NCBI RefSeq assembly: GCF_017873555.1
Contig: NZ_JAGGKE010000002.1
Coordinates: 124,001 to 188,000, forward strand
Direction of reading: 5' to 3'
Length of the DNA stretch: 64,000 nucleotides
From: Halorubrum trapanicum
GTDB taxonomy: Archaea > Halobacteriota > Halobacteria > Halobacteriales > Haloferacaceae
Under the pieces are notes generated by a model. It was given only the letters and a program-made list of their open reading frames with translations, was not told where the DNA came from and ran no database searches. A program made the position numbers and the translations under genes. Below, in pieces: positions 1 through 64,000 of this stretch (the first letter of the stretch is position 1; each line of letters begins with the position of its first letter).

Positions 1-22
1 CCAAACCACCAATCCCGTACTT

Positions 23-526
23 GTGGACCTTCACGTCCGGTACGAGGGCGACGACGACCCGGATAAGTGCACGGCCCGGAAGCTCGCGCGGTTCGACCTC
101 GCGGAGCTTCACCGCTCGGACCGCGCCACGCCGTACGGGGTCGTGCTCAACCCCCACGCGGAGCGCGCGCTCTCGCCGGCGGACGCCGACCTCGCACGCG
201 AGAACGCCCTGGTCGCGCTCGACTGTTCGTGGGAGTCGGCCGGCGAGAAGATGTTCAGCCTCCCGGGCGAACACCGCGCGCTCCCGTACCTCGTCGCCGG
301 CAACCCGGTGAACTTCGGGCGGCCGATGCGACTGACGACGGTCGAGGCGTTCGCCGCGGCGCTGATCGTCCTCGGCGAGCGCGACCACGCCGAGCGGGTC
401 CTCTCGAAGTTCACGTGGGGCGAGACGTTCCTCGAACTCAACGCGGAGCCGCTCCGGCGGTACGCCGACTGCGAGGACTCCGCGGAGATCGTCGCGATCC
501 AGCAGGAGTACCTCGACCGGGAGTAA
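23..526 (+). CDS. tsr3: Tsr3/DUF367 rRNA aminocarboxypropyltransferase
   Basis: Predicted SAM-dependent enzyme that adds the 3-amino-3-carboxypropyl group to a hypermodified pseudouridine in small-subunit rRNA, acting on the ribosome in the cytoplasm. The 167-residue protein opens with [20 protein letters not shown], then has [10 protein letters not shown] near residues 65-75 and the NPVNFGRP stretch near residue 95; these are Tsr3/DUF367 hallmarks and the length fits archaeal members. The GTG at 23 is chosen because the conserved region starts right after it, but the frame stays open to the window edge, so a slightly earlier start cannot be excluded. The next gene follows after about 90 bp on the same strand. 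Family assignment is from motif recognition; exact substrate is inferred from the family. Confidence 0.88.
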
Positions 527-619
527 CCGCCAGAAGCCTCCGAAACGCCCCCGTGCCGGATCCGGCACCGAACGGGGTCGCGACAAGCCTTTTGCCTGAA
601 TCGACCGTACCGAGAAGCG

Positions 620-1093
620 ATGGTATCCACAGGCGACGCCGCACCGGCGTTCACCGCGACGGTCGGCACGAGCGACCACGAGCCGTTCGACCTCGACGAC
701 CACATCGGCGACGGGCCGGTCGTGCTCGCGTTCTTCCCCGGCGCGTTCACGCCGCCGTGTACGAACGAGATGATCGCGTTCCAAGAGCGCGCCGACGCGT
801 TCGCGGACGCCGGTGCGACGCTGTTCGGGATCAGCGCCGACTCGCCGTTCTCGCAGGGCGCGTTCCGCGAGGAACACGGGATCGAGTTCGACCTCGTGAG
901 CGACATGGCCGGCGACGCGATCCGGGCGTACGGTCTCGAGATCGACATCGCCGACCTCGGGCTTCACGGGATCGCGAACCGCGCCGTGTTCGTCATCGAC
1001 GACGACGGGCAGATCGTCTACGACTGGGTCGCCGACGACCCGACGAACGAACCGGAGTACGAGGCGGTCCTCGACGCCGTCGAGAGCGCTTAA
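620..1093 (+). CDS. Peroxiredoxin (AhpC/TSA, 1-Cys type)
   Basis: Thiol peroxidase that reduces hydrogen peroxide and organic peroxides in the cytoplasm. The 157-residue protein has the thioredoxin-like peroxiredoxin fold; the peroxidatic cysteine is Cys47 in FFPGAFTPPCTNEM, with the usual Pro/Thr surroundings. No second cysteine is present, so it should work as a 1-Cys enzyme needing an external thiol for recycling. ATG start at 620 sits directly after a TATA-like stretch (cttttgcct) and is typical of a leaderless haloarchaeal transcript. The gene ends in front of repeat element A, which separates it from a convergent membrane protein gene. Confidence 0.93.
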   Translation: MVSTGDAAPAFTATVGTSDHEPFDLDDHIGDGPVVLAFFPGAFTPPCTNEMIAFQERADAFADAGATLFGISADSPFSQGAFREEHGIEFDLVSDMAGDAIRAYGLEIDIADLGLHGIANRAVFVIDDDGQIVYDWVADDPTNEPEYEAVLDAVESA

Positions 1094-1176
1094 ATATCGG
1101 TTTATTTCGGAGAGTCCGGTTTCGTTGCCGTTCCGTCCCGCTTTTTATAAATGGTGGATGCGATCGTAGTGACGGA

Positions 1177-1310
1177 TCCCTCCAAAGCCCCAGTCGCTCG
1201 GCTGTACGTAGGTGTCTGCTGATCGACGACGAATCCCTCCAAAGCCCCAGTCGCTCGGCTGTACGTAGGTGTCTGCTGATCGACGACGAATCCCTCCAAA
1301 GCCCCAGTCG
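1177..1310. repeat. 57-bp tandem repeat, 2.35 units
   Basis: Units begin at 1177, 1234 and 1291, an exact 57-base period; the third unit keeps only about 20 bases before the sequence runs into the hairpin of repeat element A. Each unit contains CCTCCAAAGCCCCAGTCG followed by a CTCGGCTGTACGTAGG block. The sequence before the first unit (1153-1176) looks like a degenerate earlier unit. Reading frames through it only repeat the unit and are not genes. Confidence 0.93.
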
Positions 1311-1570
1311 CGAGGCGGGCGCACGCTCGTTGCGCTCCTCGGTCGCTCACTTCGTTCGCTCCCTGCGGTGCTTACATCGCCTGCGCCCGCCTCGCGACTG
1401 CCCCTTTGAGTCCCACCCGACCGCGACCGCACCGCAGCCTCACGCCTCCCCAGCCTCGTCGGCCTCCCTCCGCTTCGCTCCGGTCGGCCGACTCCCTCGC
1501 ACGCGCTGCCTCGCGGCCGCCTGTGGCGGCCGCTCGCAGGCGCGCGCCAGTAACGAAGCCTGCTCTTTTC
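1291..1570 (+). repeat. Composite hairpin repeat element, copy A
   Basis: Long inverted repeat with arms 1298-1323 and 1382-1407 enclosing a 58-base loop. Arms match except that the outer block reads GCCCC on both sides, so it is a direct rather than inverted match there. To the right lies a tail starting GAGTCCCACC, then GCCTCACGCCTCCCCAGCC, then the palindrome GCGGCCGC-ctgt-GGCGGCCGC near 1515-1534. The element fills the space between a plus-strand peroxiredoxin and a minus-strand membrane protein. Copies B, C and D elsewhere in the window share the architecture. Confidence 0.9.
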
Positions 1571-1605
1571 GATTCCTCAAAACCGACACTCTCGAAAAGC
1601 GGCGT

Positions 1606-1968
1606 TTACTCTCCGACCACGCCGCCGATGGCCCCCGCGAGCGCGGAGTCGACCGCGAACAGCAGCGTCAGGAACAGCCCGACGACCAACACGCCGGCGC
1701 CGCCGAGCAGGCTCCCGAGCGGCCCGCCGACCAGTCCGACGAGGCTCCCGAACGCGGCGAGCGCGAGGGTGATAACGATCCCGCTCACCGACCCCGCCAG
1801 CAGGCCGTGCCAGAACCCGGAGAGCAGGCCGCCGCCGGCGAGGTAGCCCGCGACGAACCCGCCGACCAGCCCGGCGGCCGCGTGCCCCACGACCGGAACG
1901 GCCATTGCCAAGGCGCCGGCGATCAGCATCACCACGAACCCGTAGCCGACGGCGCGCCAGTCTGTCAT
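1606..1968 (-). CDS. DUF5518-like haloarchaeal membrane protein
   Basis: Small integral membrane protein of 120 residues with unknown function. It has about four hydrophobic segments rich in Gly and Ala (residues about 8-28, 32-52, 56-78, 84-112), with glycine-zipper-like runs such as GLVGGFVAGYLAGGG. The pattern matches the haloarchaeal DUF5518 family as I remember it. The ATG at 1968 is followed upstream by an AT-rich divergent promoter region shared with the P-type ATPase gene. No catalytic residues are visible. Confidence 0.75.
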   Translation of the reverse strand: MTDWRAVGYGFVVMLIAGALAMAVPVVGHAAAGLVGGFVAGYLAGGGLLSGFWHGLLAGSVSGIVITLALAAFGSLVGLVGGPLGSLLGGAGVLVVGLFLTLLFAVDSALAGAIGGVVGE

Positions 1969-1979
1969 GCGCCGAGGTA

Positions 1980-2105
1980 GCCGTCCCGCGGATAAATACT
2001 CGCGGATTATTTGCTATTCCATATCCTATTTTTAATAATCTCTTATAAATTGGACGGTGAGAATGGCAGTTGGATTAATAACTGTGCGGCCGATAGGGAC
2101 TGATA
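1980..2105. promoter_or_regulatory. AT-rich divergent promoter region
   Basis: AT-rich intergenic stretch between the minus-strand DUF5518-like gene and the plus-strand metal ATPase. It holds TTTTTAATAATCTCTTATAA around 2030-2049 and a second AT stretch near 2073-2082. These are plausible TATA elements for one or both genes; no metal-regulator operator was recognised. Confidence 0.45.
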
Positions 2106-4520
2106 ATGAGCGACTCACGCGAATCGAACGGCCCCGACGACGGGGCAACGGATCCGCCCGCCCCCGGGGGACCTGACAACCCCGACGGCGCGGAACTCCG
2201 GCTCGCGGTGCCGGACATGGACTGCTCGTCGTGCGCGGGGAAAGTCGAGGGCGCGCTCGACCGCGAGGGCGTCCTCTCGGTCGACACGCGGCCGACCACG
2301 GGCGTCGTCGTCCTCACCTACGACCCCGACCGGACCGACGTCGAGGCGCTGACGGCGGCCGTCGAGGGGGCCGGCTACGCGGTCGCGGACGCGGAGTCCG
2401 ACGGCGTCGCCGACGATCTGTTCACGAGTCCCCGCGCCGTCGGCACCGCGGTCGGCGGCGCCTTCCTCGCGGTCGGTCTCGTCCTGGAGTGGCTGCTCCC
2501 GGGGCTCGACCCGACGTTCGCCACCCTCGGCGGGATCGGCTTCCTCGGCCCGTGGGCCGTCACCGGCGCGTCGGTCGCGTACCTGCTGGCGGTCGCCGTC
2601 GCCGGCCCGCCGATCCTCCGGAACGGGTTCTACTCGCTGCGGGGTCTGAGCCTCGACATCGACCTGCTGATGAGCGTGGGCGTCGTCGCCGCGCTGCTCG
2701 TCGACCTCCCGTTCGAGGCGGCGACGCTCGCGGTGCTGTTCTCGGTCGCCGAGCTGCTCGAGCGCTACTCCATCGACCGGGCGCGCACCTCCCTCCGCGA
2801 GCTGATGGAGCTGTCGCCCGACGAGGCGGTCGTGATCCGCGACGGCGACGAGGAGACGGTGCCCGCCGAGAGCGTCGCGACCGGCGAGCGGCTGGCGGTG
2901 CGCCCCGGCGAGCGCGTCCCCCTCGACGGCGTCGTCCGCGAGGGGTCGGGCGCGGTCGACGAGTCGCCGATCACCGGCGAGTCCGTCCCCGCGGAGAAGG
3001 AACCGGGCGACGAGGTGTACGCCGGCTCGATCAACGAGGCCGGCTACCTCGAGATCGAGTCCACCGCGACCGCGAGCGAGTCGACCATCGCGCGGGTCGT
3101 CGAACTCGTCGAGGCCGCTAACGGCGAGGAGACGCGCGCCGAGCGGTTCGTCGACCGCTTCGCGGCGGTCTACACCCCGGTCGTCGTCGTGGGGGCGATC
3201 GCCACCGCCGCGCTCGGGCCGGTCCTCGTCGGCGGCGGCGCGGAGACGTGGTTCGTCCGCGGACTCACGCTGCTCGTCGTCGCGTGCCCGTGCGCGTTCG
3301 TCATCTCGACGCCCGTCAGCGTCGTCTCCGGCGTGACCGCGGCCGCCCGCAACGGCGTCCTTATCAAGGGCGGCGAGCACTTGGAGGCCGCGGGCGACGT
3401 CGATGCCGTCGCGCTCGACAAGACGGGGACGCTCACCCGCGGCGAGCTGTCGGTGACCGACGTGGTCCCCCTCGGCGACCGCGACGCCGACGACGTGCTC
3501 GCGTGCGCGACCGCCATCGAGCGGCGGAGCGAGCATCCCGTCGCGGCGGCGATCGTCGAACGCGGCGAGGAGACCGGTGCCGACCCCGACGACGAGGACG
3601 CGACCGACGACGAGACCGAGGTCACCGGTTTCGAGGCGCTGACCGGCGAGGGCGTCCGCGCCGACCTCGACGGCGAGACCCACTACGCCGGGAAACCCTC
3701 GCTGTTCGAGGAGCTCGGATTCGACCTGAGCCACGCCCACGTCCGCTCTGACGGCGGTGTGGTCCGGGAACGGGACGGCGACTCGAAGGCCGCCGCCGAA
3801 CCCGAACCCTGCGACCACGGTCAGTACCTCGACTTAGCGAGCGAGACGATCCCGCGGCTCCAGGCCGAGGGGAAGACGGTCGTCCTCGTGGGGACCGAGA
3901 CGGAACTGGAGGGCGTCGTCGCGGTCGCGGACACCGTCCGTCCGGAGGCGGCGTGGGTCGTCGACCGGCTCCACGAGCTCGGGATCGAGCGCGTCGCGAT
4001 GCTCACCGGCGACAACGAGCGGACCGCCCGGGCGATCGGCGACCGCGTCGGCGTCGACGAGGTCCGCGCGGAACTGCTCCCGGACGAGAAGGTCGCGGCG
4101 GTGCGCGAACTCGCGGCCGAGACGGAGGGGGGCGTGGCGATGGTCGGCGACGGGATCAACGACGCGCCGGCGCTGGCGGCCGCGGACGTCGGGATCGCCA
4201 TGGGCGCCGCCGGCACCGACACCGCCATCGAGACCGCCGACGTGGCGCTGATGGCCGACGACCTGACGCGGCTCCCGTACGTGGTCGACCTCTCCTCGCG
4301 CGCGAGCACGACGATCCGGACGAACATCGGCGCCTCGCTCGCCGTGAAGGCGGTGCTCGCCGCCGGGGCCCCGCTCGGCTACGTGAGCGTCGCGATGGCC
4401 GTGGTCGTCGGCGACATGGGGATGAGCCTCGGCGTCACCGGGAACGCGCTCCGGCTCGGCAACGTCGAGCCGGCGGAGCCGCCGGAGGCGGGCGCGGAAT
4501 CCGACGAGTCGAGCGCGTAG
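2106..4520 (+). CDS. Heavy-metal P1B-type ATPase, Zn/Cd/Pb-like
   Basis: ATP-driven exporter of divalent heavy metal ions across the cytoplasmic membrane. An N-terminal heavy-metal-associated domain carries MDCSSC with Cys40 and Cys43. Six or more membrane segments follow, with the intramembrane metal motif Cys394-Pro-Cys396, the phosphorylation site DKTGTLT at Asp438 and the hinge GDGINDAPAL near residue 680. The last membrane pair carries DMGMSLGVTGNALRLG, resembling the DxG and NALRL signatures of Zn/Cd/Pb (P1B-2) pumps rather than copper pumps. Odd: a stretch around residues 540-575 contains HAH and CDHG and interrupts the nucleotide-binding domain; it could be an extra metal sensor. Length (804) is normal. 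Substrate is inferred. Confidence 0.92.
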   Translation: MSDSRESNGPDDGATDPPAPGGPDNPDGAELRLAVPDMDCSSCAGKVEGALDREGVLSVDTRPTTGVVVLTYDPDRTDVEALTAAVEGAGYAVADAESDGVADDLFTSPRAVGTAVGGAFLAVGLVLEWLLPGLDPTFATLGGIGFLGPWAVTGASVAYLLAVAVAGPPILRNGFYSLRGLSLDIDLLMSVGVVAALLVDLPFEAATLAVLFSVAELLERYSIDRARTSLRELMELSPDEAVVIRDGDEETVPAESVATGERLAVRPGERVPLDGVVREGSGAVDESPITGESVPAEKEPGDEVYAGSINEAGYLEIESTATASESTIARVVELVEAANGEETRAERFVDRFAAVYTPVVVVGAIATAALGPVLVGGGAETWFVRGLTLLVVACPCAFVISTPVSVVSGVTAAARNGVLIKGGEHLEAAGDVDAVALDKTGTLTRGELSVTDVVPLGDRDADDVLACATAIERRSEHPVAAAIVERGEETGADPDDEDATDDETEVTGFEALTGEGVRADLDGETHYAGKPSLFEELGFDLSHAHVRSDGGVVRERDGDSKAAAEPEPCDHGQYLDLASETIPRLQAEGKTVVLVGTETELEGVVAVADTVRPEAAWVVDRLHELGIERVAMLTGDNERTARAIGDRVGVDEVRAELLPDEKVAAVRELAAETEGGVAMVGDGINDAPALAAADVGIAMGAAGTDTAIETADVALMADDLTRLPYVVDLSSRASTTIRTNIGASLAVKAVLAAGAPLGYVSVAMAVVVGDMGMSLGVTGNALRLGNVEPAEPPEAGAESDESSA

Positions 4521-4604
4521 CGGGGGTGAGGCGGTCGACCTCGAGGGGCGATTGATTCTAATCGGCCTCACTCTTTTTACCGGACCGGCGGTAACTCGGC
4601 TCGT

Positions 4605-5564
4605 ATGCCCTCCGAGAGCGGAACCGCTACCGCGACCGCGGACACCGTCGACCCCGCCGAGCGCGAGGCGACCGACGGCGTCGACGAGCCCCGCGACCCC
4701 GAGCGCGACGCGATCGAGTGGGGACCGGTCCGGCACGACCGGCTTCGGTCGTTCGCCGCCGGTGCGACGGCCGGGATCGTCGGCGCGGTCCTCGTCGGAT
4801 TCGTCGCCGTCGCCGCCGCGATGGTCCCGCGGGTCGCGGCCGGGGAGATCACGCTGCCGAGCGTCGGTCTCGGCGCGGGGATCGTCGCCGCCGGAGTCGC
4901 GGTCGCGCTCGCCGTGACCATCGCACCCGCCCTGTCCCTCTGGTACCGCGAGACCTCCGTCGACGAGCTGACCACCGCTCGGCTGCGCGAGGCCGCCGGC
5001 GCGCTCAGTCCCGGCTGGACGCTCGCCGGGTTCGGTGCCGTCCTCGCGGCGGCGTTGGCGTTACCGAGCGATTTGCTCCCCGCCTTCTGGCCGCTGTTCT
5101 GGCTCGTCTGGTTCGTACCGGCCGTCGTCCAGTCGAACGGGCGGGTCGTGCGGGTCGACCCGACCGAGTCGGCCGTCGAGCGGACGTATCCGAGCCAGGA
5201 TCGGACTCGGAGCGACGACCTCGGATCCGTGATCCGAACGCGACGGATCGACCTCCCGTGGACGACGCTGTTCCTGCTCGCGTACCGGGGGAACGCGTGG
5301 TACCGGTCGACGCCGTGGCTGTTCGTCCCCGTCGATCGGGCCGACGAGGTCGAGTCGACCCTCGACGCGGTGCTGGCGGAAAGCGACGGCCCGGACCGCG
5401 CGAGCGTTCCCGAGCGACTCACCCTCGCGACCGTGGGGTCGTTCTCGCTGGTCGTCGGTCTCCTGATGGCCGTCGCGGCCGGCGAGGGGGCGGGCGGACT
5501 GGCGCTGGCGCTACTTACGGCACCGTTCTCCCTGCTGTTCCTCGCGCTGGCCGCGCGGCTGTGA
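4605..5564 (+). CDS. Haloarchaeal multi-pass membrane protein, unknown function
   Basis: A 319-residue protein I do not recognise. It starts with an acidic soluble segment of about 45 residues, then two membrane helices (about 50-75 and 85-110), two more near 140-165, a soluble middle part with WYRSTPWLFVPVDRADEV, and two C-terminal helices (about 275-315). No catalytic motif is visible. It lies 85 bp downstream of the metal ATPase on the same strand but has its own AT-rich upstream stretch (ctttttacc near 4571), so co-transcription is uncertain. Confidence 0.8.
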   Translation: MPSESGTATATADTVDPAEREATDGVDEPRDPERDAIEWGPVRHDRLRSFAAGATAGIVGAVLVGFVAVAAAMVPRVAAGEITLPSVGLGAGIVAAGVAVALAVTIAPALSLWYRETSVDELTTARLREAAGALSPGWTLAGFGAVLAAALALPSDLLPAFWPLFWLVWFVPAVVQSNGRVVRVDPTESAVERTYPSQDRTRSDDLGSVIRTRRIDLPWTTLFLLAYRGNAWYRSTPWLFVPVDRADEVESTLDAVLAESDGPDRASVPERLTLATVGSFSLVVGLLMAVAAGEGAGGLALALLTAPFSLLFLALAARL

Positions 5565-5658
5565 GCCGGCCGTTCCCCCGGATCGCGGTCACTCCGCGAC
5601 ACCGGACGTGACACCCCCTACCACGCGACTCAAATACCCACGTCCCCTATACACGGGC

Positions 5659-5958
5659 ATGGACAGACAGCGTCTGGAACGCGCGCTCGACGACGAGTTC
5701 GGCGGGACCGAGTCCGAGCGGCGCGCCGTCTCGCGGGCGGCCCGCGACCTCGTCGACTCCGGACGGCCCTCCGAGGACCGCGGCCAGGGACTGACCGTGA
5801 CGGGGGTGATCGGGCACTTGGAGGACGCCCCGGACGGCTCCTCGCTGGTGGAGCGGTGGAACTGGTGGATGGGCGCGCTCGACGCCGCCTACGGCGGCTA
5901 CGACTACTTCACGGTGCGGTTCGTCGAGGACGACGAGGCGACCGGTCTCCGCCGATAG
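5659..5958 (+). CDS. Small conserved haloarchaeal protein
   Basis: A 99-residue acidic protein of unknown function. The frame is open from 5608, but the ATG at 5659 is preferred: the upstream codons look non-coding and a TATA-like sequence (cctatacac) sits about 12-15 bases before it. It begins MDRQRLERALDDEF and contains VIGHLEDAPDGSSLVERWNW in the middle, predicted mostly helical with a Trp-rich patch near residues 70-75. No enzyme motif is visible. Confidence 0.75.
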   Translation: MDRQRLERALDDEFGGTESERRAVSRAARDLVDSGRPSEDRGQGLTVTGVIGHLEDAPDGSSLVERWNWWMGALDAAYGGYDYFTVRFVEDDEATGLRR

Positions 5959-6084
5959 GGTAGACCGATCGAACTTCGACCGCAGTCGGGTTCCGAACCA
6001 CCCTCAGCGACGTGGAGCCGTCTACTTTCACTTTCACTCCGCGGATGGCTCGCTTATAGGGGCGCTCCGGACCGATCCGGAGGT

Positions 6085-6261
6085 ATGAGCGCAGTCACCG
6101 CCGACCGACCGCGGTACGCGACGCCGACGCGCGTGGATGTCACCGAGTGCCGAACCGACCGCCTCCCGGACCGGGTCCGTGCGAACCGCGTCGACGGCAG
6201 CGAAGTCCACCTCGAACGCCGCGGCGGGCGGACGTTCCTCGTGACGCGACCGGCCGAGTGA
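6085..6261 (+). CDS. Small 58-residue protein with strong RBS
   Basis: Short reading frame starting ATG at 6085 and stopping at 6261, coding 58 residues (MSAVTADRPRYATPTRVDVT and onwards, ending FLVTRPAE). It is preceded by an excellent Shine-Dalgarno (GGAGG, 6079-6083) and by a TATA-like gcttatagg at about 6051. Predicted beta-rich and basic for a haloarchaeon; function unknown. It stands alone between two transcription units, ahead of the convergent GAPDH gene. Confidence 0.6.
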   Translation: MSAVTADRPRYATPTRVDVTECRTDRLPDRVRANRVDGSEVHLERRGGRTFLVTRPAE

Positions 6262-6308
6262 CCGCCAGCTCCGGCCGGTAGCGGGGTGGAAAGGACCGAT
6301 CGCGAAAG

Positions 6309-7376
6309 TCAGTCGTCGGCCGTCAGCCCCGTGTGTGCCAGTTCCCCGTTTCCGAGTCGGCTGTCGAGACCCACGCCGAGCGTCTCGTTCGTGCGCGCGA
6401 CCGACTCGGCCGCGTCGGCGTCGGTCGCCATCGCTCGGATCGCGTCGACGTTCTCGGGGACGACGTCGGCCTCCTGGTGGACGTTCTGAAAGAGGTACAG
6501 GTCCTGTCCCGTGACGCTTATCGACTCCTCCCAGACGCAGTTCTCCCAGAGGTCGCCGCGGGGACGCCCCGCGTCGGCGGCGTACTCCTTTAACGCGCCG
6601 GCGCCGTCGATGCCCGCGGCCTCGGGGACGAGGAAGATCCGGCCCTCGTCGGCGAGCAGGTCGCGGACCGCCTCCGGGTCGGGGTCGGTCTCCAGCGTGA
6701 CGTTGACGCTGTGGGTGTGCATCCCCGTGACCGGCGCCTTCAGCGCCGCGGTGTCGACGGCCACGTCGGGGAGGATCTCGTTCACGTCCGGGCCGTGGTG
6801 TGAGGGGACCGTCGCCGGGTCGGGGACGATGTCGTTTATCGGACCGCGGTCGGTCTCGCTCGGGTCGCCGCCGCGGCGCACGAGCGTGACGCGCGCCTTC
6901 TCGACGCCGAACGTCTCGTCGAGCGGCGCGAGCAGCCGCGAGAGCGCGGTCGTGTTACAGGAGACGACGCGGACCGTCTCGGCGTCGCGGGCGGCTTCGA
7001 ACCGACCGCGAGCGTTGAACGAGGCGTCGGCGACGGCGGCGTCTTCGCCGCCCTGAAAGACGGCCGGCGTGTCGTGGGCCTCGTAGACCGGCGCGTTGCG
7101 CTCGCCGACGCCGGAGGGGGCGCAGTCGACGACGACGTCGACGGCGTCGAGTAGGTCGCCGAGGGTCCCGGCCAGGTCCACTCCGGCGGCCGCGAACTCG
7201 TCGGTGCGGTCCTCGACCGCCGCGTACAGGTCGTAGCCGCGACGGGCCGCGGCTTCGACGCCGTAGTCCGGCGACGCCTTCGTCACGCCGACGAGTTCCA
7301 TGTCCGGCTGGGCCGCGACGGCGTCCGAGACCCGTTTCCCGATCGTACCGTAGCCGTTGACGCCCACGCGTGTCAT
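6309..7376 (-). CDS. Type II glyceraldehyde-3-phosphate dehydrogenase
   Basis: Cytoplasmic enzyme interconverting glyceraldehyde 3-phosphate and 1,3-bisphosphoglycerate; in haloarchaea the archaeal type II form is generally associated with gluconeogenesis. The 355-residue protein begins [15 protein letters not shown], a Rossmann nucleotide-binding loop, and carries the catalytic Cys140 in [11 protein letters not shown], the position known for type II enzymes. The C-terminal half has the [10 protein letters not shown] strand. Start: the frame opens at 7403, but the ATG at 7376 directly precedes the Rossmann motif and is preferred. Divergent from the aminopeptidase gene across an AT-rich region. 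Confidence 0.93.
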
Positions 7377-7403
7377 ATCCGCCCGTCGCTGCGGAACCGA
7401 CAT

Positions 7404-7521
7404 AATGTTTTCGAGAACAGCAAAATGAAATTAACTACCCCGCGAGTAAGCAGTCGGTTAATTCGACGGCGATCGACACCGGACGTAAATAATTCAATTA
7501 CGGAATGGAGTAAAGGCGGCG
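7404..7521. promoter_or_regulatory. AT-rich divergent promoter region
   Basis: Lies between the minus-strand GAPDH and the plus-strand aminopeptidase. TAAATAATTCAATTA at 7486-7500 is a good TATA candidate for the aminopeptidase; AAAATGAAATTAAC at about 7422-7435 is a candidate for GAPDH on the other strand. No clear operator palindrome was seen. Confidence 0.45.
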
Positions 7522-7560
7522 ATGACAAGCCCTAACGCCCGGCCGTTCGGAGACGGGGGC

Positions 7561-8511
7561 ATGGCAGCCGACCGCTCCGACGCCGCGGCGACCGCGATCG
7601 AACAGTGTCTGAACGTCTCCCCGGACGAGTCGGTCGTCGTCGTCACCGACGACGAGCGCGAGCCGATCGGCGAGGCGCTGTACGCGGCCGCGAGCGCCGT
7701 CACCGACGACGCGACGATCCTGCGGTATCCGCCCGCCGAGCAGCACGGGACGGAGCCGCCGGCGCCGGTCGCGGCCGCGATGCGGGAGGCCGACGTCTTC
7801 CTCGCGCCCACGACGAAGAGCCTGAGCCACACCCGCGCCCGCGGCGCGGCCTGCGACGCCGGCGCGCGCGGCGCGACGCTCCCGGGGATCACCGAGGACG
7901 TGTTCACGACCGGTCTCGACGCCGACTACGCCGCCATCGACGCGGCCTGCGACGACGTGCTCGACCAGGTCGCGGGGGCCGACGAGGTCCGCGTCACCGC
8001 GCCCGCCGGCACGGACATCACGTTCGGGATCGGCGACCGCGAGTGGCTCGCGGACACCGGTATGGTCCGCGAGCCGGGCGACTTCTCGAACCTCCCCGCG
8101 GGCGAGGTGTTCGTCGCGCCCGAGACCGCGACCGGGACGTTCGTCGTCGACGGCACGATGATGCCGCACGGCCTGCTCGACGAGGACCAGGAGCTCGCCT
8201 TCGAGGTCGAGGACGGGTTCGTGACCGAAATCGCCGACGACGCGATCCGCGCCGACGTGGAGGCGGCCGCGGAGGAGGTCGGCGACGCGGCGTACAACCT
8301 CGCGGAGCTGGGAATCGGGACCAACGTCGGCGTCGAGGCGCTCGTCGGCTCGGTCCTCTTAGACGAGAAGGCGGGCGGCACCGTCCACATCGCGATCGGC
8401 GACAACGCCGGGATCGGCGGCGAGACCGACGCGCCGCTCCACCTCGACGGCATCATCCGGGATCCGACGGTCTACGCCGACGGCGAGCCGATCGACCTAC
8501 CGAGCGCGTAG
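7561..8511 (+). CDS. Aminopeptidase, M29-like
   Basis: Predicted cytosolic metal-dependent aminopeptidase related to the M29 (AmpS/PepS) family. Family-like elements sit in the C-terminal half: LPAGEVFVAPE, ELGIGTNVGV, the HIAIGDN stretch and LHLDGIIRDPTV, which carry the Glu, His and Asp residues expected to bind the two metal ions. Length 316 is short of classical M29 enzymes (about 400), because the N-terminal domain is reduced, as in other haloarchaeal members I recall. Start: an in-frame ATG exists at 7522, close to the TATA candidate; 7561 is chosen because it has a GGAG ahead of it and better protein sequence. Either is possible. Confidence 0.82.
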   Translation: MAADRSDAAATAIEQCLNVSPDESVVVVTDDEREPIGEALYAAASAVTDDATILRYPPAEQHGTEPPAPVAAAMREADVFLAPTTKSLSHTRARGAACDAGARGATLPGITEDVFTTGLDADYAAIDAACDDVLDQVAGADEVRVTAPAGTDITFGIGDREWLADTGMVREPGDFSNLPAGEVFVAPETATGTFVVDGTMMPHGLLDEDQELAFEVEDGFVTEIADDAIRADVEAAAEEVGDAAYNLAELGIGTNVGVEALVGSVLLDEKAGGTVHIAIGDNAGIGGETDAPLHLDGIIRDPTVYADGEPIDLPSA

Positions 8512-8555
8512 GAGCGCTCAAGGCGGGAACGAGATCGTCCATTTATACCTGAACG

Positions 8556-8880
8556 AGGCGGTGGCGTCGCCGGCGGCTCTGCCGCCGGCTGCAAGAGGGA
8601 CCTTCGGTCCCTCGCTGGAGTCAGTCGCCGGAGCGAAGCGACGGCGACTGACGAGGCTGGGGAGGCGCGAGGTGCGGTCGCTGTGCGGGGCGGGGTGGGA
8701 CTCAAAGGGGCAGCCGTGAGGCGGGCGCACGCTCGCTGTGCTCCTCAGTCGCTCACTCCGTTCGCTCCCTGCGGTGCTTGCGTCACCTGCGCCCGCCTCA
8801 CGGCTGCCCCTTTGGAAGTGTTCACCGCCGACCTGCTGAATCCCACTTATGAGCGATTGGCTGGGAATTTGGAGGCAGTT
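8556..8880 (-). repeat. Composite hairpin repeat element, copy B (loop inverted)
   Basis: Between convergent genes. Perfect 26-base inverted repeat, arms 8704-8729 and 8788-8813, loop 58 bases. The tail lies to the left and is the reverse complement of the tails in copies A and C, including the GTGGGACTC block before the arm and a diverged palindrome GCCGGCGG-ctc-TGCCGCCGGC near 8556-8590. A degenerate second spacer unit follows on the right, offset 57 bases (GGCTG at 8802 and 8859). The loop reads in the same direction as in copy A although the tail is reversed, so the loop is inverted relative to the rest. Confidence 0.9.
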
Positions 8881-8903
8881 ACCACCCATCTGCCAGCATC
8901 GAC

Positions 8904-9791
8904 CTATTCCACGACCGCGAGCGCCACGCCCGCCACCTCGCGAACGCCGACCACCTGGTGGCGCCAGCCGTCTCCCGCATCCACGCAGAGCGTGCCCGCG
9001 TCCGTGACCGCGACCGAGATTCCCGGCCCGTACCCGAGCGCCACGACCCTCTCGTCCACCGGAAGCTCAGCGAGTTCCCACGTCTCGTCGTCCCACTCGC
9101 CGGCCTCGTCGGCGTGAACGACCAAGTCCCCGTCGACGATCGCCATCGCGTGGCCGTCGCCGTCGGCGGCGACCCCGTCCGCAGCGCTCTCCCGGACGCT
9201 CATCCAGCCGTTGCCGAGCCAGTAGAGTCCCGCGCCGGTCGCCGCGAGCGGCATCCCGGCGCCGGCCACGTCGCGCGCGTCGTCGAGACCGACGTCGTCG
9301 AGTCCGCCGCCGGAAACGCGGTACACCCCGTCCGCGGCCGCGAGGAGCGCGCCGTCGACCGCCCGCGGGTCCCCCACGGTTCCGATCCCGGCCGTCGACG
9401 CGACCGTCGTCCCACCCGCCGCGAACTCGACGCGCTCGATCGCGCCGTCCTCGCGCGCGACGAGAATGCCGCCGTCACGACCGCCGGCCGGTCCCACTGC
9501 GACCGCCGGATCGTCGTCGATCGACTCGAACGCTGGGTCGTCGCCGACCGCGGCGACCGTGAGCCCGTCGGGCGTGGCCGCGGCGACGAGATCCGGCCGC
9601 TCGTCGCGCGGGAGGACGGCGACGTCGCGAGCCGCGTCGCGGGCGACCATGTCGAACGCGCCGATCTTGTCGGCCGACAGCGAGACGCGGACGATCCCGG
9701 TCCCGGTCGCGACGTAGGCGTCGGTGCGGCCGGCGCTGCCCGCGTACACGCGCTTTTCGTCGATCGAGATGTCGTCCTCGGCGGGAGCCAT
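8904..9791 (-). CDS. HVO_0234-type beta-propeller protein
   Basis: A 295-residue cytosolic protein of a haloarchaeal family predicted to form a beta-propeller. The sequence is a series of about six repeats, each with a run like DGGILVAREDGAIERVEF or DGALLAAADGVYRVSGG, the alternating strand pattern of a propeller. It starts MAPAEDDISIDEKRVYAG; the ATG at 9791 is chosen because the family N-terminus starts here, while the longer frame upstream is low-complexity and overlaps the divergent gene region. Function unknown; a protein-interaction scaffold is likely from the fold. Convergent with the aminopeptidase across repeat B. Confidence 0.78.
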   Translation of the reverse strand: MAPAEDDISIDEKRVYAGSAGRTDAYVATGTGIVRVSLSADKIGAFDMVARDAARDVAVLPRDERPDLVAAATPDGLTVAAVGDDPAFESIDDDPAVAVGPAGGRDGGILVAREDGAIERVEFAAGGTTVASTAGIGTVGDPRAVDGALLAAADGVYRVSGGGLDDVGLDDARDVAGAGMPLAATGAGLYWLGNGWMSVRESAADGVAADGDGHAMAIVDGDLVVHADEAGEWDDETWELAELPVDERVVALGYGPGISVAVTDAGTLCVDAGDGWRHQVVGVREVAGVALAVVE

Positions 9792-9933
9792 CGCCCGGGG
9801 ATTCACCGGCGGGAGGCATAAGCCCCGCGCGCCGGCGCCCGTCTCCCGTTCCGAGAGCCGACGCGCGTTCCGGCGGCCCGGGACGCCCGCGCGTTCCGAC
9901 GGCCATTTGAGCGCCCCTCGCGTACGCCGATCC

Positions 9934-10917
9934 GTGCAGTCTGTCGCCGCCGACCTCTCGGTCCTGCTCGCGGACGTGGTCCCCCGACTGGCCCGGATCA
10001 CGGCGTTCATCGCGGGCGGCGTCTTCGTCGCCAACGTCGCCGTCGCGTTCGGGCTGGTGCGGTACGTCGCCGGGATCGCGGGGTGGCTCACGCGGCCCGC
10101 GAACCTCCCCGACGAGGTCGGCACGGCGATCCTCACGACCGCGGCGTCGACGACCGCGGGCTACGCGACGCTCGCGGAGTACCGCGAGTCGGGGCTGCTC
10201 GACGACCGGGCGACGCTCGTCGCGGTCGTGATAAACACGTTCTTCGGCTTCGTCCAGCACGTGTTCACCTACTACGTCCCGGTGTTGATCCCGATCCTCG
10301 GGGCCACCACCGGCGCCGTCTACGTCGGCGCGCGCGCCGGCATCGCGCTGCTCATCACCGTCACGGGCGTACTCGCGGGCGGACTCCTCCTCTCGGAAGC
10401 GAACGTCGACCGCTCCGCGCTCGCCGACGTCGACGCGACCGGTCCCGAGACCGACGACCGCACAGACCGGGAGCGCGTCCGCGACGCCGCCGAGAAGTCG
10501 TGGGGGACGCTCCGCCGGATCGTCCCGCGGCTCGCGGTCGTGTACACGCTCGTCATCTGGCTCGTCACGACCTACGACGTGGCCGCGCTGACGAGCGTCG
10601 CGGAGCCGATCACGAGCGTGCTGGGACTGCCGGGCGAGGCGGTGCCCGTCATCGCCGTGTTCACGCTCGACACGACCGCGGGCGCGGCGACCCTCGCCGG
10701 GGCGGAGGTCGGCACGTTCACCACCCGCACCGCGGTCGCGTCGCTGCTCATCGGGAGCATCCTCTCCTTTGCCGTCTCGACGTTCCGGCGCTCGATCCCG
10801 TTCCAGTACGGGATCTGGGGCGCGTCGTTCGGCACGAAGGTGATCGTCGTCAACACCGCCCTGAAGCTCGTCTTCATCTCGGCGACGGTCGCGCTGCTGC
10901 TCGCGCCGGTGTGGTGA
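9934..10917 (+). CDS. Nucleoside-recognition (Gate) domain membrane protein
   Basis: Integral membrane protein of 327 residues with about eight hydrophobic segments. The two Gate-like halves each hold a conserved small-residue loop: TAASTTAGYATLAEYRESG near residue 70 and TLDTTAGAATLAGAEVGTF near residue 250, as in nucleoside recognition/SpmA-like domains. Transport of a small solute is likely but the substrate is unknown. Start: the frame opens at 9724, but the upstream codons are Arg/Pro/Ser-rich noise overlapping the neighbouring gene; the GTG at 9934 begins VQSVAADLSVLLADVV, just before the first helix. Confidence 0.8.
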   Translation: MQSVAADLSVLLADVVPRLARITAFIAGGVFVANVAVAFGLVRYVAGIAGWLTRPANLPDEVGTAILTTAASTTAGYATLAEYRESGLLDDRATLVAVVINTFFGFVQHVFTYYVPVLIPILGATTGAVYVGARAGIALLITVTGVLAGGLLLSEANVDRSALADVDATGPETDDRTDRERVRDAAEKSWGTLRRIVPRLAVVYTLVIWLVTTYDVAALTSVAEPITSVLGLPGEAVPVIAVFTLDTTAGAATLAGAEVGTFTTRTAVASLLIGSILSFAVSTFRRSIPFQYGIWGASFGTKVIVVNTALKLVFISATVALLLAPVW

Positions 10918-10975
10918 AAAAGTCCGTTTCGCTCGAATCAGTAGGTTCAACATCGCCCCGGATCGATCGGCGCAC

Positions 10976-11140
10976 ATGGCGCTCGAAAAGGACGTGGACT
11001 GTCCCGCGTGCGGCGAGACCCGTTCGTTCTACCGGACCGCGGCGATGACGCTCCACCTCGGCGAGAAGACGAAGTGGCGCTGTCCCGACTGCGGCTACGG
11101 CTACGTCGAGATCGACGGTATCGATACGCTCCCGGCCTGA
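10976..11140 (+). CDS. Small zinc-ribbon protein
   Basis: A 54-residue protein with two CxxC knuckles, CPACGE at residues 9-14 and CPDCGYGY near 37-44, which should bind one zinc ion in a ribbon fold. Such tiny zinc proteins are abundant in haloarchaea and often act in nucleic-acid or protein interactions; the role of this one is unknown. The ATG at 10976 follows the gate-domain gene by about 60 bp on the same strand. Confidence 0.72.
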   Translation: MALEKDVDCPACGETRSFYRTAAMTLHLGEKTKWRCPDCGYGYVEIDGIDTLPA

Positions 11141-11257
11141 GACGGCCCCTCACACGCGATTCTCTCCGCCGCGTCGACGCCGCAACACTCAGTAGCCTCG
11201 CGGCTAAGCCGGATCGCATGGACGGAACACGGCGACGGTCCGCGGAGGCGAGACCGC

Positions 11258-12544
11258 GTGGTCGGTGAGGCGCGCGACCCCGAGAGCGACGCCGGCCCGC
11301 TCGACGGACTCACCGTGTTGGACCTCTCCCGTGTGCTCGTCGGCCCGTTCTGCACCATGCAGCTCGGCGATCTGGGCGCGGAGGTGATCAAAGTCGAACG
11401 ACCCGGGCAGGGCGACCAGACCCGGACGTGGGTCCCGCCGGCGTTCAGCAAGGGTGCCGGTGGGAGCGGGGGGAGTAACGAGAGCGGCGACGACAACGAG
11501 AACGACGGCAGCGCGAGCGCCTACTACGTCAGCGTCAACCGTAACAAGCGGTCGATCCAGCTGGATCTGACGACCGAGGCGGGCCGCGCGGTCGTCCGCG
11601 ACCTCGCCCGCGAGGCCGACGTGCTCGTCGAGAACTTCCGGGTGGGGAAGATGGCCGAGTGGGACCTCGACTACGGCGACCTCGTCGACGAGAACCCCGG
11701 ACTCGTCTACTGCGCCATCTCCGGCTACGGCGAGTGGGGACCCGACCGCGACGAGCCGGCCTACGACATCATGATGCAGGCCCGCGGCGGCTTCATGTCG
11801 TTCACGGGCGTCGAGGGCGGCCCCCCGGTCCGGATCGGGGTCGCGCTCGCCGACGTCGGCGCCGGCATGTACGCGACGCAGGCGATCCTCGCGGCGCTCC
11901 TTGAACGCGAACTCGGCGACGGCCGCGGGCAGAAAATCGACGTGAGCCTCCTGGACGGGCAGGCCGCCTGGACCAGCTACATGGCGACGAACTACTTCGC
12001 CAGCGGCGAGCCGCCGGGGCGGATGGGGAGCAAACACCCGAACATCGTCCCGTATCGCGCGTTCGAGACGGCGGACGACTACGTCGTCGTCGCCTGCTCG
12101 TCGGACCGGTTCTGGCCGCCGCTGTGCGAGGCGCTCGACCGTCCCGACCTGCTCGCGGACGAGCGGTTCGAAAAGAACGAGGGGCGCGTCCGGAACCGCG
12201 AGGCCCTCGACCGCGAACTGGAGGAGACGTTCGCGGCGCTGTCGACCGACGAGGCGGTTGCGACCCTCAAAGAGCACGACGTGCCCGCGAGCCGCGTCCG
12301 CGACGTGAGCGAGGTGTTCGCCGACCCGCAGATCGAGGCGCGCGACATGCTCGCCGAGGCGGAGCACCCGACCGCGGGCACGGTGCGGTTCCCCGGCTCA
12401 CCGATGCACTTCTCGCGGACGCCGACGACCGTCCGCCGACACCCGCCGGCGCTCGGCGAACACACGGAGTCGGTGTTACGCGAGTACGGCTACGGCGACG
12501 GCGACATCGACGAGCTGCGCGGACGCGGCGCGATCCCGGAGTAG
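11258..12544 (+). CDS. Class III CoA-transferase (CaiB/BaiF)
   Basis: Moves coenzyme A between carboxylic acids in the cytoplasm. The 428-residue protein begins LDGLTVLDLSRVLVGPFCTM and contains GDLGAEVIKVERPGQGD, the NRNKRSIQLDL block, ADVLVENFRVGKM and the conserved Asp-containing YDIMMQARGGFMSFTG, all typical of the family. Odd: an acidic Gly/Ser/Asn insertion at about residues 68-85. Start is the GTG at 11258. It converges with the isocitrate lyase/malyl-CoA-type lyase operon; in haloarchaea a related enzyme is the succinyl-CoA:mesaconate CoA-transferase of the methylaspartate cycle, but the remaining genes of that cycle are not here, so substrate is open. Confidence 0.9.
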   Translation: MVGEARDPESDAGPLDGLTVLDLSRVLVGPFCTMQLGDLGAEVIKVERPGQGDQTRTWVPPAFSKGAGGSGGSNESGDDNENDGSASAYYVSVNRNKRSIQLDLTTEAGRAVVRDLAREADVLVENFRVGKMAEWDLDYGDLVDENPGLVYCAISGYGEWGPDRDEPAYDIMMQARGGFMSFTGVEGGPPVRIGVALADVGAGMYATQAILAALLERELGDGRGQKIDVSLLDGQAAWTSYMATNYFASGEPPGRMGSKHPNIVPYRAFETADDYVVVACSSDRFWPPLCEALDRPDLLADERFEKNEGRVRNREALDRELEETFAALSTDEAVATLKEHDVPASRVRDVSEVFADPQIEARDMLAEAEHPTAGTVRFPGSPMHFSRTPTTVRRHPPALGEHTESVLREYGYGDGDIDELRGRGAIPE

Positions 12545-12617
12545 CGACACCGACGAGCGCCCGGCGAACGGCGAAAACGGATGCTCGAGTGCCGCGTCGA
12601 CCTCGGAGGCTCCCGGC

Positions 12618-13538
12618 TTACAGGATGCCGGCCTGCTCGGCGCGCGCGACGATGCCGCGGGCCATCTTGTCCGTCGCCTCGTCGACCATCTCGCCGTCGA
12701 CCGAGACGGCGCCTTTGCCCTGTTCTTTCGCCTCCGCGTAGGCGTCGACGATCCGGCGGGCCTTCTCGGCCGCCTCGGGCGAGGGCGCGAACGTCTCGTT
12801 GGCCGGCTCGATCTGGCTCGGGTGGATCGCCCACTTGCCGTCACAGCCCAGCTGGCTCGCCCACCGACAGGAGTCGCGGAACCCCTCCGCGTCCTCGATT
12901 TCGGCGTAGGGTCCGTCGATCACCTGAAGTCCCTGCGCCTTCGCGGCATGGGCGATGCGCGCGAGCTGGTAGTGCCAGTAGTGGCCGGGGTAGCCGCCGC
13001 CGGAGCCGATGGTGAGTCCCGCGGCGCCGACGTTGGCGGTGTAGTCGCCGGGACCGAACACCAGCGACTCCAGGCGGTCGCTCGCGCGGGCGATGTCGGC
13101 GACCTTCGTCATCGCCTCCGGCGACTCGATCTGCGCCTGAAGCCCGATGTCGCCGACCGGCAGGTCGTTGTTCTCCTCGACCTGCGTCAGCAGGTTGTCG
13201 ACGGTGGCGACCGTCTCCGGGTTGTTCGCCATCGGCACCATGATCGTGTCGAGGTACTCCCCCGCCCGGCCGACGACCTCGATCACGTCGTCGTAGAACC
13301 ACCTGGTGTCGACGCCGTTCATCCGGTAGCACGGGCGGGTGTCGGACCAGTCGTACTCGATCAGGCCCTCGATGGCGTTCTCGCGGGCCTCGACCTTCTC
13401 CGAGGGCGCCACCGAGTCCTCCAGGTCGATGAACGCCTCGTCGGCGCCGGAGTCGGGCGCTCGCTCGATCATCTTCGGGTCGGAGCCGGGCGTCGCGAGC
13501 TGACTCCGGCGGAGGGTGACGTCGTCCGCCCCGCCCAT
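12618..13538 (-). CDS. HpcH/HpaI (CitE-like) lyase, malyl-CoA/beta-methylmalyl-CoA type
   Basis: Class II aldolase-like lyase that should cleave or form malyl-CoA or beta-methylmalyl-CoA, releasing or using glyoxylate. The 306-residue protein has SQLATPGSDPKMIERAPDSG, the metal-loop FIDLEDSVAPSEK, RMNGVDTRW, then FGPGDYTANVG and CDGKWAIHPSQI, the signature blocks of malyl-CoA lyases. Its start codon overlaps the isocitrate lyase stop codon (shared bases at 13536-13540), so the two are translated together. This suggests glyoxylate made by isocitrate lyase is condensed with acetyl-CoA here. It is too short and too different to be the 430-residue haloarchaeal malate synthase I recall. Exact substrate is inferred. 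Confidence 0.87.
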   Translation of the reverse strand: MGGADDVTLRRSQLATPGSDPKMIERAPDSGADEAFIDLEDSVAPSEKVEARENAIEGLIEYDWSDTRPCYRMNGVDTRWFYDDVIEVVGRAGEYLDTIMVPMANNPETVATVDNLLTQVEENNDLPVGDIGLQAQIESPEAMTKVADIARASDRLESLVFGPGDYTANVGAAGLTIGSGGGYPGHYWHYQLARIAHAAKAQGLQVIDGPYAEIEDAEGFRDSCRWASQLGCDGKWAIHPSQIEPANETFAPSPEAAEKARRIVDAYAEAKEQGKGAVSVDGEMVDEATDKMARGIVARAEQAGIL

Positions 13539-14581
13539 CAGTCGTCACCTCCCTCGGAGGCCGTGATCGGGTCGCTCTCCTCGTCGGTGAACCCCGCGGA
13601 CTCCTCCTGGCGCTCGCGCGCCTCGGGGTCGAACTCGGCCTCGATGTCCTGATAGCGCGGGACGAAGGAGAGCTCGTGGTGGCTCTCTGTCTCGTGGCCG
13701 ATGTACCGCTCTTCGAGGTCGAACTGCGCCTCCTCGTCGTTCTCGGCGATGTTCTCGAAGTCCTCGTAGGCGGCGTGGGCGCCGGAGTGAAGCCCGTACA
13801 GCGTGATGAAGATGTACTGGTAGCCCAGGTCGCCCAGCTCCTCGAAGGTGAGCGGGTCCTCCTCCGCGCCCCACTCGAACGAGGAGGAGTAGTTGAAGGC
13901 GAGATCCAGGTCGGGGTGGGTCTCGTGGATCGTCTCGGCGTACTCGACCGCGTCCTCGCGGGACGGGTCGGGCATCTCCGGCCAGACGAGGTCGACGCCG
14001 GCGTCGGCGTAGATCCGGCCGCGTTCGAGGTGCTCCTCCCAGTCGCCGTTGGCGGAGCCGTACGCGTCGGTGCGAGCGATGATGACGGTGTCCTCGCTCT
14101 GCTTGGCGTCGACCGCGGCCTCGAAGCGCGAGCGCGCCTGCTCGCGGGAGACGATCTGCTTGCCCGCGATGTGGCCGCAGCGCTTCGGCGAGGTCTGGTC
14201 CTCGATGTGGATCGCGGCGACGCCGGCCTTCTCGTACTCGCGGACCGCGCGCCGGACGTTGTGGACCCCGCCGTAGCCGGTGTCGCAGTCGGCGATGACG
14301 GGGAGGTTCGTCGCCTCGACCATGCGCTTGGCGTTCTCGACCATCTCGGACATGGTGACCATCTCCAGGTCGGGGAAGCCGAACTGGCCGAGGACGGTCG
14401 AGTAGCCGCTCATGTAGGCCGCGTCGAGACCCGCCATCTCGGCGAGGCGGGCGTCGAGCGCGTGGTAGATCCCGGGCGCGAACGTGTAGTCCTGCTCCTC
14501 GAACAGCTCGCGGAGCCGGCGGCCGGCCGGGTTGTCGATATCTCTCGTGAAGACGTCGTCGTCGAGTTCGTTGGGATTCAT
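13538..14581 (-). CDS. aceA: Isocitrate lyase
   Basis: Splits isocitrate to succinate and glyoxylate, the first committed step of the glyoxylate route for growth on acetate or fatty acids. The 347-residue protein belongs to the ICL/PEP mutase family: [20 protein letters not shown] near residue 40, the metal-binding DCDTGYGG near 100, and the isocitrate lyase signature KRCGH near residue 143 with the catalytic cysteine. Acidic C-terminal tail. ATG at 14581; no strong RBS, but three short frames run into it from upstream with overlaps. Forms an overlapping pair with the downstream lyase. Confidence 0.94.
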
Positions 14582-14585
14582 CGGA

Positions 14586-14816
14586 TTACTGCGTGGTGGC
14601 GTCGTCTGCGGTGCGGTTCGTCGTCGTCCGTCGCCCGTCGGCGCTGCGCCCCTCGGCGTTGTGCCCGCCGGCGGTGCGGGTCGCGGACGTGAACGCCGTG
14701 GCGTCGGGTCGCGGGCCGTCGCCGGTCCCCGCCATCGGGACGGCGCGGCGGAACGAGCCCTCGCCGTTCGGTCGAGTCGAGCGGTCGCGGGGGCGTCGCG
14801 TCGCGTTCGTCGTCAT
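14586..14816 (-). CDS. Doubtful short disordered ORF just upstream of aceA
   Basis: A 76-codon frame beginning [18 protein letters not shown] and ending four bases before the aceA start. Composition is Thr/Arg/Gly/Asp rich with no hydrophobic core, so any product would be disordered. Its ATG overlaps the stop of the preceding frame (14813-14816, ATGA). The chain of overlaps is the main argument for translation; the amino-acid make-up argues that it may be leader sequence or a decayed gene. Confidence 0.25.
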
Positions 14817-15145
14817 CGCGATCCCCCGTCCGTCCGCGTCCGCGAAGCGGGACGCAGGTCGGGGACGAGCGGGGCGTCGCGCTCGCCGTCGGTCGGCGGG
14901 CGCGTGGGCTGGCGGGTGTCGGTCCCCGGCTGCGAGCCGGACGATCGCGTCCTCGTCGCTCGGCGGGTCGTGATCGTCGGGACCAGCGGCGCACCCGCCG
15001 CTTCGGTGAGCGGGGTGCGGCCGGGGACGGTCCGCGGAGAAGTAGCCGGATCGGGTCGGCCGGTCGAGCTCGGATCGCTCGATCGGGCGGTCGTGCTGTC
15101 GGTGCGTTGGGTCGTGTCGTCGGGCGTGTCGTTAGGTGTCGTCAT
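14813..15145 (-). CDS. Doubtful short disordered ORF in the aceA leader
   Basis: A 110-codon frame starting MTTPNDTPDDTTQRTDSTTA, rich in Thr, Pro, Arg, Ser and Asp. A short APLVP element occurs twice. No fold or family recognised. It overlaps the next frame by 4 bases and starts inside the previous 32-codon frame. Either a small unknown protein, a translated leader, or degraded coding sequence. Confidence 0.25.
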   Translation of the reverse strand: MTTPNDTPDDTTQRTDSTTARSSDPSSTGRPDPATSPRTVPGRTPLTEAAGAPLVPTITTRRATRTRSSGSQPGTDTRQPTRPPTDGERDAPLVPDLRPASRTRTDGGSR

Positions 15146-15230
15146 CGGGTCGTGTGGGCGGTTGCGGCGGTCGTCTGGTGGTCGGGTCTGTGCGTCGGGT
15201 CACTGCGTGCTCGGATACGGGTACTGCCAT
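15132..15230 (-). CDS. Doubtful 32-codon leader ORF of the aceA transcript
   Basis: Starts ATG at 15230, directly downstream of the AT-rich promoter block, and ends inside the following frame (overlap 14 bases). It encodes MAVPVSEHAVTRRTDPTTRR and a Pro-rich end. No similarity recognised. Could be an upstream reading frame with a regulatory role, or chance. Confidence 0.22.
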   Translation of the reverse strand: MAVPVSEHAVTRRTDPTTRRPPQPPTRPDDDT

Positions 15231-15254
15231 TGCGACCGGTACGATTCGGAGGAT

Positions 15255-15312
15255 GGTAATAAACATAATGATTGATAATGATAATATTCGTTATGTTGTT
15301 TTACCCGATTAA
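15255..15312. promoter_or_regulatory. AT-rich palindromic promoter region upstream of aceA
   Basis: Very AT-rich block in otherwise GC-rich DNA. An inverted repeat AACATAA (about 15263-15269) and TTATGTT (about 15290-15297) flanks TGATTGATAATGATAAT. It should hold the TATA element for the leftward aceA transcript and is a candidate operator for a dimeric regulator. It lies about 700 bases upstream of the aceA start codon, leaving an unusually long leader for a haloarchaeon. Confidence 0.5.
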
Positions 15313-15433
15313 ATGTTCCATGATAACGCGCAACATGGGAAACGTGAACGGCACAAGCAAGACGGCGTCGACGACGAGGGTGACGACGGGTCGGACCGAT
15401 CGCTTATTGGTCCCGCCGCGCGGAGCGTAAGGA

Positions 15434-16345
15434 GTGAACGAGCGCGACGCCCTCCGGGCCTTGGCGGCCGACCTCCCGCACGCGGGCGACGACGCCGCCG
15501 TCGTCGACGGGACGGTCATCACGACGGACATGCTCCACGAGCGGACCGACTTCCCGGCCGGGACGACGCGGTACACCGCGGGCTGGCGCGCGGTCGGCGC
15601 GTCGCTGTCGGACGTGGCCGCGATGGGCGCGGCCGCCCGGGCCGCGGTCGCCGTCTACGCGGACGAGGCGTTCGACCGCGAGGAGCTGGACCGGTTCGTC
15701 GCGGGCGCGGTCGACGTCTGCGAGGCGGTCGACGCCGAGTACGTCGGCGGCGACCTCGACGAGCACGTGGAGTTCACGACCGCGACCACCGCGATCGGCC
15801 GCGTCACCGACGCGGGAGGCGTCACCCGGAGCGGGGCGCGACCGGGCGACGCGCTCTGCGTCACCGGTGAGTGGGGCCGGTCCGCGGCGGCGCTCCGGCT
15901 GTTTACCAAGGGAGAGGACGCGGCGGTCGAGCGCGCCAACGAGCTGTTCCGGTTCACGCCGCGCGTGGCCGACGGGCTGGCGCTGGCGCCGAGCGCGACC
16001 GCGATGATGGACTCCTCGGACGGGCTGGCCCGCTCGTGCCACCAGCTCGCCGAGGCGAGCGCGGTCGGGATCGAACTGGACCGGGACGCGGTTCCGGTTC
16101 ATCCCGCGGTCGAGGAGGTGGCCGGGGATTCGGCGGAGCGGTTCGAGCTGGCGGCGCACTTCGGCGAGGACTTCGAGCTGCTCTGTGCGGTGCCGGAGGA
16201 GGAGGTAGCGGCGGTCGGTGCGGCGTGTCCCGCCGGGCTGACGCGGATCGGGACGGTGACAGCGGAGCCTGAAACGGGGGCGCCCCGCGTCGTCGCCGAC
16301 GGCGACCCGCTTCCCGACCGCGGCTACACGCACGGCGACGAGTAG
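15434..16345 (+). CDS. thiL: Thiamine-monophosphate kinase
   Basis: Phosphorylates thiamine monophosphate to thiamine diphosphate, the last step of cofactor synthesis. The 303-residue AIR-synthase-like protein carries HAGDDAAVVDG, TDMLHERTDF, the VGASLSDVAAMGA helix and VGGDLDEH; near residue 195 MMDSSDGLARS, and GEDFELLC toward the end, all ThiL blocks. Start is the GTG at 15434 with TATA-like gcttattgg about 30 bases upstream. The partner thiamine genes thiM-thiE lie about 18 kb away. Repeat element C follows the stop codon. Confidence 0.92.
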   Translation: MNERDALRALAADLPHAGDDAAVVDGTVITTDMLHERTDFPAGTTRYTAGWRAVGASLSDVAAMGAAARAAVAVYADEAFDREELDRFVAGAVDVCEAVDAEYVGGDLDEHVEFTTATTAIGRVTDAGGVTRSGARPGDALCVTGEWGRSAAALRLFTKGEDAAVERANELFRFTPRVADGLALAPSATAMMDSSDGLARSCHQLAEASAVGIELDRDAVPVHPAVEEVAGDSAERFELAAHFGEDFELLCAVPEEEVAAVGAACPAGLTRIGTVTAEPETGAPRVVADGDPLPDRGYTHGDE

Positions 16346-16364
16346 CAAGTCGACACAGATTCCG

Positions 16365-16676
16365 CCGATGTGCCGGCCGCTCGGCGATACATGATTGGAA
16401 CCGCTGTCGCCAACCACTCCGAAGCCCCTGTCGCGAGAACTCGGGGGCCTCGCTGCGGTCCTCGGTCGCTCGCGCCGCTCGCTCCCTGCGGTCCTTACGT
16501 CGGCCGCCTTCGTCCTCGCGACAGCCCCTTCGAGTCCCACCCCGCACCGCACAGCCCCGCACCTCACGCCTCCCCAGCCTCGTCAGTCGCCGTCGCTTCG
16601 CTCCGGCGACTGACTCCCTCGCGCGTGCTCCTCGCGGCCGCCAGGGGCGGCCGCTCGGAGGCGCGCGCCACCGCAG
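16365..16676 (+). repeat. Composite hairpin repeat element, copy C
   Basis: Between convergent thiL and thiolase genes. Arms 16421-16437 and 16515-16531 (17 bases; the GCCCC block again reads the same on both sides), total span 111 bases. A degenerate spacer unit with CGCTCGGCGATACATG lies upstream (16378-16395), matching the tandem unit of copy A. The right-hand tail has GAGTCCCACCCCGCACCGC, CTCACGCCTCCCCAGCCTCG and the palindrome GCGGCCGC-cagg-GGCGGCCGC near 16636-16655. Confidence 0.9.
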
Positions 16677-16699
16677 AAATGTACTGCTTTTCGCGGTTC

Positions 16700-17842
16700 C
16701 TACCGCAGGAACTCGATCGCGGCGCCCTGCCCGAACCCGACGCAGAGCGTCGCGAGGCCGCGGTCGGCGTCGCGCTTCTCCATCTCGTGGAGCAGCGTCA
16801 CGGGGAGGCGAGCACCCGACGCGCCGAGCGGGTGACCGAGCGCGATGGCGCCGCCGTTGACGTTGTAGATTTCCTCGTCGATCCCGAGCTCGCGTCGTGC
16901 GTACTCGCACTGGGAGGCGAACGCCTCGTTGAGTTCGACCAGGTCGTAGTCGTCGATGTCCGTGCCGGCGCGTTCGAGGAGGCCGCGAGTGGCGGGCACC
17001 GGCCCGATCCCCATCACGGTGGGGTCGACGCCGGCGACGCTGTTCGTGCCGACCTCGGCGAGCACGTCGAGTCCGTGCTCCTCGGCGAAGGCCTCGCTCG
17101 TCACGACCGTGAGCGACGCGCCGTCGGAGATCTGCGAGGAGTTCCCGGCGGTGACCGTGCCGTCGCCGGTGAAGGCGGGCGGCAGGTCGGCGAGCTTCTC
17201 GGCGGTCGTGTCGGGACGGATTCCCTCGTCTTCCTCGACCAGCCCCTCGTCGGTCTCGACCGGGACGATCTCGTCGTCGAAGCGGCCCGATTCAGTCGCC
17301 TCGGCGGCGCGCTGGTGGCTGCGGGCGGCGTACTCGTCTTGCGCCTCGCGGCTCACGTCGTACTCCTCGGCGACCTTCTCCGCGGTCATCCCCATCTGGA
17401 GCTGGAAGACGTTGTACGTCTCCGACAGCTCGGGATGGAGGTGCTGGTAGGAGTCGCCGTCCATCGGCACGCGGCTCATGTTCTCGACGCCGCCCGCGAT
17501 GATGCAGTCGCGGTTCCCCGCGGCGACCGCGTCCGACGCCGAGATGACCGCTTGCATCGAAGAGGCGCACCAGCGGTTGATCGTGGTGGCGGGCACCGAC
17601 TCGCCCAGCTCCGACAGGAGCGCGATGACGCGCGCGACGTTGTTGTCCTGCTCGGTCCGCTGCTGTGCGACGCCCCACATGAGGTCGTCGACGTGGTCGC
17701 TCGTCAGCCCCGTCTCGTCGAGCGCGTGGTCGATGAGCGTCGTCGAGAGGTCCTCGCTGCGGACGTCCTCGTAGACGCCGCCGTCTTTCCCCTGCGGCGT
17801 TCGGTAGGCGGCCGCGATCACCGGCGTACTCTCGTCTGTCAT
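16700..17842 (-). CDS. Acetyl-CoA C-acyltransferase (thiolase)
   Basis: Thiolase family enzyme that cleaves 3-ketoacyl-CoA with CoA or condenses two acetyl-CoA. Catalytic residues are visible: Cys92 in NRWCASSMQAV, His337 in GGAIALGHPLGASGAR and Cys367 in CVGFGQG. Length 380 is normal. Likely roles are beta-oxidation or supply of acetoacetyl-CoA; together with isocitrate lyase nearby it fits acetate or fatty-acid use, but the genes are separate transcription units. ATG at 17842. The stop codon sits just beyond repeat element C. Confidence 0.93.
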   Translation of the reverse strand: MTDESTPVIAAAYRTPQGKDGGVYEDVRSEDLSTTLIDHALDETGLTSDHVDDLMWGVAQQRTEQDNNVARVIALLSELGESVPATTINRWCASSMQAVISASDAVAAGNRDCIIAGGVENMSRVPMDGDSYQHLHPELSETYNVFQLQMGMTAEKVAEEYDVSREAQDEYAARSHQRAAEATESGRFDDEIVPVETDEGLVEEDEGIRPDTTAEKLADLPPAFTGDGTVTAGNSSQISDGASLTVVTSEAFAEEHGLDVLAEVGTNSVAGVDPTVMGIGPVPATRGLLERAGTDIDDYDLVELNEAFASQCEYARRELGIDEEIYNVNGGAIALGHPLGASGARLPVTLLHEMEKRDADRGLATLCVGFGQGAAIEFLR

Positions 17843-17905
17843 GGTCGATCACACGACGGTGGCGACCTTAAATGGCCGTGGAACGAGCGGGAATCGATCC
17901 CGAGT

Positions 17906-19483
17906 TTACTGTTTCTCTTCGAGCAGGCTCTCGCCGGTCATCTCCGCCGGGCGGTCGAGTCCGATCAGTTCGACGAGCGTCGGCGCGATGTCGCAAAGCG
18001 ATCCGTCGTCGCGGACCGCGCGGCCGCCGTCGTCCCCGTCGGGCGTCAGGTAGACGAACGGGACCGGGTTGAACGTGTGGGCGGTGTGGGGGTCCTCGGG
18101 CGTCCCCATGTCGTCGGCGTTGCCGTGGTCGGCGGTCACGACCGCGTGGCCGCCAGCGTCCGCGACGGCGTCGAGGAGGCGGGAGAGCTGCGCGTCGACC
18201 GCCTCGACGGCCTCGACGGCCGCGTCGAAGTCGCCGGTGTGGCCCACCATGTCCGGGTTCGCGTAGTTCAACACCAGTAGGTCGGGGTCCTCCCGGTCGA
18301 TGATCCCGAGCGCCTCGTCGGTGAGCTCCGGCGCCGACATCTCCGGCTGCCGGTCGTACGTGGGGACGTCCGGACTCTCCACGATCTCGCGAAGCTCGCC
18401 GGGGAACTCCACCTCGCGGCCGCCGTTGAGGAAGTAGGTGACGTGGGGGTACTTCTCCGACTCCGCGATTCGGAGCTGGGTGCCGTCGGCGTCCGCGACG
18501 ACCTCACCGATCGTGTTCGCTGGGATCTGCGGCGGGAACGCGACCGGGAACTCGAACGTCTCGTCGTACTCGGTCATCGTCGTCATCCGAATGTCGGGTT
18601 GGTCGAGTTCGAACCCCCACTCCGGCCGGGTGTCGGTCAGCATCCGGACCAGCTGTCGGGCGCGGTCCGCCCGGAAGTTGAAGAAGATCGCGGCGTCGCC
18701 GTCGGCGAGGGACGGCTCGTCGGCGACGAGCGTCGGCTCGATGAACTCGTCCGTCTCGCCGCGGGCGTGGGCCTCGCGGGCGGCCGCGACCGCGCTCTCG
18801 GCCTCGTGCGGAGCCTCGCGGGAGACGATCGCGTCGTACGCCTTCCGCGTGCGCTCCCAGTTCTCGTCGCGGTCCATCGCGTGATACCGACCCGTCACGG
18901 TCGCGACGTGACCGGTGCCGCGCTCGTCGGCCTTCGCGGTCACGTCGGCGAGGAAACGGTCGGCGATCTCCGGGGCCGTGTCCCGCCCGTCGGTGAACGC
19001 GTGGCTCGTCGCCGGGACGCCCGCGTCGGCGGCGGCGTCGATCAGCGCGAGCAGATGTTCCACGTCCGAGTGGACGCCGCCGTCGGAGACGAGTCCCATG
19101 AGGTGGACCCGGCCGCCGGTCGACTTCGCGTGGTCGAGCGCGCCCGCGACGGCGTCGTTGTCCGAGAGCGACCCCTTGGCGAGGGCGTCCGTGATCCGGG
19201 TGTACGCCTGCTTGACGACCCGGCCCGCGCCGATGTTCAGGTGGCCGACCTCCGAGTTCCCCATCTGTCCCTCTGGGAGTCCCACGCGGCGGCCGTGAAC
19301 GACGAGGCGACCGTCGGCGCCGCGGGCGGTCGCGTCGTCGAACGCCGGCGTGTCGGCGACCGCGACCGCGTCGCGACCCGCGGGTCGTCCCGAGGGGTCG
19401 ACCGTCTCGCCGTCCTCGCCGTCGCCGCCTCCCGCGCCGCTTCCGAGTCCCCAGCCGTCGAGGACGATGAGTGCCGTCTCCAT
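17906..19483 (-). CDS. gpmI: 2,3-bisphosphoglycerate-independent phosphoglycerate mutase
   Basis: Interconverts 3- and 2-phosphoglycerate in glycolysis and gluconeogenesis. The 525-residue protein is a bacterial-type iPGM of the alkaline phosphatase superfamily: metal site LDGWG at residues 8-12, nucleophile Ser77 in QMGNSEVGHLNIGAGR, substrate loop FTDGRDTAP, VTGRYHAMDRDENWER, and HADHGNADDM-type metal ligands near residue 445. Odd: a Gly/Asp-rich insertion at about residues 14-38 lies between the first metal ligand and the nucleophile, probably a surface loop. ATG at 19483; the gene is divergent from a regulator gene. Confidence 0.94.
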   Translation of the reverse strand: METALIVLDGWGLGSGAGGGDGEDGETVDPSGRPAGRDAVAVADTPAFDDATARGADGRLVVHGRRVGLPEGQMGNSEVGHLNIGAGRVVKQAYTRITDALAKGSLSDNDAVAGALDHAKSTGGRVHLMGLVSDGGVHSDVEHLLALIDAAADAGVPATSHAFTDGRDTAPEIADRFLADVTAKADERGTGHVATVTGRYHAMDRDENWERTRKAYDAIVSREAPHEAESAVAAAREAHARGETDEFIEPTLVADEPSLADGDAAIFFNFRADRARQLVRMLTDTRPEWGFELDQPDIRMTTMTEYDETFEFPVAFPPQIPANTIGEVVADADGTQLRIAESEKYPHVTYFLNGGREVEFPGELREIVESPDVPTYDRQPEMSAPELTDEALGIIDREDPDLLVLNYANPDMVGHTGDFDAAVEAVEAVDAQLSRLLDAVADAGGHAVVTADHGNADDMGTPEDPHTAHTFNPVPFVYLTPDGDDGGRAVRDDGSLCDIAPTLVELIGLDRPAEMTGESLLEEKQ

Positions 19484-19635
19484 ACGTCCCGATCCGCTCC
19501 CCGGACTAACTACCCTTCGCTCCGCGCGACCGAGGGCGCCGTCCGACGATCGCCCCCGGTCGATTCCGGGACGGAACGCACCCGAACCGCCCCCGGAGAT
19601 CAGCCTTTTACGTTCTGGACGCTAACCATACGTTA

Positions 19636-20295
19636 ATGGACTCCGCGGTACTGCTCGATCTCCTCGGCAACGAGAACCGGCGGCGCATCCTCCGGCTGCT
19701 CGCCACCAAGCCCTGCTACGTCACGGAGATCTCGGAGTACCTCGACGTGAGCCCGAAGGCGGTGATCGACCACCTGCGGAAGCTGGAGGAGGCCGGTCTC
19801 GTCGAGTCGACGACGGACGACCAGCGCCGGAAGTACTTCCGGATCGCGCGCAGCCTCCGGCTGGAGGTGAGCGTCTCGCCGTACGGGTTCGGCGCGAAGA
19901 GCGCGTACCCGGCGAAGAACAGCCTCGACATGTCCGGGCGGTGCCCCCACCTCTCGATCGAGGTCCCGGACGGCTCGGGGACGACCGGCGACCTCGCGGA
20001 ACTCGCTCAGGAGTTCGCGCGGCTCCAGGACCTCGACCGCGAGCTCTCCCTCGCCCAGCGGTGGGTTCAGGGCCGCGTCGAGGACGCGCTCGCAGAGATC
20101 GACGAGCGGCTCGGCGGGCAGGCCGACAGCCGCTTCTTCGCGGCCGTCATCGCCGCGGTGGTCGAGACCGACGGTACGCCCGCGGCGGTCGCCGACGAGG
20201 TCGGCGCCCGCGAGTCGACGGTCGAAGACGCGCTCCGCCGACTCTCCGACGTCGGGGTCGTCGCCCGCGACGCCGACGGGTACCGGGTCCGGTAG
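19636..20295 (+). CDS. ArsR-family HTH transcriptional regulator
   Basis: DNA-binding protein of 219 residues. The first 75 residues form a winged helix: LLGNENRRRILRLLATKPCY, the recognition helix region VSPKAVIDHLRKLEEAGLV, then a wing. The middle holds a helical segment (about 115-150) probably for dimerisation, and the last 60 residues look like a second small HTH (AAVADEVGARESTVEDALRR). Effector unknown; Cys in PCY and GRC is too little to claim metal sensing. ATG at 19636 follows ccatacgtta with a TATA-like cttttacgtt about 25 bases upstream. Confidence 0.83.
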   Translation: MDSAVLLDLLGNENRRRILRLLATKPCYVTEISEYLDVSPKAVIDHLRKLEEAGLVESTTDDQRRKYFRIARSLRLEVSVSPYGFGAKSAYPAKNSLDMSGRCPHLSIEVPDGSGTTGDLAELAQEFARLQDLDRELSLAQRWVQGRVEDALAEIDERLGGQADSRFFAAVIAAVVETDGTPAAVADEVGARESTVEDALRRLSDVGVVARDADGYRVR

Positions 20296-20370
20296 CGTCC
20301 CCCGCCGAGCGAATCCAGCGAACGCAACCGTTTCCGGAACCTTTTGGCACGCCGGGGGGAGAGAGCGGAC

Positions 20371-21291
20371 GTGAGCCGTCTCAGAAACCTCTCGCTGTTT
20401 CTCGTCCTCGCCGCCGCGTGGGGGTCCGCCTTCGTGGCGATCAAGGCGGGGCTGGCGTACTTTCCGCCGGTGCTGTTCGCCGCCTTCCGGTACGACCTCG
20501 CCGGCGTGGTGATGCTCGGCTACGCGGCGTACGCGGTCGACGACCCGATCCCCCGCGGCCGCGACGCGTGGCTTGAGGTCCTCTCCGGCGCCGTGTTCAT
20601 CATCGCCGCCTACCACGCGTTCCTGTTCGTCGGCGAGACCGACCCGGCGGTGACCAGCGCCGTCGCCGCCGTCATCGTCAGCCTCTCGCCGCTTTTGACC
20701 ACCGTCTTCGCGCGCGCCTTCCTGCCCGCGGAGCGGCTGACCGCCGTCGGCGCGCTCGGACTCGGAATCGGTCTCGTCGGCGCGGTCGTCCTCGCGAACC
20801 CGGACCCCGCGAACCTGACCGGCGGCGGGACCGTCGCGAAGCTGCTCGTGTTGCTCGCGGCCGCGTCGTTCGCGCTCGGCTCCGTGCTCTCTCGGGCCTC
20901 CGACGCTGACATCTCCATCGAGACGATGGAGGCGTGGGCGATGCTGCTCGGCGCCGGACTCACCCACCTGATATCGCTCGCGCTCGGCGAATCGGTCGCC
21001 GACGCGGTCTGGAACGGGGAGTCGCTGCTCGCCCTCGGCTACCTCTCGATCGTCGCCAGCGGGATCGGCTTCCTCATCTACTTCGATCTCCTCGACCGGC
21101 TCGGCCCGATCGAGATCAACCTCGTTTCCTACGTCGCGCCCGTGTTCGCCGCGATCGTCGGCTGGCGCGTCCTCGGCGAGGAGATCACCGCCACGACGGT
21201 CGCCGGCTTCCTGATCATCTGCGTCGGCTTCGCGCTGGTGAAACGCGACGCGATCCGCGAGGAGCTGCGGGCGGCCGGAGTGGTTCGGTGA
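20371..21291 (+). CDS. EamA/DMT-superfamily transporter
   Basis: Ten-helix drug/metabolite transporter of 306 residues in the cytoplasmic membrane. Two EamA halves are seen: helices 1-5 starting LFLVLAAAWGSAFVAIKAGL and helices 6-10 from about residue 150, with the usual end-of-repeat helix pair around SPLLTTVFARAF and YVAPVFAAIVGW. Substrate unknown. A longer start at 20344 (TTG) is possible; the GTG at 20371 gives a normal N-terminus (VSRLRNLSLFLVL). Confidence 0.85.
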   Translation: MSRLRNLSLFLVLAAAWGSAFVAIKAGLAYFPPVLFAAFRYDLAGVVMLGYAAYAVDDPIPRGRDAWLEVLSGAVFIIAAYHAFLFVGETDPAVTSAVAAVIVSLSPLLTTVFARAFLPAERLTAVGALGLGIGLVGAVVLANPDPANLTGGGTVAKLLVLLAAASFALGSVLSRASDADISIETMEAWAMLLGAGLTHLISLALGESVADAVWNGESLLALGYLSIVASGIGFLIYFDLLDRLGPIEINLVSYVAPVFAAIVGWRVLGEEITATTVAGFLIICVGFALVKRDAIREELRAAGVVR

Positions 21292-21358
21292 GCGCACCGA
21301 CCGCGCTCCGTCGACCCCGCCGCAACCGTCTTATCGACGGCCCGACGACCCCTCGGGC

Positions 21359-22333
21359 ATGAGCGCCGCCGATCAGATCGATCCCCAAGCGAAACGCGCG
21401 GCTGCCCGCCAGTCGCGGATCCCGCTGCCGCACGGTCGCTACCGACTGAAGCTGCTCCGGCTCCTGACCGGCCCCCTGACGCGGCTTCAGAACCGCAACC
21501 CGCCGAGCGTCGGCGCGACCGAGTCGGTGACCGTCCCCGGTCCCGCCGGCGAGGCGCGAGGCGCCTCCGGCAGTCGGGCTTCGCCCGACGGTCTCGACGC
21601 GCGCCTGTACCTCCCCGACGGCGACCCGCCGTTCCCGACCGTCGTCTTCTTCCACGGCGGCGGGTTCGTCCTCGGGAGCCTCGAGACCCACGACTGGCTC
21701 TGCCGGCACCTGACGCGCGAGAGCGGCTGTGCGGTCCTCTCGGTCGAGTACCGCCTCGCGCCCGAGAACCCGTTCCCGGCCGCGGTCGAGGACGCGTACG
21801 CCGCCGTCGAGTGGGCCGCGGACGCGACGGAGGCGCTCCGCGGAACCGGCGACGTCGCGGTCGCGGGCGACTCCGCCGGCGGCACCCTCGCCGCCGTGAC
21901 CGCACTCATGGCCGCCGAGCGCGACGGTCCCGAGGTCGCGCATCAGGCCCTCCTCTACCCCGGAATCGGTATCGATCCCGAACAGGAGTCGGTCCGGGAA
22001 CACGCCGGCGTCGTCCTCTCGCGGGAGGACATCGAGTGGTTCTCGGAGGCCTACTACCGGAGCGAGATCCACCGCCGGAACCCGTACGCCGACCCGATCA
22101 ACGCCGGGGACCTCGGCGGCGTCGCGCCCGCGACCGTGGTCACCGCCGGGTTCGACCCGCTCCGCGACGGCGGGAAGGCGTACGCGGAGCGGCTGGTCGC
22201 GGACGGCGTCGCCACCCGGTACGAGAACTACCCGTCGATGGTTCACGGGTTCATGACGATGCAGGATGTCGACCGCGCCCGCGAGGCGATCGCGAGCGTC
22301 GGCGACGACCTCGGCGACGCGCTCGACGCGTAG
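21359..22333 (+). CDS. HSL-family alpha/beta hydrolase (esterase/lipase)
   Basis: Hormone-sensitive-lipase-type carboxylesterase of 324 residues. The oxyanion hole motif HGGG is at residues 99-102, the nucleophile is Ser172 in GDSAGG, and the other triad members are Asp266 (DPLRDGG) and His296 (MVHGF). An N-terminal cap of about 50 residues precedes the core. Acts on short acyl esters in the cytoplasm by family. Odd: a low-complexity stretch AGEARGASGSRASPDG at residues 63-78 interrupts the strand before the core. ATG at 21359. Confidence 0.92.
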   Translation: MSAADQIDPQAKRAAARQSRIPLPHGRYRLKLLRLLTGPLTRLQNRNPPSVGATESVTVPGPAGEARGASGSRASPDGLDARLYLPDGDPPFPTVVFFHGGGFVLGSLETHDWLCRHLTRESGCAVLSVEYRLAPENPFPAAVEDAYAAVEWAADATEALRGTGDVAVAGDSAGGTLAAVTALMAAERDGPEVAHQALLYPGIGIDPEQESVREHAGVVLSREDIEWFSEAYYRSEIHRRNPYADPINAGDLGGVAPATVVTAGFDPLRDGGKAYAERLVADGVATRYENYPSMVHGFMTMQDVDRAREAIASVGDDLGDALDA

Positions 22334-22458
22334 CCGCGGTCCGCGCGCTCGCCGTGCCGGGTGTGCCCGCCGGCGCGCTCCGACCTCGCCGTGCCGGGTG
22401 TGCGATCGCGTCCCGCGCCGGCGGTGGAATTTATTTGCGAGGTGACGACCGGTACGAC

Positions 22459-23052
22459 GTGTTCCCCGAAACCATCGAGACGGACCGGCTGTGGCTGGAG
22501 GCCAGAGGTCCCGAGACGGTCGACCTCGACGAGTGTTACCGGATCTGTTCGAGCGATCCCGGCATCGACGAGGTGACCGAGCACGTCACGTGGGATCCCC
22601 ACGAGACGAAAAAGGAGACGCTGGAGTTCCTCGAACGGGGCCGCGAGCGCTTCGAGAACGGCGAGGCCGCGACCTACGTGATCCGGCCGCGCGACGGCGA
22701 GAACGGGGCGGGCGAGATCGCCGGCTTCGGCGGCTTCGACGTCGAGTGGGACCGGCGGACCGCGAACCTCGGCACGTGGCTCCGGAAGCGGTTCTGGGGG
22801 CGCGGCTACTCGGGCGAGCGCGCCGCCGCGCTCGTCGCGGTCGCGTTCGACGACCTCGACGTAGACGTCGTCGCCGTGAGCCACCACCCCGACAACGAGA
22901 AGTCGCGGCGCGCGATCGAGAGGTACGTCGATCGCCTCGGCGGCCGGCGTGAGGGCCGTCTCCGCAACACGCTCACCTTCGCGGACGGGAGCGTCCACGA
23001 CGAGGTCCGGTACACGATCTCGCAGGCGGAGTGGCGAGAGGCGACCGACTGA
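22459..23052 (+). CDS. GNAT acetyltransferase (RimJ/RimL-like)
   Basis: Transfers an acetyl group from acetyl-CoA to an amine, possibly a protein N-terminus. The 197-residue protein starts VFPETIETDRLWLEA, has the central beta-strand DFDVEWDRRTANLGTWL and the acetyl-CoA loop RKRFWGRGYSGERAAAL, close to the QxxGxG/A pattern, then AVSHHPDNEKSRRAIER, the usual NxxS helix. GTG at 22459 is chosen because it directly precedes the conserved start and has AGGTGA upstream. Target unknown. Confidence 0.85.
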   Translation: MFPETIETDRLWLEARGPETVDLDECYRICSSDPGIDEVTEHVTWDPHETKKETLEFLERGRERFENGEAATYVIRPRDGENGAGEIAGFGGFDVEWDRRTANLGTWLRKRFWGRGYSGERAAALVAVAFDDLDVDVVAVSHHPDNEKSRRAIERYVDRLGGRREGRLRNTLTFADGSVHDEVRYTISQAEWREATD

Positions 23053-23161
23053 CCGGAGGAAGTATCCGGCGCGAGAGGTCGTTCCAACGTTCTTTCCCGT
23101 CGAATTATGTATCGAACCAAAGCCAACAAACACTTACGGCGTCCGAAACGATACCGAGCAC

Positions 23162-23764
23162 ATGTCCTCGTCACCAACCGGTGGAACGACCGCGACGACG
23201 GGTTCGAACCAGAGTATCGCGCGAGACGCGATCGGCGGCGCGGTTGCGGGCGCCGCCGCGTACCTCCTCGGCTACCTAGCCGTCTACGTCACACAGAGCG
23301 GCCGGATCGAGGAGGGGTTATCAGGGCTGAACTTCCTCGCGGAGCTGTTCGGCGGCGACCCCATCTCGGCGTGGCAGGTGTCCGGCTGGATGTTCTACAA
23401 CGCCCACTTCGTCGAGACCACGTCGCCCGGACTGCTCGGCGGCACGGAGTCGCGGAACCTCCTCATGCAGGCCGACGGCGGGTCGTTCCTGTTCGTCGTT
23501 CCGCCGCTCCTCCTGCTCGTCGCGGGCGTCGTCGCCGGTCGAGTCGCCGACGCGAGCACTCCCGCGGGGGGCGCCCGCTCGGGGGCGCTCGTCGCAGCCG
23601 GATACCTCCCGCTCGCGGTCGTCGGCACGTTCCTGTTCCGGTACGCCGCCGGCGACGGGAGCGTGGCGCCCGACATCGTGACGGCCGTCCTCCTCGCCGG
23701 CGCCGTCTACCCCGCCGTCTTCGGCGCGATCGGCGGAACGGTTTCGTCGCTGCTGAGCGACTGA
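23162..23764 (+). CDS. Haloarchaeal four-helix membrane protein
   Basis: A 200-residue membrane protein of unknown function. After a Ser/Thr-rich start it has helices at about 25-45, 105-125, 135-155 and 170-198, and an extracellular-looking segment (50-95) with WQVSGWMFYNAHFVE. The pattern recalls small haloarchaeal proteins often found as single genes. ATG at 23162; TATA candidates occur in the AT-rich stretch before it (aattatgtat about 23103). Confidence 0.75.
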   Translation: MSSSPTGGTTATTGSNQSIARDAIGGAVAGAAAYLLGYLAVYVTQSGRIEEGLSGLNFLAELFGGDPISAWQVSGWMFYNAHFVETTSPGLLGGTESRNLLMQADGGSFLFVVPPLLLLVAGVVAGRVADASTPAGGARSGALVAAGYLPLAVVGTFLFRYAAGDGSVAPDIVTAVLLAGAVYPAVFGAIGGTVSSLLSD

Positions 23765-23794
23765 GGTCGGAAACCGATCTCGCGACGGCTCCCG

Positions 23795-24247
23795 TCAGTA
23801 CGTCTCGTCTTCGGGGTCGAAGCGGTCGCCGTACTCGCGGGCGGGGTCGACCGGCTGCCCCTCGTCCGTCTCGGGTGCGACGTAGTCGATGAACGACTCG
23901 ACGTCCGGCTCGCGGACGCGCACCTCGACGTCTATCTCGCCAAGCTCGTCCGGCTCGCCGACCGCGAAGTTGACGACGCCTTCGAGCGCCGCCTGCTTTT
24001 TCAACGAGAAGGCGAACCCTTCGTCGGAGCTGTTTCGGCGGAAGACGCGGCGGGCGGTGTCGAGGATCTCCTGCTCGTGGAGCACGTCGGAGAAGGCGTC
24101 GAGGCTGTGCGTCTCGGAGACGAGCCGTCCGTCCTCGTGGACCGGCTCGGCGTCCGGGAAGACGTTCTCGACCGCGTCGGCGACCCGGTCGGTCACCTCC
24201 GTGTCCCGGACGGGGACCTCGATCCGGACGTCGACGCTGTAGATCAC
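23795..24247 (-). CDS. UPF0201/DUF54 RNA-binding-like protein
   Basis: Archaeal protein of 150 residues, starts MIYSVDVRIEVPVRDTEVTDRVADAV and contains RNSSDEGFAFSLKKQAA, typical of the UPF0201 family, whose structure resembles ribosomal L5-like RNA-binding folds. Function is not established; the C-terminal 20 residues are an acidic haloarchaeal extension. It overlaps the upstream kinase-like gene by four bases (24244-24247), so they form an operon with coupled translation. Confidence 0.88.
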   Translation of the reverse strand: MIYSVDVRIEVPVRDTEVTDRVADAVENVFPDAEPVHEDGRLVSETHSLDAFSDVLHEQEILDTARRVFRRNSSDEGFAFSLKKQAALEGVVNFAVGEPDELGEIDVEVRVREPDVESFIDYVAPETDEGQPVDPAREYGDRFDPEDETY

Positions 24248-24861
24248 GCGCCGTCACCCCCGGCGTTTGCCGCCTCGGCGGCGTCGGCGTCCGACTCCCC
24301 GGTCCCGTCGTCGACGCCGAGCACGTCGCGGACGCGCTCGCGGAACGCCGCGAGGCTGTCGGTGTTGTCGATCTCGACGTCGGCCCGTTCGAGGGTCTCG
24401 CCGAGTCCGAGTTCGAGTTCGCGGTCGTCGCGCTCGCGGAGGGCTTCGAGGTCGGAGTCGGAGTCGTCACGCCCGCGCTCGCCCAGCCGCTCGGCGCGGA
24501 GTTCGAACGGCGCCCGGATCGCGACGAGCGTGAAGTCATCGCCGAACGCCTCGCGGAAGCAGTCGAGTTCGACGGTCGAGCGGAGACCGTCGACGAGAAC
24601 GGTGTCGTCGTCGCGGTCGCTCTCGGCGGTCGCCTCCCGAATTCGCGGGAGCGTCCGGGCGGCGATGGCGTCGTCGCCCTCCTCCTCGCGGAGCGCCTGC
24701 GCGATCCGGCCGTGGTGTTGCGCCGGGTCCAGCCCGCGGCGGCGACACTCAGCGCGGATCACGTCGCCCATCACGACGACGGGGATTCCCGCCGCCTCGG
24801 CCACGTTCGCCGCCTCCCCTTTCCCGCTGCCGGGGAGACCGACGGTTCCGATGACGTTCAT
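24244..24861 (-). CDS. UPF0200 P-loop nucleotide kinase-like protein
   Basis: Cytosolic NTP-binding protein of 205 residues related to dephospho-CoA kinase and adenylate kinase folds. The Walker A loop is GLPGSGKGEA at residues 8-17; VMGDVIRAECRRRG and DGLRSTVELDCFRE are family blocks, and an acidic tail ends the protein. In archaea members of UPF0200 have been considered candidates for missing kinases; the actual substrate is unknown. First gene of a two-gene unit with the UPF0201 gene. Confidence 0.85.
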   Translation of the reverse strand: MNVIGTVGLPGSGKGEAANVAEAAGIPVVVMGDVIRAECRRRGLDPAQHHGRIAQALREEEGDDAIAARTLPRIREATAESDRDDDTVLVDGLRSTVELDCFREAFGDDFTLVAIRAPFELRAERLGERGRDDSDSDLEALRERDDRELELGLGETLERADVEIDNTDSLAAFRERVRDVLGVDDGTGESDADAAEAANAGGDGA

Positions 24862-24958
24862 TACCGGCGCGTACTCCGCTCGCGGACTTAGGTCTGCTGT
24901 TGGCCCGCGGGCGCGAACCGCGGGCGTTTTTTAGACTGGGGGGATCAGAAGCGAACGA

Positions 24959-25033
24959 GGGCACGTAGCTCAGCCCGGATAGAGCGTCGGACTTCTAATC
25001 CGATGGTCGTGGGTTCGAATCCCACCGTGCCCG
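24959..25033 (+). tRNA. tRNA-Arg (anticodon TCT)
   Basis: Complete 75-base cloverleaf: acceptor GGGCACG pairs with CGTGCCC and discriminator G at 25033; D-arm AGCTC..GAGC; anticodon stem CGGA with loop containing TCT, giving Arg for AGA codons; T-arm GGGTTCGAATCCC at 25011-25023. No intron. CCA is not encoded. A 13-base exact reverse complement of the T-arm lies downstream at 25067-25079. Marks the left edge of a low-GC patch. Confidence 0.97.
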
Positions 25034-25066
25034 CTATCTGCGAGCGAAGCGAGCAGTAGCGACGCA

Positions 25067-25079
25067 GGGATTCGAACCC
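25067..25079 (+). repeat. Inverted copy of the tRNA T-arm
   Basis: GGGATTCGAACCC is the exact reverse complement of the T-arm of the adjacent tRNA-Arg. Because the T-arm is close to palindromic, this may be the remains of an opposite-strand tRNA end. It may mark a past integration event or form a hairpin in read-through transcripts. Confidence 0.6.
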
Positions 25080-25221
25080 CATCAGCCGCACGCAGCGAAC
25101 GGTGTGAGGTCCGAGCGAAGCGAGTACCTGGATAAGTGAGCGGCGAAATCGAGACGACTCTTAAAAAGCGAGAATGTGAGGGCTGAATAGGTTTATACAG
25201 TTGTGCCACAGAATTGTGGAT

Positions 25222-25545
25222 ATGAGTGTTCAGATCGAGGGGTTCGAAGAATTAGCCGACTCTCTGGATAGCCTCCAGCAGGATCTCGAAGGTGTAAGCG
25301 GCAAAAATGAGATTCCAATGAATGAACTATTCTCGGCTAGTTTCATGAGAACACATACCGAATTTGATTCGATTGATGAGCTTTTCGATAGTAGTCCTTG
25401 GGAGATCGAAACGGAGAACGATTTTAAACAGATCCCTGAATCAGAGTTTGACGATTACATCGATACACACACTGGCTTCAGTTCATGGGAGGCAATGCTC
25501 ACCGCTGCCGCTCGTGAGTGGCTCTCACGTCAAATCAATCTCTGA
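25222..25545 (+). CDS. Low-GC hypothetical protein next to tRNA-Arg
   Basis: A 107-residue acidic protein beginning MSVQIEGFEELADSLDSLQQ. The opening resembles the start of small phage tail-component (HK97 gp10-like) proteins, while the C-terminal part (FMRTHTEFDSIDELFDSSPW and onward, ending WLSRQINL) resembles a family of uncharacterised mobile-element proteins. Function not known. Base composition is clearly lower in GC than flanking genes, a sign of transfer. ATG at 25222; the TATA-like ggtttatac at 25189-25197 about 25-30 bases upstream fits a leaderless transcript. Its 3' end overlaps the convergent gene by 11 bases. Confidence 0.7.
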   Translation: MSVQIEGFEELADSLDSLQQDLEGVSGKNEIPMNELFSASFMRTHTEFDSIDELFDSSPWEIETENDFKQIPESEFDDYIDTHTGFSSWEAMLTAAAREWLSRQINL

Positions 25546-25948
25546 TTTCTCTTTCTTCGCTCTCTCCTTCAGTTACTTCATCTTCTGTTGACTCCGTATC
25601 TTCAGATTCTCTACTTGATTCGGGTGTGTCATCAACATGAAGATGGAAATCGATGTTATGGTTCTGTCCTTGAATAGTGAATCCAGTCGCAGGGCCGTCT
25701 GAATTATCTGACTCTGTCTGATAGTTGTAGGCGGCAAGAATAAAGGATCCAATGGTTGTAAGCCCAAGAATCGTTTTCCATATAGTTGATATGACCGAGG
25801 TAATGTCACCATATCTTGGACTTTCAATAATAATCCGTAGCTCAATAAAGAAACTCAGAGTAAAGAGAACTAGAGCTACTCCGCCAACGAAAGCAAACAA
25901 ATACGGATTATATCGATGGCCCGTTATCAATCGGCGCAGCCCCATCAT
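25535..25948 (-). CDS. Low-GC two-helix membrane protein
   Basis: A 137-residue protein with two membrane helices (about residues 17-38 and 54-76) and a long Glu/Ser/Thr-rich hydrophilic tail. The middle holds GFTIQGQNHNIDFHLHV, possibly a small beta domain. Not recognised. ATG at 25948 is preferred over the open frame to 25987 because a TATA box (tataaatatc on the plus strand, 25971-25980) lies about 25 bases upstream and would fall inside the longer version. Low GC like its neighbour, so likely acquired. Confidence 0.65.
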   Translation of the reverse strand: MMGLRRLITGHRYNPYLFAFVGGVALVLFTLSFFIELRIIIESPRYGDITSVISTIWKTILGLTTIGSFILAAYNYQTESDNSDGPATGFTIQGQNHNIDFHLHVDDTPESSRESEDTESTEDEVTEGESEEREIRD

Positions 25949-25988
25949 GTGATTCTGATATGAGCCTTCGTATAAATATCCAGCCAAG

Positions 25989-26135
25989 CTAGACGGGTCG
26001 CGTTAAGTTAGTACCCACATAGCTGCTGCCATGCGATTTTCTGTAGTGTTCTAGAATGTTGTAGCGGATCGTGTTCTGTGCATCACCGAGAAAGAGAACT
26101 GAGAAGGGAAATCCTGTTTCTCCCGGAGTTACGCC
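25989..26135 (-). pseudogene. Reading-frame remnant in low-GC patch
   Basis: A 48-codon open stretch without a start codon, bounded by stops, ending at 25989. The translation contains LFLGDAQNTIRYNILEHY and looks protein-like, with balanced composition, unlike random frames in this DNA. It is probably the C-terminal end of a lost gene; family not recognised. It supports the view that 25.0-26.3 kb is the residue of an integrated element. Confidence 0.35.
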
Positions 26136-26268
26136 CTATCTTGAGTATATAAATGGCTTCAAAACTCACGGGATACTCTTGCCGTCTTGCGCTTCTGCGT
26201 GACTTAACACGAACCTGTAATCATCACCCAAATAAATAGTCTTCGCGAGATTTTCGATTCTGGACCAC
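26136..26268. other. AT-rich intergenic stretch, no gene seen
   Basis: Contains GAGTATATAAATGGC (about 26144-26158) and CCAAATAAATAG (26228-26239), TATA-like in both orientations, but no supported reading frame. Downstream of moaA on its strand. Confidence 0.4.
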
Positions 26269-27273
26269 TCAGTCCGCGGCGCTCGGCGCCCCCAGATACT
26301 TTTCGTTCAGTTCGTACTCGCCGTCCTTGCCCTCGATCAGGTACTCGCCGTAGTAGGGCACGCGGTTCGCCACCACGTCCTCGAACGTCTCCGCGATCTC
26401 CTCGCGGGTCATCTCACCCATCGACCGGAGGTCGTCGTTGCGGTTGAGACACCCTTTTAAATAGCCCTCGTGGGTGACGCGGACGCGGCCGCAGTTGGCG
26501 CAGAACTCCTCGTTCTCGACGGGGTCGACGATCTCGACCATGCCGCCCGTCTCGTCGTCGCTGTCCTCGCCCACGAAGTAGCGCTTCCGGTCGTGCATCT
26601 CGCGGTGTTCGACGCGGTCCGCCTCCGCCACGAGCCAGTCGTGGACGCGCCCGATGTCGACGTTCCACTCGGGCTTGCCCGTCAGCTCCGGCATGTACTG
26701 GATGAGCTGGAGCTGAAGCCCCTCGTTGTCGGCGACGTGGTCGACCATCTCCTCGACGTAGCCCGCGGTGTGCGTGAACACGACCATGTTGAGTTTCACG
26801 GGGTCGAGACCGGCGTCGACCGCGGCCTTCACGCCTTCGAGGACCTTCTCGTAGGCGCCGGACTTGGTGACCTCCGCGAAGTCGTCCGGGTCGAGCGCGT
26901 CCTGCGAGACGTTGACGCGGTCGAGTCCCGCGGCCTTCAGGTCCGCGGCGCGCCCGGGGAGGAAGGTGCCGTTGGTCGTCATCGAGACCTCCATCGAGTC
27001 CGGCGTGCGCTCGATGATCTCCTCTAAGTCCTGCCGGAGCATCGGCTCGCCGCCGGTGAACTTCACGGCGTCGACGCCGTACCCCTCGACGACCTCAAGG
27101 AAGCGGACCACGTCGTCCGCGCTCATCTCCGACTCGCTCGGCTCCATCGGCCCGCGCGTGTCGCCTAACCCCTCGTTGTGACAGTAGACGCAGTCGAAGT
27201 TACACCGGTCGGTGAGCGAGATCCGAACCCCCGTCACCTCCCGTCCGAAGTCGTCCGCGAGTGGGCCGGCCAT
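26269..27273 (-). CDS. moaA: GTP 3',8-cyclase MoaA
   Basis: Radical SAM enzyme that converts GTP into the first pterin intermediate of molybdenum cofactor synthesis. The 334-residue protein has the radical SAM cluster Cys24-x3-Cys28-x2-Cys31 (CNFDCVYC), the TGGEPMLR loop, and the second 4Fe-4S site near residue 260-280 ([14 protein letters not shown] then GC), which binds GTP. A long acidic stretch is absent; length is normal. ATG at 27273. The gene stands alone; the partner moa genes are not in the window. Confidence 0.95.
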
Positions 27274-27406
27274 ACCGGATCGGAGCGACTACGCGCGCTT
27301 AAGTATCCGGGTCGTTCGTGTGGGTGCGTAACATCCACCGGTTACGTCGCGCCCGAGACGCGACCGACAAGCGGTACGATTCCGCCGGCGAAACGCGCCG
27401 TCGACC

Positions 27407-28174
27407 TCACAGCGACAGCCGAAGCCCGTCGGTCGCGGTCCGCACCTCGCCGTCGAAGCCCGCCTCGCGAACCCCCCGTTCCATCTCGCGCTCGCGGCCG
27501 CCGGTGTGCGGGTAGAGGTGCGAGAGCAGGAGCGTCCCGATCTCGGCGCCCGCGAGCGACTCGCCGAGGCTCGTCGGCCGCGGGTGGTTGGACACGTCCA
27601 CGTCGTCCGGGAACGAGCAGTCGTGGACCAAGACCTCGGTCCCGTCTGCGAACCGCGCCATCCCCGCGAACGCCTCGGTGTCGCCCGAGAGCGCGAGCGG
27701 GCCCTCGGCCGCCGGCGCGTCCGAACTCGGCGGCGAGAAGCGATAGGCGAACCCGTCCATCGAGTGGCGCGTCTCGCGCGCGGTCACGTCGAACCCGCCG
27801 GCGGCGAACGAGCGCGACGCCGACACCTCGCGCACCGCGAGGTCGATCCGTCCGTCGAGGTAGTCGTGGACGCCGAGCAGGCCGTCGACGAGCGACTTCG
27901 TGCCCGCGGGACCGACGACTTCGAGGTGCTCCTCGCCGGCGAGCCAGCGCGCCTTCAGGAGCGGGAGAAGCGCCGCGACGTGGTCGAGGTGGTGGTGGGT
28001 CAACAGGACCGTCGAGACGCCCTCGTAGCCGGCCTCCGTCCCGGCGAGTCGCTGGAGGACGCCGCTGCCGCAGTCGACGAGCAGCGACCGGTCGCCGTCG
28101 TCGAGGAGGTACCCGGCCTGAACGCGGTCGGGGACCGGCATCGCGCTGCCGGACCCGAGCACGGTGAGTTCCAT
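27407..28174 (-). CDS. MBL-fold hydrolase (RNase Z-like)
   Basis: Metallo-beta-lactamase-fold protein of 255 residues. The metal-binding motif THHHLDHVAALLPLL is at about residues 59-73, with SGDTEAF near 164, HDCSF near 188 and the late His in LSHLYPH near 219, the RNase Z/AtsA-like pattern. The family includes tRNA 3'-processing enzymes and small-molecule phosphodiesterases; this member lacks the exosite arm of RNase Z, so the general hydrolase name is safer. ATG at 28174. Confidence 0.88.
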   Translation of the reverse strand: MELTVLGSGSAMPVPDRVQAGYLLDDGDRSLLVDCGSGVLQRLAGTEAGYEGVSTVLLTHHHLDHVAALLPLLKARWLAGEEHLEVVGPAGTKSLVDGLLGVHDYLDGRIDLAVREVSASRSFAAGGFDVTARETRHSMDGFAYRFSPPSSDAPAAEGPLALSGDTEAFAGMARFADGTEVLVHDCSFPDDVDVSNHPRPTSLGESLAGAEIGTLLLSHLYPHTGGREREMERGVREAGFDGEVRTATDGLRLSL

Positions 28175-28282
28175 GCCGCCCGGTTGCGGTCGGACCCACC
28201 TAACTGGCTCGGACGATCCGGCGTGGACGGGCCTGCCGCCCGGAGAGCGCGGCGGCGACCGCTGCCGGCGTCCGTCGGTCGA

Positions 28283-28708
28283 CTACTTGATCAGGAACAC
28301 CGGCACCGACGCGTCGTCGGCGACGCGGTCGGAGACGCTCCCGAGCGACCGGATCCGCTCGCGCGGGGACTTCCCCTCCGGACTCATCACGATCACGTCG
28401 ATATCGGTCTCGCCGGCGTACGCGACGATCTCGGTGTCGGGCGTGCCGTGCGCGACGTGGGTCTCGGCGTCGAGACCGGCCTCGCTCGCCGCGTCGGCGA
28501 CGGCGTCGACGGCGGTCTCGCCCTGCGATTCGAGGTCCTCGACGACCTCGTCGTGGAGGTCGCCGGAGTTGGCGGCCGCGATCCGCTGGTCGACGACGTA
28601 CAGCGCGTGGACCGTCGCGTCGTGGTCGCTCGCGAGTCGGACCGCGTGGTCGAGCGCGCGGTCGACCGCCTCGCTCCCGTCGGTCGGCACCAGGATATCG
28701 TCGTACAT
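28283..28708 (-). CDS. Universal stress protein (UspA), single domain
   Basis: A 141-residue UspA protein. It begins MYDDILVPTDGSEAVDRAL and ends with MSPEGKSPRERIRSLGSVSD RVADDASVPVFLIK-type sequence; the ATP-binding G-2x-G-9x-G(S/T) motif appears in altered form (here with SPEGKSP and a GSVSD stretch). Expected to dimerise and bind nucleotide; physiological role unknown. Monocistronic by spacing. Confidence 0.93.
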   Translation of the reverse strand: MYDDILVPTDGSEAVDRALDHAVRLASDHDATVHALYVVDQRIAAANSGDLHDEVVEDLESQGETAVDAVADAASEAGLDAETHVAHGTPDTEIVAYAGETDIDVIVMSPEGKSPRERIRSLGSVSDRVADDASVPVFLIK

Positions 28709-28769
28709 GCGCCGACGTTCACCCGGTACCGGCTTAACGGTGGGGCCTCGATACCGGACTCCGAGAGCG

Positions 28770-29327
28770 CTACTCGCAGCGCCAGCGGCCGCCGATCTCC
28801 TCGCGACGCATGCTGTCCGCCTCGCCGTCGCGGAAGACGCTGACGCGGCCGGTCTCCTCGCTCAGCGTCACCGTCGCGACGACCTCCGGGCGGACGGAGG
28901 TCTCGATCGCGCTCATGTGGCGCGATCCCATCCACGGCTCGTAGCTCACGTCGTCGACGAGGTCGGTCTCCTCGTCGCGGGTGCCGAGGTCGCGGAACCG
29001 GACCATCTGGGACTCTATCTCGCCGTCGACCGCGACGACGACGCCGCCGTCCTGCGCGACGCTCACCGACTCGGCGGCGGCCGCGAACGCGTCCTCCTCG
29101 AAGACGGACGGACAGTCGTCGCGCGGCCAGCGGTTGTCGCCCATCGGGTCGGCGTACGCGCCGTAGTCGCTGTCGCCGATGACGGCGAAGTACAGTCCCG
29201 GTCCCTTCACGTGCGGCTCCTCCCACCCGTCGAAGGAGACGCTGACGTGCTCGGCGCAGTAGGTCAGCCGGTCGACGACCTCGCACACCCGCTCGTGGCC
29301 GCCGTAGTCGATGGCGAGGTCGCTCAT
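28770..29327 (-). CDS. dacZ: Diadenylate cyclase, DacZ-like
   Basis: Predicted to make cyclic di-AMP from two ATP in the cytoplasm. The 185-residue protein resembles the haloarchaeal DacZ proteins I recall: GPGLYFAVIGDSDYGAYADP, MGDNRWPRDDCPSVF, VVVAVDGEIESQMVRF and WMGSRHMSAIETS; the last is the position of the RHR-type DisA_N motif, here with His kept and the second Arg replaced by Met. VATVTLSEETGRVSVFRDG is the typical DisA_N end strand. In Haloferax, c-di-AMP is linked to salt stress. ATG at 29327. Activity is inferred from family, not shown. Confidence 0.78.
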   Translation of the reverse strand: MSDLAIDYGGHERVCEVVDRLTYCAEHVSVSFDGWEEPHVKGPGLYFAVIGDSDYGAYADPMGDNRWPRDDCPSVFEEDAFAAAAESVSVAQDGGVVVAVDGEIESQMVRFRDLGTRDEETDLVDDVSYEPWMGSRHMSAIETSVRPEVVATVTLSEETGRVSVFRDGEADSMRREEIGGRWRCE

Positions 29328-29526
29328 CGTCCCCGATCCCCCCAGTCCGGTCGTCCGCTGCGATTGCCGCCGTCGGTCACGACCGAAAGAACGGGACCCC
29401 GGTATATAAGCGCAGCCGAGTCGGACGGGAGTTCACGCCCGCGGCCGCAAACGTCCGCGGCCGCGACCCTCACGCCCCCGGTCGCGCTCGCGCCGATCGC
29501 CCGCGCCCGCGCTCCCCGAGCGCTCG

Positions 29527-30477
29527 CTATCGCCGCCACTCGGTGAACAGCCGCGTGTCGAACCGGTCGGCGCGAACGAGACCGACGCCGAACGCCGCCG
29601 CGACCGCCGCGGGCAGGAGGTTGCCGAACCAGACGTTAATCGAGCCCCAGAGGATCACGAAGCTCACCATGTCGTCGAGCATGAACTCGCAGTCGCGGAG
29701 GCGCTCGCGGATCCCCGCGGCCGCGAACGCACGGTCGAGCGTGACGACCGCGACGACCGCCGACAGCACCCAGCCGGCGTAGTTCGAGAGGGGAACGCCG
29801 TAGAACGCGCCGCCGCCGAAGTTCCAGAAGCCGAGCGACACCGCACCTGGGTCCAACACGACGTCCATCGCGACGACGACCGGGATCACCGTCGCCAGCC
29901 GGACCCACACGCTGTCGGCTCGGGGCCCGAGCAGCAGCAGGCAGAGCAGGTACGCGTTCGTCACGAGCGGGATGAAGAAGACGGGGAGCGCGACCGGCAC
30001 GCCGCCGAGCATCGGCCCGAGGTCGACCGTGTACGCGAACTCGCCGTACGGCCACCCGGTCGCGACGCCGACCGACTCGATGAGGTACGTGTACGCGGTC
30101 AAGGCGCCGATCCAGCCGAGCGCGCGGCGATCGATCGTCGGCAGCACGCCGACGACCAGCGGCGAGCGCATCACGATCACGCCGAACAGCACGAACCACG
30201 GGTGGAACGCGAACGGTTCGGGAATCCACCCCTCGGCGCTGCCGACGAGCGCGAGGGCCCCCACGAGCGGGAAGACGACCGCGATGGTGAAGCGGTTCTC
30301 GCGGACGATCCGGTCGAGCAGCGCCTCCGCCTCGCGACGCGTGTCCGGCGCGCGCTCGCGGAGCGCGTCGACCCGCGATCCGGTCGTCGGGGTCGCGGCG
30401 CCCTCCGCGGACTCGGCCGGGGCCGACCGCCTTCCCGCGGAGCCGCCCTCCGCCGAACCGCCGTCGCCGTCGGTCAC
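29527..30477 (-). CDS. cruF: Bisanhydrobacterioruberin hydratase CruF
   Basis: Membrane enzyme that hydrates bisanhydrobacterioruberin to the red C50 carotenoid bacterioruberin, the last step of the pathway. The 316-residue protein has about seven membrane helices; WPYGEFAYTVDLGPMLGGVP, VVAMDVVLDPGAVSLGFWNF and GVPLSNYAGWVL are typical of the carotenoid hydratase family. An acidic, Gly/Ser-rich tail of about 50 residues precedes the first helix. Start GTG at 30477 overlaps the stop of lyeJ (GTGA), so the long frame to 30606 is rejected. Third gene of the crtD-lyeJ-cruF operon. Confidence 0.92.
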   Translation of the reverse strand: MTDGDGGSAEGGSAGRRSAPAESAEGAATPTTGSRVDALRERAPDTRREAEALLDRIVRENRFTIAVVFPLVGALALVGSAEGWIPEPFAFHPWFVLFGVIVMRSPLVVGVLPTIDRRALGWIGALTAYTYLIESVGVATGWPYGEFAYTVDLGPMLGGVPVALPVFFIPLVTNAYLLCLLLLGPRADSVWVRLATVIPVVVAMDVVLDPGAVSLGFWNFGGGAFYGVPLSNYAGWVLSAVVAVVTLDRAFAAAGIRERLRDCEFMLDDMVSFVILWGSINVWFGNLLPAAVAAAFGVGLVRADRFDTRLFTEWRR

Positions 30478-31415
30478 GGCAGCGCCTCCCAGAGCGGGTA
30501 CACCCGCCAGAGACCGCCCATCGACAGCAGCGTGCCGACGACGGTGTTCAGCGCCGGGAACCACCAGTACGCGCGGTCGACCGAGATCGACGAGCGCGCG
30601 ACCCACGCGACGAACAGCGGGTACACCCCGAGCAGCGCGCCGAGCCGTGGGTCAACGAGCCAGAAGCCGACGGCCGCGGCGGTCCACGCAGCGAAGCAGT
30701 AGCCGTACGTCCGCCCCTCGCCCAGCAGCGTCGCGGTCGTGTCGATCCCCGCGGCCCGGTCCGGCTCGATGTCCGGGATCGCGGAGAACGTGTGCATCCC
30801 CATCGTCCAGAGCCACGCGCCGGCGAGCGCCGCGAGCGGCGGGTGCGTCCCCGCGACCGTCGCGTACGCCGCCGCGCCCGGCAGGGCGTACAGCCCGTTC
30901 GACAGCGAGTCGAGGAACGGCGTCGTCTTGAACCGAAGCGGCGGCGCGCTGTACCCGACCGCCAGGACGAGGAACCCGAGCAGGTACGGCCACGCGACCC
31001 GGGGCGTGATCGCGAGCGTCGCCAGCCCGAGCGCGCCGGAGGCGACGACCGCGGCGACCACCGGTCTGCTCCCCCGCCAGCGCGCCTCGCGGCCCTCCTT
31101 CTTCGGGTTCAGCTCGTCGATGTCGGCGTCGAACACGTCGTTGACGCCGTAGAGGAACACGTTGGCGGGGACGAGGAAGTAGCACGCGAGCGCGACCGTG
31201 ACCGGCGTGAACAATCCGCTCACGGCGTCGATGCCGTAGGTGACGCCGACCGCGACCGGGCCGGCGAGGTAGAGCCAGAAGCGCGGCCGCGACAGCACCA
31301 GCAGGTAGCGAAGCCCCTCGCTCCCGCTGCCGGCGGAGCGGTTCTGTCCCTCCTCGACGGACCGGCTCTGGCCGTCGTCGGCGGATCGGTTCTGGTCGCT
31401 CACGGCGGAGATCAC
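30474..31415 (-). CDS. lyeJ: Lycopene elongase/hydratase (UbiA prenyltransferase)
   Basis: Adds C5 isoprene units to lycopene in the membrane, opening the C50 bacterioruberin branch. UbiA-family motifs are clear in the 313-residue product: YGVNDVFDADIDELNPKKEG (first Asp-rich motif, near residue 95) and FSAIPDIEPDRAAGIDTTAT (second, near residue 210), with about eight helices. Start: GTG at 31415 overlaps the crtD stop; a second GTG at 31403 is possible. The hydrophilic N-terminus contains a threefold QNRSA/QSRSV-type repeat. Both junctions of the operon are GTGA overlaps, suggesting coupled translation of the three enzymes. Confidence 0.92.
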   Translation of the reverse strand: MISAVSDQNRSADDGQSRSVEEGQNRSAGSGSEGLRYLLVLSRPRFWLYLAGPVAVGVTYGIDAVSGLFTPVTVALACYFLVPANVFLYGVNDVFDADIDELNPKKEGREARWRGSRPVVAAVVASGALGLATLAITPRVAWPYLLGFLVLAVGYSAPPLRFKTTPFLDSLSNGLYALPGAAAYATVAGTHPPLAALAGAWLWTMGMHTFSAIPDIEPDRAAGIDTTATLLGEGRTYGYCFAAWTAAAVGFWLVDPRLGALLGVYPLFVAWVARSSISVDRAYWWFPALNTVVGTLLSMGGLWRVYPLWEALP

Positions 31416-32914
31416 ACGTCGTCGTCGGCCATGGCTTCCGCGGTCAGCCCCCCGCTGATGAGACACATCGGAACGCCGATGCCGGGCGTCGTCGTCGACC
31501 CGGTGAAGTAGAGTCCGTCGACCGCGTCGGAGGTGTGCGGCGGGCGCAAGAGTGACGTCTGCGTGAGCGTGTGCGCCAGCCCGAGCGCACTGCCCGCGTA
31601 GCTGTTGTACCGGTCCGCGAAGTCGTCGACGGAGAACGTCTCCTCGACGACGATCCGCCCGCGGAGGTCGGTGTCGGTGTTCGCCGCGATGTCGTCGATC
31701 ACGAGGTCGCGGTAGCGATTGCGAATCTCCGGGGTGTCGGCCAGTCCGGGCGCGACGGGCACCAGCGCGAAGAGGTTGCTGTGGCCCTCGGGCGCGACCG
31801 TGTCGTCGGTCTTCGAGGGGACACAGAGGTAGTAGGCGGGGTCGTCGGGCCACTCGGGGTCGTCGAAGATCTGCGCGAAGTGCCCCTCCCAGTCGGTCGG
31901 GAGGACGAGCGTGTGGTGTTCGAGGTTCGGCACGTCGCCCTCGACGCCGAGGTACAGCAGGAACGCGGAGGGGGCGTACGTCCGCGACTCCCAGTACTCC
32001 TCGGTGTACTGCCGCTTGCTCTCGGGCAGGAGTTCCTGTTCGGTGTGTGCGTAGTCGGCGTCGGAGACGACGCGGTCGGCGAGGTAGCGCTCGCCGTTCT
32101 CGGTGTCGACCGCGAAGGCGCCGTACCGGCCCTCTATCCCCGTCACCTCCGCGTCGGTGACGAACTCGACGCCGAGCGCCTCGGCGAGCTCGACGATGCC
32201 GTCGACGACGGCGCCGATCCCGCCCTCGGGGTAGTAGACGCCCATGTTGTAGTCGACGTGGCTCATCAGGTTGTACAGCGCCGGCGTGTTCGTCGGCGAG
32301 CCGCCGAGGAACACGAGCGTGTACTGCATCAGCTGCTGGAGCTTCGGGTGGTCGAAGTACTCCTCGACGTGTCCCTGCATCTTCCCAAGCAGCGAGAGCC
32401 CCCACGAGTAGCGGAGCACGTCCTTGTCCACGTAGTCGCGCAGCCGCGGGCGGTCCTCGTACACGAAGTGTTCCATCCCGATCTCGTAGGTCCGCTGGGA
32501 CTCCTCCAGATACGCGTCGAACGCCTCGCCCGCGCCCGGCTCGTACGACTCGAATATCTCCCTGTTCGCCTCGCGGTCCGGTAACACGTCGACCTTGTCC
32601 CCGTCCTTCCAGAACACGCGGTAGTGGGGGTCGAGCCGCTCCAGCTCGTAGAACTCGTCGGGCGACCGACCGAAGTGGCCGAAGAACCGCTCGAACACGT
32701 CCGGCATCAGGTACCACGACGGTCCCATGTCGAACCGGAAGCCGTCGACTTCGAGCCGGCTGGCGCGGCCGCCGAGCTGCTCGTTTTTCTCCAGCAGCGT
32801 GACGTCCGCGCCGGCGTCCGCGAGGTAACAGGCCGTCGAGAGACCGCCAAATCCGCCGCCGATCACGACGACGGACTCGCCGGCGACGCCGCCGATGTGC
32901 GGGACCACGTCCAT
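31412..32914 (-). CDS. crtD: Carotenoid 3,4-desaturase / phytoene desaturase family (CrtD)
   Basis: FAD-dependent desaturase of 500 residues. The N-terminal Rossmann motif VVVIGGGFGGLSTACYLADAG is followed by LLEKNEQLGGRASRLEVDGF; the C-terminal signature GLYFTGSTTTPGIGVPMCLISGG is the bacterial-type carotenoid dehydrogenase motif. The order desaturase-lyeJ-cruF matches the bacterioruberin cluster of Haloarcula, where the first gene is crtD. ATG at 32914, with a TATA box (tttata on the minus strand, 32938-32944) about 25 bases upstream, giving a leaderless operon mRNA. Divergent from an SDR gene. Confidence 0.92.
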   Translation of the reverse strand: MDVVPHIGGVAGESVVVIGGGFGGLSTACYLADAGADVTLLEKNEQLGGRASRLEVDGFRFDMGPSWYLMPDVFERFFGHFGRSPDEFYELERLDPHYRVFWKDGDKVDVLPDREANREIFESYEPGAGEAFDAYLEESQRTYEIGMEHFVYEDRPRLRDYVDKDVLRYSWGLSLLGKMQGHVEEYFDHPKLQQLMQYTLVFLGGSPTNTPALYNLMSHVDYNMGVYYPEGGIGAVVDGIVELAEALGVEFVTDAEVTGIEGRYGAFAVDTENGERYLADRVVSDADYAHTEQELLPESKRQYTEEYWESRTYAPSAFLLYLGVEGDVPNLEHHTLVLPTDWEGHFAQIFDDPEWPDDPAYYLCVPSKTDDTVAPEGHSNLFALVPVAPGLADTPEIRNRYRDLVIDDIAANTDTDLRGRIVVEETFSVDDFADRYNSYAGSALGLAHTLTQTSLLRPPHTSDAVDGLYFTGSTTTPGIGVPMCLISGGLTAEAMADDDV

Positions 32915-33059
32915 GTCCGATCCTACGGACGGCTCCGGTATAAATCCGGTCGGACGCGCCGGGACGTGCGCCTCGTCGCGCCGCGCGGAAGGGTGCCGAC
33001 ACCCGCCTCTCGCGCCGAGTGGATACCACTAAGTCGCCGACGCGCGTAGCCGATTCCAC

Positions 33060-33806
33060 ATGGATCTGACGGTCGCGATCACCGGGGCAACGAGCGGGAT
33101 CGGGCGAGCCGTCGCCGAGGCGTTCGTCGACGAGGGGGCGTTCGTCGCCGTCTCCGGGCGCGACGGCGGGGCCGTCGATCGGACCGTCGCGGCGCTGAAC
33201 GGCGAGGGAGACGACGCGGAAGACGGGGGCGAAGCCCCGAAGGAAGGCGACGGCGACGAGCGCGGCACCGCCTGGGGCGACCGCGTCGACGTGCGCGACG
33301 AGTTCGACCTCGAACGCTTCTTCGAGCGCGTCGCCCGCGAGTCAGGCCCGGTCGACGTCGTGTTCGCGAACGCCGGCGTGTTCCACGGCGCGCCGGGCGA
33401 GAGCCCGACGGACGAACTCTCGTACGCCGACTTCGACGACACGATGCGGACGAACGCGCGCGGCGTGTTCGCGACGATCTCCGAGGCGCTCCCCCACCTC
33501 GCGGACGGCGCGCGCGTCCTCGTCCCGTCGGGCGCGGTTGCGGCCGAGTCGAAGCCCGGCATGGGCGCGTACGCGGTCTCGAAGGCGGCCGCCGAGGCGG
33601 TCGCGCGCGGCTTCGCCGCCGACCTCGACGCGAACGTCGGCGTCGTCGACCCCGGTCTCGTCGCCACCGACCTCACCGGGAAGGAGCGCGCCCGCGACCC
33701 CGAGAGCGTCGCGCCGCTGTTCCTCTGGGCCGCCACCGAGGCGCCGGCCGACGACGTAAACGGCGAGCGGGTCGGCCTGCGAGAGTGGAAGTCGGCGACG
33801 CGATAA
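33060..33806 (+). CDS. Short-chain dehydrogenase/reductase
   Basis: Classical SDR oxidoreductase of 248 residues using NAD(P)H. The cofactor motif TGATSGIGRA is at residues 8-17, NAG of FANAGVFHG near 106, Ser in VPSGAVAAE and the catalytic YAVSK near residue 170. Odd: a 35-residue Glu/Gly/Asp-rich insertion at about residues 50-75 in place of the usual short loop. Substrate unknown. Ends 83 bp before the convergent thiM gene. Confidence 0.9.
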   Translation: MDLTVAITGATSGIGRAVAEAFVDEGAFVAVSGRDGGAVDRTVAALNGEGDDAEDGGEAPKEGDGDERGTAWGDRVDVRDEFDLERFFERVARESGPVDVVFANAGVFHGAPGESPTDELSYADFDDTMRTNARGVFATISEALPHLADGARVLVPSGAVAAESKPGMGAYAVSKAAAEAVARGFAADLDANVGVVDPGLVATDLTGKERARDPESVAPLFLWAATEAPADDVNGERVGLREWKSATR

Positions 33807-33888
33807 GGCGGACCGGGCGCCGGCGCCCGGTCGGCGGCCCCGGTCGGCGGCGCTCGCCCGCACTCACCCCTGACCGCGCCTCAGCGAG

Positions 33889-34752
33889 TCAGATCGGCGT
33901 CACGCGGTCGCCGATGTCGACGTCCGGGGGGTCGGCCGCCGTCGACGCCACCGCGTCCATGAACGCGGTCCGGTAGCTGGCCGGGCCGGCCGGCGCCGCC
34001 TCGGCCGCGCGCTCTCCGGCCAGCCCGTACGCGGTCGTCGCGGCGAGGGCCGCCTCCGTCGCCGTCTCGACAGGTCCGTCCGGAGAGCCGGCCAGCGCGC
34101 CGATCGTCCCGAGCGTGCTCGCGAGCATACAGCCCGAGCCGACGAACGTACCCATGCGCTCGTGGCCGACCGCGACCTCGTACGCGCCGCCGTCCGGATC
34201 GGCGACGACGTCGACTTCCCCGGACGCGACGACGGCGGCGCCGGTCTCGGCCGCCAGCGCCTCCGCGGCGGCCGCGACGCCGGACTCCTCGCCGACGGAC
34301 TCGACGCCGCGCACCGTCGCCTCCTCGCCCGCGAGGCCCCGGATCTCTCCGGCGTTTCCTTTGATGACGTCGAACGCGACCGCGTCGAGGAGCCGCCCGA
34401 CCGACGCGACGCGGTGCGGCGTCGCGCCGTAGCCGACCGGGTCGAGGACGACCGGGACGCCGGCCTCGTTCGCCCGCTCGCCCGCGTCGACCATCGCGTC
34501 GACGTCCGGGCGGCTCGCCGTCCCGGTGTTTATCACGACGGCGTCGGCGCCGGCCGCCATGTCGCCCGCCTCGGCCGGCGCGTCGGCCATCACCGGAAGC
34601 CCGCCCCAGTGGAGGGTGACGTTCGCCGTCTCGCTGGTCGTCACGTCGTTCGTGAGGTGGTGAACGAGCGGCGACGCCTCCCCGACCGCGGACAGCGTCC
34701 GACCGAGGCGCTCGGCGTCGAACGCGTCGAGCGGGTCGCTCCCGTCAGACAT
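33889..34752 (-). CDS. thiM: Hydroxyethylthiazole kinase
   Basis: Phosphorylates 4-methyl-5-(2-hydroxyethyl)thiazole for thiamine salvage. The 287-residue ribokinase-like protein carries PLVHHLTNDVTTSETANVTL, the ADAPAEAGDMA region, VLDPVGYGATPHR, and the anion hole GSGCMLASTLG near residue 205. Extra alanine-rich stretches are haloarchaeal. It overlaps the upstream thiE by 8 bases (34745-34752), forming a two-gene thiazole/thiamine phosphate unit. Confidence 0.93.
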   Translation of the reverse strand: MSDGSDPLDAFDAERLGRTLSAVGEASPLVHHLTNDVTTSETANVTLHWGGLPVMADAPAEAGDMAAGADAVVINTGTASRPDVDAMVDAGERANEAGVPVVLDPVGYGATPHRVASVGRLLDAVAFDVIKGNAGEIRGLAGEEATVRGVESVGEESGVAAAAEALAAETGAAVVASGEVDVVADPDGGAYEVAVGHERMGTFVGSGCMLASTLGTIGALAGSPDGPVETATEAALAATTAYGLAGERAAEAAPAGPASYRTAFMDAVASTAADPPDVDIGDRVTPI

Positions 34753-35380
34753 CGGCGACCGCCTCCGCGAGTTCCACCGTCGCCGACTCCAGGTCCGCCG
34801 CGGCCGTGATCGCGGACAGCGCCGCCACGCCGGTCGCGCCCGCGTCGACGACGGGCGCGGCGTTGCTCGCGTCGATGCCGCCGATCCCGATCACCGGAAC
34901 CTCGACCGCGTCCGCGACCGCGGCGATCCGGTCGGTGCCGACCCCGTTCCGGTCGTCGGAGACGTCCTTCGAGTCGGTGCCGTAGACGGCGCCGACGCCG
35001 AGGTAGTCCGCGCCCGCGTCCTCGGCCGCTCGCGCCTGCTCGACCGTCGAGGCCGAGACGCCGACGACGGCGTCCTCGCCCAGTTGCTCGCGGGCGACCG
35101 AGGTCGGCAGGTCCGACTGCCCGAGGTGGACGCCGTCGGCGTCGACGGCGGCGGCCAGATCGATTCGGTCGTTGACGAGCAGCGGGACGCCCGCCGCCGC
35201 GGTCAGCTCGCGGAGCCGGTGCCCCGTCTCGTAGCGCTCGCGGGCGGTCCGCGCTTTGTCCCGGAGCTGGACGACGTCGACGCCGCCGTCGAGCGCGGCC
35301 GCGACGACTTCGGGGGTCGTTCGCCCCGCGGAACGGCTCGCCGCCGTCACGAGGTATGTCTGCCACTCGTTGATATTCAC
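34745..35380 (-). CDS. thiE: Thiamine-phosphate synthase
   Basis: Joins HMP pyrophosphate and thiazole phosphate to thiamine monophosphate. TIM-barrel protein of 211 residues: YLVTAASRSAGRTTPEVVAA, VVQLRDKARTARERYE, LVNDRIDLAAAVDADGVHLG, ADYLGVGAVYGTDSKD and VIGIGGIDASNAAPVV are all ThiE blocks. Start is the GTG at 35380. No TPP riboswitch was found upstream. The product feeds ThiL, encoded about 19 kb to the left. Confidence 0.93.
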   Translation of the reverse strand: MNINEWQTYLVTAASRSAGRTTPEVVAAALDGGVDVVQLRDKARTARERYETGHRLRELTAAAGVPLLVNDRIDLAAAVDADGVHLGQSDLPTSVAREQLGEDAVVGVSASTVEQARAAEDAGADYLGVGAVYGTDSKDVSDDRNGVGTDRIAAVADAVEVPVIGIGGIDASNAAPVVDAGATGVAALSAITAAADLESATVELAEAVADV

Positions 35381-35650
35381 GTGTGATATCGGGCGCTGGC
35401 GGCGTAAAAACGGTTGCGTTCCGGTCGTGAGGTACGGACCCGTCTCACGGACCGCGGCGTTCGTCGTCGCCTCGGTGCCGCCCGGCGTCGACGGTCGCTG
35501 CGCGGCGCCGGTGGCCCGGGAGTTCGTCCACCGGGCTGAACGGCTACGGGTTCCGGTCGAACCGGCGGCAGGCCGTCAGCCGGCAGTACCGGCCCGACGC
35601 GGGCGACGTGGAAGAAGGAGTCGGGCGAAGCGCGGGTCGGCCGCAGCGGC
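35381..35650. other. Intergenic spacer, no gene supported
   Basis: GC-rich spacer between thiE and the channel gene on the same strand. A TATA-like stretch (cgtttttacg reversed, about 35403-35412) could drive thiE. Reading frames across it have Arg/Pro/Ala-rich shadow composition. Confidence 0.4.
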
Positions 35651-36511
35651 CTACTCGTCGGCGGCGACGTCTTCGATCACTTCGACGCTCCCGGTGAGCT
35701 GCCGGTGGACGTACGGCATGTCGATGCCGGCGTCGTCGAACGCCTCCTTGACGGCGGTGACGTACTCGGAGCGCACCCGAACGAAGTCGCCGCGGTCGGG
35801 GTCGGCGATCCACCAGCGCGACTGAAGCCCGACGGCGGAGTCGCCGAGCTCGACGAGCCGGACCGAGACGCCCGGGTCGTCGAGGATCTCCTCGTGCGCC
35901 TCGGCCTTCTCGACGATGATGTCGGTCGCCTCCTCGATGTCGTCGTCGTAGCCGATCCCGAAGACGAACTTCTGGCGGAGCGTGTCGTAGGCGACGGGGT
36001 TCGTCACCGCGCTGTTCGCGAGGTCCCCGTTCGGCACCGTCACCAGTTCGTTGTCGAACGTCCGGACCCGCGAGACGCGCAGGTCGATCTCCTCGACGCG
36101 ACCGGAGTTGCCGTCCCACTCGATCCAGTCGCCGACCTCGAACGGCTTGTCCTTGAGGATGAAGACGCCGGCGACGAAGTTGCCGAGGAGGTCCTGCGCC
36201 GCGAAGCCGACCGCGAGCGCGATGGCACCGCCGAACACCGCGAACGCCGAGAGGAAGCTGCCGTAGCCGGCCACGGCGAAGCCGATCGCGATCGCCGCCA
36301 CCCAGACGACGGCGTTGAGGACGTTCGCGCCGAGGCTCAACACCGCCTCGTCGAACCCGCGCGACCTGACGACACGCCGAAGCCCGGGAATCAGGACGAG
36401 CTTGCCGAGCAACAACACGGCGACGAAGCCGGCGACGAACTGGAGCGCCGTCCTCGCGATCGCCGCCACGTTGACCGCGTTCGCGATCGCGTCGAGCTGT
36501 AAGGGGTGCAT
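35651..36511 (-). CDS. MscS-family mechanosensitive channel
   Basis: Membrane channel of 286 residues expected to open under membrane tension and release solutes. Three N-terminal helices lead to the pore helix region AVFGGAIALAVGFAAQDLLGNFVAG (near 110-135), followed by the MscS beta domain: PFEVGDWIEWDGNSGRVEEI, TFDNELVTVPNGDLANS. The cytoplasmic C-terminal domain ends YVHRQLTGSVEVIEDV. ATG at 36511 begins MHPLQLDAIANAV; the longer frame to 36553 is less likely because a TATA-like ctatataaag (plus strand 36531-36540) lies just upstream of 36511. Confidence 0.92.
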   Translation of the reverse strand: MHPLQLDAIANAVNVAAIARTALQFVAGFVAVLLLGKLVLIPGLRRVVRSRGFDEAVLSLGANVLNAVVWVAAIAIGFAVAGYGSFLSAFAVFGGAIALAVGFAAQDLLGNFVAGVFILKDKPFEVGDWIEWDGNSGRVEEIDLRVSRVRTFDNELVTVPNGDLANSAVTNPVAYDTLRQKFVFGIGYDDDIEEATDIIVEKAEAHEEILDDPGVSVRLVELGDSAVGLQSRWWIADPDRGDFVRVRSEYVTAVKEAFDDAGIDMPYVHRQLTGSVEVIEDVAADE

Positions 36512-36604
36512 CACGCCATCGTTCGGGAGACTATATAAAGAAGCTACTGGCACCGCGGTTGTTTACGTCCGGTTCGCCGGCGGAGCCGGCGGGTCGCCGG
36601 GATC

Positions 36605-36666
36605 CGTCAGTCGCTTCGAACCGCGAGCGAGGGGACCCGCGCGTCAGTCGCTTCGAACCGCGAGCG
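36605..36666. repeat. 37-bp-offset direct repeat at the cofG 3' end
   Basis: A 25-base sequence at 36605-36629 is repeated exactly at 36642-36666 (both contain GTCAGTCGCTTCGAACCGCG). The right copy includes the last codons and stop of cofG; the left copy lies outside the gene. A local tandem duplication explains it. Confidence 0.85.
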
Positions 36667-37822
36667 GCCCGTCGCCCCGGGCGACCGCGCGCAGCCGCCG
36701 GCCGTGGACGTCGTCCGCGGCGATCCGCTCTCGGACCGCAGCCGGAATCCACGCCTCGCGGTCGGCGGGGTCGGGGGAGGGCGCGGGACCGACGCCCGCC
36801 GGACGCAGGTCGTCCGGGAGGTATCGGGCGTACGTCGGGAGCCGCTCGCGGAGCGGCACGCCGCCGGCGTCCGCCACGGCTTCGAGACCGCGGAGATCCG
36901 GCCACTCGTACGCGGGGTTGATGTAGTCGTCCGTCACCGGCGAGACCCCGCCGAGGTCGTCGATCCCGCAGTCGACGAGCTCCGCCGCCGGCGAGAGGTT
37001 CGGCGGGACCTGAACGGACACCTCCGGCGGGAGCGCGGCGCGCGCCATCGCCACGACCCGGCGCATCGTGTCGCGGTCGGGCTTCGGGAAGTCGGAGCGC
37101 TCGTTGGGGACGACGTTCTGGACGATCACCTCCTGGACGTGACCGTGTCGCTCGTGGAGGTCCCGGATCGCGAGGAGGCTCTCGGCGCGGTCGCGCCAGC
37201 CCTCGCCGATGCCGACCAGGATACCGGTCGTGAACGGGACGCCCTGCCGGCCCGCAGCGCGGATCGTGTTGAGCCGCTGGCCGGGGGTCTTCCGGCGGCC
37301 GCCCGAGTGCGCGTCGACGTCGGCGGTCGTCTCCAGCATGACGCCCATCGACGCGTTCACCTCGCGGAGGTCGGCGAACTGGGCTTCGGTGAGATCGCCC
37401 GGGTTCGAGTGCGGGAGCAGCCCCTCCTCCAAGGCGATCTCGCAGGCCCGGTAGAGGTACTCGTGGACCGAGTCGAACCCCCACTCGGTGAGCGTCTCGT
37501 GGATCGCGGTGTACCGCTCGTCGGGGTCGTCGCCGAAGGTGAAAAGCGCCTCCGTACAGCCCGCGTCGGCGCCCACGCGGCACTGCTCGCGCACCTCCTC
37601 GGGCGACAGGAGCGACGCCTCGCCGGGGACGTCGTAGTAGGTACAGTACGTACAGGTGTAGCGGCACGCCGTGGTGAGCGGGATGAAGACGTTTCGCGCG
37701 AAGGTGAGCCGGTCGGCGGCGTCGACGTCGGCCGGGCGGACCGAGAGCAGTCGCTCGACCGCCCGCTCGTCGACCGTCACGTCGACGTCGTACTCGTCGG
37801 CTCCGGCGAACACGGCCGTCAC
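36644..37822 (-). CDS. cofG: FO synthase subunit CofG
   Basis: Radical SAM enzyme that, with CofH, makes the 8-hydroxy-5-deazaflavin (FO) chromophore of coenzyme F420. The 392-residue protein has the cluster-binding cysteines Cys53, Cys57 and Cys60 in ACRYTCTYCTYY, then FTFGDDPDERY, the LPHSNPGDL loop and GILVGIGEGWRDR. Length fits archaeal stand-alone CofG. The tail after residue 335 is haloarchaea-like, Asp/Pro/Arg-rich. ATG at 37822. CofC for the same cofactor lies 1 kb upstream; CofH is not in the window. Confidence 0.94.
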   Translation of the reverse strand: MTAVFAGADEYDVDVTVDERAVERLLSVRPADVDAADRLTFARNVFIPLTTACRYTCTYCTYYDVPGEASLLSPEEVREQCRVGADAGCTEALFTFGDDPDERYTAIHETLTEWGFDSVHEYLYRACEIALEEGLLPHSNPGDLTEAQFADLREVNASMGVMLETTADVDAHSGGRRKTPGQRLNTIRAAGRQGVPFTTGILVGIGEGWRDRAESLLAIRDLHERHGHVQEVIVQNVVPNERSDFPKPDRDTMRRVVAMARAALPPEVSVQVPPNLSPAAELVDCGIDDLGGVSPVTDDYINPAYEWPDLRGLEAVADAGGVPLRERLPTYARYLPDDLRPAGVGPAPSPDPADREAWIPAAVRERIAADDVHGRRLRAVARGDGPLAVRSD

Positions 37823-37991
37823 TCGCGGTCGGCGTTCAAAAAGGATCGCGGTTGCGGATCCCTCGACGACACCGGATCCGGTTACGTCCCGGGCAGAGGG
37901 TGAGACCGATCGCTCTCGTTTCGCCGGCCCGCTCTCGTTTCGCCGGAGCCGATCGGACGGCCTCGCGCGATCGAGAGCCGTCCGTCGGCTT

Positions 37992-38720
37992 TCAGTACGA
38001 CAGGCCCATCTCGAACCGGTCGTTCCGCAGCCAGACGCTCGCGGCGCCGATGGGGACGACGTAGATCAGCAGGATGAGCGTGTCCCCGTACGGAAGCGCT
38101 GACGTCGACTCCACGTCGAGCAGGAGGATCGCCGTGAACCCGTACACGACGGTGATCGGTGCGATCACGTACAACGCGACAACGAGCAGTCGGCCGACGG
38201 GACGGAGGGCGACTTCGAGTGCGTCCGCCGGCGACCGGTCTCGGTACGACCCGTCGCGGAGGAACTGACGCCAGACCTGCGCCGCCTGCGACCCGCAGAC
38301 GGCGACTACTGTCAGGGCGACCGGGAGCGAGGACAGCGAGGAGAGGCTCAAGTCGAACATCGACACCGCGATCCAAGCGAAAAAACAGAAGAAGCCGGCA
38401 CCGTTGAACAGCTGCCTGACGACCAGTCGGACGTTTCGCCTGTACAGCGGCGGGAGAAGGGGCAACCCGATCGGATTCGGCGCTTCCCGCCACTTGTCGG
38501 CCTCCCCGTCGTCGATCGGCCGTGCCGCGAACAGCGCCGCGGTCGCGAACAGAAGAATGGTGACCCCGATATCGATCAGGTAGACGAGTATCAGCTCGTC
38601 GATGCTCCACCGGAAGAAGACGATACCGACGACGAGACAGAGATGCGTAACGAGCACCGAGAGATCGTCTCGGGCGACGCCGAGCGTGTCCGCGACCGCG
38701 TCTTCTGCCCGTCTCGACAT
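37992..38720 (-). CDS. Multi-pass membrane protein (DUF6498-like)
   Basis: A 242-residue protein with about six membrane helices (at about 25-42, 45-65, 107-125, 135-155, 180-200, 215-235). FFRWSIDELILVYLIDIGVT is a motif I associate with the DUF6498 family, though the match is from memory. Function unknown. It sits between cofG and cofC on the same strand but with gaps of about 170 and 80 bases, so a role in F420 biology is not implied. Confidence 0.7.
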   Translation of the reverse strand: MSRRAEDAVADTLGVARDDLSVLVTHLCLVVGIVFFRWSIDELILVYLIDIGVTILLFATAALFAARPIDDGEADKWREAPNPIGLPLLPPLYRRNVRLVVRQLFNGAGFFCFFAWIAVSMFDLSLSSLSSLPVALTVVAVCGSQAAQVWRQFLRDGSYRDRSPADALEVALRPVGRLLVVALYVIAPITVVYGFTAILLLDVESTSALPYGDTLILLIYVVPIGAASVWLRNDRFEMGLSY

Positions 38721-38797
38721 GCGTTCTGGCGACTAGTAAGACTTTCAGTCACTTGCCAATATCGGCGCGGAACGGCGGTCGACGAGCGGACTGTCGA

Positions 38798-39472
38798 TCA
38801 CTTCCGGACGGCCGCTACCCGGCCCTCGGACGCGTCGAGCGCGAAGCCGGCCTCGCGGAGCCACGTCGCCGCCCGGCCCTCGCCGTGGATCAGCACCTCC
38901 GCGAGGTCGGCCGGCTCGTCGACGTCGGTCCCGAGTCGCCGGGAGTCGACCGCGACGAATTCCGCCCCGATCTCGGCCGCGATCTCGCGGTGATCGAGGT
39001 ACGACGCGCCGTGGTAGTCCACCCGGAACTCCGGGTGGGAGGCGACGAACGCGTTCGTGCCGCCGCCGCGGCCCGGCGCCATCGCGACGTCGGCGTCGCG
39101 CCCGGCCGCGAAGAGTCGGTCGAGCGCCGCGGGCGTCGCAAGCGCGAGGTCCGCCATCACCACCGCGACCGGCTCCTGGGATCCGTCGGTCCCGGCGTCG
39201 CCCTCGCCGGCGTCATCTTCGGGGTCGACCCCGATCCGCGCGTCGAGCGCCGCATTCACGGCGTCCGTCAACGGGCGGTCGTCGACGGTCACCGGGGGGT
39301 CGACGTTGACCGCGTCGGTGGCGAGGACCCGCGGCTCGCCGCCGGCTGCGGCGACGGCGTCGAGCACGTCGTCGAGCATCGCCCGCGCGAACTCGCCTCG
39401 CTCGTCGGGCGAGAGGACGCCGGAGAGTCGTGACTTCGGACGGTCGGTCGAAAAGGGAACGATGACCTCCAT
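38798..39472 (-). CDS. cofC: 2-phospho-L-lactate guanylyltransferase CofC
   Basis: Activates 2-phospholactate (or a related phospho acid) with GTP for F420 side-chain assembly. The 224-residue nucleotidyltransferase starts [29 protein letters not shown], with [18 protein letters not shown] (the metal-binding DLAL) and [18 protein letters not shown], diagnostic of CofC. Start is the ATG at 39472; the longer frame upstream overlaps cetZ in another frame and is rejected. Follows cetZ by 19 bases on the same strand, so probably co-transcribed. Confidence 0.93.
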
Positions 39473-39491
39473 CGCGGGCGACGGCGGCCCC

Positions 39492-40670
39492 TTAGAACAG
39501 GGATTCCAGCTCGTCGCTGTCGTCGCTGACGAGCTCGTCGAGGTTCTCGTCGCTCTCCTCGCGGATCTCGTCGAGGTTGTCCTGCGCCTCGATGGCGACC
39601 TGCTGAAGCTCCTTGATCCGCGGGACGTTCGTGACGCCCGCGAGCAGGATGACCGTCGCGACGAAGCCGGCACCGCGGTACGGGTAGTCGCCGCCGCGGA
39701 CCTCCATCGAGCCGGTCTGCTCTTCGAGCCACTTGCGGCCGCGCTCGATGCCCTTCCGGTTGAGGTACTCCGGCGGGCCCGCGAGCACGAGCAGCGCGCG
39801 CTCCGCGCCCTCGATCTCGCAGGGGAGCGTGAGCCGGCCGAGCGCCGCCTTGCGGACGAGGCTGGTGATCCGGTTGGTGGTGTGCGCGCTGTCGAGCTCC
39901 TCGTCGTCGCCGTCGTCGCGCAGCCGCGAGAGCAGGCCGCCCGAGGAGCGCTCCTCGACCTCCTCCTCCGCGTAGCCGACCGTGGAGACGCCGCCGCCGG
40001 AGAGCGTGTTGATGATCTCCGAGGAGTCGACGACGCTCTCGGCGACCTCCTGACCCTGCTGGATCTCGCCCGCGCCGAAGAGGATGCCGAAGCGGCGGAC
40101 GATCTCCTCGTTGATCTCCTCGTAGCCGCCCTGGACGGACTCGCCCGTCTTCCGCCAGGCGTCGTTGTCGAACACCATCAGGTTGTCAACCTCGCGGACG
40201 AACGTCTGGAACGAGCGGGCCGCGTTGAGGGTGTAGATACCCCCCTCGTCGCTGCCCGGCAGGATCCCCAGCCCGTAGACGGGCTCGGTGTAGATCCGCT
40301 TGAGGTGTTTCGCGAGCACCGGCGCGCCGCCGGAGCCGGTCCCACCGCCGAGACCGGCGACGACGAGGAAGGCGTCGACCTCGTGGACCGGGATCGAGTC
40401 GATCGCGCCCTGGACCTCGTCGATGTCCTCCTCGGCGATCTCAGCGCCCAGTTCGTTGTCCGCGCCGACACCGTGGCCCTTCACGCGCGACTGGCCGATG
40501 AGGACGCGCTGGTCCTCGGCGATGTGTTCGAGTCCCATCAGGTCCGCCTTCGCCGTGTTGACGGCCGCCGCGGCCCGAACGATCTCGGAGCCGGTCCGCT
40601 TGTCGTACTCCAAGAACTTGTCGACGACTTTACCTCCCGCCTGTCCGAATCCGATCATTGCGAGTTTCAT
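39492..40670 (-). CDS. cetZ1: Tubulin-like cell-shape protein CetZ
   Basis: Archaeal tubulin/FtsZ superfamily GTPase that shapes haloarchaeal cells, acting as a membrane-associated cytoskeleton. The 392-residue protein begins [19 protein letters not shown]; the GTP tubulin signature [10 protein letters not shown] starts near residue 108, [10 protein letters not shown] near 38, and the T7-like [10 protein letters not shown] near 165. The C-terminus ends with the acidic [14 protein letters not shown], a conserved CetZ1 tail by memory. ATG at 40670 with a strong TATA-like region (tatataagc on plus, 40713-40721) upstream. Linked to cofC downstream. Confidence 0.94.
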
Positions 40671-40784
40671 CGTGTGCTCCCTCCGCGTTTGAAATGAACA
40701 GAACGTGATCTCGTATATAAGCCTTCGGTTGCCGTTACCAGCGTTGAGATTAGGGCAGTTGACACGTTCGGTCCCCCGGTCATC

Positions 40785-41681
40785 TCATCGGATCCCGAGG
40801 TGCTCGCCGAGCGTGGTCAGTTCCGCCGGGTCGACGCCGAACGCGCCGACGTCGTTGTCGGCGGTCGTGTTGTCGAACTTCAGCGAACGATACTGGTCCG
40901 CACCCATCGGGAACCCGGGGACGGCGCCGAGAACGGAGAGTCCGATCTTCGCGAGCGGCATGGGCAGCGGGACGATGGTGACGCCCTTCTTCTCGGCCTC
41001 GTAGACGAGGTCCGTCACCTGTCGGAGCGTGAGCACCTCCGGGCCGCCGACCTCGTACGTCTCGCCGGCGTGCTCGTCGTCGGTCACCGCGGCGGCGATC
41101 ATCGGCACCAGATCCTCAACGTGGATCGGCTGGAACCGCGTCTTCCCGCCGCCGGGAAGCGGGTACAGCGGGAGGCCCGGCGCGAACATCTCCTTGAGCC
41201 GCTTGGTGAACGAGACGAACTCGCCGCCCTCGCCGAAGACGACCGACGGGCGGAGGATCGTCCAGTCGAGGCCGCTCTCGCGGACGATTTCCTCCGCCTC
41301 GCCCTTCGCGCGGATGTAGGCGGTGTCGCCGTTCGGGTCCGCGCCGAGCGCGCTCAACTGGACGAAGCCGTCGACGCCGCCGTCCTCGGCCGCGCGGACG
41401 AGGTTCTCGGTCCCGCCGCGGTGGATCCGGTCGTGCATGCGGTTGCCGCCGTCCGGTTCGAACAGCGGCGAGAGGGCGACCAGGTTCACGACCGCGTCGT
41501 GGCCGTCGACGGCCGACTCGATGGAGTCGTAGTCGGTCACGTCGCCGGTGACGCCCGTCACGTCCTCCGGCGTCTCCTCGGGCGAGCGGGAGAGCGCGGT
41601 CACCGCGTGGCCGTCGTCGGCGAGCGCGCGACAGAGGTACGACCCGATGAAGCCGGTTCCGCCGGCTACCAACACTTTCAT
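40785..41681 (-). CDS. NAD(P)-binding epimerase-like protein (NDUFA9-like)
   Basis: Atypical SDR of 298 residues: GGTGFIGSYLCRALADDGH at residues 7-25 is the Rossmann motif, followed by VTGDVTDYDSIESAV, LVALSPLFEPDGGNRMHD and LRPSVVFGEGGEFVSF. This group includes plant and mitochondrial complex I-associated proteins that lost the catalytic Tyr-Lys and act in assembly or lipid metabolism; here YIRAK keeps the Tyr-Lys spacing, so activity is possible. ATG at 41681. Confidence 0.87.
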   Translation of the reverse strand: MKVLVAGGTGFIGSYLCRALADDGHAVTALSRSPEETPEDVTGVTGDVTDYDSIESAVDGHDAVVNLVALSPLFEPDGGNRMHDRIHRGGTENLVRAAEDGGVDGFVQLSALGADPNGDTAYIRAKGEAEEIVRESGLDWTILRPSVVFGEGGEFVSFTKRLKEMFAPGLPLYPLPGGGKTRFQPIHVEDLVPMIAAAVTDDEHAGETYEVGGPEVLTLRQVTDLVYEAEKKGVTIVPLPMPLAKIGLSVLGAVPGFPMGADQYRSLKFDNTTADNDVGAFGVDPAELTTLGEHLGIR

Positions 41682-41777
41682 GCGATCAACGTGGCGTGGA
41701 AGCCCCGTAAACCTACCGCGCTGTCAGACGCTCGTCGAAAACGGGAGAAACGGTCGGCTGCGACCCGCGGGAGCGTC

Positions 41778-42641
41778 TCACTCCTCGTCTTGGGTGGGAA
41801 CCGTTAGCACCGGAACGGGCACGGTCCGGAGGGTGCGCTCGGCGACGCTCCCGAGCAGGTACCGCCCCACCCCCGTCCGGCCGTGCGTCCCCATCGCCAC
41901 GAGGTCGACGCCGGGATCGTCGACGTACGCCCGGATCCCGCGCGCGGCCGATGAGGCGACCTCGACGGCGCCCACCGCCTCCAGCCCGGCGGCCTCGACG
42001 CGGTCGACGCCCTCGGCGACCGCGTCGTCGGCGTACTCGGTGAGGGCGTCCTCCTCGACGTAGTCGCCGATGCCGAGTCCACCCGTGCTGACGACCGAGA
42101 GGACGTGGACCGTCGCGCCCGCGCGCTCCGCGATCGGAATGGCTCGGTCGAGCGCGGCGGTCGCCGCCGGGCTCCCGTCGGTCGGGACCAGTACGTCCTC
42201 GTACGGGTACGCGGTCTCCTCGTCGCCCGGGCGAAGCGCCAACACCGGAACGGGCGACTGCCTGACGACGCGCTCGGTGGTGCTGCCGACGACGTGTTCG
42301 ACGCCCTGCCGCCCCCGCGTCGACATCGCGACGAGGTCCGCGTCGACCTCGTCGGCGTACGCTGCGATCGTCTCCGGAACGCCGCCCTGCCGGACCGCCG
42401 TCTCCGCGTCGACGCCGCGCTCCGCGGCGCGGGCCGCCGCGTCCTCGACGATCGATTCGCCCTCGCGTTCGAGCACGTCCACCACGTCGCCGCCGATCCG
42501 GGTCACGCTGTCGCGGGTCGTGTCCGCGACGTGGAGGAGGTGGACCGTGGCTCCGTGGTCGGCGGCGACCGACAGGATGTGCTCGAAGGCCGCCGCGGCC
42601 GCGTCGCTGCCGTCGGTGGGGACGCAGATTCGGTCGAACAT
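41778..42641 (-). CDS. Universal stress protein, two UspA domains
   Basis: Tandem UspA protein of 287 residues. Domain 1 (1-140) begins [23 protein letters not shown] and ends [21 protein letters not shown]; domain 2 (145-285) begins [22 protein letters not shown] and ends [21 protein letters not shown]. Both halves keep the G-2x-G-9x-G-S/T ATP-binding pattern ([14 protein letters not shown] and [14 protein letters not shown]), unlike the single-domain paralog at 28.3 kb. Role in stress inferred from family. Confidence 0.94.
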
Positions 42642-42715
42642 ACCTGCTCGGTCACGGCCGCAGGTGAAAAACGCTCGCGTCGGTACCGCCCGCTGCGCGT
42701 CGCCGCGACGCTCGG

Positions 42716-44113
42716 TTACGTCGCGCCGTCGCCCGACTCGGCTTCGTCGCCCGACTCGGTGCCGTCAGTCGATCCGTCTCCGCCGTCTCCCGAATCCGGC
42801 TCTCGCTCGCGGCGCGTGACGCGCACCGTCGAGATGCGCGCACCGTCGACCGCGGTGACCTCGAAGGCGAACGCGTCGGTCTCGGCGACGTCGCCGACCT
42901 CTGGAGAGCGCCCGAGACGGTCGAGGACGAACCCACCGAGGGTCTCGTAGCCGTCGCCGCTGAGGTCGGTCCCGAGCGCGTCGTTGACGGCGGTGAGCGG
43001 GACGGAGCCGTCGGCCTCGTGGGTGCGCTCGCCGGTCCGGCGGATGGTGTGGCGGCGCTCGGCGGCGTCGAACTCGTCGCGGAGGTCGCCGACGAGCGCC
43101 TCGGCGACGTCCTCGACGGTCGCGATCCCCTCGAACGCGCCCCACTCGTCGATGACCGCGGCCATCTGTCGGCGCTCGTCGCGGAACTGGACGAGGAGGT
43201 CGCTCGCGCTCGTCGTCTCCGGGACGACGAGTATCTCCCGCGCGAGGTCGGCCGCGGTGGCGTCGGCGTCGCCCTCCTCGGTCGCGCGCAGCACGTCTTT
43301 CACGTCCACGAAGCCGACGACGCGGTCGGCGTCGTCGCCGTCGACGACCGGGTACCGCGTGTGGCCGGCGTCGAGGACCGTCCCGCGGATCGTCGTCAGC
43401 GACGCGTCCGCGGGCAGCGAGACGACGTCGGGGCGCGGGACCATCAGCTCGCGGGCCGCGGTGTCGTCCAGCTCGAAGACCCCCTCGATCATCGCGACCT
43501 CGGACTCGTCGACGTGGCCGGCCTCGCCGGCCCGCGCCAGCACGCGCCGGATCTCGCGCTCCTCGAGCGTCTCGTCGCTCTCCGAGGCGGGCGGGATCCC
43601 GATCAGGCTCGTGAAGGCGTTCGCGGTGCCGTTGAACACCGTGATGCCGGGCGCAAAGAGGAGGTACGAGAGCTTCATCGGCGGCGCGAGGAGGAGCGAG
43701 ACCCGCTCCGCCTGCGCGATGGCGATCGTCTTCGGCGCCAGTTCGCCGAAGACGACGTGGAGGAACGTGATGAAGGAGAACCCGATCGCGAACGCGACCA
43801 GGTGTACCAGCCCCTGCGGCAGGAGCGGGCCGAGGACCGGTTCGATGAGCGCCGCGACCGCCGGCTCGCCGATCCACCCGAGTCCGAGCGACGCGAGCGT
43901 GATCCCGAGCTGGGTCGCCGCGAGGTAGTCGTCGAGGTTGGTCATCACCTCCTGGAGCGTCTCCGCGCCCGCCGTCCCCTCCTCGACCAGCTGGTCGACC
44001 GAGGTGGCTCGGATCCGGACGAACGCGAACTCCGAGGCGACGAAGAAGCCGTTCAGGACGACCAACACCAGCGCGGCCGCCACGCGCGAGAGCGAGACGG
44101 CGATCTCTACCAT
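42716..44113 (-). CDS. CNNM/CorC-type membrane protein with CBS domains
   Basis: Hemolysin-C-like transporter family protein of 465 residues, possibly for magnesium or cobalt export. The N-terminal DUF21 domain (residues 1-190) has four helices with [20 protein letters not shown] and [13 protein letters not shown]; two CBS domains follow (about 205-330), then a CorC_HlyC domain (about 345-435) ending in an Asp/Gly/Glu-rich tail. ATG at 44113. Metal specificity cannot be read from sequence. Confidence 0.92.
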
Positions 44114-44279
44114 TCGCTCCCTCCGGGCGCGTGAGCGACTGCTGAGTCGGCGACCATGCCGGCCGTTCGGGGAGAGGTCACTAAAAATGGGGGTCGAGCG
44201 CGGACCCCGCCCTACGGGAGCGCCGAACGGCGCCGCCGCGACCCGGGTCGTTTATTCCTCGCGGCGGCGGAACGCGACC

Positions 44280-44873
44280 ATGCTGATCACGCTGGAGGGG
44301 CTCGACGGCAGCGGCAAGACGACGGTCTGGGAGGCGCTCCACGACGTGTACTCCGACGCGACGTTCACTCGCGAGCCCACTAACAGCTGGTACGGCGACG
44401 CGGTATACCGGTCGCTCTCCGACCCGGACGCCGACCCGCTCGCGGAGCTGTTCTTGTACACCGCCGACCACGCGAACCACCTCTCGGAGACGGTGGAGCC
44501 GGCGCTGGCCGACGGCGACCTGGTGATCTCCGACCGCTACTCGGACTCGCGGTTCGCCTACCAGGGGGCGACGCTCGCGCGCGCCGACGTCGACATCGAG
44601 CGGCCCTTAGAGTACGTCCGGGGCGTCCACGCCGCGTTCTCGCGCCCGCCGGACGCGACGATCTACCTCGACCTGGACCCGAAGACCGCGGCCGAGCGCG
44701 CCGGCCGGACCGACAAGTTCGAGCGCGACGGCTACCTGGCGGCGGTGGGCGAGAACTACGAGCGCCTGATCGACGCCGACCCCGGGCGGTTCCACCGCGT
44801 CGACGCGACGCGGTCGCCCGAGGACGTGATCGCTCGGGTCGAGGCGATCGTCGCCAACCTCGTCGAGCGCTGA
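44280..44873 (+). CDS. tmk: Thymidylate kinase
   Basis: Phosphorylates dTMP to dTDP for DNA synthesis. The 197-residue protein has the P-loop GLDGSGKTT at residues 7-15, the [11 protein letters not shown] loop near 31, the [13 protein letters not shown] motif near 83 and a short Arg-rich lid ([16 protein letters not shown]). Start ATG at 44280 directly precedes the beta-1 strand [12 protein letters not shown]-like tttattcc lies about 25 bases upstream, indicating a leaderless transcript. Confidence 0.95.
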
Positions 44874-44891
44874 CCAGCTCGGAACCCCTCG

Positions 44892-45215
44892 TCAGCGCGT
44901 GTCCGGCAGTTCGTACTCCTCGGGCGACGGGACGTAGAGGTAGTCGATCGCGACCCCGAGCGCCAGCGGGAGCCCGACCAGAAGCGCCAGCAGAATGGTC
45001 GAACTCCCGACGTCGATCCCGGTCCCCACGCCGAGCGCTCCCGTGAACACGAGCGTCGAGACGAACAACAGCAGGGGAGTCAAGACGATCGTGTACACGA
45101 CGGACCCCCACGACGTCGAGAGCTGAATCCGGAAGAACCGGGTCGCGACCCCGGCGAGGAACGTGTGGAACGCGACCAAGGCGAGGAGGCTGCCGAACCC
45201 GAACAGCGCGAGCAT
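44892..45215 (-). CDS. Small three-helix haloarchaeal membrane protein
   Basis: A 107-residue membrane protein with helices at about 1-22, 37-60 and 70-92 and a short soluble tail (YVPSPEEYELPDTR). Function unknown. ATG at 45215 chosen; a GTG at 45239 in frame would add eight residues. Convergent with tmk. Confidence 0.75.
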   Translation of the reverse strand: MLALFGFGSLLALVAFHTFLAGVATRFFRIQLSTSWGSVVYTIVLTPLLLFVSTLVFTGALGVGTGIDVGSSTILLALLVGLPLALGVAIDYLYVPSPEEYELPDTR

Positions 45216-45254
45216 GGGCGCCGTACGGGCCGCCGACACTTGCCCCTATCGGCC

Positions 45255-45851
45255 TCAGACGGCGCCGTCGTTCCCGTGCCGTCGCGCGGCCGAGAGCAGG
45301 TCGGAGACCGGCTCCGTGTACTCGTAGCCGGGGATCACGCCCTGGACGTACGTCCCCTCGACGAAGTCGATCAGCGCGCCCGCGTCGTCAACCCCGCGGC
45401 GCTCGTTGATATCGTCGAGCGCGTAGGTGACCAGGATCTCGTCGCCCTCGCGTTCGACGACGGGGTCGAACTCGCGGTCCCGGCGGGTGACGCCGCCGAC
45501 GTCGACGACGCGCCGCTCGAACGTGTCGGCCCAGCCGTCCTCGACCACGTCGGCGACCTCGTCCGCGGTGACCGCCGAGAGCGTCGGGACCCGAACGGTG
45601 ACGGTGAATCGGATCTGCCGCTCGTCCGCCGGCTCGGCGCGGACCCGCCCGTCGAACGCGGTGGTCGTCGAGACCCACGCGTCGCCGTCGCGCTCGAAGG
45701 AGCCGTGGTCCGCGAACGCCCGCCGGACGCGGTCGGGGAGTTCGGCGGCGGAGCCGTCGCCGGCGGAATCGCCGCCGGTCGAGTCGGCGCCGTCGACGCG
45801 CTCGGCGTCCGTTTCGGCGTCGTCCGTTTCGGCGTCGTCCGTTTCGGTCAT
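45255..45851 (-). CDS. DUF5813-like haloarchaeal protein
   Basis: A 198-residue acidic cytosolic protein of unknown function. The first 35 residues are disordered and include a 15-base tandem repeat coding DDAET (DNA 45811-45840). The body, from LPDRVRRAFADHGSFERDG, resembles the DUF5813 family as I remember: FTVTVRVPTLSAVTADEV, WADTFERRV, TYVQGVIPGYEY. ATG at 45851 is preferred over the open frame to 45902, which would read into the promoter of the divergent ligase gene. Confidence 0.72.
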   Translation of the reverse strand: MTETDDAETDDAETDAERVDGADSTGGDSAGDGSAAELPDRVRRAFADHGSFERDGDAWVSTTTAFDGRVRAEPADERQIRFTVTVRVPTLSAVTADEVADVVEDGWADTFERRVVDVGGVTRRDREFDPVVEREGDEILVTYALDDINERRGVDDAGALIDFVEGTYVQGVIPGYEYTEPVSDLLSAARRHGNDGAV

Positions 45852-46004
45852 ACCGATCCGGAGGCGGCGCGCCCTGAAAAGCCGCTCGCGTGGCCCGCGC
45901 AAGCCGCGGGCCGGGATGCCGAGGCGGGGCGTATCGCCTCACCGATACGGGCACGCTCGGCCGGTACGTCGGACCCTTTTGTGCGTCGACCGACGAGGAG
46001 AGGT

Positions 46005-47315
46005 ATGGCAGACACGTTCCGGTCCACGGAGGGACTGATCGACGCGCTCGCAGACGCCGAGTTCGACCGACCGCCGGCGCTCGTCAGCAACGCGCACATC
46101 ACCGGACTCGGTGTCGCCCGCGCGCTCGACGCCCACGACGTTCCCGTCATCGCGCTCGACCGCGCGGGCAACGCCGGCGACGGTGGAGCCGAGACCGGGA
46201 CCGTCACCCACGACGGGCTGGCGCCGCCCTCCGACGCGGTCGACTTCGCGGGCGCGGTCACGTACCCCCTCGACGACCTCGACGGGTTCCGCGAGGACGT
46301 GGAGGCGATCGTCGAGGCGGCGGGCACCGAGGCGGTCGCGTTCGGCTGTATGGACGAGTGGGCGCTGTCGTACGCCGAGGCCGACCCCGAGGGCGTCCGG
46401 CTCCCGTTCGCCGGGAGCGACACGCTCGACGACGTGTTGAACAAGTCGGAGCTGTACGCGACCTGCGAGCGGCTCGGCGTCCCCTACCCGGAGACGTACC
46501 GGCTGGCGGAGACCGCGGCGTCGGGGACCCGCGAGGCGGACGCCACGGTCGACGAGGCCGCCGACGCGCTCGGCTTCCCGCTCGTGGTGAAGCCCGAACT
46601 CAAGCGCGACTTCGAGGAGGCGTTCGGCACCAACGTGATCGAGGTCGCGGACCGCGGCGAGTTCGAGGACGTGGTCGCGGCCGCGAGCGACGAGGGCGTC
46701 GCCGTGATGGCCCAGAAGCGCGTCGACATCGCGACGGGGCGGGACCACTCGCTGGCCTCCTACGTCCCCCCGTCCGGGCGCGAGGACGCGCTCGCGGTGG
46801 TCGGCAACGCCGCGGTGCGGTTCCCGCGCAACTTCGGCACCTCCTGTCTCGTCGAGACCGCCGACGAGCCGGCCATCGAGGAGCGCGCGCTCGCCGTCCT
46901 CGACGACGCGGGTTACCACGGGATCAGCGAGTCGGAGTACGTCTACGACGAGGTCCGCGAGGAGTTCCTCCTGCTCGACGTCAACACCCGGCCGTGGAAG
47001 TGGATCTCGATGCCCGTCGAAGCGGGCGCGAACCTCCCGATGGCCGCGTACGCCGCGGTCACCGACGCCGAGTACGAGTCCGACGGCGTCGAGCCGACGC
47101 GGTGGGTGTACCTCCGCGACTACCTCTCGCTGCTCGCCGGCGACGACGCGTTCTGGGACCAGCTGTCGGCCGCCGACTGGCGCCGGCTCGTCTCCGGCGC
47201 GTTCGAGCGCGACGGGAACCTGACGACCGGCGTCTACCGCCCCGCCGACCCGGGTCCGGCCGCGAAGCTGTTCGAGACGGAGTTCGTCGACCGCGAGTAC
47301 TACTGCTCCTGTTAG
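46005..47315 (+). CDS. ATP-grasp carboxylate-amine ligase-like protein
   Basis: ATP-grasp enzyme of 436 residues that probably joins a carboxylate to an amine or thiol using ATP. ATP-grasp elements: LVSNAHITGLGVARALDAHDVP (pre-ATP-grasp domain), LNKSELYATCERLGVPYPET, FPLVVKPELKRDFEEAFG (ATP-binding lysine near residue 190), and the metal site EEFLLLDVNTRPWKWI near 325. Ends in DREYYCSC. Substrates unknown; similar genes have been linked to cell-surface glycan or peptide modification. ATG at 46005 has GGAGAGG just before it. pyrF follows 48 bp later. Confidence 0.85.
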   Translation: MADTFRSTEGLIDALADAEFDRPPALVSNAHITGLGVARALDAHDVPVIALDRAGNAGDGGAETGTVTHDGLAPPSDAVDFAGAVTYPLDDLDGFREDVEAIVEAAGTEAVAFGCMDEWALSYAEADPEGVRLPFAGSDTLDDVLNKSELYATCERLGVPYPETYRLAETAASGTREADATVDEAADALGFPLVVKPELKRDFEEAFGTNVIEVADRGEFEDVVAAASDEGVAVMAQKRVDIATGRDHSLASYVPPSGREDALAVVGNAAVRFPRNFGTSCLVETADEPAIEERALAVLDDAGYHGISESEYVYDEVREEFLLLDVNTRPWKWISMPVEAGANLPMAAYAAVTDAEYESDGVEPTRWVYLRDYLSLLAGDDAFWDQLSAADWRRLVSGAFERDGNLTTGVYRPADPGPAAKLFETEFVDREYYCSC

Positions 47316-47363
47316 TCGACTTCGGAACACAACGGTTAGTGCGCCCGCCGTCACAGGGCGCGT

Positions 47364-48194
47364 ATGGGCTTCTTCGAGACGCTCGCGGACCGGATCGACG
47401 CGGTCGACAGCGTCGTCTCGGTCGGGCTCGACCCCGACCCGAGTCGGCTCCCCGACACCGTGACCGACGCCGACCTCCCGCGGTGGGCGTTCAACCGCCG
47501 GATCATCGACGCGACCCACGAGCACGCCGCCTGCTACAAGCCGAACGCGGCCTTCTACGAGGACCCCGACGGCTGGCGCGCGCTCCGCGAGACCGCGGCG
47601 TACGCCGAGGGGAAGGGCGTTCCCGTCCTGCTCGACGCGAAGCGCGGCGACATCGGGAACACGGCGCGTCGGTACGCCGAGGCGCTCGACCACGTCGACG
47701 CGATCACGGTGAACCCGTACCTCGGGCGCGACTCGCTCCAGCCGTTCCTCGACCGCGCGGACAAGGGCGTGTTCGCGCTCTGTCGCACCTCGAACCCGGG
47801 CGGCGCCGACCTTCAGGACCTCGAACTCGCCTCCGGCGAACCCCTCTACGAGCGCGTCGCGGCGCTCGCGGACGTGTGGAACGCGAACGACAACGTCGGC
47901 CTCGTCGTGGGCGCGACCGCGCCGGAAGAGCTGGCCGAGGTCCGCGAGATCGTCCCCGAGATCCCGTTCCTCGTGCCCGGCGTCGGGGCACAAGGGGGCG
48001 ACGCCGAGGCCGCGGTCGAGCACGGGCTCGCCGCCCGGCCAGACCTCCCGGTCGACGTCGGCCTCGTGAACTCCTCGCGCGGGATCATCTTCGCCGGCGA
48101 GGAGTCGAGCCGCCCCGACAACGAGGCGACGTACTTCGGGGCCGCGGGCGACGCAGCGAAGCGGCTCAAGAGGCGGCTGAACCGGCATCGCTGA
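47364..48194 (+). CDS. pyrF: Orotidine-5'-phosphate decarboxylase
   Basis: Makes UMP by removing CO2 from OMP in pyrimidine synthesis. The 276-residue protein is of the longer type-2 OMPDC subgroup: SVVSVGLDPDPSRLP, CYKPNAAFYE, the catalytic Asp91-Ala-Lys93-Arg-Gly-Asp96 (DAKRGDIGNT), VNPYLGRDSLQPF, and VPGVGAQGGDAEA near residue 205 for phosphate binding. ATG at 47364 follows ccgtcacagggcgcgt. Convergent with a tiny zinc-finger gene. Confidence 0.94.
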   Translation: MGFFETLADRIDAVDSVVSVGLDPDPSRLPDTVTDADLPRWAFNRRIIDATHEHAACYKPNAAFYEDPDGWRALRETAAYAEGKGVPVLLDAKRGDIGNTARRYAEALDHVDAITVNPYLGRDSLQPFLDRADKGVFALCRTSNPGGADLQDLELASGEPLYERVAALADVWNANDNVGLVVGATAPEELAEVREIVPEIPFLVPGVGAQGGDAEAAVEHGLAARPDLPVDVGLVNSSRGIIFAGEESSRPDNEATYFGAAGDAAKRLKRRLNRHR

Positions 48195-48223
48195 CGCCGG
48201 CGGTTCCCGCGACCCACCCGACC

Positions 48224-48364
48224 TCACCCGCGCCCGGCGGCGCAGCCGGAACAGGCGCGGGCCGTCTCGTCCCAGTGGTCGTCGCAGACGGCGCGGCCGC
48301 AGCGGTCGCAGGCGTGGGTCGCGGTCGCCGCCTCGCAGACCTGACAGAGTCCGGTGAGGCTCAC
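48224..48364 (-). CDS. Small 46-residue zinc-finger protein
   Basis: Short minus-strand frame starting GTG at 48364 and ending TGA at 48224. The product has CQVC at residues 7-10, CDRC at 19-22, then C27, H30, C38 and C41 in the pattern C-x2-C-x8-C-x2-C-x4-C-x2-H-x7-C-x2-C, ideal for two zinc ions. Haloarchaea carry many such micro-zinc-finger proteins with roles in biofilm and swarming in Haloferax. Start: a TATA-like cataagg on the minus strand (about 48385-48392) supports it. Too short for usual gene callers. Confidence 0.68.
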   Translation of the reverse strand: MSLTGLCQVCEAATATHACDRCGRAVCDDHWDETARACSGCAAGRG

Positions 48365-48414
48365 GCCGGCCGTTGGGTCGCACGCCTTATGAGGGTCGGG
48401 GGCGACCGCCGGAT

Positions 48415-49029
48415 ATGCGCCAGTTCGTCGTCCTCGGCCGCGACGTGCCCACCGACCCCGACGCGATCTCGCTGTCGGACGTCCCCGGGGCCGGGCGGCT
48501 CGACCTCTGCTGTCGGTGCGTGAGCGCGGGCGTCTTCCTCTCGCACGGCATCCGCGAGTCGGTCCGGGTCCACCTCGCGATCGCCGACGAGTTCACCGTC
48601 ACCTTCGATTCCGACACGCTCCGCCACCTCCACCCCGACGAGCGCAACGTGGCCGCGCGGGTCCGCGACGCGCTCGACGCGAAGGCGGACGCGATCGGAC
48701 ACATGCCCGCGGACGTCTCGCCCGGCGTCGAACTCCGCCGGATGGGACTCGACGCGACGCTCGACCGCCTCCTCGGCGACGACGGTCGCGGCCCGGACGG
48801 GACGCTCGTCCAGCTCCACGAGGACGGCGACCCCCTCGTCGACGCCGAACCCCCGACGGACCCCGTGTTCGTGCTCTCGGACCACCACGACTTCGCCGAC
48901 TCGGAGGCCGAAGCGATCGCCGACCGCGCCGAGCGACGGCTCCGCGTCGGTCCCGAACTGCTCCACGCGGACCACACGGTCACCGTGGTCCACAACTGGC
49001 TCGACACCGACGGCTACGCCGAATACTGA
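48415..49029 (+). CDS. trmY: tRNA (pseudouridine54-N1)-methyltransferase TrmY
   Basis: SPOUT methyltransferase that converts pseudouridine 54 in the tRNA T-loop to 1-methylpseudouridine, the archaeal replacement for ribothymidine. The 204-residue protein starts MRQFVVLGRDVPTDPDAISL, has GRLDLCCRCVSAGVFLSHGIR, LHEDGDPLVDAEPPTDPVFVLSDHHDF (SAM pocket) and ends ELLHADHTVTVVHNWLD, diagnostic of TrmY. ATG at 48415 has a TATA element upstream (ccttatgag), shared with the divergent zinc-finger gene. The CHY zinc-finger gene follows 11 bases after the stop. Confidence 0.95.
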   Translation: MRQFVVLGRDVPTDPDAISLSDVPGAGRLDLCCRCVSAGVFLSHGIRESVRVHLAIADEFTVTFDSDTLRHLHPDERNVAARVRDALDAKADAIGHMPADVSPGVELRRMGLDATLDRLLGDDGRGPDGTLVQLHEDGDPLVDAEPPTDPVFVLSDHHDFADSEAEAIADRAERRLRVGPELLHADHTVTVVHNWLDTDGYAEY

Positions 49030-49040
49030 CCCCGGGACCG

Positions 49041-49454
49041 ATGCCGACCGAACCCTCCGACCGCGAGACGACGACCGTCCCCGACACGGACCCGCGCTTC
49101 GAGGTCCCGCTGCGCGGAATCTCCGTCGACCCCGAGACGCGCTGCGCGCACTGGGACGACCCCGTCGACGTGGTCGCACTCCGGTTCGGCTGCTGTGAGA
49201 CGTACTACCCCTGCGACGCCTGCCACGCCGGGGCGGCCGACCACGAGGCGGTTCCGTGGCGCCGCGAGCGCTTCGACGAGCCGGCGGTGCTGTGTGGCGC
49301 GTGCGGGAAGAGGCTCACCGCGCGGACGTACCTCGATAGTGATGACACCTGTCCCGCGTGCGGCGCCGCGTTCAACCCCGGCTGCCGGAAGCACCGCGAC
49401 CGGTACTTCGAGGTGGAAGGGTCGGACGGCGGAGACGATAAAGACGGATTATAA
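49041..49454 (+). CDS. CHY zinc-finger protein
   Basis: A 137-residue protein with the CHY zinc-finger: GISVDPETRCAHWDDPVDVVALRFGCC, YYPCDACHAGAADHEAVPW, CGACGKRL and CPACGAAFNPGCRKH, giving nine or more Cys/His ligands for about three zinc ions. Family members act in protein import and ubiquitin-linked roles in eukaryotes; the archaeal function is unknown. Only 11 bases separate it from trmY, so co-transcription is likely. Repeat element D follows. Confidence 0.9.
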   Translation: MPTEPSDRETTTVPDTDPRFEVPLRGISVDPETRCAHWDDPVDVVALRFGCCETYYPCDACHAGAADHEAVPWRRERFDEPAVLCGACGKRLTARTYLDSDDTCPACGAAFNPGCRKHRDRYFEVEGSDGGDDKDGL

Positions 49455-49477
49455 ACGACGGCGCGGTGCGGTGGCGC

Positions 49478-49790
49478 GTGCCTGCGAGCGGCCGCCCGTG
49501 GCGGCCGCGAGGCGCACGCGCGAGGGAGTCGCGAGCGAAGCGAGCGACGAGGCTGGGGAGGCGTGAGGCTGCGGTGCTGTGCGGGGCGGGGTAGGACTCA
49601 AAGGGGCAGTCGTGAGGACGACGCAGGCGATGTAAGCACCGGAACGAGGGAGCGAACGAAGTGAGCGACCGAGTGAGGCGCGCAGCGAGCGTGCGTCGTC
49701 CTCACGACTGGGGCTTTGGCTGTGTCCATCGCTGCTCTCCGGTCTCCGGTCAATTATTTATCAATGAGCGGCTGGGGCTATGGCGGTGTC
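49478..49790 (-). repeat. Composite hairpin repeat element, copy D
   Basis: Tail on the left (palindrome GCGGCCGC-ccgt-GGCGGCCGC at about 49491-49510, then GGCTGGGGAGGCGTGAGGC and GTAGGACTC), arms 49600-49625 and 49692-49717 (118 bases overall; inner 20 bases complementary, outer GGGGC block direct). A degenerate spacer copy lies to the right: CTGGGGCTTTGGCTGTGTC at 49708 is echoed by CTGGGGCTATGGCGGTGTC at 49772, 64 bases on. Loop orientation relative to tail matches copies A and C. Confidence 0.88.
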
Positions 49791-49901
49791 TGAGGCTGCC
49801 GTCAGTTTACTCATAAATCACCGATACATGTTCCATCTGAAACTCTCTGATCGCCCCCCTTTCGGAAGGATTAAAAGAACGAGCGGCCTTCTGTCGAGTG
49901 C
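49791..49901. promoter_or_regulatory. Region upstream of tRNA-Pro
   Basis: Lower-GC stretch between repeat D and tRNA-Pro. GGATTAAAAGAAC at 49868-49880 lies about 25-30 bases before the tRNA and is a plausible TATA element. No gene seen. Confidence 0.45.
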
Positions 49902-49974
49902 GGGCCGGTGGGGTAGCTTGGTATCCTTCGGCCTTCGGGTGGCCGTAACCACGATTCAAATTCGTGCCGGCCCA
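49902..49974 (+). tRNA. tRNA-Pro (anticodon CGG)
   Basis: Complete 73-base cloverleaf. Acceptor GGGCCGG pairs with CCGGCCC, discriminator A at 49974; anticodon stem CGGCC/GGCCG encloses loop TTCGGGT, anticodon CGG for Pro CCG codons; T-arm CACGATTCAAATTCGTG has the TTCAAAT loop. No intron, no encoded CCA. Confidence 0.96.
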
Positions 49975-50194
49975 CTTCTCCCGCATCCGTTTTAAACCGA
50001 CGAGCGACGGCGCTCGTTCTCCGGCTCACCGAACCGACTGCGGTGGCCGCGCCTTCGACCGATCCGCGAGGACGACCGCGACCGTCTTGAACGCCGCGGA
50101 GCCGCTGGCGCGAAGCGACTCATCTTCGTCGTCGACGACGGTCGGTCGTCCCGTTGGTAAGGTTCAAGGTCCTCTGTCACCCGCTACGACACGA

Positions 50195-50896
50195 ATGAAA
50201 CTCTTCTCCTCGCGGGCGGACCGCCGGCGGGGCATCGCGGCCGCGGTCGGCATCGCGGTCCTCGCGGTCGGACTCTACGTCCTCGTGAGCCGGTACGCCG
50301 GCTTCATCACCGACGCGCAGGCCCTCCGGACGTGGCTCGACCAGTTCGGGATATTCGCCCCCATCGTCTTCGTCGGCATCCAGGCCCTCCAAGTCATCGT
50401 CGCCCCGATTCCGGGACAGGTCGTCGCCCTCGTCGCGGGCTACCTCTTCGGCTCGTTCTGGGGCACCGTATACAGCCTCACCGGGGTGCTCATCGGCAGT
50501 GCTGTCGCCTTCTCGCTCGCGAAGCGATACGGTCGCTCCTTCGTCGAGAACGTCATCCACGAGGACGTGATCGCCCGCTTCGACGGGTTCGTCGACACCG
50601 TCGGGATCCCCGGGCTGTTCGCGTTCGTCATCATCCCCGGGCTTCCCGACGACGCGATCTGCTTTCTGAGCGGACTCACGAAGTGGTCGCTCCCCACGTT
50701 CATCGGCGTGATCGCCGTCGGTCGGCTGCCGGCGTACGTGTTGACGGTGTACGCGGGCGGCGAGCTCGCGAGCGGGCGGTTCCTCTCGGCGATGGCACTC
50801 GTCGCGCTCGTCGTCGTCGCGTCCGCTGTCGGCTACTACAAGCAGGACGCGGTTCGCGACCTCGTCGAGCGCTTCGAGCCGCGACTCCCCTTCTGA
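50195..50896 (+). CDS. TVP38/TMEM64 (DedA-like) membrane protein
   Basis: A 233-residue membrane protein of the VTT/SNARE-associated domain family, relatives of which act as lipid scramblases or flippases. Features: about five helices, PIPGQVVALVAGYLFGSFWGTVYSLTG with the conserved GxxxG and Gly-rich re-entrant loop, FVIIPGLPDDAICFLSGLT (the second half motif), RLPAYVLTVYAGGELASG. ATG at 50195. Substrate unknown. Convergent with the GtrA/sulfatase-like pair. Confidence 0.9.
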   Translation: MKLFSSRADRRRGIAAAVGIAVLAVGLYVLVSRYAGFITDAQALRTWLDQFGIFAPIVFVGIQALQVIVAPIPGQVVALVAGYLFGSFWGTVYSLTGVLIGSAVAFSLAKRYGRSFVENVIHEDVIARFDGFVDTVGIPGLFAFVIIPGLPDDAICFLSGLTKWSLPTFIGVIAVGRLPAYVLTVYAGGELASGRFLSAMALVALVVVASAVGYYKQDAVRDLVERFEPRLPF

Positions 50897-50931
50897 GGCC
50901 GCCGCGGTCGGCGCGTTTCGTCGCTCCCGCG

Positions 50932-51354
50932 TCACCCCCACGTCCACTGCCAGTCGAGGACGAACCGGTACAGCCCGCTGATGAGGATCGCGGGCACGTT
51001 CGCGACGAGCGCGATCATCCCGCCCCACTCGACGAGCGCGTAGAGCACGCCGATCTGGATCGGCCACGCGGTCCCGCGAACCAGGTTCGTCTTGAGCAGT
51101 CCGCCGAAGTACTCGGACAGGCCGGTGTTCTGACTCGCCCGGAACGTCCACGCGTTGTTGAGTACGTACGAGAGGATGATCGTGATCTCGATGGCGATCG
51201 TCGCGGCGAGGAGGTAGTTCAGTCCGGCAACGTTGTCGAACAGCCACAGCAGCGCCAGCTGAATCCCGGCCGTGAGCGCGCCGACGACCACGAACCGGCG
51301 CATCTGGACCGCGATCGGCCCGGTCGCGAGGTTCCGCAGCGTCGCTCGGATCAT
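50932..51354 (-). CDS. GtrA-family membrane protein
   Basis: Four-helix GtrA-like protein of 140 residues, a family thought to flip undecaprenyl/dolichyl-linked sugars for cell-surface glycan building. FVVVGALTAGIQLALLWLF and ILSYVLNNAWTFR (the FvlNr.wtF signature) are clear. Its ATG at 51354 overlaps the stop codon of the upstream sulfatase-like gene, so both are translated together, hinting that the sulfatase-like enzyme modifies a surface glycan or its lipid carrier. Confidence 0.9.
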   Translation of the reverse strand: MIRATLRNLATGPIAVQMRRFVVVGALTAGIQLALLWLFDNVAGLNYLLAATIAIEITIILSYVLNNAWTFRASQNTGLSEYFGGLLKTNLVRGTAWPIQIGVLYALVEWGGMIALVANVPAILISGLYRFVLDWQWTWG

Positions 51355-52874
51355 CACTTGTACCCGAGCGCTTCGAGGCGGGCTTCGAGGTCCTCGTCGA
51401 CCGCTTCGTCGCCGTCCTCGCCGCGCTCGGCGGCGGCCGCTTCCGCCGCCGCGCCGCGCTCGCGGAGCAGCTCCGCGTGGGCGTCGACGACCGGCGCGAA
51501 CCGGTCGATGACCGCTTGTTCGCGGTCGTCGGAGTCGACCGCGAGGTTCTCCTGTTGGGTCGGGTCCGAGGGGCGGTGGTACAGCTCCCGCTCGCCGGCG
51601 TCGACGTTCTCGATGTACGTCCAGTCGTCGTCGCGCGTGCTGACGAACAGGTCGCCGTCGGACAGCGACCGGGGGATCGGCTGTTGGGTCACGTCCTCGC
51701 CTCGGACGGTGACCGAGACGACGGGGTCCGCCGCCGGCTCCGTGTCGGGTTCGGGTGCGTCCTCCTCGCCGCGGAGCGCGGGCAGGAGCGAGTCGCCGTG
51801 CCACTCGGGTGCGGGGTCGACCCCGAGCAGGTCCGCGACCGTGGGCGGGATGTCGTCGAGACCCACGTGTCCGTCGACGCGGCCGCCGTCGAGTCCGGGT
51901 ACGTCGGCCACGAACGGGACGTGGATCAGCTCGTCGTACAGCTTCGGATAGTGGGCGAGGTGGCCGTGTTCTTGGAACTCCTCACCGTGGTCACCGGCGA
52001 GCAGTACCGCGGTGTCGTCGGCCACGCCCGCGGCGTCTAAGCTGTCGAGCAGCCGTCCGACGCTGGCGTCGACCTGTCGCACCGTCGCCTGGTACAGCGT
52101 CCGGAGCTCGCGGAGGGTCCGCTCGCCCACTTCGAGACCGAGGCTCGTCCGGGCGTGCGCGTGGAGCATCTGATGGGTGCCGACGATGCCGTCCGACACC
52201 TCGCGGATGTACCGCGGCGCGGGGACGTACGGGGTGTGGGTGTCCATGTAGTGGACCCACAGGAAGAACGGCTCGTCGGCGTTGTCGACGAAGTCGGTCG
52301 CCGCGTCCTCGACGTCGAACATGCGCGAGGCGTCGAGGAACGGGCGGTCGTCGCTGTCGCCGCGGAGCTTCGAGCCGAGCCGGCGGACCGGCGAGGTGGC
52401 GAGTTGGATCCACGCCTCGACGGTGGGGTGCGCGGCGAGGTACCGGCTGTACACGCTGGAGCCGACGCTGGTGACGAACGGCTCGAACTCGTCGAACCCG
52501 TCGGGATACCCCCAGTGGTCGGTGAGGAACCCGTTCGCGGCGTTGAACCCGCCGGTCGCGACGCCGGCGTCGGAGAGCGCCTCCGCGATGGTCACCGACT
52601 CGTCGACGCCGATCTCGCCCGTCCGAGCGAACACCGGCTCGGAGGCGAGGATCGAGGGGAACGAGAAGGGCGTCCAGTTGCCCGTCGCGAACGCGCGGTC
52701 GAAGACGGTTCCGCCGTTCGCGAGACCGTCGATCACCGGCGAGTGGCGCTCGGAATCGTAGGGGGAGACGGCGTCCGCGCGCAGCGAGTCCACCGTAACG
52801 AGGACGACGTTCGAGACGGTCCCCTTCTCGTCCGGCGCGTCCGCGGCTGAAGGGGGCGACGAATCGGATGTCAT
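51354..52874 (-). CDS. Sulfatase-like hydrolase/transferase
   Basis: Alkaline-phosphatase-superfamily protein of 506 residues. Metal ligands: Asp29 in LVTVDSLRADAV, and LLAGDHGEEFQEHGHLAHYPKL near 300-315 with the DHGE motif; VHYMDTHTPYVP is typical of sulfatases. The formylglycine site CxPxR is missing: the aligned place reads NWTPFSFPS, so the nucleophile is probably Thr68 and the enzyme may be a phospho- or glycerophospho-transferase rather than a sulfatase. No membrane segment or signal peptide seen. The C-terminal 40 residues are Ala/Glu-rich helix. ATG at 52874. Overlaps gtrA-like gene. Confidence 0.9.
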   Translation of the reverse strand: MTSDSSPPSAADAPDEKGTVSNVVLVTVDSLRADAVSPYDSERHSPVIDGLANGGTVFDRAFATGNWTPFSFPSILASEPVFARTGEIGVDESVTIAEALSDAGVATGGFNAANGFLTDHWGYPDGFDEFEPFVTSVGSSVYSRYLAAHPTVEAWIQLATSPVRRLGSKLRGDSDDRPFLDASRMFDVEDAATDFVDNADEPFFLWVHYMDTHTPYVPAPRYIREVSDGIVGTHQMLHAHARTSLGLEVGERTLRELRTLYQATVRQVDASVGRLLDSLDAAGVADDTAVLLAGDHGEEFQEHGHLAHYPKLYDELIHVPFVADVPGLDGGRVDGHVGLDDIPPTVADLLGVDPAPEWHGDSLLPALRGEEDAPEPDTEPAADPVVSVTVRGEDVTQQPIPRSLSDGDLFVSTRDDDWTYIENVDAGERELYHRPSDPTQQENLAVDSDDREQAVIDRFAPVVDAHAELLRERGAAAEAAAAERGEDGDEAVDEDLEARLEALGYK

Positions 52875-53031
52875 TGGGTACGAAGCGAATCCCCGGGGAA
52901 CGCGCGCTCGACGTACAATCCGCCGGGAATCACGGATATACCCGGAACGCCGCCTGCCAGCGGCTTGAGGATTTCGATCAGCGAAGTCGGTCGCGGGTAG
53001 CTATTTGCCGGCACCGCCCCACGAAAGTCGT

Positions 53032-53988
53032 ATGAGCGAACCGCCGACGGGACGACACGTCGACGAAGAGGCCCTCTCGGAACCGATCTCCGACGACGAA
53101 ATTCCGGGGTCTATCCCCGCCGAGTCCCGAGCGATCGAGACGAACGGCGTGCCGCTCCACGTCGTGGAGGCCGGCCCGGAAGACGGGAAGCTCCTGGTTC
53201 TGCTTCACGGCTTCCCGGAGTTCTGGTACGGCTGGCACGAGGCGATCGCACCGCTCGCGAACGCGGGCTACCGCGTCGTCGTGCCGGACCAGCGCGGCTA
53301 CAACTGCTCCGCGAAGCCGCCGGCGGTGCGCGACTACCGGATCGGCGAACTCGCCCGCGACGTCGTCGGCCTGATCGACGCCTACGGGCGCGAAACCGCG
53401 GCCGTCGCCGGCCACGACTGGGGCGCCGCGGTGGCGTGGTGGCTCGCGCTCCACCACGAAGAGCGCGTCTCGGAACTGGTCGCGGTCAACGTCCCACACC
53501 CGACCGTCTTCGAGCGCGCGCTTCGCACCTCGTGGGACCAGCGGCTCAAGAGCTGGTACGTGCTCGCGTTCCAGCTTCCCAAGCTGCCCGAAGCGGTCGC
53601 CCGCGCGGGGAACTGGCGGCTGGCGACGAACGCGTTACGCGACACGAGCGCGCCCGGCACCTTCACCGACGAGGACCTGCGGCGGTACCGGCGGGCGTGG
53701 GACCGCGACGGCGCCTTCGAGGCGATGGTGAACTGGTACCGCGCGATCGTCCGCGACCGTCCGGAGCCGGCGCGGACGGAGGTGACCGTCCCGACGCTCG
53801 TGATCTGGGGCGCGCAGGACCGGTTCCTCGCCCGCCGGTTGGCCCACGAGAGCGTCGAGCGCTGCGCCGACGGCCGCCTGCTGGCGATCGACGAGGCGAC
53901 CCACTGGGTCGTCCACGAACACCCGCACCGCGTCGCCGAGGCGATCGCCGACCACGCCGATCCGCTGCCGCCCGGCGCGCGGGAGTGA
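53032..53988 (+). CDS. Alpha/beta hydrolase (epoxide hydrolase-like)
   Basis: Soluble hydrolase of 318 residues. HGFPEFWYGWHEAIAPL near residue 60 is the oxyanion/HGxP loop, VAGHDWGAAVAWWLAL near 135 gives the nucleophile Asp (GHDWG), which marks epoxide hydrolases and haloalkane dehalogenases; WGAQDRFLARRL (acid) and EATHWVVHEHP (His) complete the triad. The HGxPE variant favours epoxide hydrolase. Substrate unknown. ATG at 53032; a Glu/Asp-rich 30-residue head precedes the fold. Confidence 0.91.
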   Translation: MSEPPTGRHVDEEALSEPISDDEIPGSIPAESRAIETNGVPLHVVEAGPEDGKLLVLLHGFPEFWYGWHEAIAPLANAGYRVVVPDQRGYNCSAKPPAVRDYRIGELARDVVGLIDAYGRETAAVAGHDWGAAVAWWLALHHEERVSELVAVNVPHPTVFERALRTSWDQRLKSWYVLAFQLPKLPEAVARAGNWRLATNALRDTSAPGTFTDEDLRRYRRAWDRDGAFEAMVNWYRAIVRDRPEPARTEVTVPTLVIWGAQDRFLARRLAHESVERCADGRLLAIDEATHWVVHEHPHRVAEAIADHADPLPPGARE

Positions 53989-54111
53989 GGCGCAGACGCC
54001 CCGAAACGACTCGGTCGTCGAGCCCGCGAGCGCCCCGTCGGCGGCCGCGCCGAATACTGTCCCCTATTTGTCGCCACAAAGGTTATATCTGCCCTCTACC
54101 AAAGGACAGAT

Positions 54112-54390
54112 ATGAGCAAGCACTTCGAAGACGCACGGTACTACCTCGGTCGAGCGGCGGAACACGCGAAGGCGGGCGTGGTAGAGGAGCTGGAGCCGGT
54201 CGAGGACCGCGTGAAGGAGCTCGTCGGCCGCGAGGATGAGGAGCCGGAACCGGAGCCGTCGCGGCTGGACAAGCTTCAGGCGGACCTGAAACGGCTCGAA
54301 GAGCGCGCCGAGGGCGAGGCGCGCGAGGCGGTCGCGGCCGCCCGGAAACGCGTCACCGAGTACCGCGGCCGCGACGCCGCCGAGGAGTAA
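54112..54390 (+). CDS. Small coiled-coil haloarchaeal protein
   Basis: A 92-residue, highly charged, mostly helical protein (MSKHFEDARYYLGRAAEHAK start; EREDEEPEPEPSR hinge near residue 45; long helix 50-85). It matches a small haloarchaeal family of unknown function that I know only as hypothetical. TATA-like ggttatatc lies about 30 bases before the ATG, giving a leaderless transcript. Confidence 0.75.
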   Translation: MSKHFEDARYYLGRAAEHAKAGVVEELEPVEDRVKELVGREDEEPEPEPSRLDKLQADLKRLEERAEGEAREAVAAARKRVTEYRGRDAAEE

Positions 54391-54430
54391 GGCCTCCGCG
54401 GCGCAGCGGCCGGGGGCATCAGCCGACTGA

Positions 54431-54970
54431 CTATCCGATCGGCGCGTCCGCCGACGGTCCTTCCGTTCCGGACGCGTCGATTCCGATCCGATCTGCCGCG
54501 GGCACCACCGCGTACTCGATATCCGACTCCTCGAACAGCGACCGCGCTCGTTCGATACCGGCCTGCGCGTCGACGGCTTCCGCCCGGTAGTGACGGATCG
54601 GGTGTCGGATCCACGACGGCTCCCTGTGGGCGTACACGTCGGTTGTCGACCGGTCGCGTCCGGTGTACAGCGCGAGGTGGAGCTGGTTGTCGCTCGCGAG
54701 CGCGCCCTCCGGGTACCGCACCCAGCTCGCCACCGTCGTCTCCGGGGGCGTCGCGTACGCTCGGTACTTGAGCGAGGAGACGAGGTTGCGGACGAACCCG
54801 AGTCGGTGGAGCTGCGCCTCGACGACCGGGTACGGTTCGCGGAGCGTGAACGCGTACTGCTCGCGGGGCGTCTTCCGCTCGGCGTACAGCCCGACGAGCG
54901 ACAGCGGCGCGTGGAGGAGGCTCGCGACGCCTTGCCGGAGGCGTTCGAGAAAGCGGAGTTCGTGGGTCAC
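54431..54970 (-). CDS. Haloarchaeal hypothetical protein
   Basis: A 179-residue protein I cannot place. Starts MTHELRFLERLRQGVASLLH, with a helix at 5-28, then an alpha/beta-like region (YPVVEAQLHRLGFVRNLVSS, VASWVRYPEGALASDNQLHLALY) and a charged C-terminal end. HLALY and VYAHREPSW suggest beta strands. No catalytic motif. GC and codon use match the surrounding core genome; it is the last core gene before tRNA-Val. Confidence 0.7.
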   Translation of the reverse strand: MTHELRFLERLRQGVASLLHAPLSLVGLYAERKTPREQYAFTLREPYPVVEAQLHRLGFVRNLVSSLKYRAYATPPETTVASWVRYPEGALASDNQLHLALYTGRDRSTTDVYAHREPSWIRHPIRHYRAEAVDAQAGIERARSLFEESDIEYAVVPAADRIGIDASGTEGPSADAPIG

Positions 54971-55053
54971 GGCGGGGGATCCGTTCGGCTCCGGGATGAA
55001 GCTTCGGCGTAAGGTAACTCTTAAGTCCGGAGGTCGGATACCTCCGAGTGCGC

Positions 55054-55128
55054 GGGTTGGTGGTCTAGTCAGGTTATGACGGCTCCTTCACACGGAGCAG
55101 GCCGGCGGTTCGAATCCGCCCCAACCCA
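55054..55128 (+). tRNA. tRNA-Val (anticodon CAC)
   Basis: Complete 75-base cloverleaf: acceptor GGGTTGG pairs with CCAACCC, discriminator A at 55128; anticodon stem GCTCC/GGAGC encloses TTCACAC, anticodon CAC for Val GTG codons; T-arm GGCGGTTCGAATCCGCC. No intron. GC and gene content change abruptly after it, so it is a likely integration site of the island to the right. Confidence 0.96.
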
Positions 55129-55283
55129 TCCACTCACTTCGTTCGTGGCGAGTAGTTAACCGCCAGACGGCGGCGTTGTGGTCTTCTTCCCCGTTTCCGA
55201 CTCACCAAGTCGGCGGTCGGTGTCGTCCAAACCGCTTGACGTGGTCGGCTTCATCTTGGAGTAGTACGCGCGGTATCTATAAT
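55129..55283. other. Junction sequence between tRNA-Val and the insertion sequence
   Basis: No intact gene. On the minus strand a frame ends at about 55157 with TTTPPSGG and reads back through YSKMKPTTSSGLDDTDRRLG to the insertion-sequence boundary, where the insertion interrupts it; it could be the 3' end of an older element gene. The first bases, CTCACTTCGTTCGTGGCGAG, are repeat-like. Confidence 0.35.
55279..55283. repeat. Target-site duplication, left copy (ATAAT)
   Basis: ATAAT directly left of the insertion sequence; the same five bases follow its right end at 56671-56675. A 5-base duplication is normal for ISH3-family transposition and shows the element landed here as one unit. Confidence 0.85.
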
Positions 55284-56670
55284 CAGTACCTCACAAAGCA
55301 TCGCCAGTTGAGTTGACCTGAGTCACCTGTTCTGTTGGGATGAGTCGTCGATAGTGGCCGAAGAACGCTAATCGAAGACCGAGCTGCCGCTGTCGGCGGC
55401 CACCAGCCGCCGACGCGGCAGCGTTGCCACTCACAAGGCACGTCCTCGGTCGGCGATTACCGGTGGAACCGGTCGTCCGGTGGCCTGTTCGCGGGGACGG
55501 CCCGACGTACCGCGAGGGCCGTCCACGCTGCCCGACAGAGCATGTTAATGAACTCCTCAAACGACCAGGACCAGAGGCGACGCCCGCCACGGCGGGGCGT
55601 CGCCACATACTCCCAATGGAGATACCGCCACACATTCTGCAAGAGTAGACTAACAACGACGTACAGCAGCCGTACAACCGGATTCTGCGTTGTCGTCGTC
55701 ACAATACTTTGTTCAGAGAGTCGGTAGCTGGCCTCGATACCGAAGCGTTTCGCGTAGTGGTATCGGGCATCTCGGGGTGTGTCAATGAACGGCGCGTCAG
55801 CGGCGTAGCCGTGACGCGCCACTCCGTGCTCGTCGTACCGCCCTTTTTGATAGGTACAGTCGATGTAGACGGGAAACTCGACGGTCCAGCTGTGACCGTC
55901 GAGTTTCCCCGTCAGGTCATGTTGGATTACACGGCTCCATCCTTCCGACAGTTCCTGCTTGATCGTCTTTCCCCATCGGACGATCGGCATCACGTACGCA
56001 TAGTTGTGGGCTTGAAGCAGCGTGAGACACTTGCTATCGTAGAATTCTCGGTCAAGATAGACGGCCTTGACGCCGAGGTCAAGGCCGTCAAGCAGACCAA
56101 GAAACTCCACGAGGACACTGCTGGCGGTGTCGCCGTCGACAAGACGGCGCACCGCCAGCGTGTATCGCTTATTCTTCACACGCGCGTAGAGTGTCGCATA
56201 GGCGTGGAATGCGGTGGTTCCACGCTTTGCCTCTGAGTGGTAGAGGCCAGCTGTTTCGTCCTTGTCACCGTAGTAGGGCCGCAGGTGGAGGTCTGCGACG
56301 ACCTCCACCTGCTCGGGGAGAACCTCTAGAACGTCCTTTTGCAGGAGTGCGTTCCCGACTTGTTCAACCGACGTTAGGTCGAACTTCTCGCGGAGGTGGT
56401 ACAGAATCGTGTTCTGATGAGGAGAGTCTTCACTAGTCTCGCAGAGTTCAGATACCGAGGTCCCGTCGGCGCAAGCGCCGACGAGGACCTCGTAGATATC
56501 CTCAGCACCTATTTCAGCATTAGCGCCAAGACCGAGATCAACTTCCTCGTCAAGCGTGTTGACGAGGAAGTTAAGGAGCTGGTCTTCGTGGATTTTACCG
56601 TCTGCTTGCTTGGTCTTAGACACACCTTCAGCAAGCAGACCTCTCAACTAACCGGCTTTGTGAAGTACTG
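55284..56670 (-). mobile_element. Complete ISH3-family insertion sequence, 1387 bp
   Basis: Bounded by imperfect inverted repeats: left end CAGTACCTCACAAAGC (55284-55299) and right end, read on the opposite strand, CAGTACTTCACAAAGC (56670-56655), one mismatch in 16; a second match block AGTTGAG follows on both sides. The 5-base duplication ATAAT flanks it. The single transposase gene fills most of the element on the minus strand. Length and structure fit ISH3-family elements. Transposase looks full length, so the element may still be active. Confidence 0.93.
55457..56623 (-). CDS. ISH3-family transposase
   Basis: DDE transposase of 388 residues that moves the surrounding insertion sequence. 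Family-defining stretches include KTKQADGKIHEDQLLNFLVN, EQVEVVADLHLRPYYGD (first catalytic Asp region), KAVYLDREFYDSKCL (second Asp) and ATPRRGGRRLW near the end. Start: GTG at 56623 begins VSKTKQAD, the usual family N-terminus; the longer frame to 56647 reads into the terminal region. No frameshift or stop is seen. Confidence 0.94.
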   Translation of the reverse strand: MSKTKQADGKIHEDQLLNFLVNTLDEEVDLGLGANAEIGAEDIYEVLVGACADGTSVSELCETSEDSPHQNTILYHLREKFDLTSVEQVGNALLQKDVLEVLPEQVEVVADLHLRPYYGDKDETAGLYHSEAKRGTTAFHAYATLYARVKNKRYTLAVRRLVDGDTASSVLVEFLGLLDGLDLGVKAVYLDREFYDSKCLTLLQAHNYAYVMPIVRWGKTIKQELSEGWSRVIQHDLTGKLDGHSWTVEFPVYIDCTYQKGRYDEHGVARHGYAADAPFIDTPRDARYHYAKRFGIEASYRLSEQSIVTTTTQNPVVRLLYVVVSLLLQNVWRYLHWEYVATPRRGGRRLWSWSFEEFINMLCRAAWTALAVRRAVPANRPPDDRFHR

Positions 56671-56984
56671 ATAATGTTTCCCTCGCCCGTAGCAGATTTT
56701 CCACCCTATGCGATTCACCGCATCGAGGGGTGTCGTTCCAGTACGGCTTCTTCTCCGTCTCCCCGGAATTATGTGGATGAAACAGCACTCCAGAGTTTGA
56801 TTCCATCCCGAGTTGATACGGCGATACGCGAATCGGTAAATCGTGCGAAGCGAATCGCATACGCCGACAGAAACGATTATTACGGATGTTCCCGTCTTTT
56901 AGAGTGTAGGCGTTTTCTCGCCGTAATTGCTGTCCACGAGCTTGCTCCGTGTAGGGGCCGCTCCGGGCGGCGGAGATTGTCTTT
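56671..56984. other. Island intergenic region with one copy of the 11-base motif
   Basis: No supported gene (frames are short or atypical). Starts with the right target duplication. ACCGCATCGAG occurs at 56717-56727. AT-rich around 56811-56880. A GGAG-type RBS at about 56971 and the ATG at 56985 mark the next gene. Confidence 0.45.
56717..56727 (+). repeat. 11-base island motif, site 1
   Basis: ACCGCATCGAG, extended on the right to GGGG. Intergenic, about 258 bases upstream of the TFIIB-like gene. See sites 2, 3 and 4. Confidence 0.7.
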
Positions 56985-57701
56985 ATGGCTACTACGCAGT
57001 CACTACCATCCGATTTCGAGCATCGAGCGAAGCAAGTAACCGCGAATCATCCCTTTGCGCGAACCGACGAGCATCTTGACACCCGTGTTGGGGAACACGC
57101 GGTCAGCGTTGACGCACAGAACAGCACTTACCTTGACGTCGAGGACGACCAGCTTACCGAACACGCGTCCGACGCACGAATCAACCACTACGCGAAGCTG
57201 GAACTGTACAACAGAGGGACGCACAACCTCAAATGGACGGTCGATGAATCCGCAAAGCGAGACAACGACGACTTCCTGTTCTGTGGGTCGCTTACCGACC
57301 AAATGGGACTCCCATACTGGATGAGGAAGGCCGTTTGGCGACTGTTCAAGCCGATGGATATGCGGGGGTACGCCCGCTTCGATACGCCGAAAGGCGAACC
57401 CGAGTACAAGCAGTATCTCGTTGCGTTCTGTATTGCCGCCGTTCTCTACAACCACTACCTGCCCGAACGGTGCGAGAAGTGGAGGTACTACCCGACAACT
57501 GAGTGCTACCCGAGCAAGTCGAAGCGGTATCGTTGTCCCCACTCCCGACTCCGCGCTCAGGAGATGGGTGACGACGGCGACGGGCATCAAGTCATTGAGC
57601 GGGTTGCCGACCAGATGGGTTTCACCGAGGAGGATTTGATTTCCTGCTACCAGATGGTGTTGTCCCGACTCCGGAAGTACCTCGAAGATACCGAAGACTG
57701 A
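56985..57701 (+). CDS. Unrecognised island protein, possible TFIIB/cyclin-like fold
   Basis: A 238-residue protein of unknown function. N-terminal 75 residues are polar (VSVDAQNSTYLDVEDD). Residues about 98-155 contain a helix-rich block, QMGLPYWMRKAVWRLFKPMD then YLVAFCIAAVLYNHYLP, reminiscent of the first cyclin repeat of archaeal TFB; residues about 200-235 (VIERVADQMGFTEEDLISCY) resemble a second, shorter repeat. Two Cys (ERCEKWRYY, YRCPHS) might bind metal. The resemblance is only in pattern, not proven. It precedes the Eco57I-like gene by 316 bases on the same strand. Codon use is less GC-biased than in core genes. ATG at 56985 with CGGAG upstream. Confidence 0.72.
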   Translation: MATTQSLPSDFEHRAKQVTANHPFARTDEHLDTRVGEHAVSVDAQNSTYLDVEDDQLTEHASDARINHYAKLELYNRGTHNLKWTVDESAKRDNDDFLFCGSLTDQMGLPYWMRKAVWRLFKPMDMRGYARFDTPKGEPEYKQYLVAFCIAAVLYNHYLPERCEKWRYYPTTECYPSKSKRYRCPHSRLRAQEMGDDGDGHQVIERVADQMGFTEEDLISCYQMVLSRLRKYLEDTED

Positions 57702-57808
57702 CTTAAAGACGGGAGGGGGTATATACGGTATCTTGTATTATATTAGGTGGCGGAGCTACCCGGTGAGATACCTCCGTGATACACACCGGGGTTCGACTCA
57801 AGCGGTTT

Positions 57809-57819
57809 ACCGCATCGAG
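57809..57819 (+). repeat. 11-base island motif, site 2
   Basis: ACCGCATCGAG, preceded by GGTTT and followed by GGGGGTTTGAAC. Together with the inverted site 3 it makes an arm pair GTTTACCGCATCGAGG / CCTCGATGCGGTAAAAC. Confidence 0.75.
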
Positions 57820-57863
57820 GGGGTTTGAACACAGGCGAGTGAGACAGAGAGGAAAGAAAACGC

Positions 57864-57874
57864 CTCGATGCGGT
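57864..57874 (-). repeat. 11-base island motif, site 3 (inverted)
   Basis: CTCGATGCGGT on the plus strand, the reverse complement of the motif; extended match to site 2 over about 16 bases. Confidence 0.75.
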
Positions 57875-58017
57875 AAAACACAAAGAGCGAAACACAGAGA
57901 AGTGAACCAGCAGGGTAAAACACGGCCAACAGTATCGGCAGAACTCCGTCACGACAGTACCCCTACGTTTATGACGATTTCCGCACCAGAATCGAGTAAC
58001 CGACTCCGGATTCACCA

Positions 58018-61000
58018 ATGTCTTCCGACTCATCATCTGTTCCCACCGAGTTCGTCGCGGACGCCTTCGAGACGACCGTCACCGACGACGAAGCCGACCG
58101 CTTCATCCAGACGATTGACGACGCCGTCTCGAACCTCCGCGACCAGATAGACGACGACACGCTCGAAAGCATCCTCCGGGCCGACGCCGGCTCCTACCAG
58201 CTCAAGAGCGGGATGACTAAAGACGGCCTTCAGCCTGAATCGTTCACGCAGGAAGCCGTCATTAATCCCCTCCTCGATGCGTTGGGACACGAGTATTCGA
58301 CCGAAGCCGGCGGACTCTCCGGCGGGCAAACGAAAGTAGCCGATTACACCATCTCCCTCCGCGACCATCCCGAAATAGACTCTACCCGTCTCCTTATCGA
58401 AGCCGAACCCATCAACAAAGACCTCGATAGCCGCAAGCACGGCGTCGGGCAAGTCCGGGACTGGCTGAGTCAACGAGAGTTCGAGTCGGACTTCGGCTTC
58501 GCCACCGACGGCCTCCGGTGGGTGTTCGTCCGGTACGACCCCGACTCCTACACGCTCAACGTCATCGAGGAGGTGGACTTACAGCCGGTCTTTCTCGCGC
58601 TCTTCGAGAACCAAGTCGGCAAACGCGACGACCCCGCGGACGTCCTCTTCGACGCCGACCGCGACCGCGTCCTTCGGCTCGTCCGCACGTTCGAGTACGA
58701 GAACTTCGTCTCCATCGCGGGAGACGCCCGCCGCGTCATCAAGGAGAAGAAGGAGGAAATCACCGACGAGTTTTACGACGACTACATCCGGTACGTCTTC
58801 GGTATCGTCGGGGGCGACGAAGAGACCGCCCGCTCACTCGTCGGAGACGGCGTCGTCGTTCCCGAGGAAGCGACCGAGGACAACGCCCGACTCTTCGCGG
58901 TCGAACTGATGAACCGGCTCGTCTTCATCAAGTTCCTCGAAGACAAGACGCTCGTTGAACCCAACCTCCTCAGCACGCTCAAGGAGACCTACGAGAACGG
59001 GATGTACGCCGGCTCGTTCTACGAGTCGTTCTGTCAACCGCTGTTCTACGACGTGATGAACAACAAGCCGGACGACCGCCCGGACTCCGTCCAGAACATC
59101 GACCTCTTCCAGAACATCCCGTACCTCAACGGCGGCCTCTTCCGCCCCACGATTAGCGGGGACGACTTCGAGGAAGCGGACTTCGACGTGCGGAACTCGG
59201 TGCTGTTCTCCATCATCGACCTCTTGGAGCGGTACAGCTTCTCGGCGGAAGGCGCACCGACCGACCTCGACCCGAGCGTTCTCGGCAACGTCTTCGAGAA
59301 GACAATCAACTACATCACGAGCGACAACGCGGACACGAACAAGGAACTCGGGGCGTACTACACGCCGAGCGAGATAACCCGGTTCTCCGCCGAGGAGACT
59401 GTCCGCCCGGCTCTGCTCGACCGCTTCCAGACGGTGCTTGTCGAAGAGTGTGACTGGCCGGAACACGAGGCCGAGCGGTTCGACTCGGTGTACGAACTCA
59501 TCGAGGGGCTTCCCGGCCATATGGGGACAATCGGGCCGCTTCTGGACGAAGTGAACGAGTTCCGCGTAGTTGACCCTGCGTGTGGGAGTGGACACTTCCT
59601 CACCAGCGTCCTCGAAGAAATTGTCAACATCCGGAAGGCGCTGTACGCGCAAAACGAAGCCTATCCCGACGAGTATCGCCTGAAAAAGACGACTGTCCTC
59701 GAAAACATCTACGGGGTTGACCTGATGGGGCCGGCAGTCGAGATTGCGAAACTCCGGTGTTGGCTCTCGGTTATCTCCGAACTCGAAACCGAGAACGTTG
59801 ACGACCTTGCGGAGGCCGATGCGCTTGCCCTGCCGAACATCGCGTTCAACCTACGGGAAGGGAACAGCCTCATCGGGTACACAGGCTTCCCGGAAATGAA
59901 CGGTGACGACCAGTACCGTCTCGGGAGTTTCAGCGGGGACAGCGTCCGCGACCGCTATCAGGGAATCATCGACGAAATCGAGAAGCACGAACAGGCGATT
60001 GACACCGAGACTGCCGAGAAGCATCGTCGGCGGGCGTTCGAGAAGCTTCGGGACGCTCGTGAGGAACTGATTGATGATATTCACAGGGACTTCAACGAGG
60101 CGGGTGTTGAGGAAATCACTCAACAAGAAGTCGCTGAGATGGAACCCTTTAATTGGGTGCTGGAGTTCGCGGAGGTGTATGCGGAGGGCGGGTTTGACGT
60201 AGTCGTTGGAAACCCACCGTGGGACAGACTGAAACCTCTTAGAGACGACTTTTTCTCCCGGTACAAGGCTACATTCCGGACACTTCCTCCGGACGAAAAG
60301 GACGCGGTACAGGAGGAACTACTGGAGGATGAACACATCTCGCAAGAGTGGGAGAACTATCTGGACAGTATGGACAAGAGGGCGACGTACTTCAAGAACA
60401 GTTCAGCATATGAGCTACAACGACCGGAAATTGATGGGCGGGTAAAACCGAACCCGAACGACCTCTCCGCATTATTCTTAGAGCGTGTTTACAGGATTGC
60501 CGATGACGATTCCCACATAGCACAGGTTCTGCCCGGAGTGGTGTTCAACGGAGCATCGTGTAAAGACCTCCGGAGCCATCTACTCGATAAAACCCGGCTA
60601 AAAGCCCTTCCAATCTTCGAGAATCACGGTATCTTCGACCAGATTCACGGACAATACAAGTTTGGAGTCGCTGTCTTTGAGAATCAAGGAACGACAGATA
60701 CTGTAACTGGAATTTATCAGGAAGGGAATGTCGAAATACTCCAATCGTTTGAAGAGAACGCTATTGACATACCTAAAGGTGTTCTCGAATCGTACTCTCC
60801 CGAAGCTCGTATCTTCCCGTACATTGAGTCGGAGGAGAAGTTGGAGGTTATCAAGACGCTCATCGAGAAGCCTCCATTGGGAGATAAAACAGCTTCAGAT
60901 TGGTACATGGAGCCATATCAGGGACTTAGACGGACAAGCGATTCAGACAGGTTCGTTGATGAAGCGGAAGGAGAATACCCGGTCTATGGTGGTAGTAATA

Positions 61001-61851
61001 TATATCAATTCTCCTACACTTCAGATTTCTTCGAAGATATAGATTCCCCCGAGTTCTGGAGTGTTGAGGAGGAGACTGACCCGGAGAGAAGTGCGAAACA
61101 GCGTATGCGTGAGAAGACGATAGGCGACCTGAAGAAAGCAATTTACGAAGAGTTCGACGGCACAGGGTCGCAAAAGGGATTCGTGAACGATTTGCTTGAA
61201 GAACATCGCGGGAAACCCTTGTCTGAAAAAGACGTTCTCCTTGATAGTACAAGGGCGCGAATTGTTCTGCGGGACATTACTAACTCCACAAATGAGCGGA
61301 CACTCATTTCAACAGTTCTCCCCGAAGGAATTGTCTGCCACAATACTCTCAGAGCAGTTCGCAACTATAAGATGGAACCTTTCGAGGAAGGACTAACAGA
61401 ATATCCGTTACACGACTTCTACCAGCCAATATTCACGGACGAAGAGCTATTCGCAGGAGTTGGCCTGCTAAATTCACTCCCCTTCGATTATCTCATCCGA
61501 ACGAAGGTTGACACCCATATTGTCACCTACAAGTTCAAAGAGACGCAAGTCCCACACCTCTCCGAAGGTGACGAGTGGTTCGAGCAAATCTGGAGGCGGG
61601 CCGCTCGACTCAACTGCTACGGCGACGACTTCGAGGAGATGCGTAACCGACTCGGTGGCATTAAGCCGGCGACGACGTTGGACGAACGCCGGAAGGTACA
61701 GGCCGAACTTGACGCCGCCGCGTTCCACGCCTACGGTCTTGACCGCGAGCAAACGGCGTTCGTACTGGACGACTTCCACCGCGTTCAGAATCCCCGTCTG
61801 ATGGACGAGGATTACTTCGAGACAGTTCTGGAGAAGTACGATGAGTTGTGA
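58018..61851 (+). CDS. Eco57I/type IIG-like restriction-modification protein
   Basis: Single-chain 1277-residue protein combining a nuclease-like head, a DNA adenine methyltransferase and a target-recognition tail. Residues about 80-190 look like a type I HsdR_N/PD-(D/E)xK domain: Asp109 in VADYTISL and IEAEPINK with Glu128 and Glu130, where the usual Lys is replaced by Glu. Helical linker 190-480 (LGNVFEKTINYI, LGAYYTPSEI at about 447). Methyltransferase motif I is DPACGSGHF at Asp519, motif IV is NPPW at 732-735. The rest, with VYGGSNIYQFSY and HIVTYKFKETQVPHLSEG, should read the DNA sequence. Expected role is defence against phage or plasmids, possibly methylation alone if the head is inactive. 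GC is lower toward the 3' half. Confidence 0.9.
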   Translation: MSSDSSSVPTEFVADAFETTVTDDEADRFIQTIDDAVSNLRDQIDDDTLESILRADAGSYQLKSGMTKDGLQPESFTQEAVINPLLDALGHEYSTEAGGLSGGQTKVADYTISLRDHPEIDSTRLLIEAEPINKDLDSRKHGVGQVRDWLSQREFESDFGFATDGLRWVFVRYDPDSYTLNVIEEVDLQPVFLALFENQVGKRDDPADVLFDADRDRVLRLVRTFEYENFVSIAGDARRVIKEKKEEITDEFYDDYIRYVFGIVGGDEETARSLVGDGVVVPEEATEDNARLFAVELMNRLVFIKFLEDKTLVEPNLLSTLKETYENGMYAGSFYESFCQPLFYDVMNNKPDDRPDSVQNIDLFQNIPYLNGGLFRPTISGDDFEEADFDVRNSVLFSIIDLLERYSFSAEGAPTDLDPSVLGNVFEKTINYITSDNADTNKELGAYYTPSEITRFSAEETVRPALLDRFQTVLVEECDWPEHEAERFDSVYELIEGLPGHMGTIGPLLDEVNEFRVVDPACGSGHFLTSVLEEIVNIRKALYAQNEAYPDEYRLKKTTVLENIYGVDLMGPAVEIAKLRCWLSVISELETENVDDLAEADALALPNIAFNLREGNSLIGYTGFPEMNGDDQYRLGSFSGDSVRDRYQGIIDEIEKHEQAIDTETAEKHRRRAFEKLRDAREELIDDIHRDFNEAGVEEITQQEVAEMEPFNWVLEFAEVYAEGGFDVVVGNPPWDRLKPLRDDFFSRYKATFRTLPPDEKDAVQEELLEDEHISQEWENYLDSMDKRATYFKNSSAYELQRPEIDGRVKPNPNDLSALFLERVYRIADDDSHIAQVLPGVVFNGASCKDLRSHLLDKTRLKALPIFENHGIFDQIHGQYKFGVAVFENQGTTDTVTGIYQEGNVEILQSFEENAIDIPKGVLESYSPEARIFPYIESEEKLEVIKTLIEKPPLGDKTASDWYMEPYQGLRRTSDSDRFVDEAEGEYPVYGGSNIYQFSYTSDFFEDIDSPEFWSVEEETDPERSAKQRMREKTIGDLKKAIYEEFDGTGSQKGFVNDLLEEHRGKPLSEKDVLLDSTRARIVLRDITNSTNERTLISTVLPEGIVCHNTLRAVRNYKMEPFEEGLTEYPLHDFYQPIFTDEELFAGVGLLNSLPFDYLIRTKVDTHIVTYKFKETQVPHLSEGDEWFEQIWRRAARLNCYGDDFEEMRNRLGGIKPATTLDERRKVQAELDAAAFHAYGLDREQTAFVLDDFHRVQNPRLMDEDYFETVLEKYDEL

Positions 61852-61913
61852 AAACAATCAATTTCTCTACAATCACCACAAAAAACACGGCAGGATATGG
61901 TACGTGAAGCGGC

Positions 61914-61935
61914 ACCTACCGTGTCTCTCGTAGGT
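61914..61935. terminator. Candidate bidirectional terminator hairpin
   Basis: ACCTAC (61914-61919) and GTAGGT (61930-61935) can pair with a 10-base loop, in the gap between the convergent Eco57I-like and SWIM genes. The preceding sequence has an A-run (ACAAAAAACAC) at about 61878-61888, which is a T-run for the minus strand. Archaeal terminators are usually T-tracts, so the A-run may matter more than the stem. Confidence 0.35.
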
Positions 61936-62021
61936 CGGCGTAGTGCCGGTTTGTAAGTCTGTGTCACACCTTGATAAGTGTGTCGCGGCTAAATCTTTCA
62001 AACCGAAGATTCGCTTAGCGC

Positions 62022-62555
62022 TTACTCGGGAAGTTCTTTCCTCCCGTCTCTCACGCACGGCCAGCAGGGGAAGTCGTCGGATAATCCCGCACAGTCACAC
62101 TCGTCGTGTTCTGCCGCATCGAGGGGTTTGGACTCCCCGCCGACTCCCTCGGTTGTAGCCCCACCGTCTGCCCGGAGCTTGTCCGACAACGTCGATGCGT
62201 TCGACCGCTCGGAGTTCCCGCTCGGCGTCGGACAGTTTACAGATGCTTCGAGGACGACCGGGCCGCCGACCGTGGCGAGCGCGACCTTGTGCTTACAGTC
62301 GTACTTCTCGTTGTACTTGTCCGCCGGACACTCGCACTCCGCCGGAACGAGGACGCCGTCGCGGTCTTCGACGCCGACGAGGTACGAGTGGTCGGCTTTC
62401 TCCGCGCCGTAGGAAGCGTTCGTGACGCGAACCAGATGCGGGGCTTCGACCGCGAACTCCCACAACTCCCACGAGACGCGCTTCGACGTCTTCGCGCCGA
62501 AGTTCAGGTATTCAACAGCGTTGCGCTTATCTGCCGCAGAGTCGTTTTCTGACAT
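62022..62555 (-). CDS. SWIM zinc-finger protein
   Basis: A 177-residue protein with the SWIM signature: Cys74-x-Cys76 and Cys87-x-His89 in AECECPADKYNEKYDCKHKV. The first 60 residues, with YLNFGAKTSKRVSWELWEFA and VRVTNASYGAEKADHSYLVG, match a family common in haloarchaea and often seen near mobile and restriction genes. A second Cys cluster (ECDC, FPCWPC) lies at the C-terminus. SWIM domains bind DNA or proteins; exact role unknown. Start: ATG at 62555; the longer frame to 62642 runs across the shared promoter. Divergent from the winged-helix gene. Confidence 0.87.
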   Translation of the reverse strand: MSENDSAADKRNAVEYLNFGAKTSKRVSWELWEFAVEAPHLVRVTNASYGAEKADHSYLVGVEDRDGVLVPAECECPADKYNEKYDCKHKVALATVGGPVVLEASVNCPTPSGNSERSNASTLSDKLRADGGATTEGVGGESKPLDAAEHDECDCAGLSDDFPCWPCVRDGRKELPE

Positions 62556-62657
62556 GGCTTTCTGGTATCCACCGAAGGCCACCGTCCGAGTGTTCCAGCA
62601 CTCGGGCATTCTGACGAAACGAACGCCCCGAAGGACGGCCACCTTCTACCTGTAACC

Positions 62658-62696
62658 ACGTAGTAATTGGTAATAAGCATTCCCCTATTACTTCGT
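62658..62696. promoter_or_regulatory. Palindromic operator candidate between SWIM and winged-helix genes
   Basis: ACGTAGTAAT (62658-62667) and ATTACTTCGT (62687-62696) are inverted repeats with one mismatch in ten, separated by 19 bases that hold TTGGTAATAAGC. It lies in the divergent promoter, so the nearby small winged-helix protein could bind it and control both genes. Confidence 0.5.
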
Positions 62697-62735
62697 AGTC
62701 ATAGGATTGAAGCGTCAACGGCTCGAATCCTGTGT

Positions 62736-62972
62736 ATGGAACGCGAACGCGACAACTCCGGGCAGTACGTCGAACAATTGACGGTCGATGCGGTACTCCA
62801 TGTCTTCGAGGAGGCCGACGTTCCCGTACTAACGGCTAATGAGGTAGCCGACGAACTGGACTGTTCCCGCCCGGCGGCATACAACAAGCTGGAGAAACTG
62901 GTCGAACAGGGAGAACTCCTGAAAAAGAAAGTCGGAGCGCGGGCAGTAGTCTATATCCGACTCAACGAGTAG
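62736..62972 (+). CDS. Small winged-helix regulator
   Basis: A 78-residue DNA-binding protein. Helices LTVDAVLHVFEEADVPVLTA, NEVADELDCSRPAAYNKLEKL (helix-turn-helix with recognition helix PAAYNKLEKLVEQ) and a wing LLKKKVGARAVVYIRL form a complete winged helix with nothing else. It probably acts as a dimeric repressor. It is divergent from the SWIM gene with a palindrome between them. ATG at 62736 follows AATCCTGTGT. Confidence 0.83.
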   Translation: MERERDNSGQYVEQLTVDAVLHVFEEADVPVLTANEVADELDCSRPAAYNKLEKLVEQGELLKKKVGARAVVYIRLNE

Positions 62973-63221
62973 GGGTTAGCGGAGTGAACCCGCTGTAAGA
63001 ACAAACGACTCGATGCGGTAGAATACTGAGTAAGGACAGTAGGGTATATACACAGTAGGAGAGGGGGAGTTAGAACATTCACCGAGCGCGTCCGCGCGGT
63101 ATTTAGTAAGTCGCTCAGAGAATTTTCAGGTCTGAGGTCAGGAAAACGGGTTGCTGAAAACGTCGAAATTCGCGGCGTTGAAAGTCGGGAAATCAGGGAG
63201 TATGGACGCCCGAAAATGCCC
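62973..63221. other. Spacer between winged-helix gene and integrase, with motif site 4
   Basis: No gene seen. Holds the inverted motif CTCGATGCGGT at 63009-63019, TATA-like GGGTATATACAC at 63042-63053 and an AG-rich run. The integrase reads toward this region from the right, so it also carries its 3' end signal. Confidence 0.45.
63009..63019 (-). repeat. 11-base island motif, site 4 (inverted)
   Basis: CTCGATGCGGT, exact reverse complement of ACCGCATCGAG, just downstream of the winged-helix gene. Confidence 0.7.
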
Positions 63222-64000
63222 CTACTCCATCCCGAACTCTCTCCGTCGTAGCTCTCGCTTTTCGCTCTCCGAACGGGCATCGTAGTGTTTCTCCAGCGTC
63301 TTCGCGGAGACGTTCATCCGGTCGGAGAGGAGTTCCTTACTGTGCCCCTCGTTGAGCCAATGCGTAATCGCTCCGCGTCGAATCGGATGCGGAGATACCG
63401 AGGTCGGACACTTCGAGGCGTGGTCGTAATCCTGTGCGGCTTCACACTCGGATTGGTCGCGCCCGTGGGGACACTCTCCTGTAGTGTGACAGGGCCGAGT
63501 CACGCGGTTAATATGCATCCGGAGATTCGACCGAACGGTTCGCCCCCTCGATGAGGAAAACAACGGCTCGCGTCCGTACTCGTCTGTCACGTCGTTACGG
63601 TGAATTTGGAGGTAGTCATCGAGGATGTCGCACACCCACGGATGGAGATTCACTTCGCGTTCGGCTCGCGTCCCGTTCTTTAGCGGAGTGTCCTGTTCGG
63701 GTCGATGCCTGATTTCGACGTATTGTTCTTCCGGATGATAGTCCTCTACGTCGATAGCACGGGCAGTTCCGATACGGAAGCCTGTGTCCCACAGCAAGGC
63801 GAATAGTGTGTGCCGGAGCGTGGCGTACTCGAACTTCTCCAAGTAATTGAGTATCTGGTCGGCACGCTCGGCATCGAGCATCGTATCGCGGGCGTCGTCC
63901 TCCAAGTCGGGAAGAATCATATTCTCCACGACACTCGAATCGACCAGTTCCATCGAGCGACACCACTTGAGGAAGACACGGAGCGTACAGAGATTTTTGT
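63222..64000 (-). CDS. Tyrosine recombinase/integrase, 5' end beyond window
   Basis: Phage-integrase-family recombinase, the likely agent that moved this island. The catalytic domain is visible: Arg in LLWDTGFRIGTARAIDV, Lys near PLKNGTRAER, HPIRRGAITHWLN (His-x-x-Arg) and the nucleophile Tyr in KTLEKHYDARSE. A Cys/His cluster before the HxxR (CPHGRDQSECEAA, ASKCP) is an insertion often found in haloarchaeal integrases and may bind zinc. The frame continues without stop to 64000 (NLCTLRVFLKWCRSMELVD), so an ATG at 63953 is internal and the N-terminal core-binding domain lies outside the window. Stop TGA/TAG region ends at 63222. Confidence 0.92.
   Translation of the reverse strand, partial: KNLCTLRVFLKWCRSMELVDSSVVENMILPDLEDDARDTMLDAERADQILNYLEKFEYATLRHTLFALLWDTGFRIGTARAIDVEDYHPEEQYVEIRHRPEQDTPLKNGTRAEREVNLHPWVCDILDDYLQIHRNDVTDEYGREPLFSSSRGRTVRSNLRMHINRVTRPCHTTGECPHGRDQSECEAAQDYDHASKCPTSVSPHPIRRGAITHWLNEGHSKELLSDRMNVSAKTLEKHYDARSESEKRELRRREFGME

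Follow-up and report, generated by a model that had tools for sequence, protein, structure and literature searches.

The open reading frame at positions 56985–57701 (+) of the 64,000-nucleotide stretch of Halorubrum trapanicum DNA analysed here, which we refer to as the window, precedes a large restriction-modification (R-M) gene and raises the question of whether it encodes a relative of the archaeal transcription factor TFB, as proposed in a preliminary description, and of what such a protein would do at this locus. The frame starts with an ATG at 56985, its stop codon ends at 57701, and its checked translation of 238 residues contains all three sequence blocks that had been quoted for it. 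In a protein search of 391 genomes of the same class, the closest relative was found in another genus, where it matches at full length with 40% identity (E 2e-47), and two weaker relatives reside in further genomes, which brings the total to four of 391 genomes with the window's own. Since these relatives are accompanied by a match to the profile of the viral family phrog_12649 (E 2.9e-11, residues 29–173 of 238), the frame is confirmed as a real and conserved gene, beyond what would be expected of a chance reading frame. This family has no known function and is the only one matched by the protein at the level of sequence. Searches of NCBIfam and PADLOC returned no family, the protein had no match in plasmids, neither the protein nor its four-member alignment matched genome contigs or viral contigs, and two other alignments (A3 and A4) scanned against viral contigs remained equally without match. 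The sole match in Pfam, to GcrA (E 0.0023), was rejected, as it lies below the Pfam cut-off and covers residues 34–113, mostly outside the repeat described below.

By its profile match, the protein can be assigned to phrog_12649 as a family of haloarchaeal viruses and mobile elements that includes a gene of the virus HF2. A tblastn search retrieved 25 records of HF1/HF2/HRTV-5-type haloviruses, with identities of about 22% (best E 3e-4). The Hafunaviridae proteins of the family, such as HRTV-5 gp84 and HF2 HrrHF2_215, contain the same blocks as the window protein but comprise only about 160 residues, whereas the window member is extended at its N-terminus and has a longer loop connecting helices 3 and 4. 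The viral genes also differ in their surroundings, adjoining an endonuclease gene in the HF2 and HRTV-5 records, whereas the window gene is found on an island with R-M cargo. In both viral records (HF2, L015 3998–4938; HRTV-5, L014 7998–8938), the endonuclease gene, which is of the ERCC4 type in HF2, directly follows the family gene with overlapping coding ends. Across the class, the PHROG profile matches 203 of 391 genomes at E 0.01, and the matches examined are of two kinds, namely diverse proteins of about 160–300 residues and one conserved protein of about 245–265 residues, which matches the profile at E ~1e-5 (eight examined). The family set used in the following leaves out two duplicates (L013 and L045) and one sequence with an in-frame stop (L036), and in one region (L224) the family gene was not found at E 1e-5.

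The conserved protein of 245–265 residues is annotated on RefSeq plasmids as 'DNA-directed RNA polymerase subunit epsilon' (H26–H29, 57–61% identity), and its identity as epsilon is used here by this naming. In excerpts of a published account (PMC8305020, which cites Madon and Zillig 1983 and Leffers 1989 on this point), epsilon is described as an extra subunit of the Halobacterium polymerase, the polymerase containing it as transcribing native templates efficiently, and its biological relevance as enigmatic. Profile-profile comparison of the window family with epsilon resulted in P 2.1e-11 for 34 against 8 sequences and P 2.2e-11 with a score of 78.7 for 44 against 88, whereas column-permuted controls did not exceed 20.2 and in none of 150 cases reached the real score. 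The match persisted when the window protein and 14 viral proteins were compared to 35 epsilons (P 2.7e-9) and when the family side was reduced to the window protein with its three closest relatives from cellular genomes (P 1.3e-4). These comparisons point to homology between the window family and epsilon, which is the closest cellular relative of the window protein; the preliminary description had foreseen neither this relationship nor the viral members of the family.

The profile homology between epsilon (rpoeps; OE_1279R in Hbt. salinarum) and the window protein extends over a linker-like segment and the cyclin repeat discussed below, both proteins share the same predicted fold, and a zinc ribbon is found in none of 88 epsilons, as in the window family. 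Epsilon differs by conserved blocks at its N- and C-termini (around RADxQRD and YGRNPxRDPNLP), and their absence from the window protein, together with its location on an island with an integrase, argues against orthology. At E 0.001 the epsilon profile matches 181 of the 391 genomes of the class, weak relatives counted in, but not the window's own. In the window's taxonomic family, 22 of the 170 genomes match, with strong matches (E below 1e-90) in only three of them. The island thus brings an epsilon-like protein to a genome in which no epsilon was detected. Weaker relatives of epsilon (L230–L238 and others, E 1e-4 to 1e-27) were observed in 19 of the 170 genomes of the taxonomic family, all of them lacking a strong epsilon match, and these proteins may represent transitional forms linking epsilon to the mobile family.

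The AlphaFold model of the window protein, obtained from 15 sequences with moderate confidence (pLDDT 69, pTM 0.57), contains five helices in cyclin order. In this model the N-terminal extension is followed by the linker-like segment (residues 42–87) and by one cyclin repeat with helices at residues 88–106, 111–124, 139–158, 200–210 and 215–235. The epsilon model, based on its own alignment of 35 sequences (pLDDT 72.5, pTM 0.59), displays a better core than that of the window protein, with blocks within residues 81–210 at 82–96 confidence. The comparison with TFB and cyclin folds that had been recommended was carried out with both models. In Foldseek searches no match at E 0.001 was found for either of them, and TFIIB chains were located near the top of the PDB list for the window model with probabilities up to 0.97. 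In VIA, the best rows for the window model are yeast TFIIB (Z 9.7, rmsd 6.2 over 136) and then human Brf2 (Z 9.4, rmsd 2.9 over 96 residues of the first repeat), and 43 of the 50 rows are TFIIB, Brf2, cyclins, Rb or chains that we take to be Orc6, while the remaining seven all show a Z of 6.3 or less. For the epsilon model, the list of 50 rows consists entirely of TFIIB, Brf2 and cyclin chains, and yeast TFIIB reaches Z 10.2 with an rmsd of 2.5 over 96. Among these cyclin-superfamily chains, TFIIB and Brf2 provide the best rows for both models, which fall into the first repeat. In the viral library, a protein of Halogranum tailed virus 1 was matched with a probability of 0.99, and giant-virus proteins with TFIIB repeats matched weakly.

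Based on these models, the window protein is predicted to be a five-helix member of the cyclin-fold superfamily, and epsilon and the virus and island family appear to share a cyclin repeat of the TFIIB type. We regard it as very improbable that the protein is instead a generic small helical bundle, which would resemble cyclins by the arrangement of its helices alone. Such a bundle would be compatible with the moderate model confidence, with Foldseek E values above 0.4 and with the caution given by the aligner itself that helical proteins may reach Z values of 8–13 without clear relation, but it would not account for the fact that models from two separate alignments are matched almost exclusively by chains of the cyclin superfamily, which a gap sets apart from the remaining rows, nor for a profile score between the family and TFB that exceeds all of 150 permuted nulls.

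This score was obtained in a comparison of 44 family members with 32 archaeal TFBs (P 2e-4, score 35.4 compared to a null maximum of 22.4, n=150; the TFB profile leaves out L170 and L180, for which the wrong strand was picked), where the alignment is collinear over the linker and the first repeat. By the model and by the family profile, the first cyclin repeat and linker region of archaeal TFB and of eukaryotic TFIIB and Brf2 may have a counterpart in the window protein. Five sub-alignments of the family gave P values of only 0.0045–0.044 against TFB when used alone, with A3 and A6 aligning to the second repeat. Profile comparison of epsilon with TFB did not reach significance, with P values of 0.54 and 0.27 that fall within the null, profile searches of PDB sequences did not find TFIIB and returned only weak unrelated chains or none, and hmmscan of the window protein gave no match to the Pfam TFIIB family (PF00382), whose 19 matches in the window's genome do not include it; the true TFBs of this genome are encoded at other loci.

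Unlike the window protein with its single repeat, TFB and TFIIB contain a zinc ribbon, a B-finger and two cyclin repeats. Two such repeats had initially been suspected in the helical blocks of the window protein, an assignment that does not hold in the model, where the quoted blocks coincide with helices 2–3 and 4–5 of the same repeat, the second repeat is absent and most structural matches span one repeat only. The resemblance to TFB as such is supported by the TFB/cyclin fold predicted for the window protein. The reported lack of a zinc ribbon and a B-finger is confirmed in a protein that contains neither CxxC pairs nor an EWRAF string, and it extends to the family, with the zinc-ribbon pattern CxxC-x(10-25)-CxxC found in 0 of 44 members compared to 29 of 32 TFBs and the EWRAF string of the B-finger in 0 of 44 compared to 31 of 32. 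In light of these absent strings in all 44 members and of the modest support that sequences lend to the TFB relationship itself, we classify the protein as TFB-like and not as TFB. The earlier interpretation is in this way partly supported, being right in kind but one repeat short.

In TFIIB, the linker and the first repeat sit on the clamp and the wall of the polymerase and help to open and hold promoter DNA. We consider it probable that the window gene encodes a mobile relative of epsilon whose single TFIIB-type repeat and linker-like segment would dock on the polymerase and bias initiation. The product lacks the zinc ribbon for polymerase recruitment, the B-finger reaching the active site and the second repeat reading the BRE, and it would most likely occupy the place of the TFB linker and first repeat on the wall and clamp side of the host polymerase near promoter DNA, where it would alter which promoters are chosen or how they open, to the benefit of genes of the element itself. 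We know of no polymerase or DNA binding for any mobile member of the family; while its membership, its link to epsilon, its predicted fold and its mobile R-M setting are computed, we infer that it binds polymerase, where it docks and in which direction it acts. A protein consisting only of linker and first repeat could either ride the polymerase like epsilon and aid chosen promoters or block TFB, and in view of the precedent of epsilon we favour a role in helping initiation.

The blocking variant, in which an anti-factor would fill the site of the TFB first repeat and linker on the polymerase or on TBP-promoter complexes and thereby prevent host initiation, appears distinctly unlikely to us. 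The missing zinc ribbon, B-finger and second repeat would be equally suited to such a protein, tailed haloviruses carry the family, and inhibition of the polymerase by an archaeal virus has a precedent in ATV RIP, as described in excerpts of PMC5123050. Conversely, according to excerpts of PMC8305020 the cellular relative epsilon enhances the transcription of native DNA, and a chromosomal residence next to R-M cargo would suit a regulator better than a poison.

If the family contains such helpers of initiation, promoters of the viruses themselves would be candidate targets. In HF2, the region of the homologue contains a conserved bidirectional promoter with 12-bp direct repeats, according to excerpts of PMC8707807, and the start site T-17022 mapped there is located, by our computation of positions, 37 nt before the ATG of the homologue, which it presumably serves. 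The same excerpts state that the repeat promoters of HF2 function without virus-encoded proteins, and that the authors expect virus-encoded proteins to govern their use by the host polymerase. The family is a candidate for this governor. Many of the small viral and proviral members (L066–L077, L017–L028) are preceded, within 300 bp of the gene, by closely packed repeats in direct or inverted orientation. As a family-wide rule, such repeats were dropped, since only 14 of 40 upstream regions reached p ≤0.02, most of the small viral or proviral type, compared to 10 of 78 for epsilon.

The window gene stands on a mobile island. It is followed by a type IIG/Eco57I-like R-M enzyme of 1277 residues (58018–61851, +; Pfam Eco57I, E 2.6e-22; PADLOC REase_MTase_IIG, E 4e-35), a SWIM zinc-finger gene (62022–62642, −), a small HTH gene (62667–62972, +) and a phage-type integrase (63222–63953, −). 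On its other side, a frame of 396 residues (55457–56647, −) reads like a DDE transposase, a name that is putative since no Pfam match was found at E 0.1. Of 43 family regions, the window counted, 31 contain an integrase homologue at a distance of up to 6 kb from the family gene and 24 at up to 3 kb, and homologues of the SWIM and HTH genes are found within 6 kb in 7 and 8, respectively. A divergent SWIM/HTH pair is placed ahead of the family gene in four other regions (L055, L056, L206 and L216), and most of the islands with this pair bear an integrase. In contrast, none of 80 epsilon loci contains an integrase or an R-M homologue of the tested kinds within 3-kb flanks.

A link of the family to Eco57I-like and other R-M genes across haloarchaea, which had been put forward for testing, was found in Pfam, methylase-motif and homologue scans. 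Pfam, with which 119 of the 132 neighbours of family genes and 109 of the 152 neighbours in control regions were scanned, identified 22 integrases and five Eco57I-type proteins among the former, while both are absent from the 25 most frequent families of the latter (lowest count 2), and methylase motifs were detected in 7 of 132 family neighbours but in 0 of 152 controls. These two scans constitute the unbiased checks, whereas the comparison of R-M homologues, present in 18 of 52 regions with the family gene but in none of 37 control regions, is biased upward because all 14 R-M queries were taken from family regions, and it sets control regions of 14 kb against family regions of about 20 kb. 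Open reading frames in these regions were assigned with a simple rule based on acidity and not with a gene finder. The 18 R-M-bearing regions comprise 10 with type IIG enzymes, three with HsdM, three with other methylase or R-M sets and two with fragments. Within the closest subfamily, R-M genes are found within 9 kb in three of four cases (the window, G363 and G311, but not G240). Family genes are thus located near integrases and often near R-M genes.

The spacers of the island contain a motif of 15 bp, TTYACCGCATCGAGG, in three copies, which are the only exact ones in the genome of 3.08 Mb. Copy 1 (56714–56728, +) is separated by 256 bp of spacer from the ATG of the family gene; we rejected it as a terminal repeat of the frame at 55457–56647, for which no partner with up to two mismatches was found at the other end. 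Copy 2 (57806–57820, +) follows the family gene on its 3' side and leaves 197 bp to the R-M ATG, and copy 3 (57863–57877, −) is inverted with respect to copy 2 and precedes the same ATG by 140 bp. Together, copies 2 and 3 form arms of 21 nt with 90% complementarity that are 30 nt apart. As the motif was picked from the window, its test lies in other genomes, where the spacer motif turned out to be shared with other family loci. In total, 36 exact copies were found in 27 of the 391 genomes scanned, whereas a reversed control pattern gave none in any genome. Eight of these copies, in five genomes, have a family gene at a distance of less than 400 bp (52 family-gene regions). Outside the window's own genome, 6 of 33 copies fall into family-gene islands (one each in G343 and G022, two each in G081 and G137), compared to a chance expectation of about 0.02 by area (about 1 Mb of about 1.4 Gb, estimated by hand), and five of the six are found within 400 bp on the 3' side of the family gene.

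The neighbour of the motif-bearing family gene is an R-M gene in each of these five genomes, of type IIG in the window, G081 and G022 and HsdM-HsdS in G343 and G137, and in G081 the other copy is located 56 bp before the R-M ATG. This arrangement would be expected of a controller of restriction, in which the region of helices 4–5 binds the array of TTYACCGCATCGAGG copies and regulates the adjacent R-M gene with or without contacting the polymerase. The controller (C) proteins of bacterial R-M systems likewise combine a small gene beside the R-M gene with short repeated motifs in the spacer, a likeness confined to the way they work. C proteins are Xre-type HTH proteins, unlike the window protein with its predicted cyclin fold. 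We nevertheless consider a motif-binding controller unlikely. The motif-bearing members belong to three lineages with 16–30% identity between them, although the motif is unchanged; in G291, a copy located 52 bp upstream of a frame of 168 residues that precedes an R-M gene has no family gene that could be found within 18.5 kb around it; the motif is missing from the tested spacers of R-M neighbours in L221, L223, L206, L307 and L313; and 34 of the 52 family regions do not contain an R-M homologue. The constancy of the motif at such low protein identity and the G291 copy call for caution in tying the protein to it, and the motif, which in the window and in L214, L225, L226, L306 and L323 is found beside type IIG and type I R-M genes of several genera, may belong to R-M operons or islands rather than to the TFB-like protein.

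It is less likely than not that the pairs of TTYACCGCATCGAGG serve as extragenic palindromes, as terminators or as boundaries of cassettes and are unconnected with the TFB-like protein. Such a role is consistent with their position 3' of the family gene in five of five genomes, with their frequent arrangement as inverted and sometimes degenerate pairs (window, L214, L225 and L226) and with the distribution of exact copies, 27 of 36 of which are outside family islands and 20 of 33 classed ones inside coding sequence. It is less easily reconciled with the copies in G081 and G291, which at 52–56 bp upstream of R-M operons occupy the position of a promoter, and with G137, where two exact copies in direct orientation would not form a hairpin.

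To return to the favoured reading of a mobile epsilon relative that biases initiation, its broadest extension is one that we put forward as doubtful. Epsilon would in that case be a stripped TFIIB of one repeat and linker, haloviruses and R-M islands would spread epsilon-like factors, also into lineages devoid of epsilon, and redirect the host polymerase, and in R-M islands the factor and the TTYACCGCATCGAGG array would act as a promoter-specific switch of restriction genes. This would be an archaeal equivalent of control by C proteins that makes use of the fold of a general transcription factor. The literature considered, on epsilon, on halovirus and mobile-element proteins resembling TFB or cyclins, on transcription of HF2 and on R-M controllers, showed no such link, with most subscription papers outside its scope. 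The predicted fold of a TFIIB first repeat offers a concrete place on the polymerase to look for the role of epsilon, and the viral and island relatives are small proteins with which this role could be probed. If mobile elements carry epsilon- or TFB-like factors next to R-M genes, this would provide a route to transcription control by defence islands and viruses, and our results suggest that viruses and mobile islands of haloarchaea spread factors that steer the transcription machinery of their hosts.
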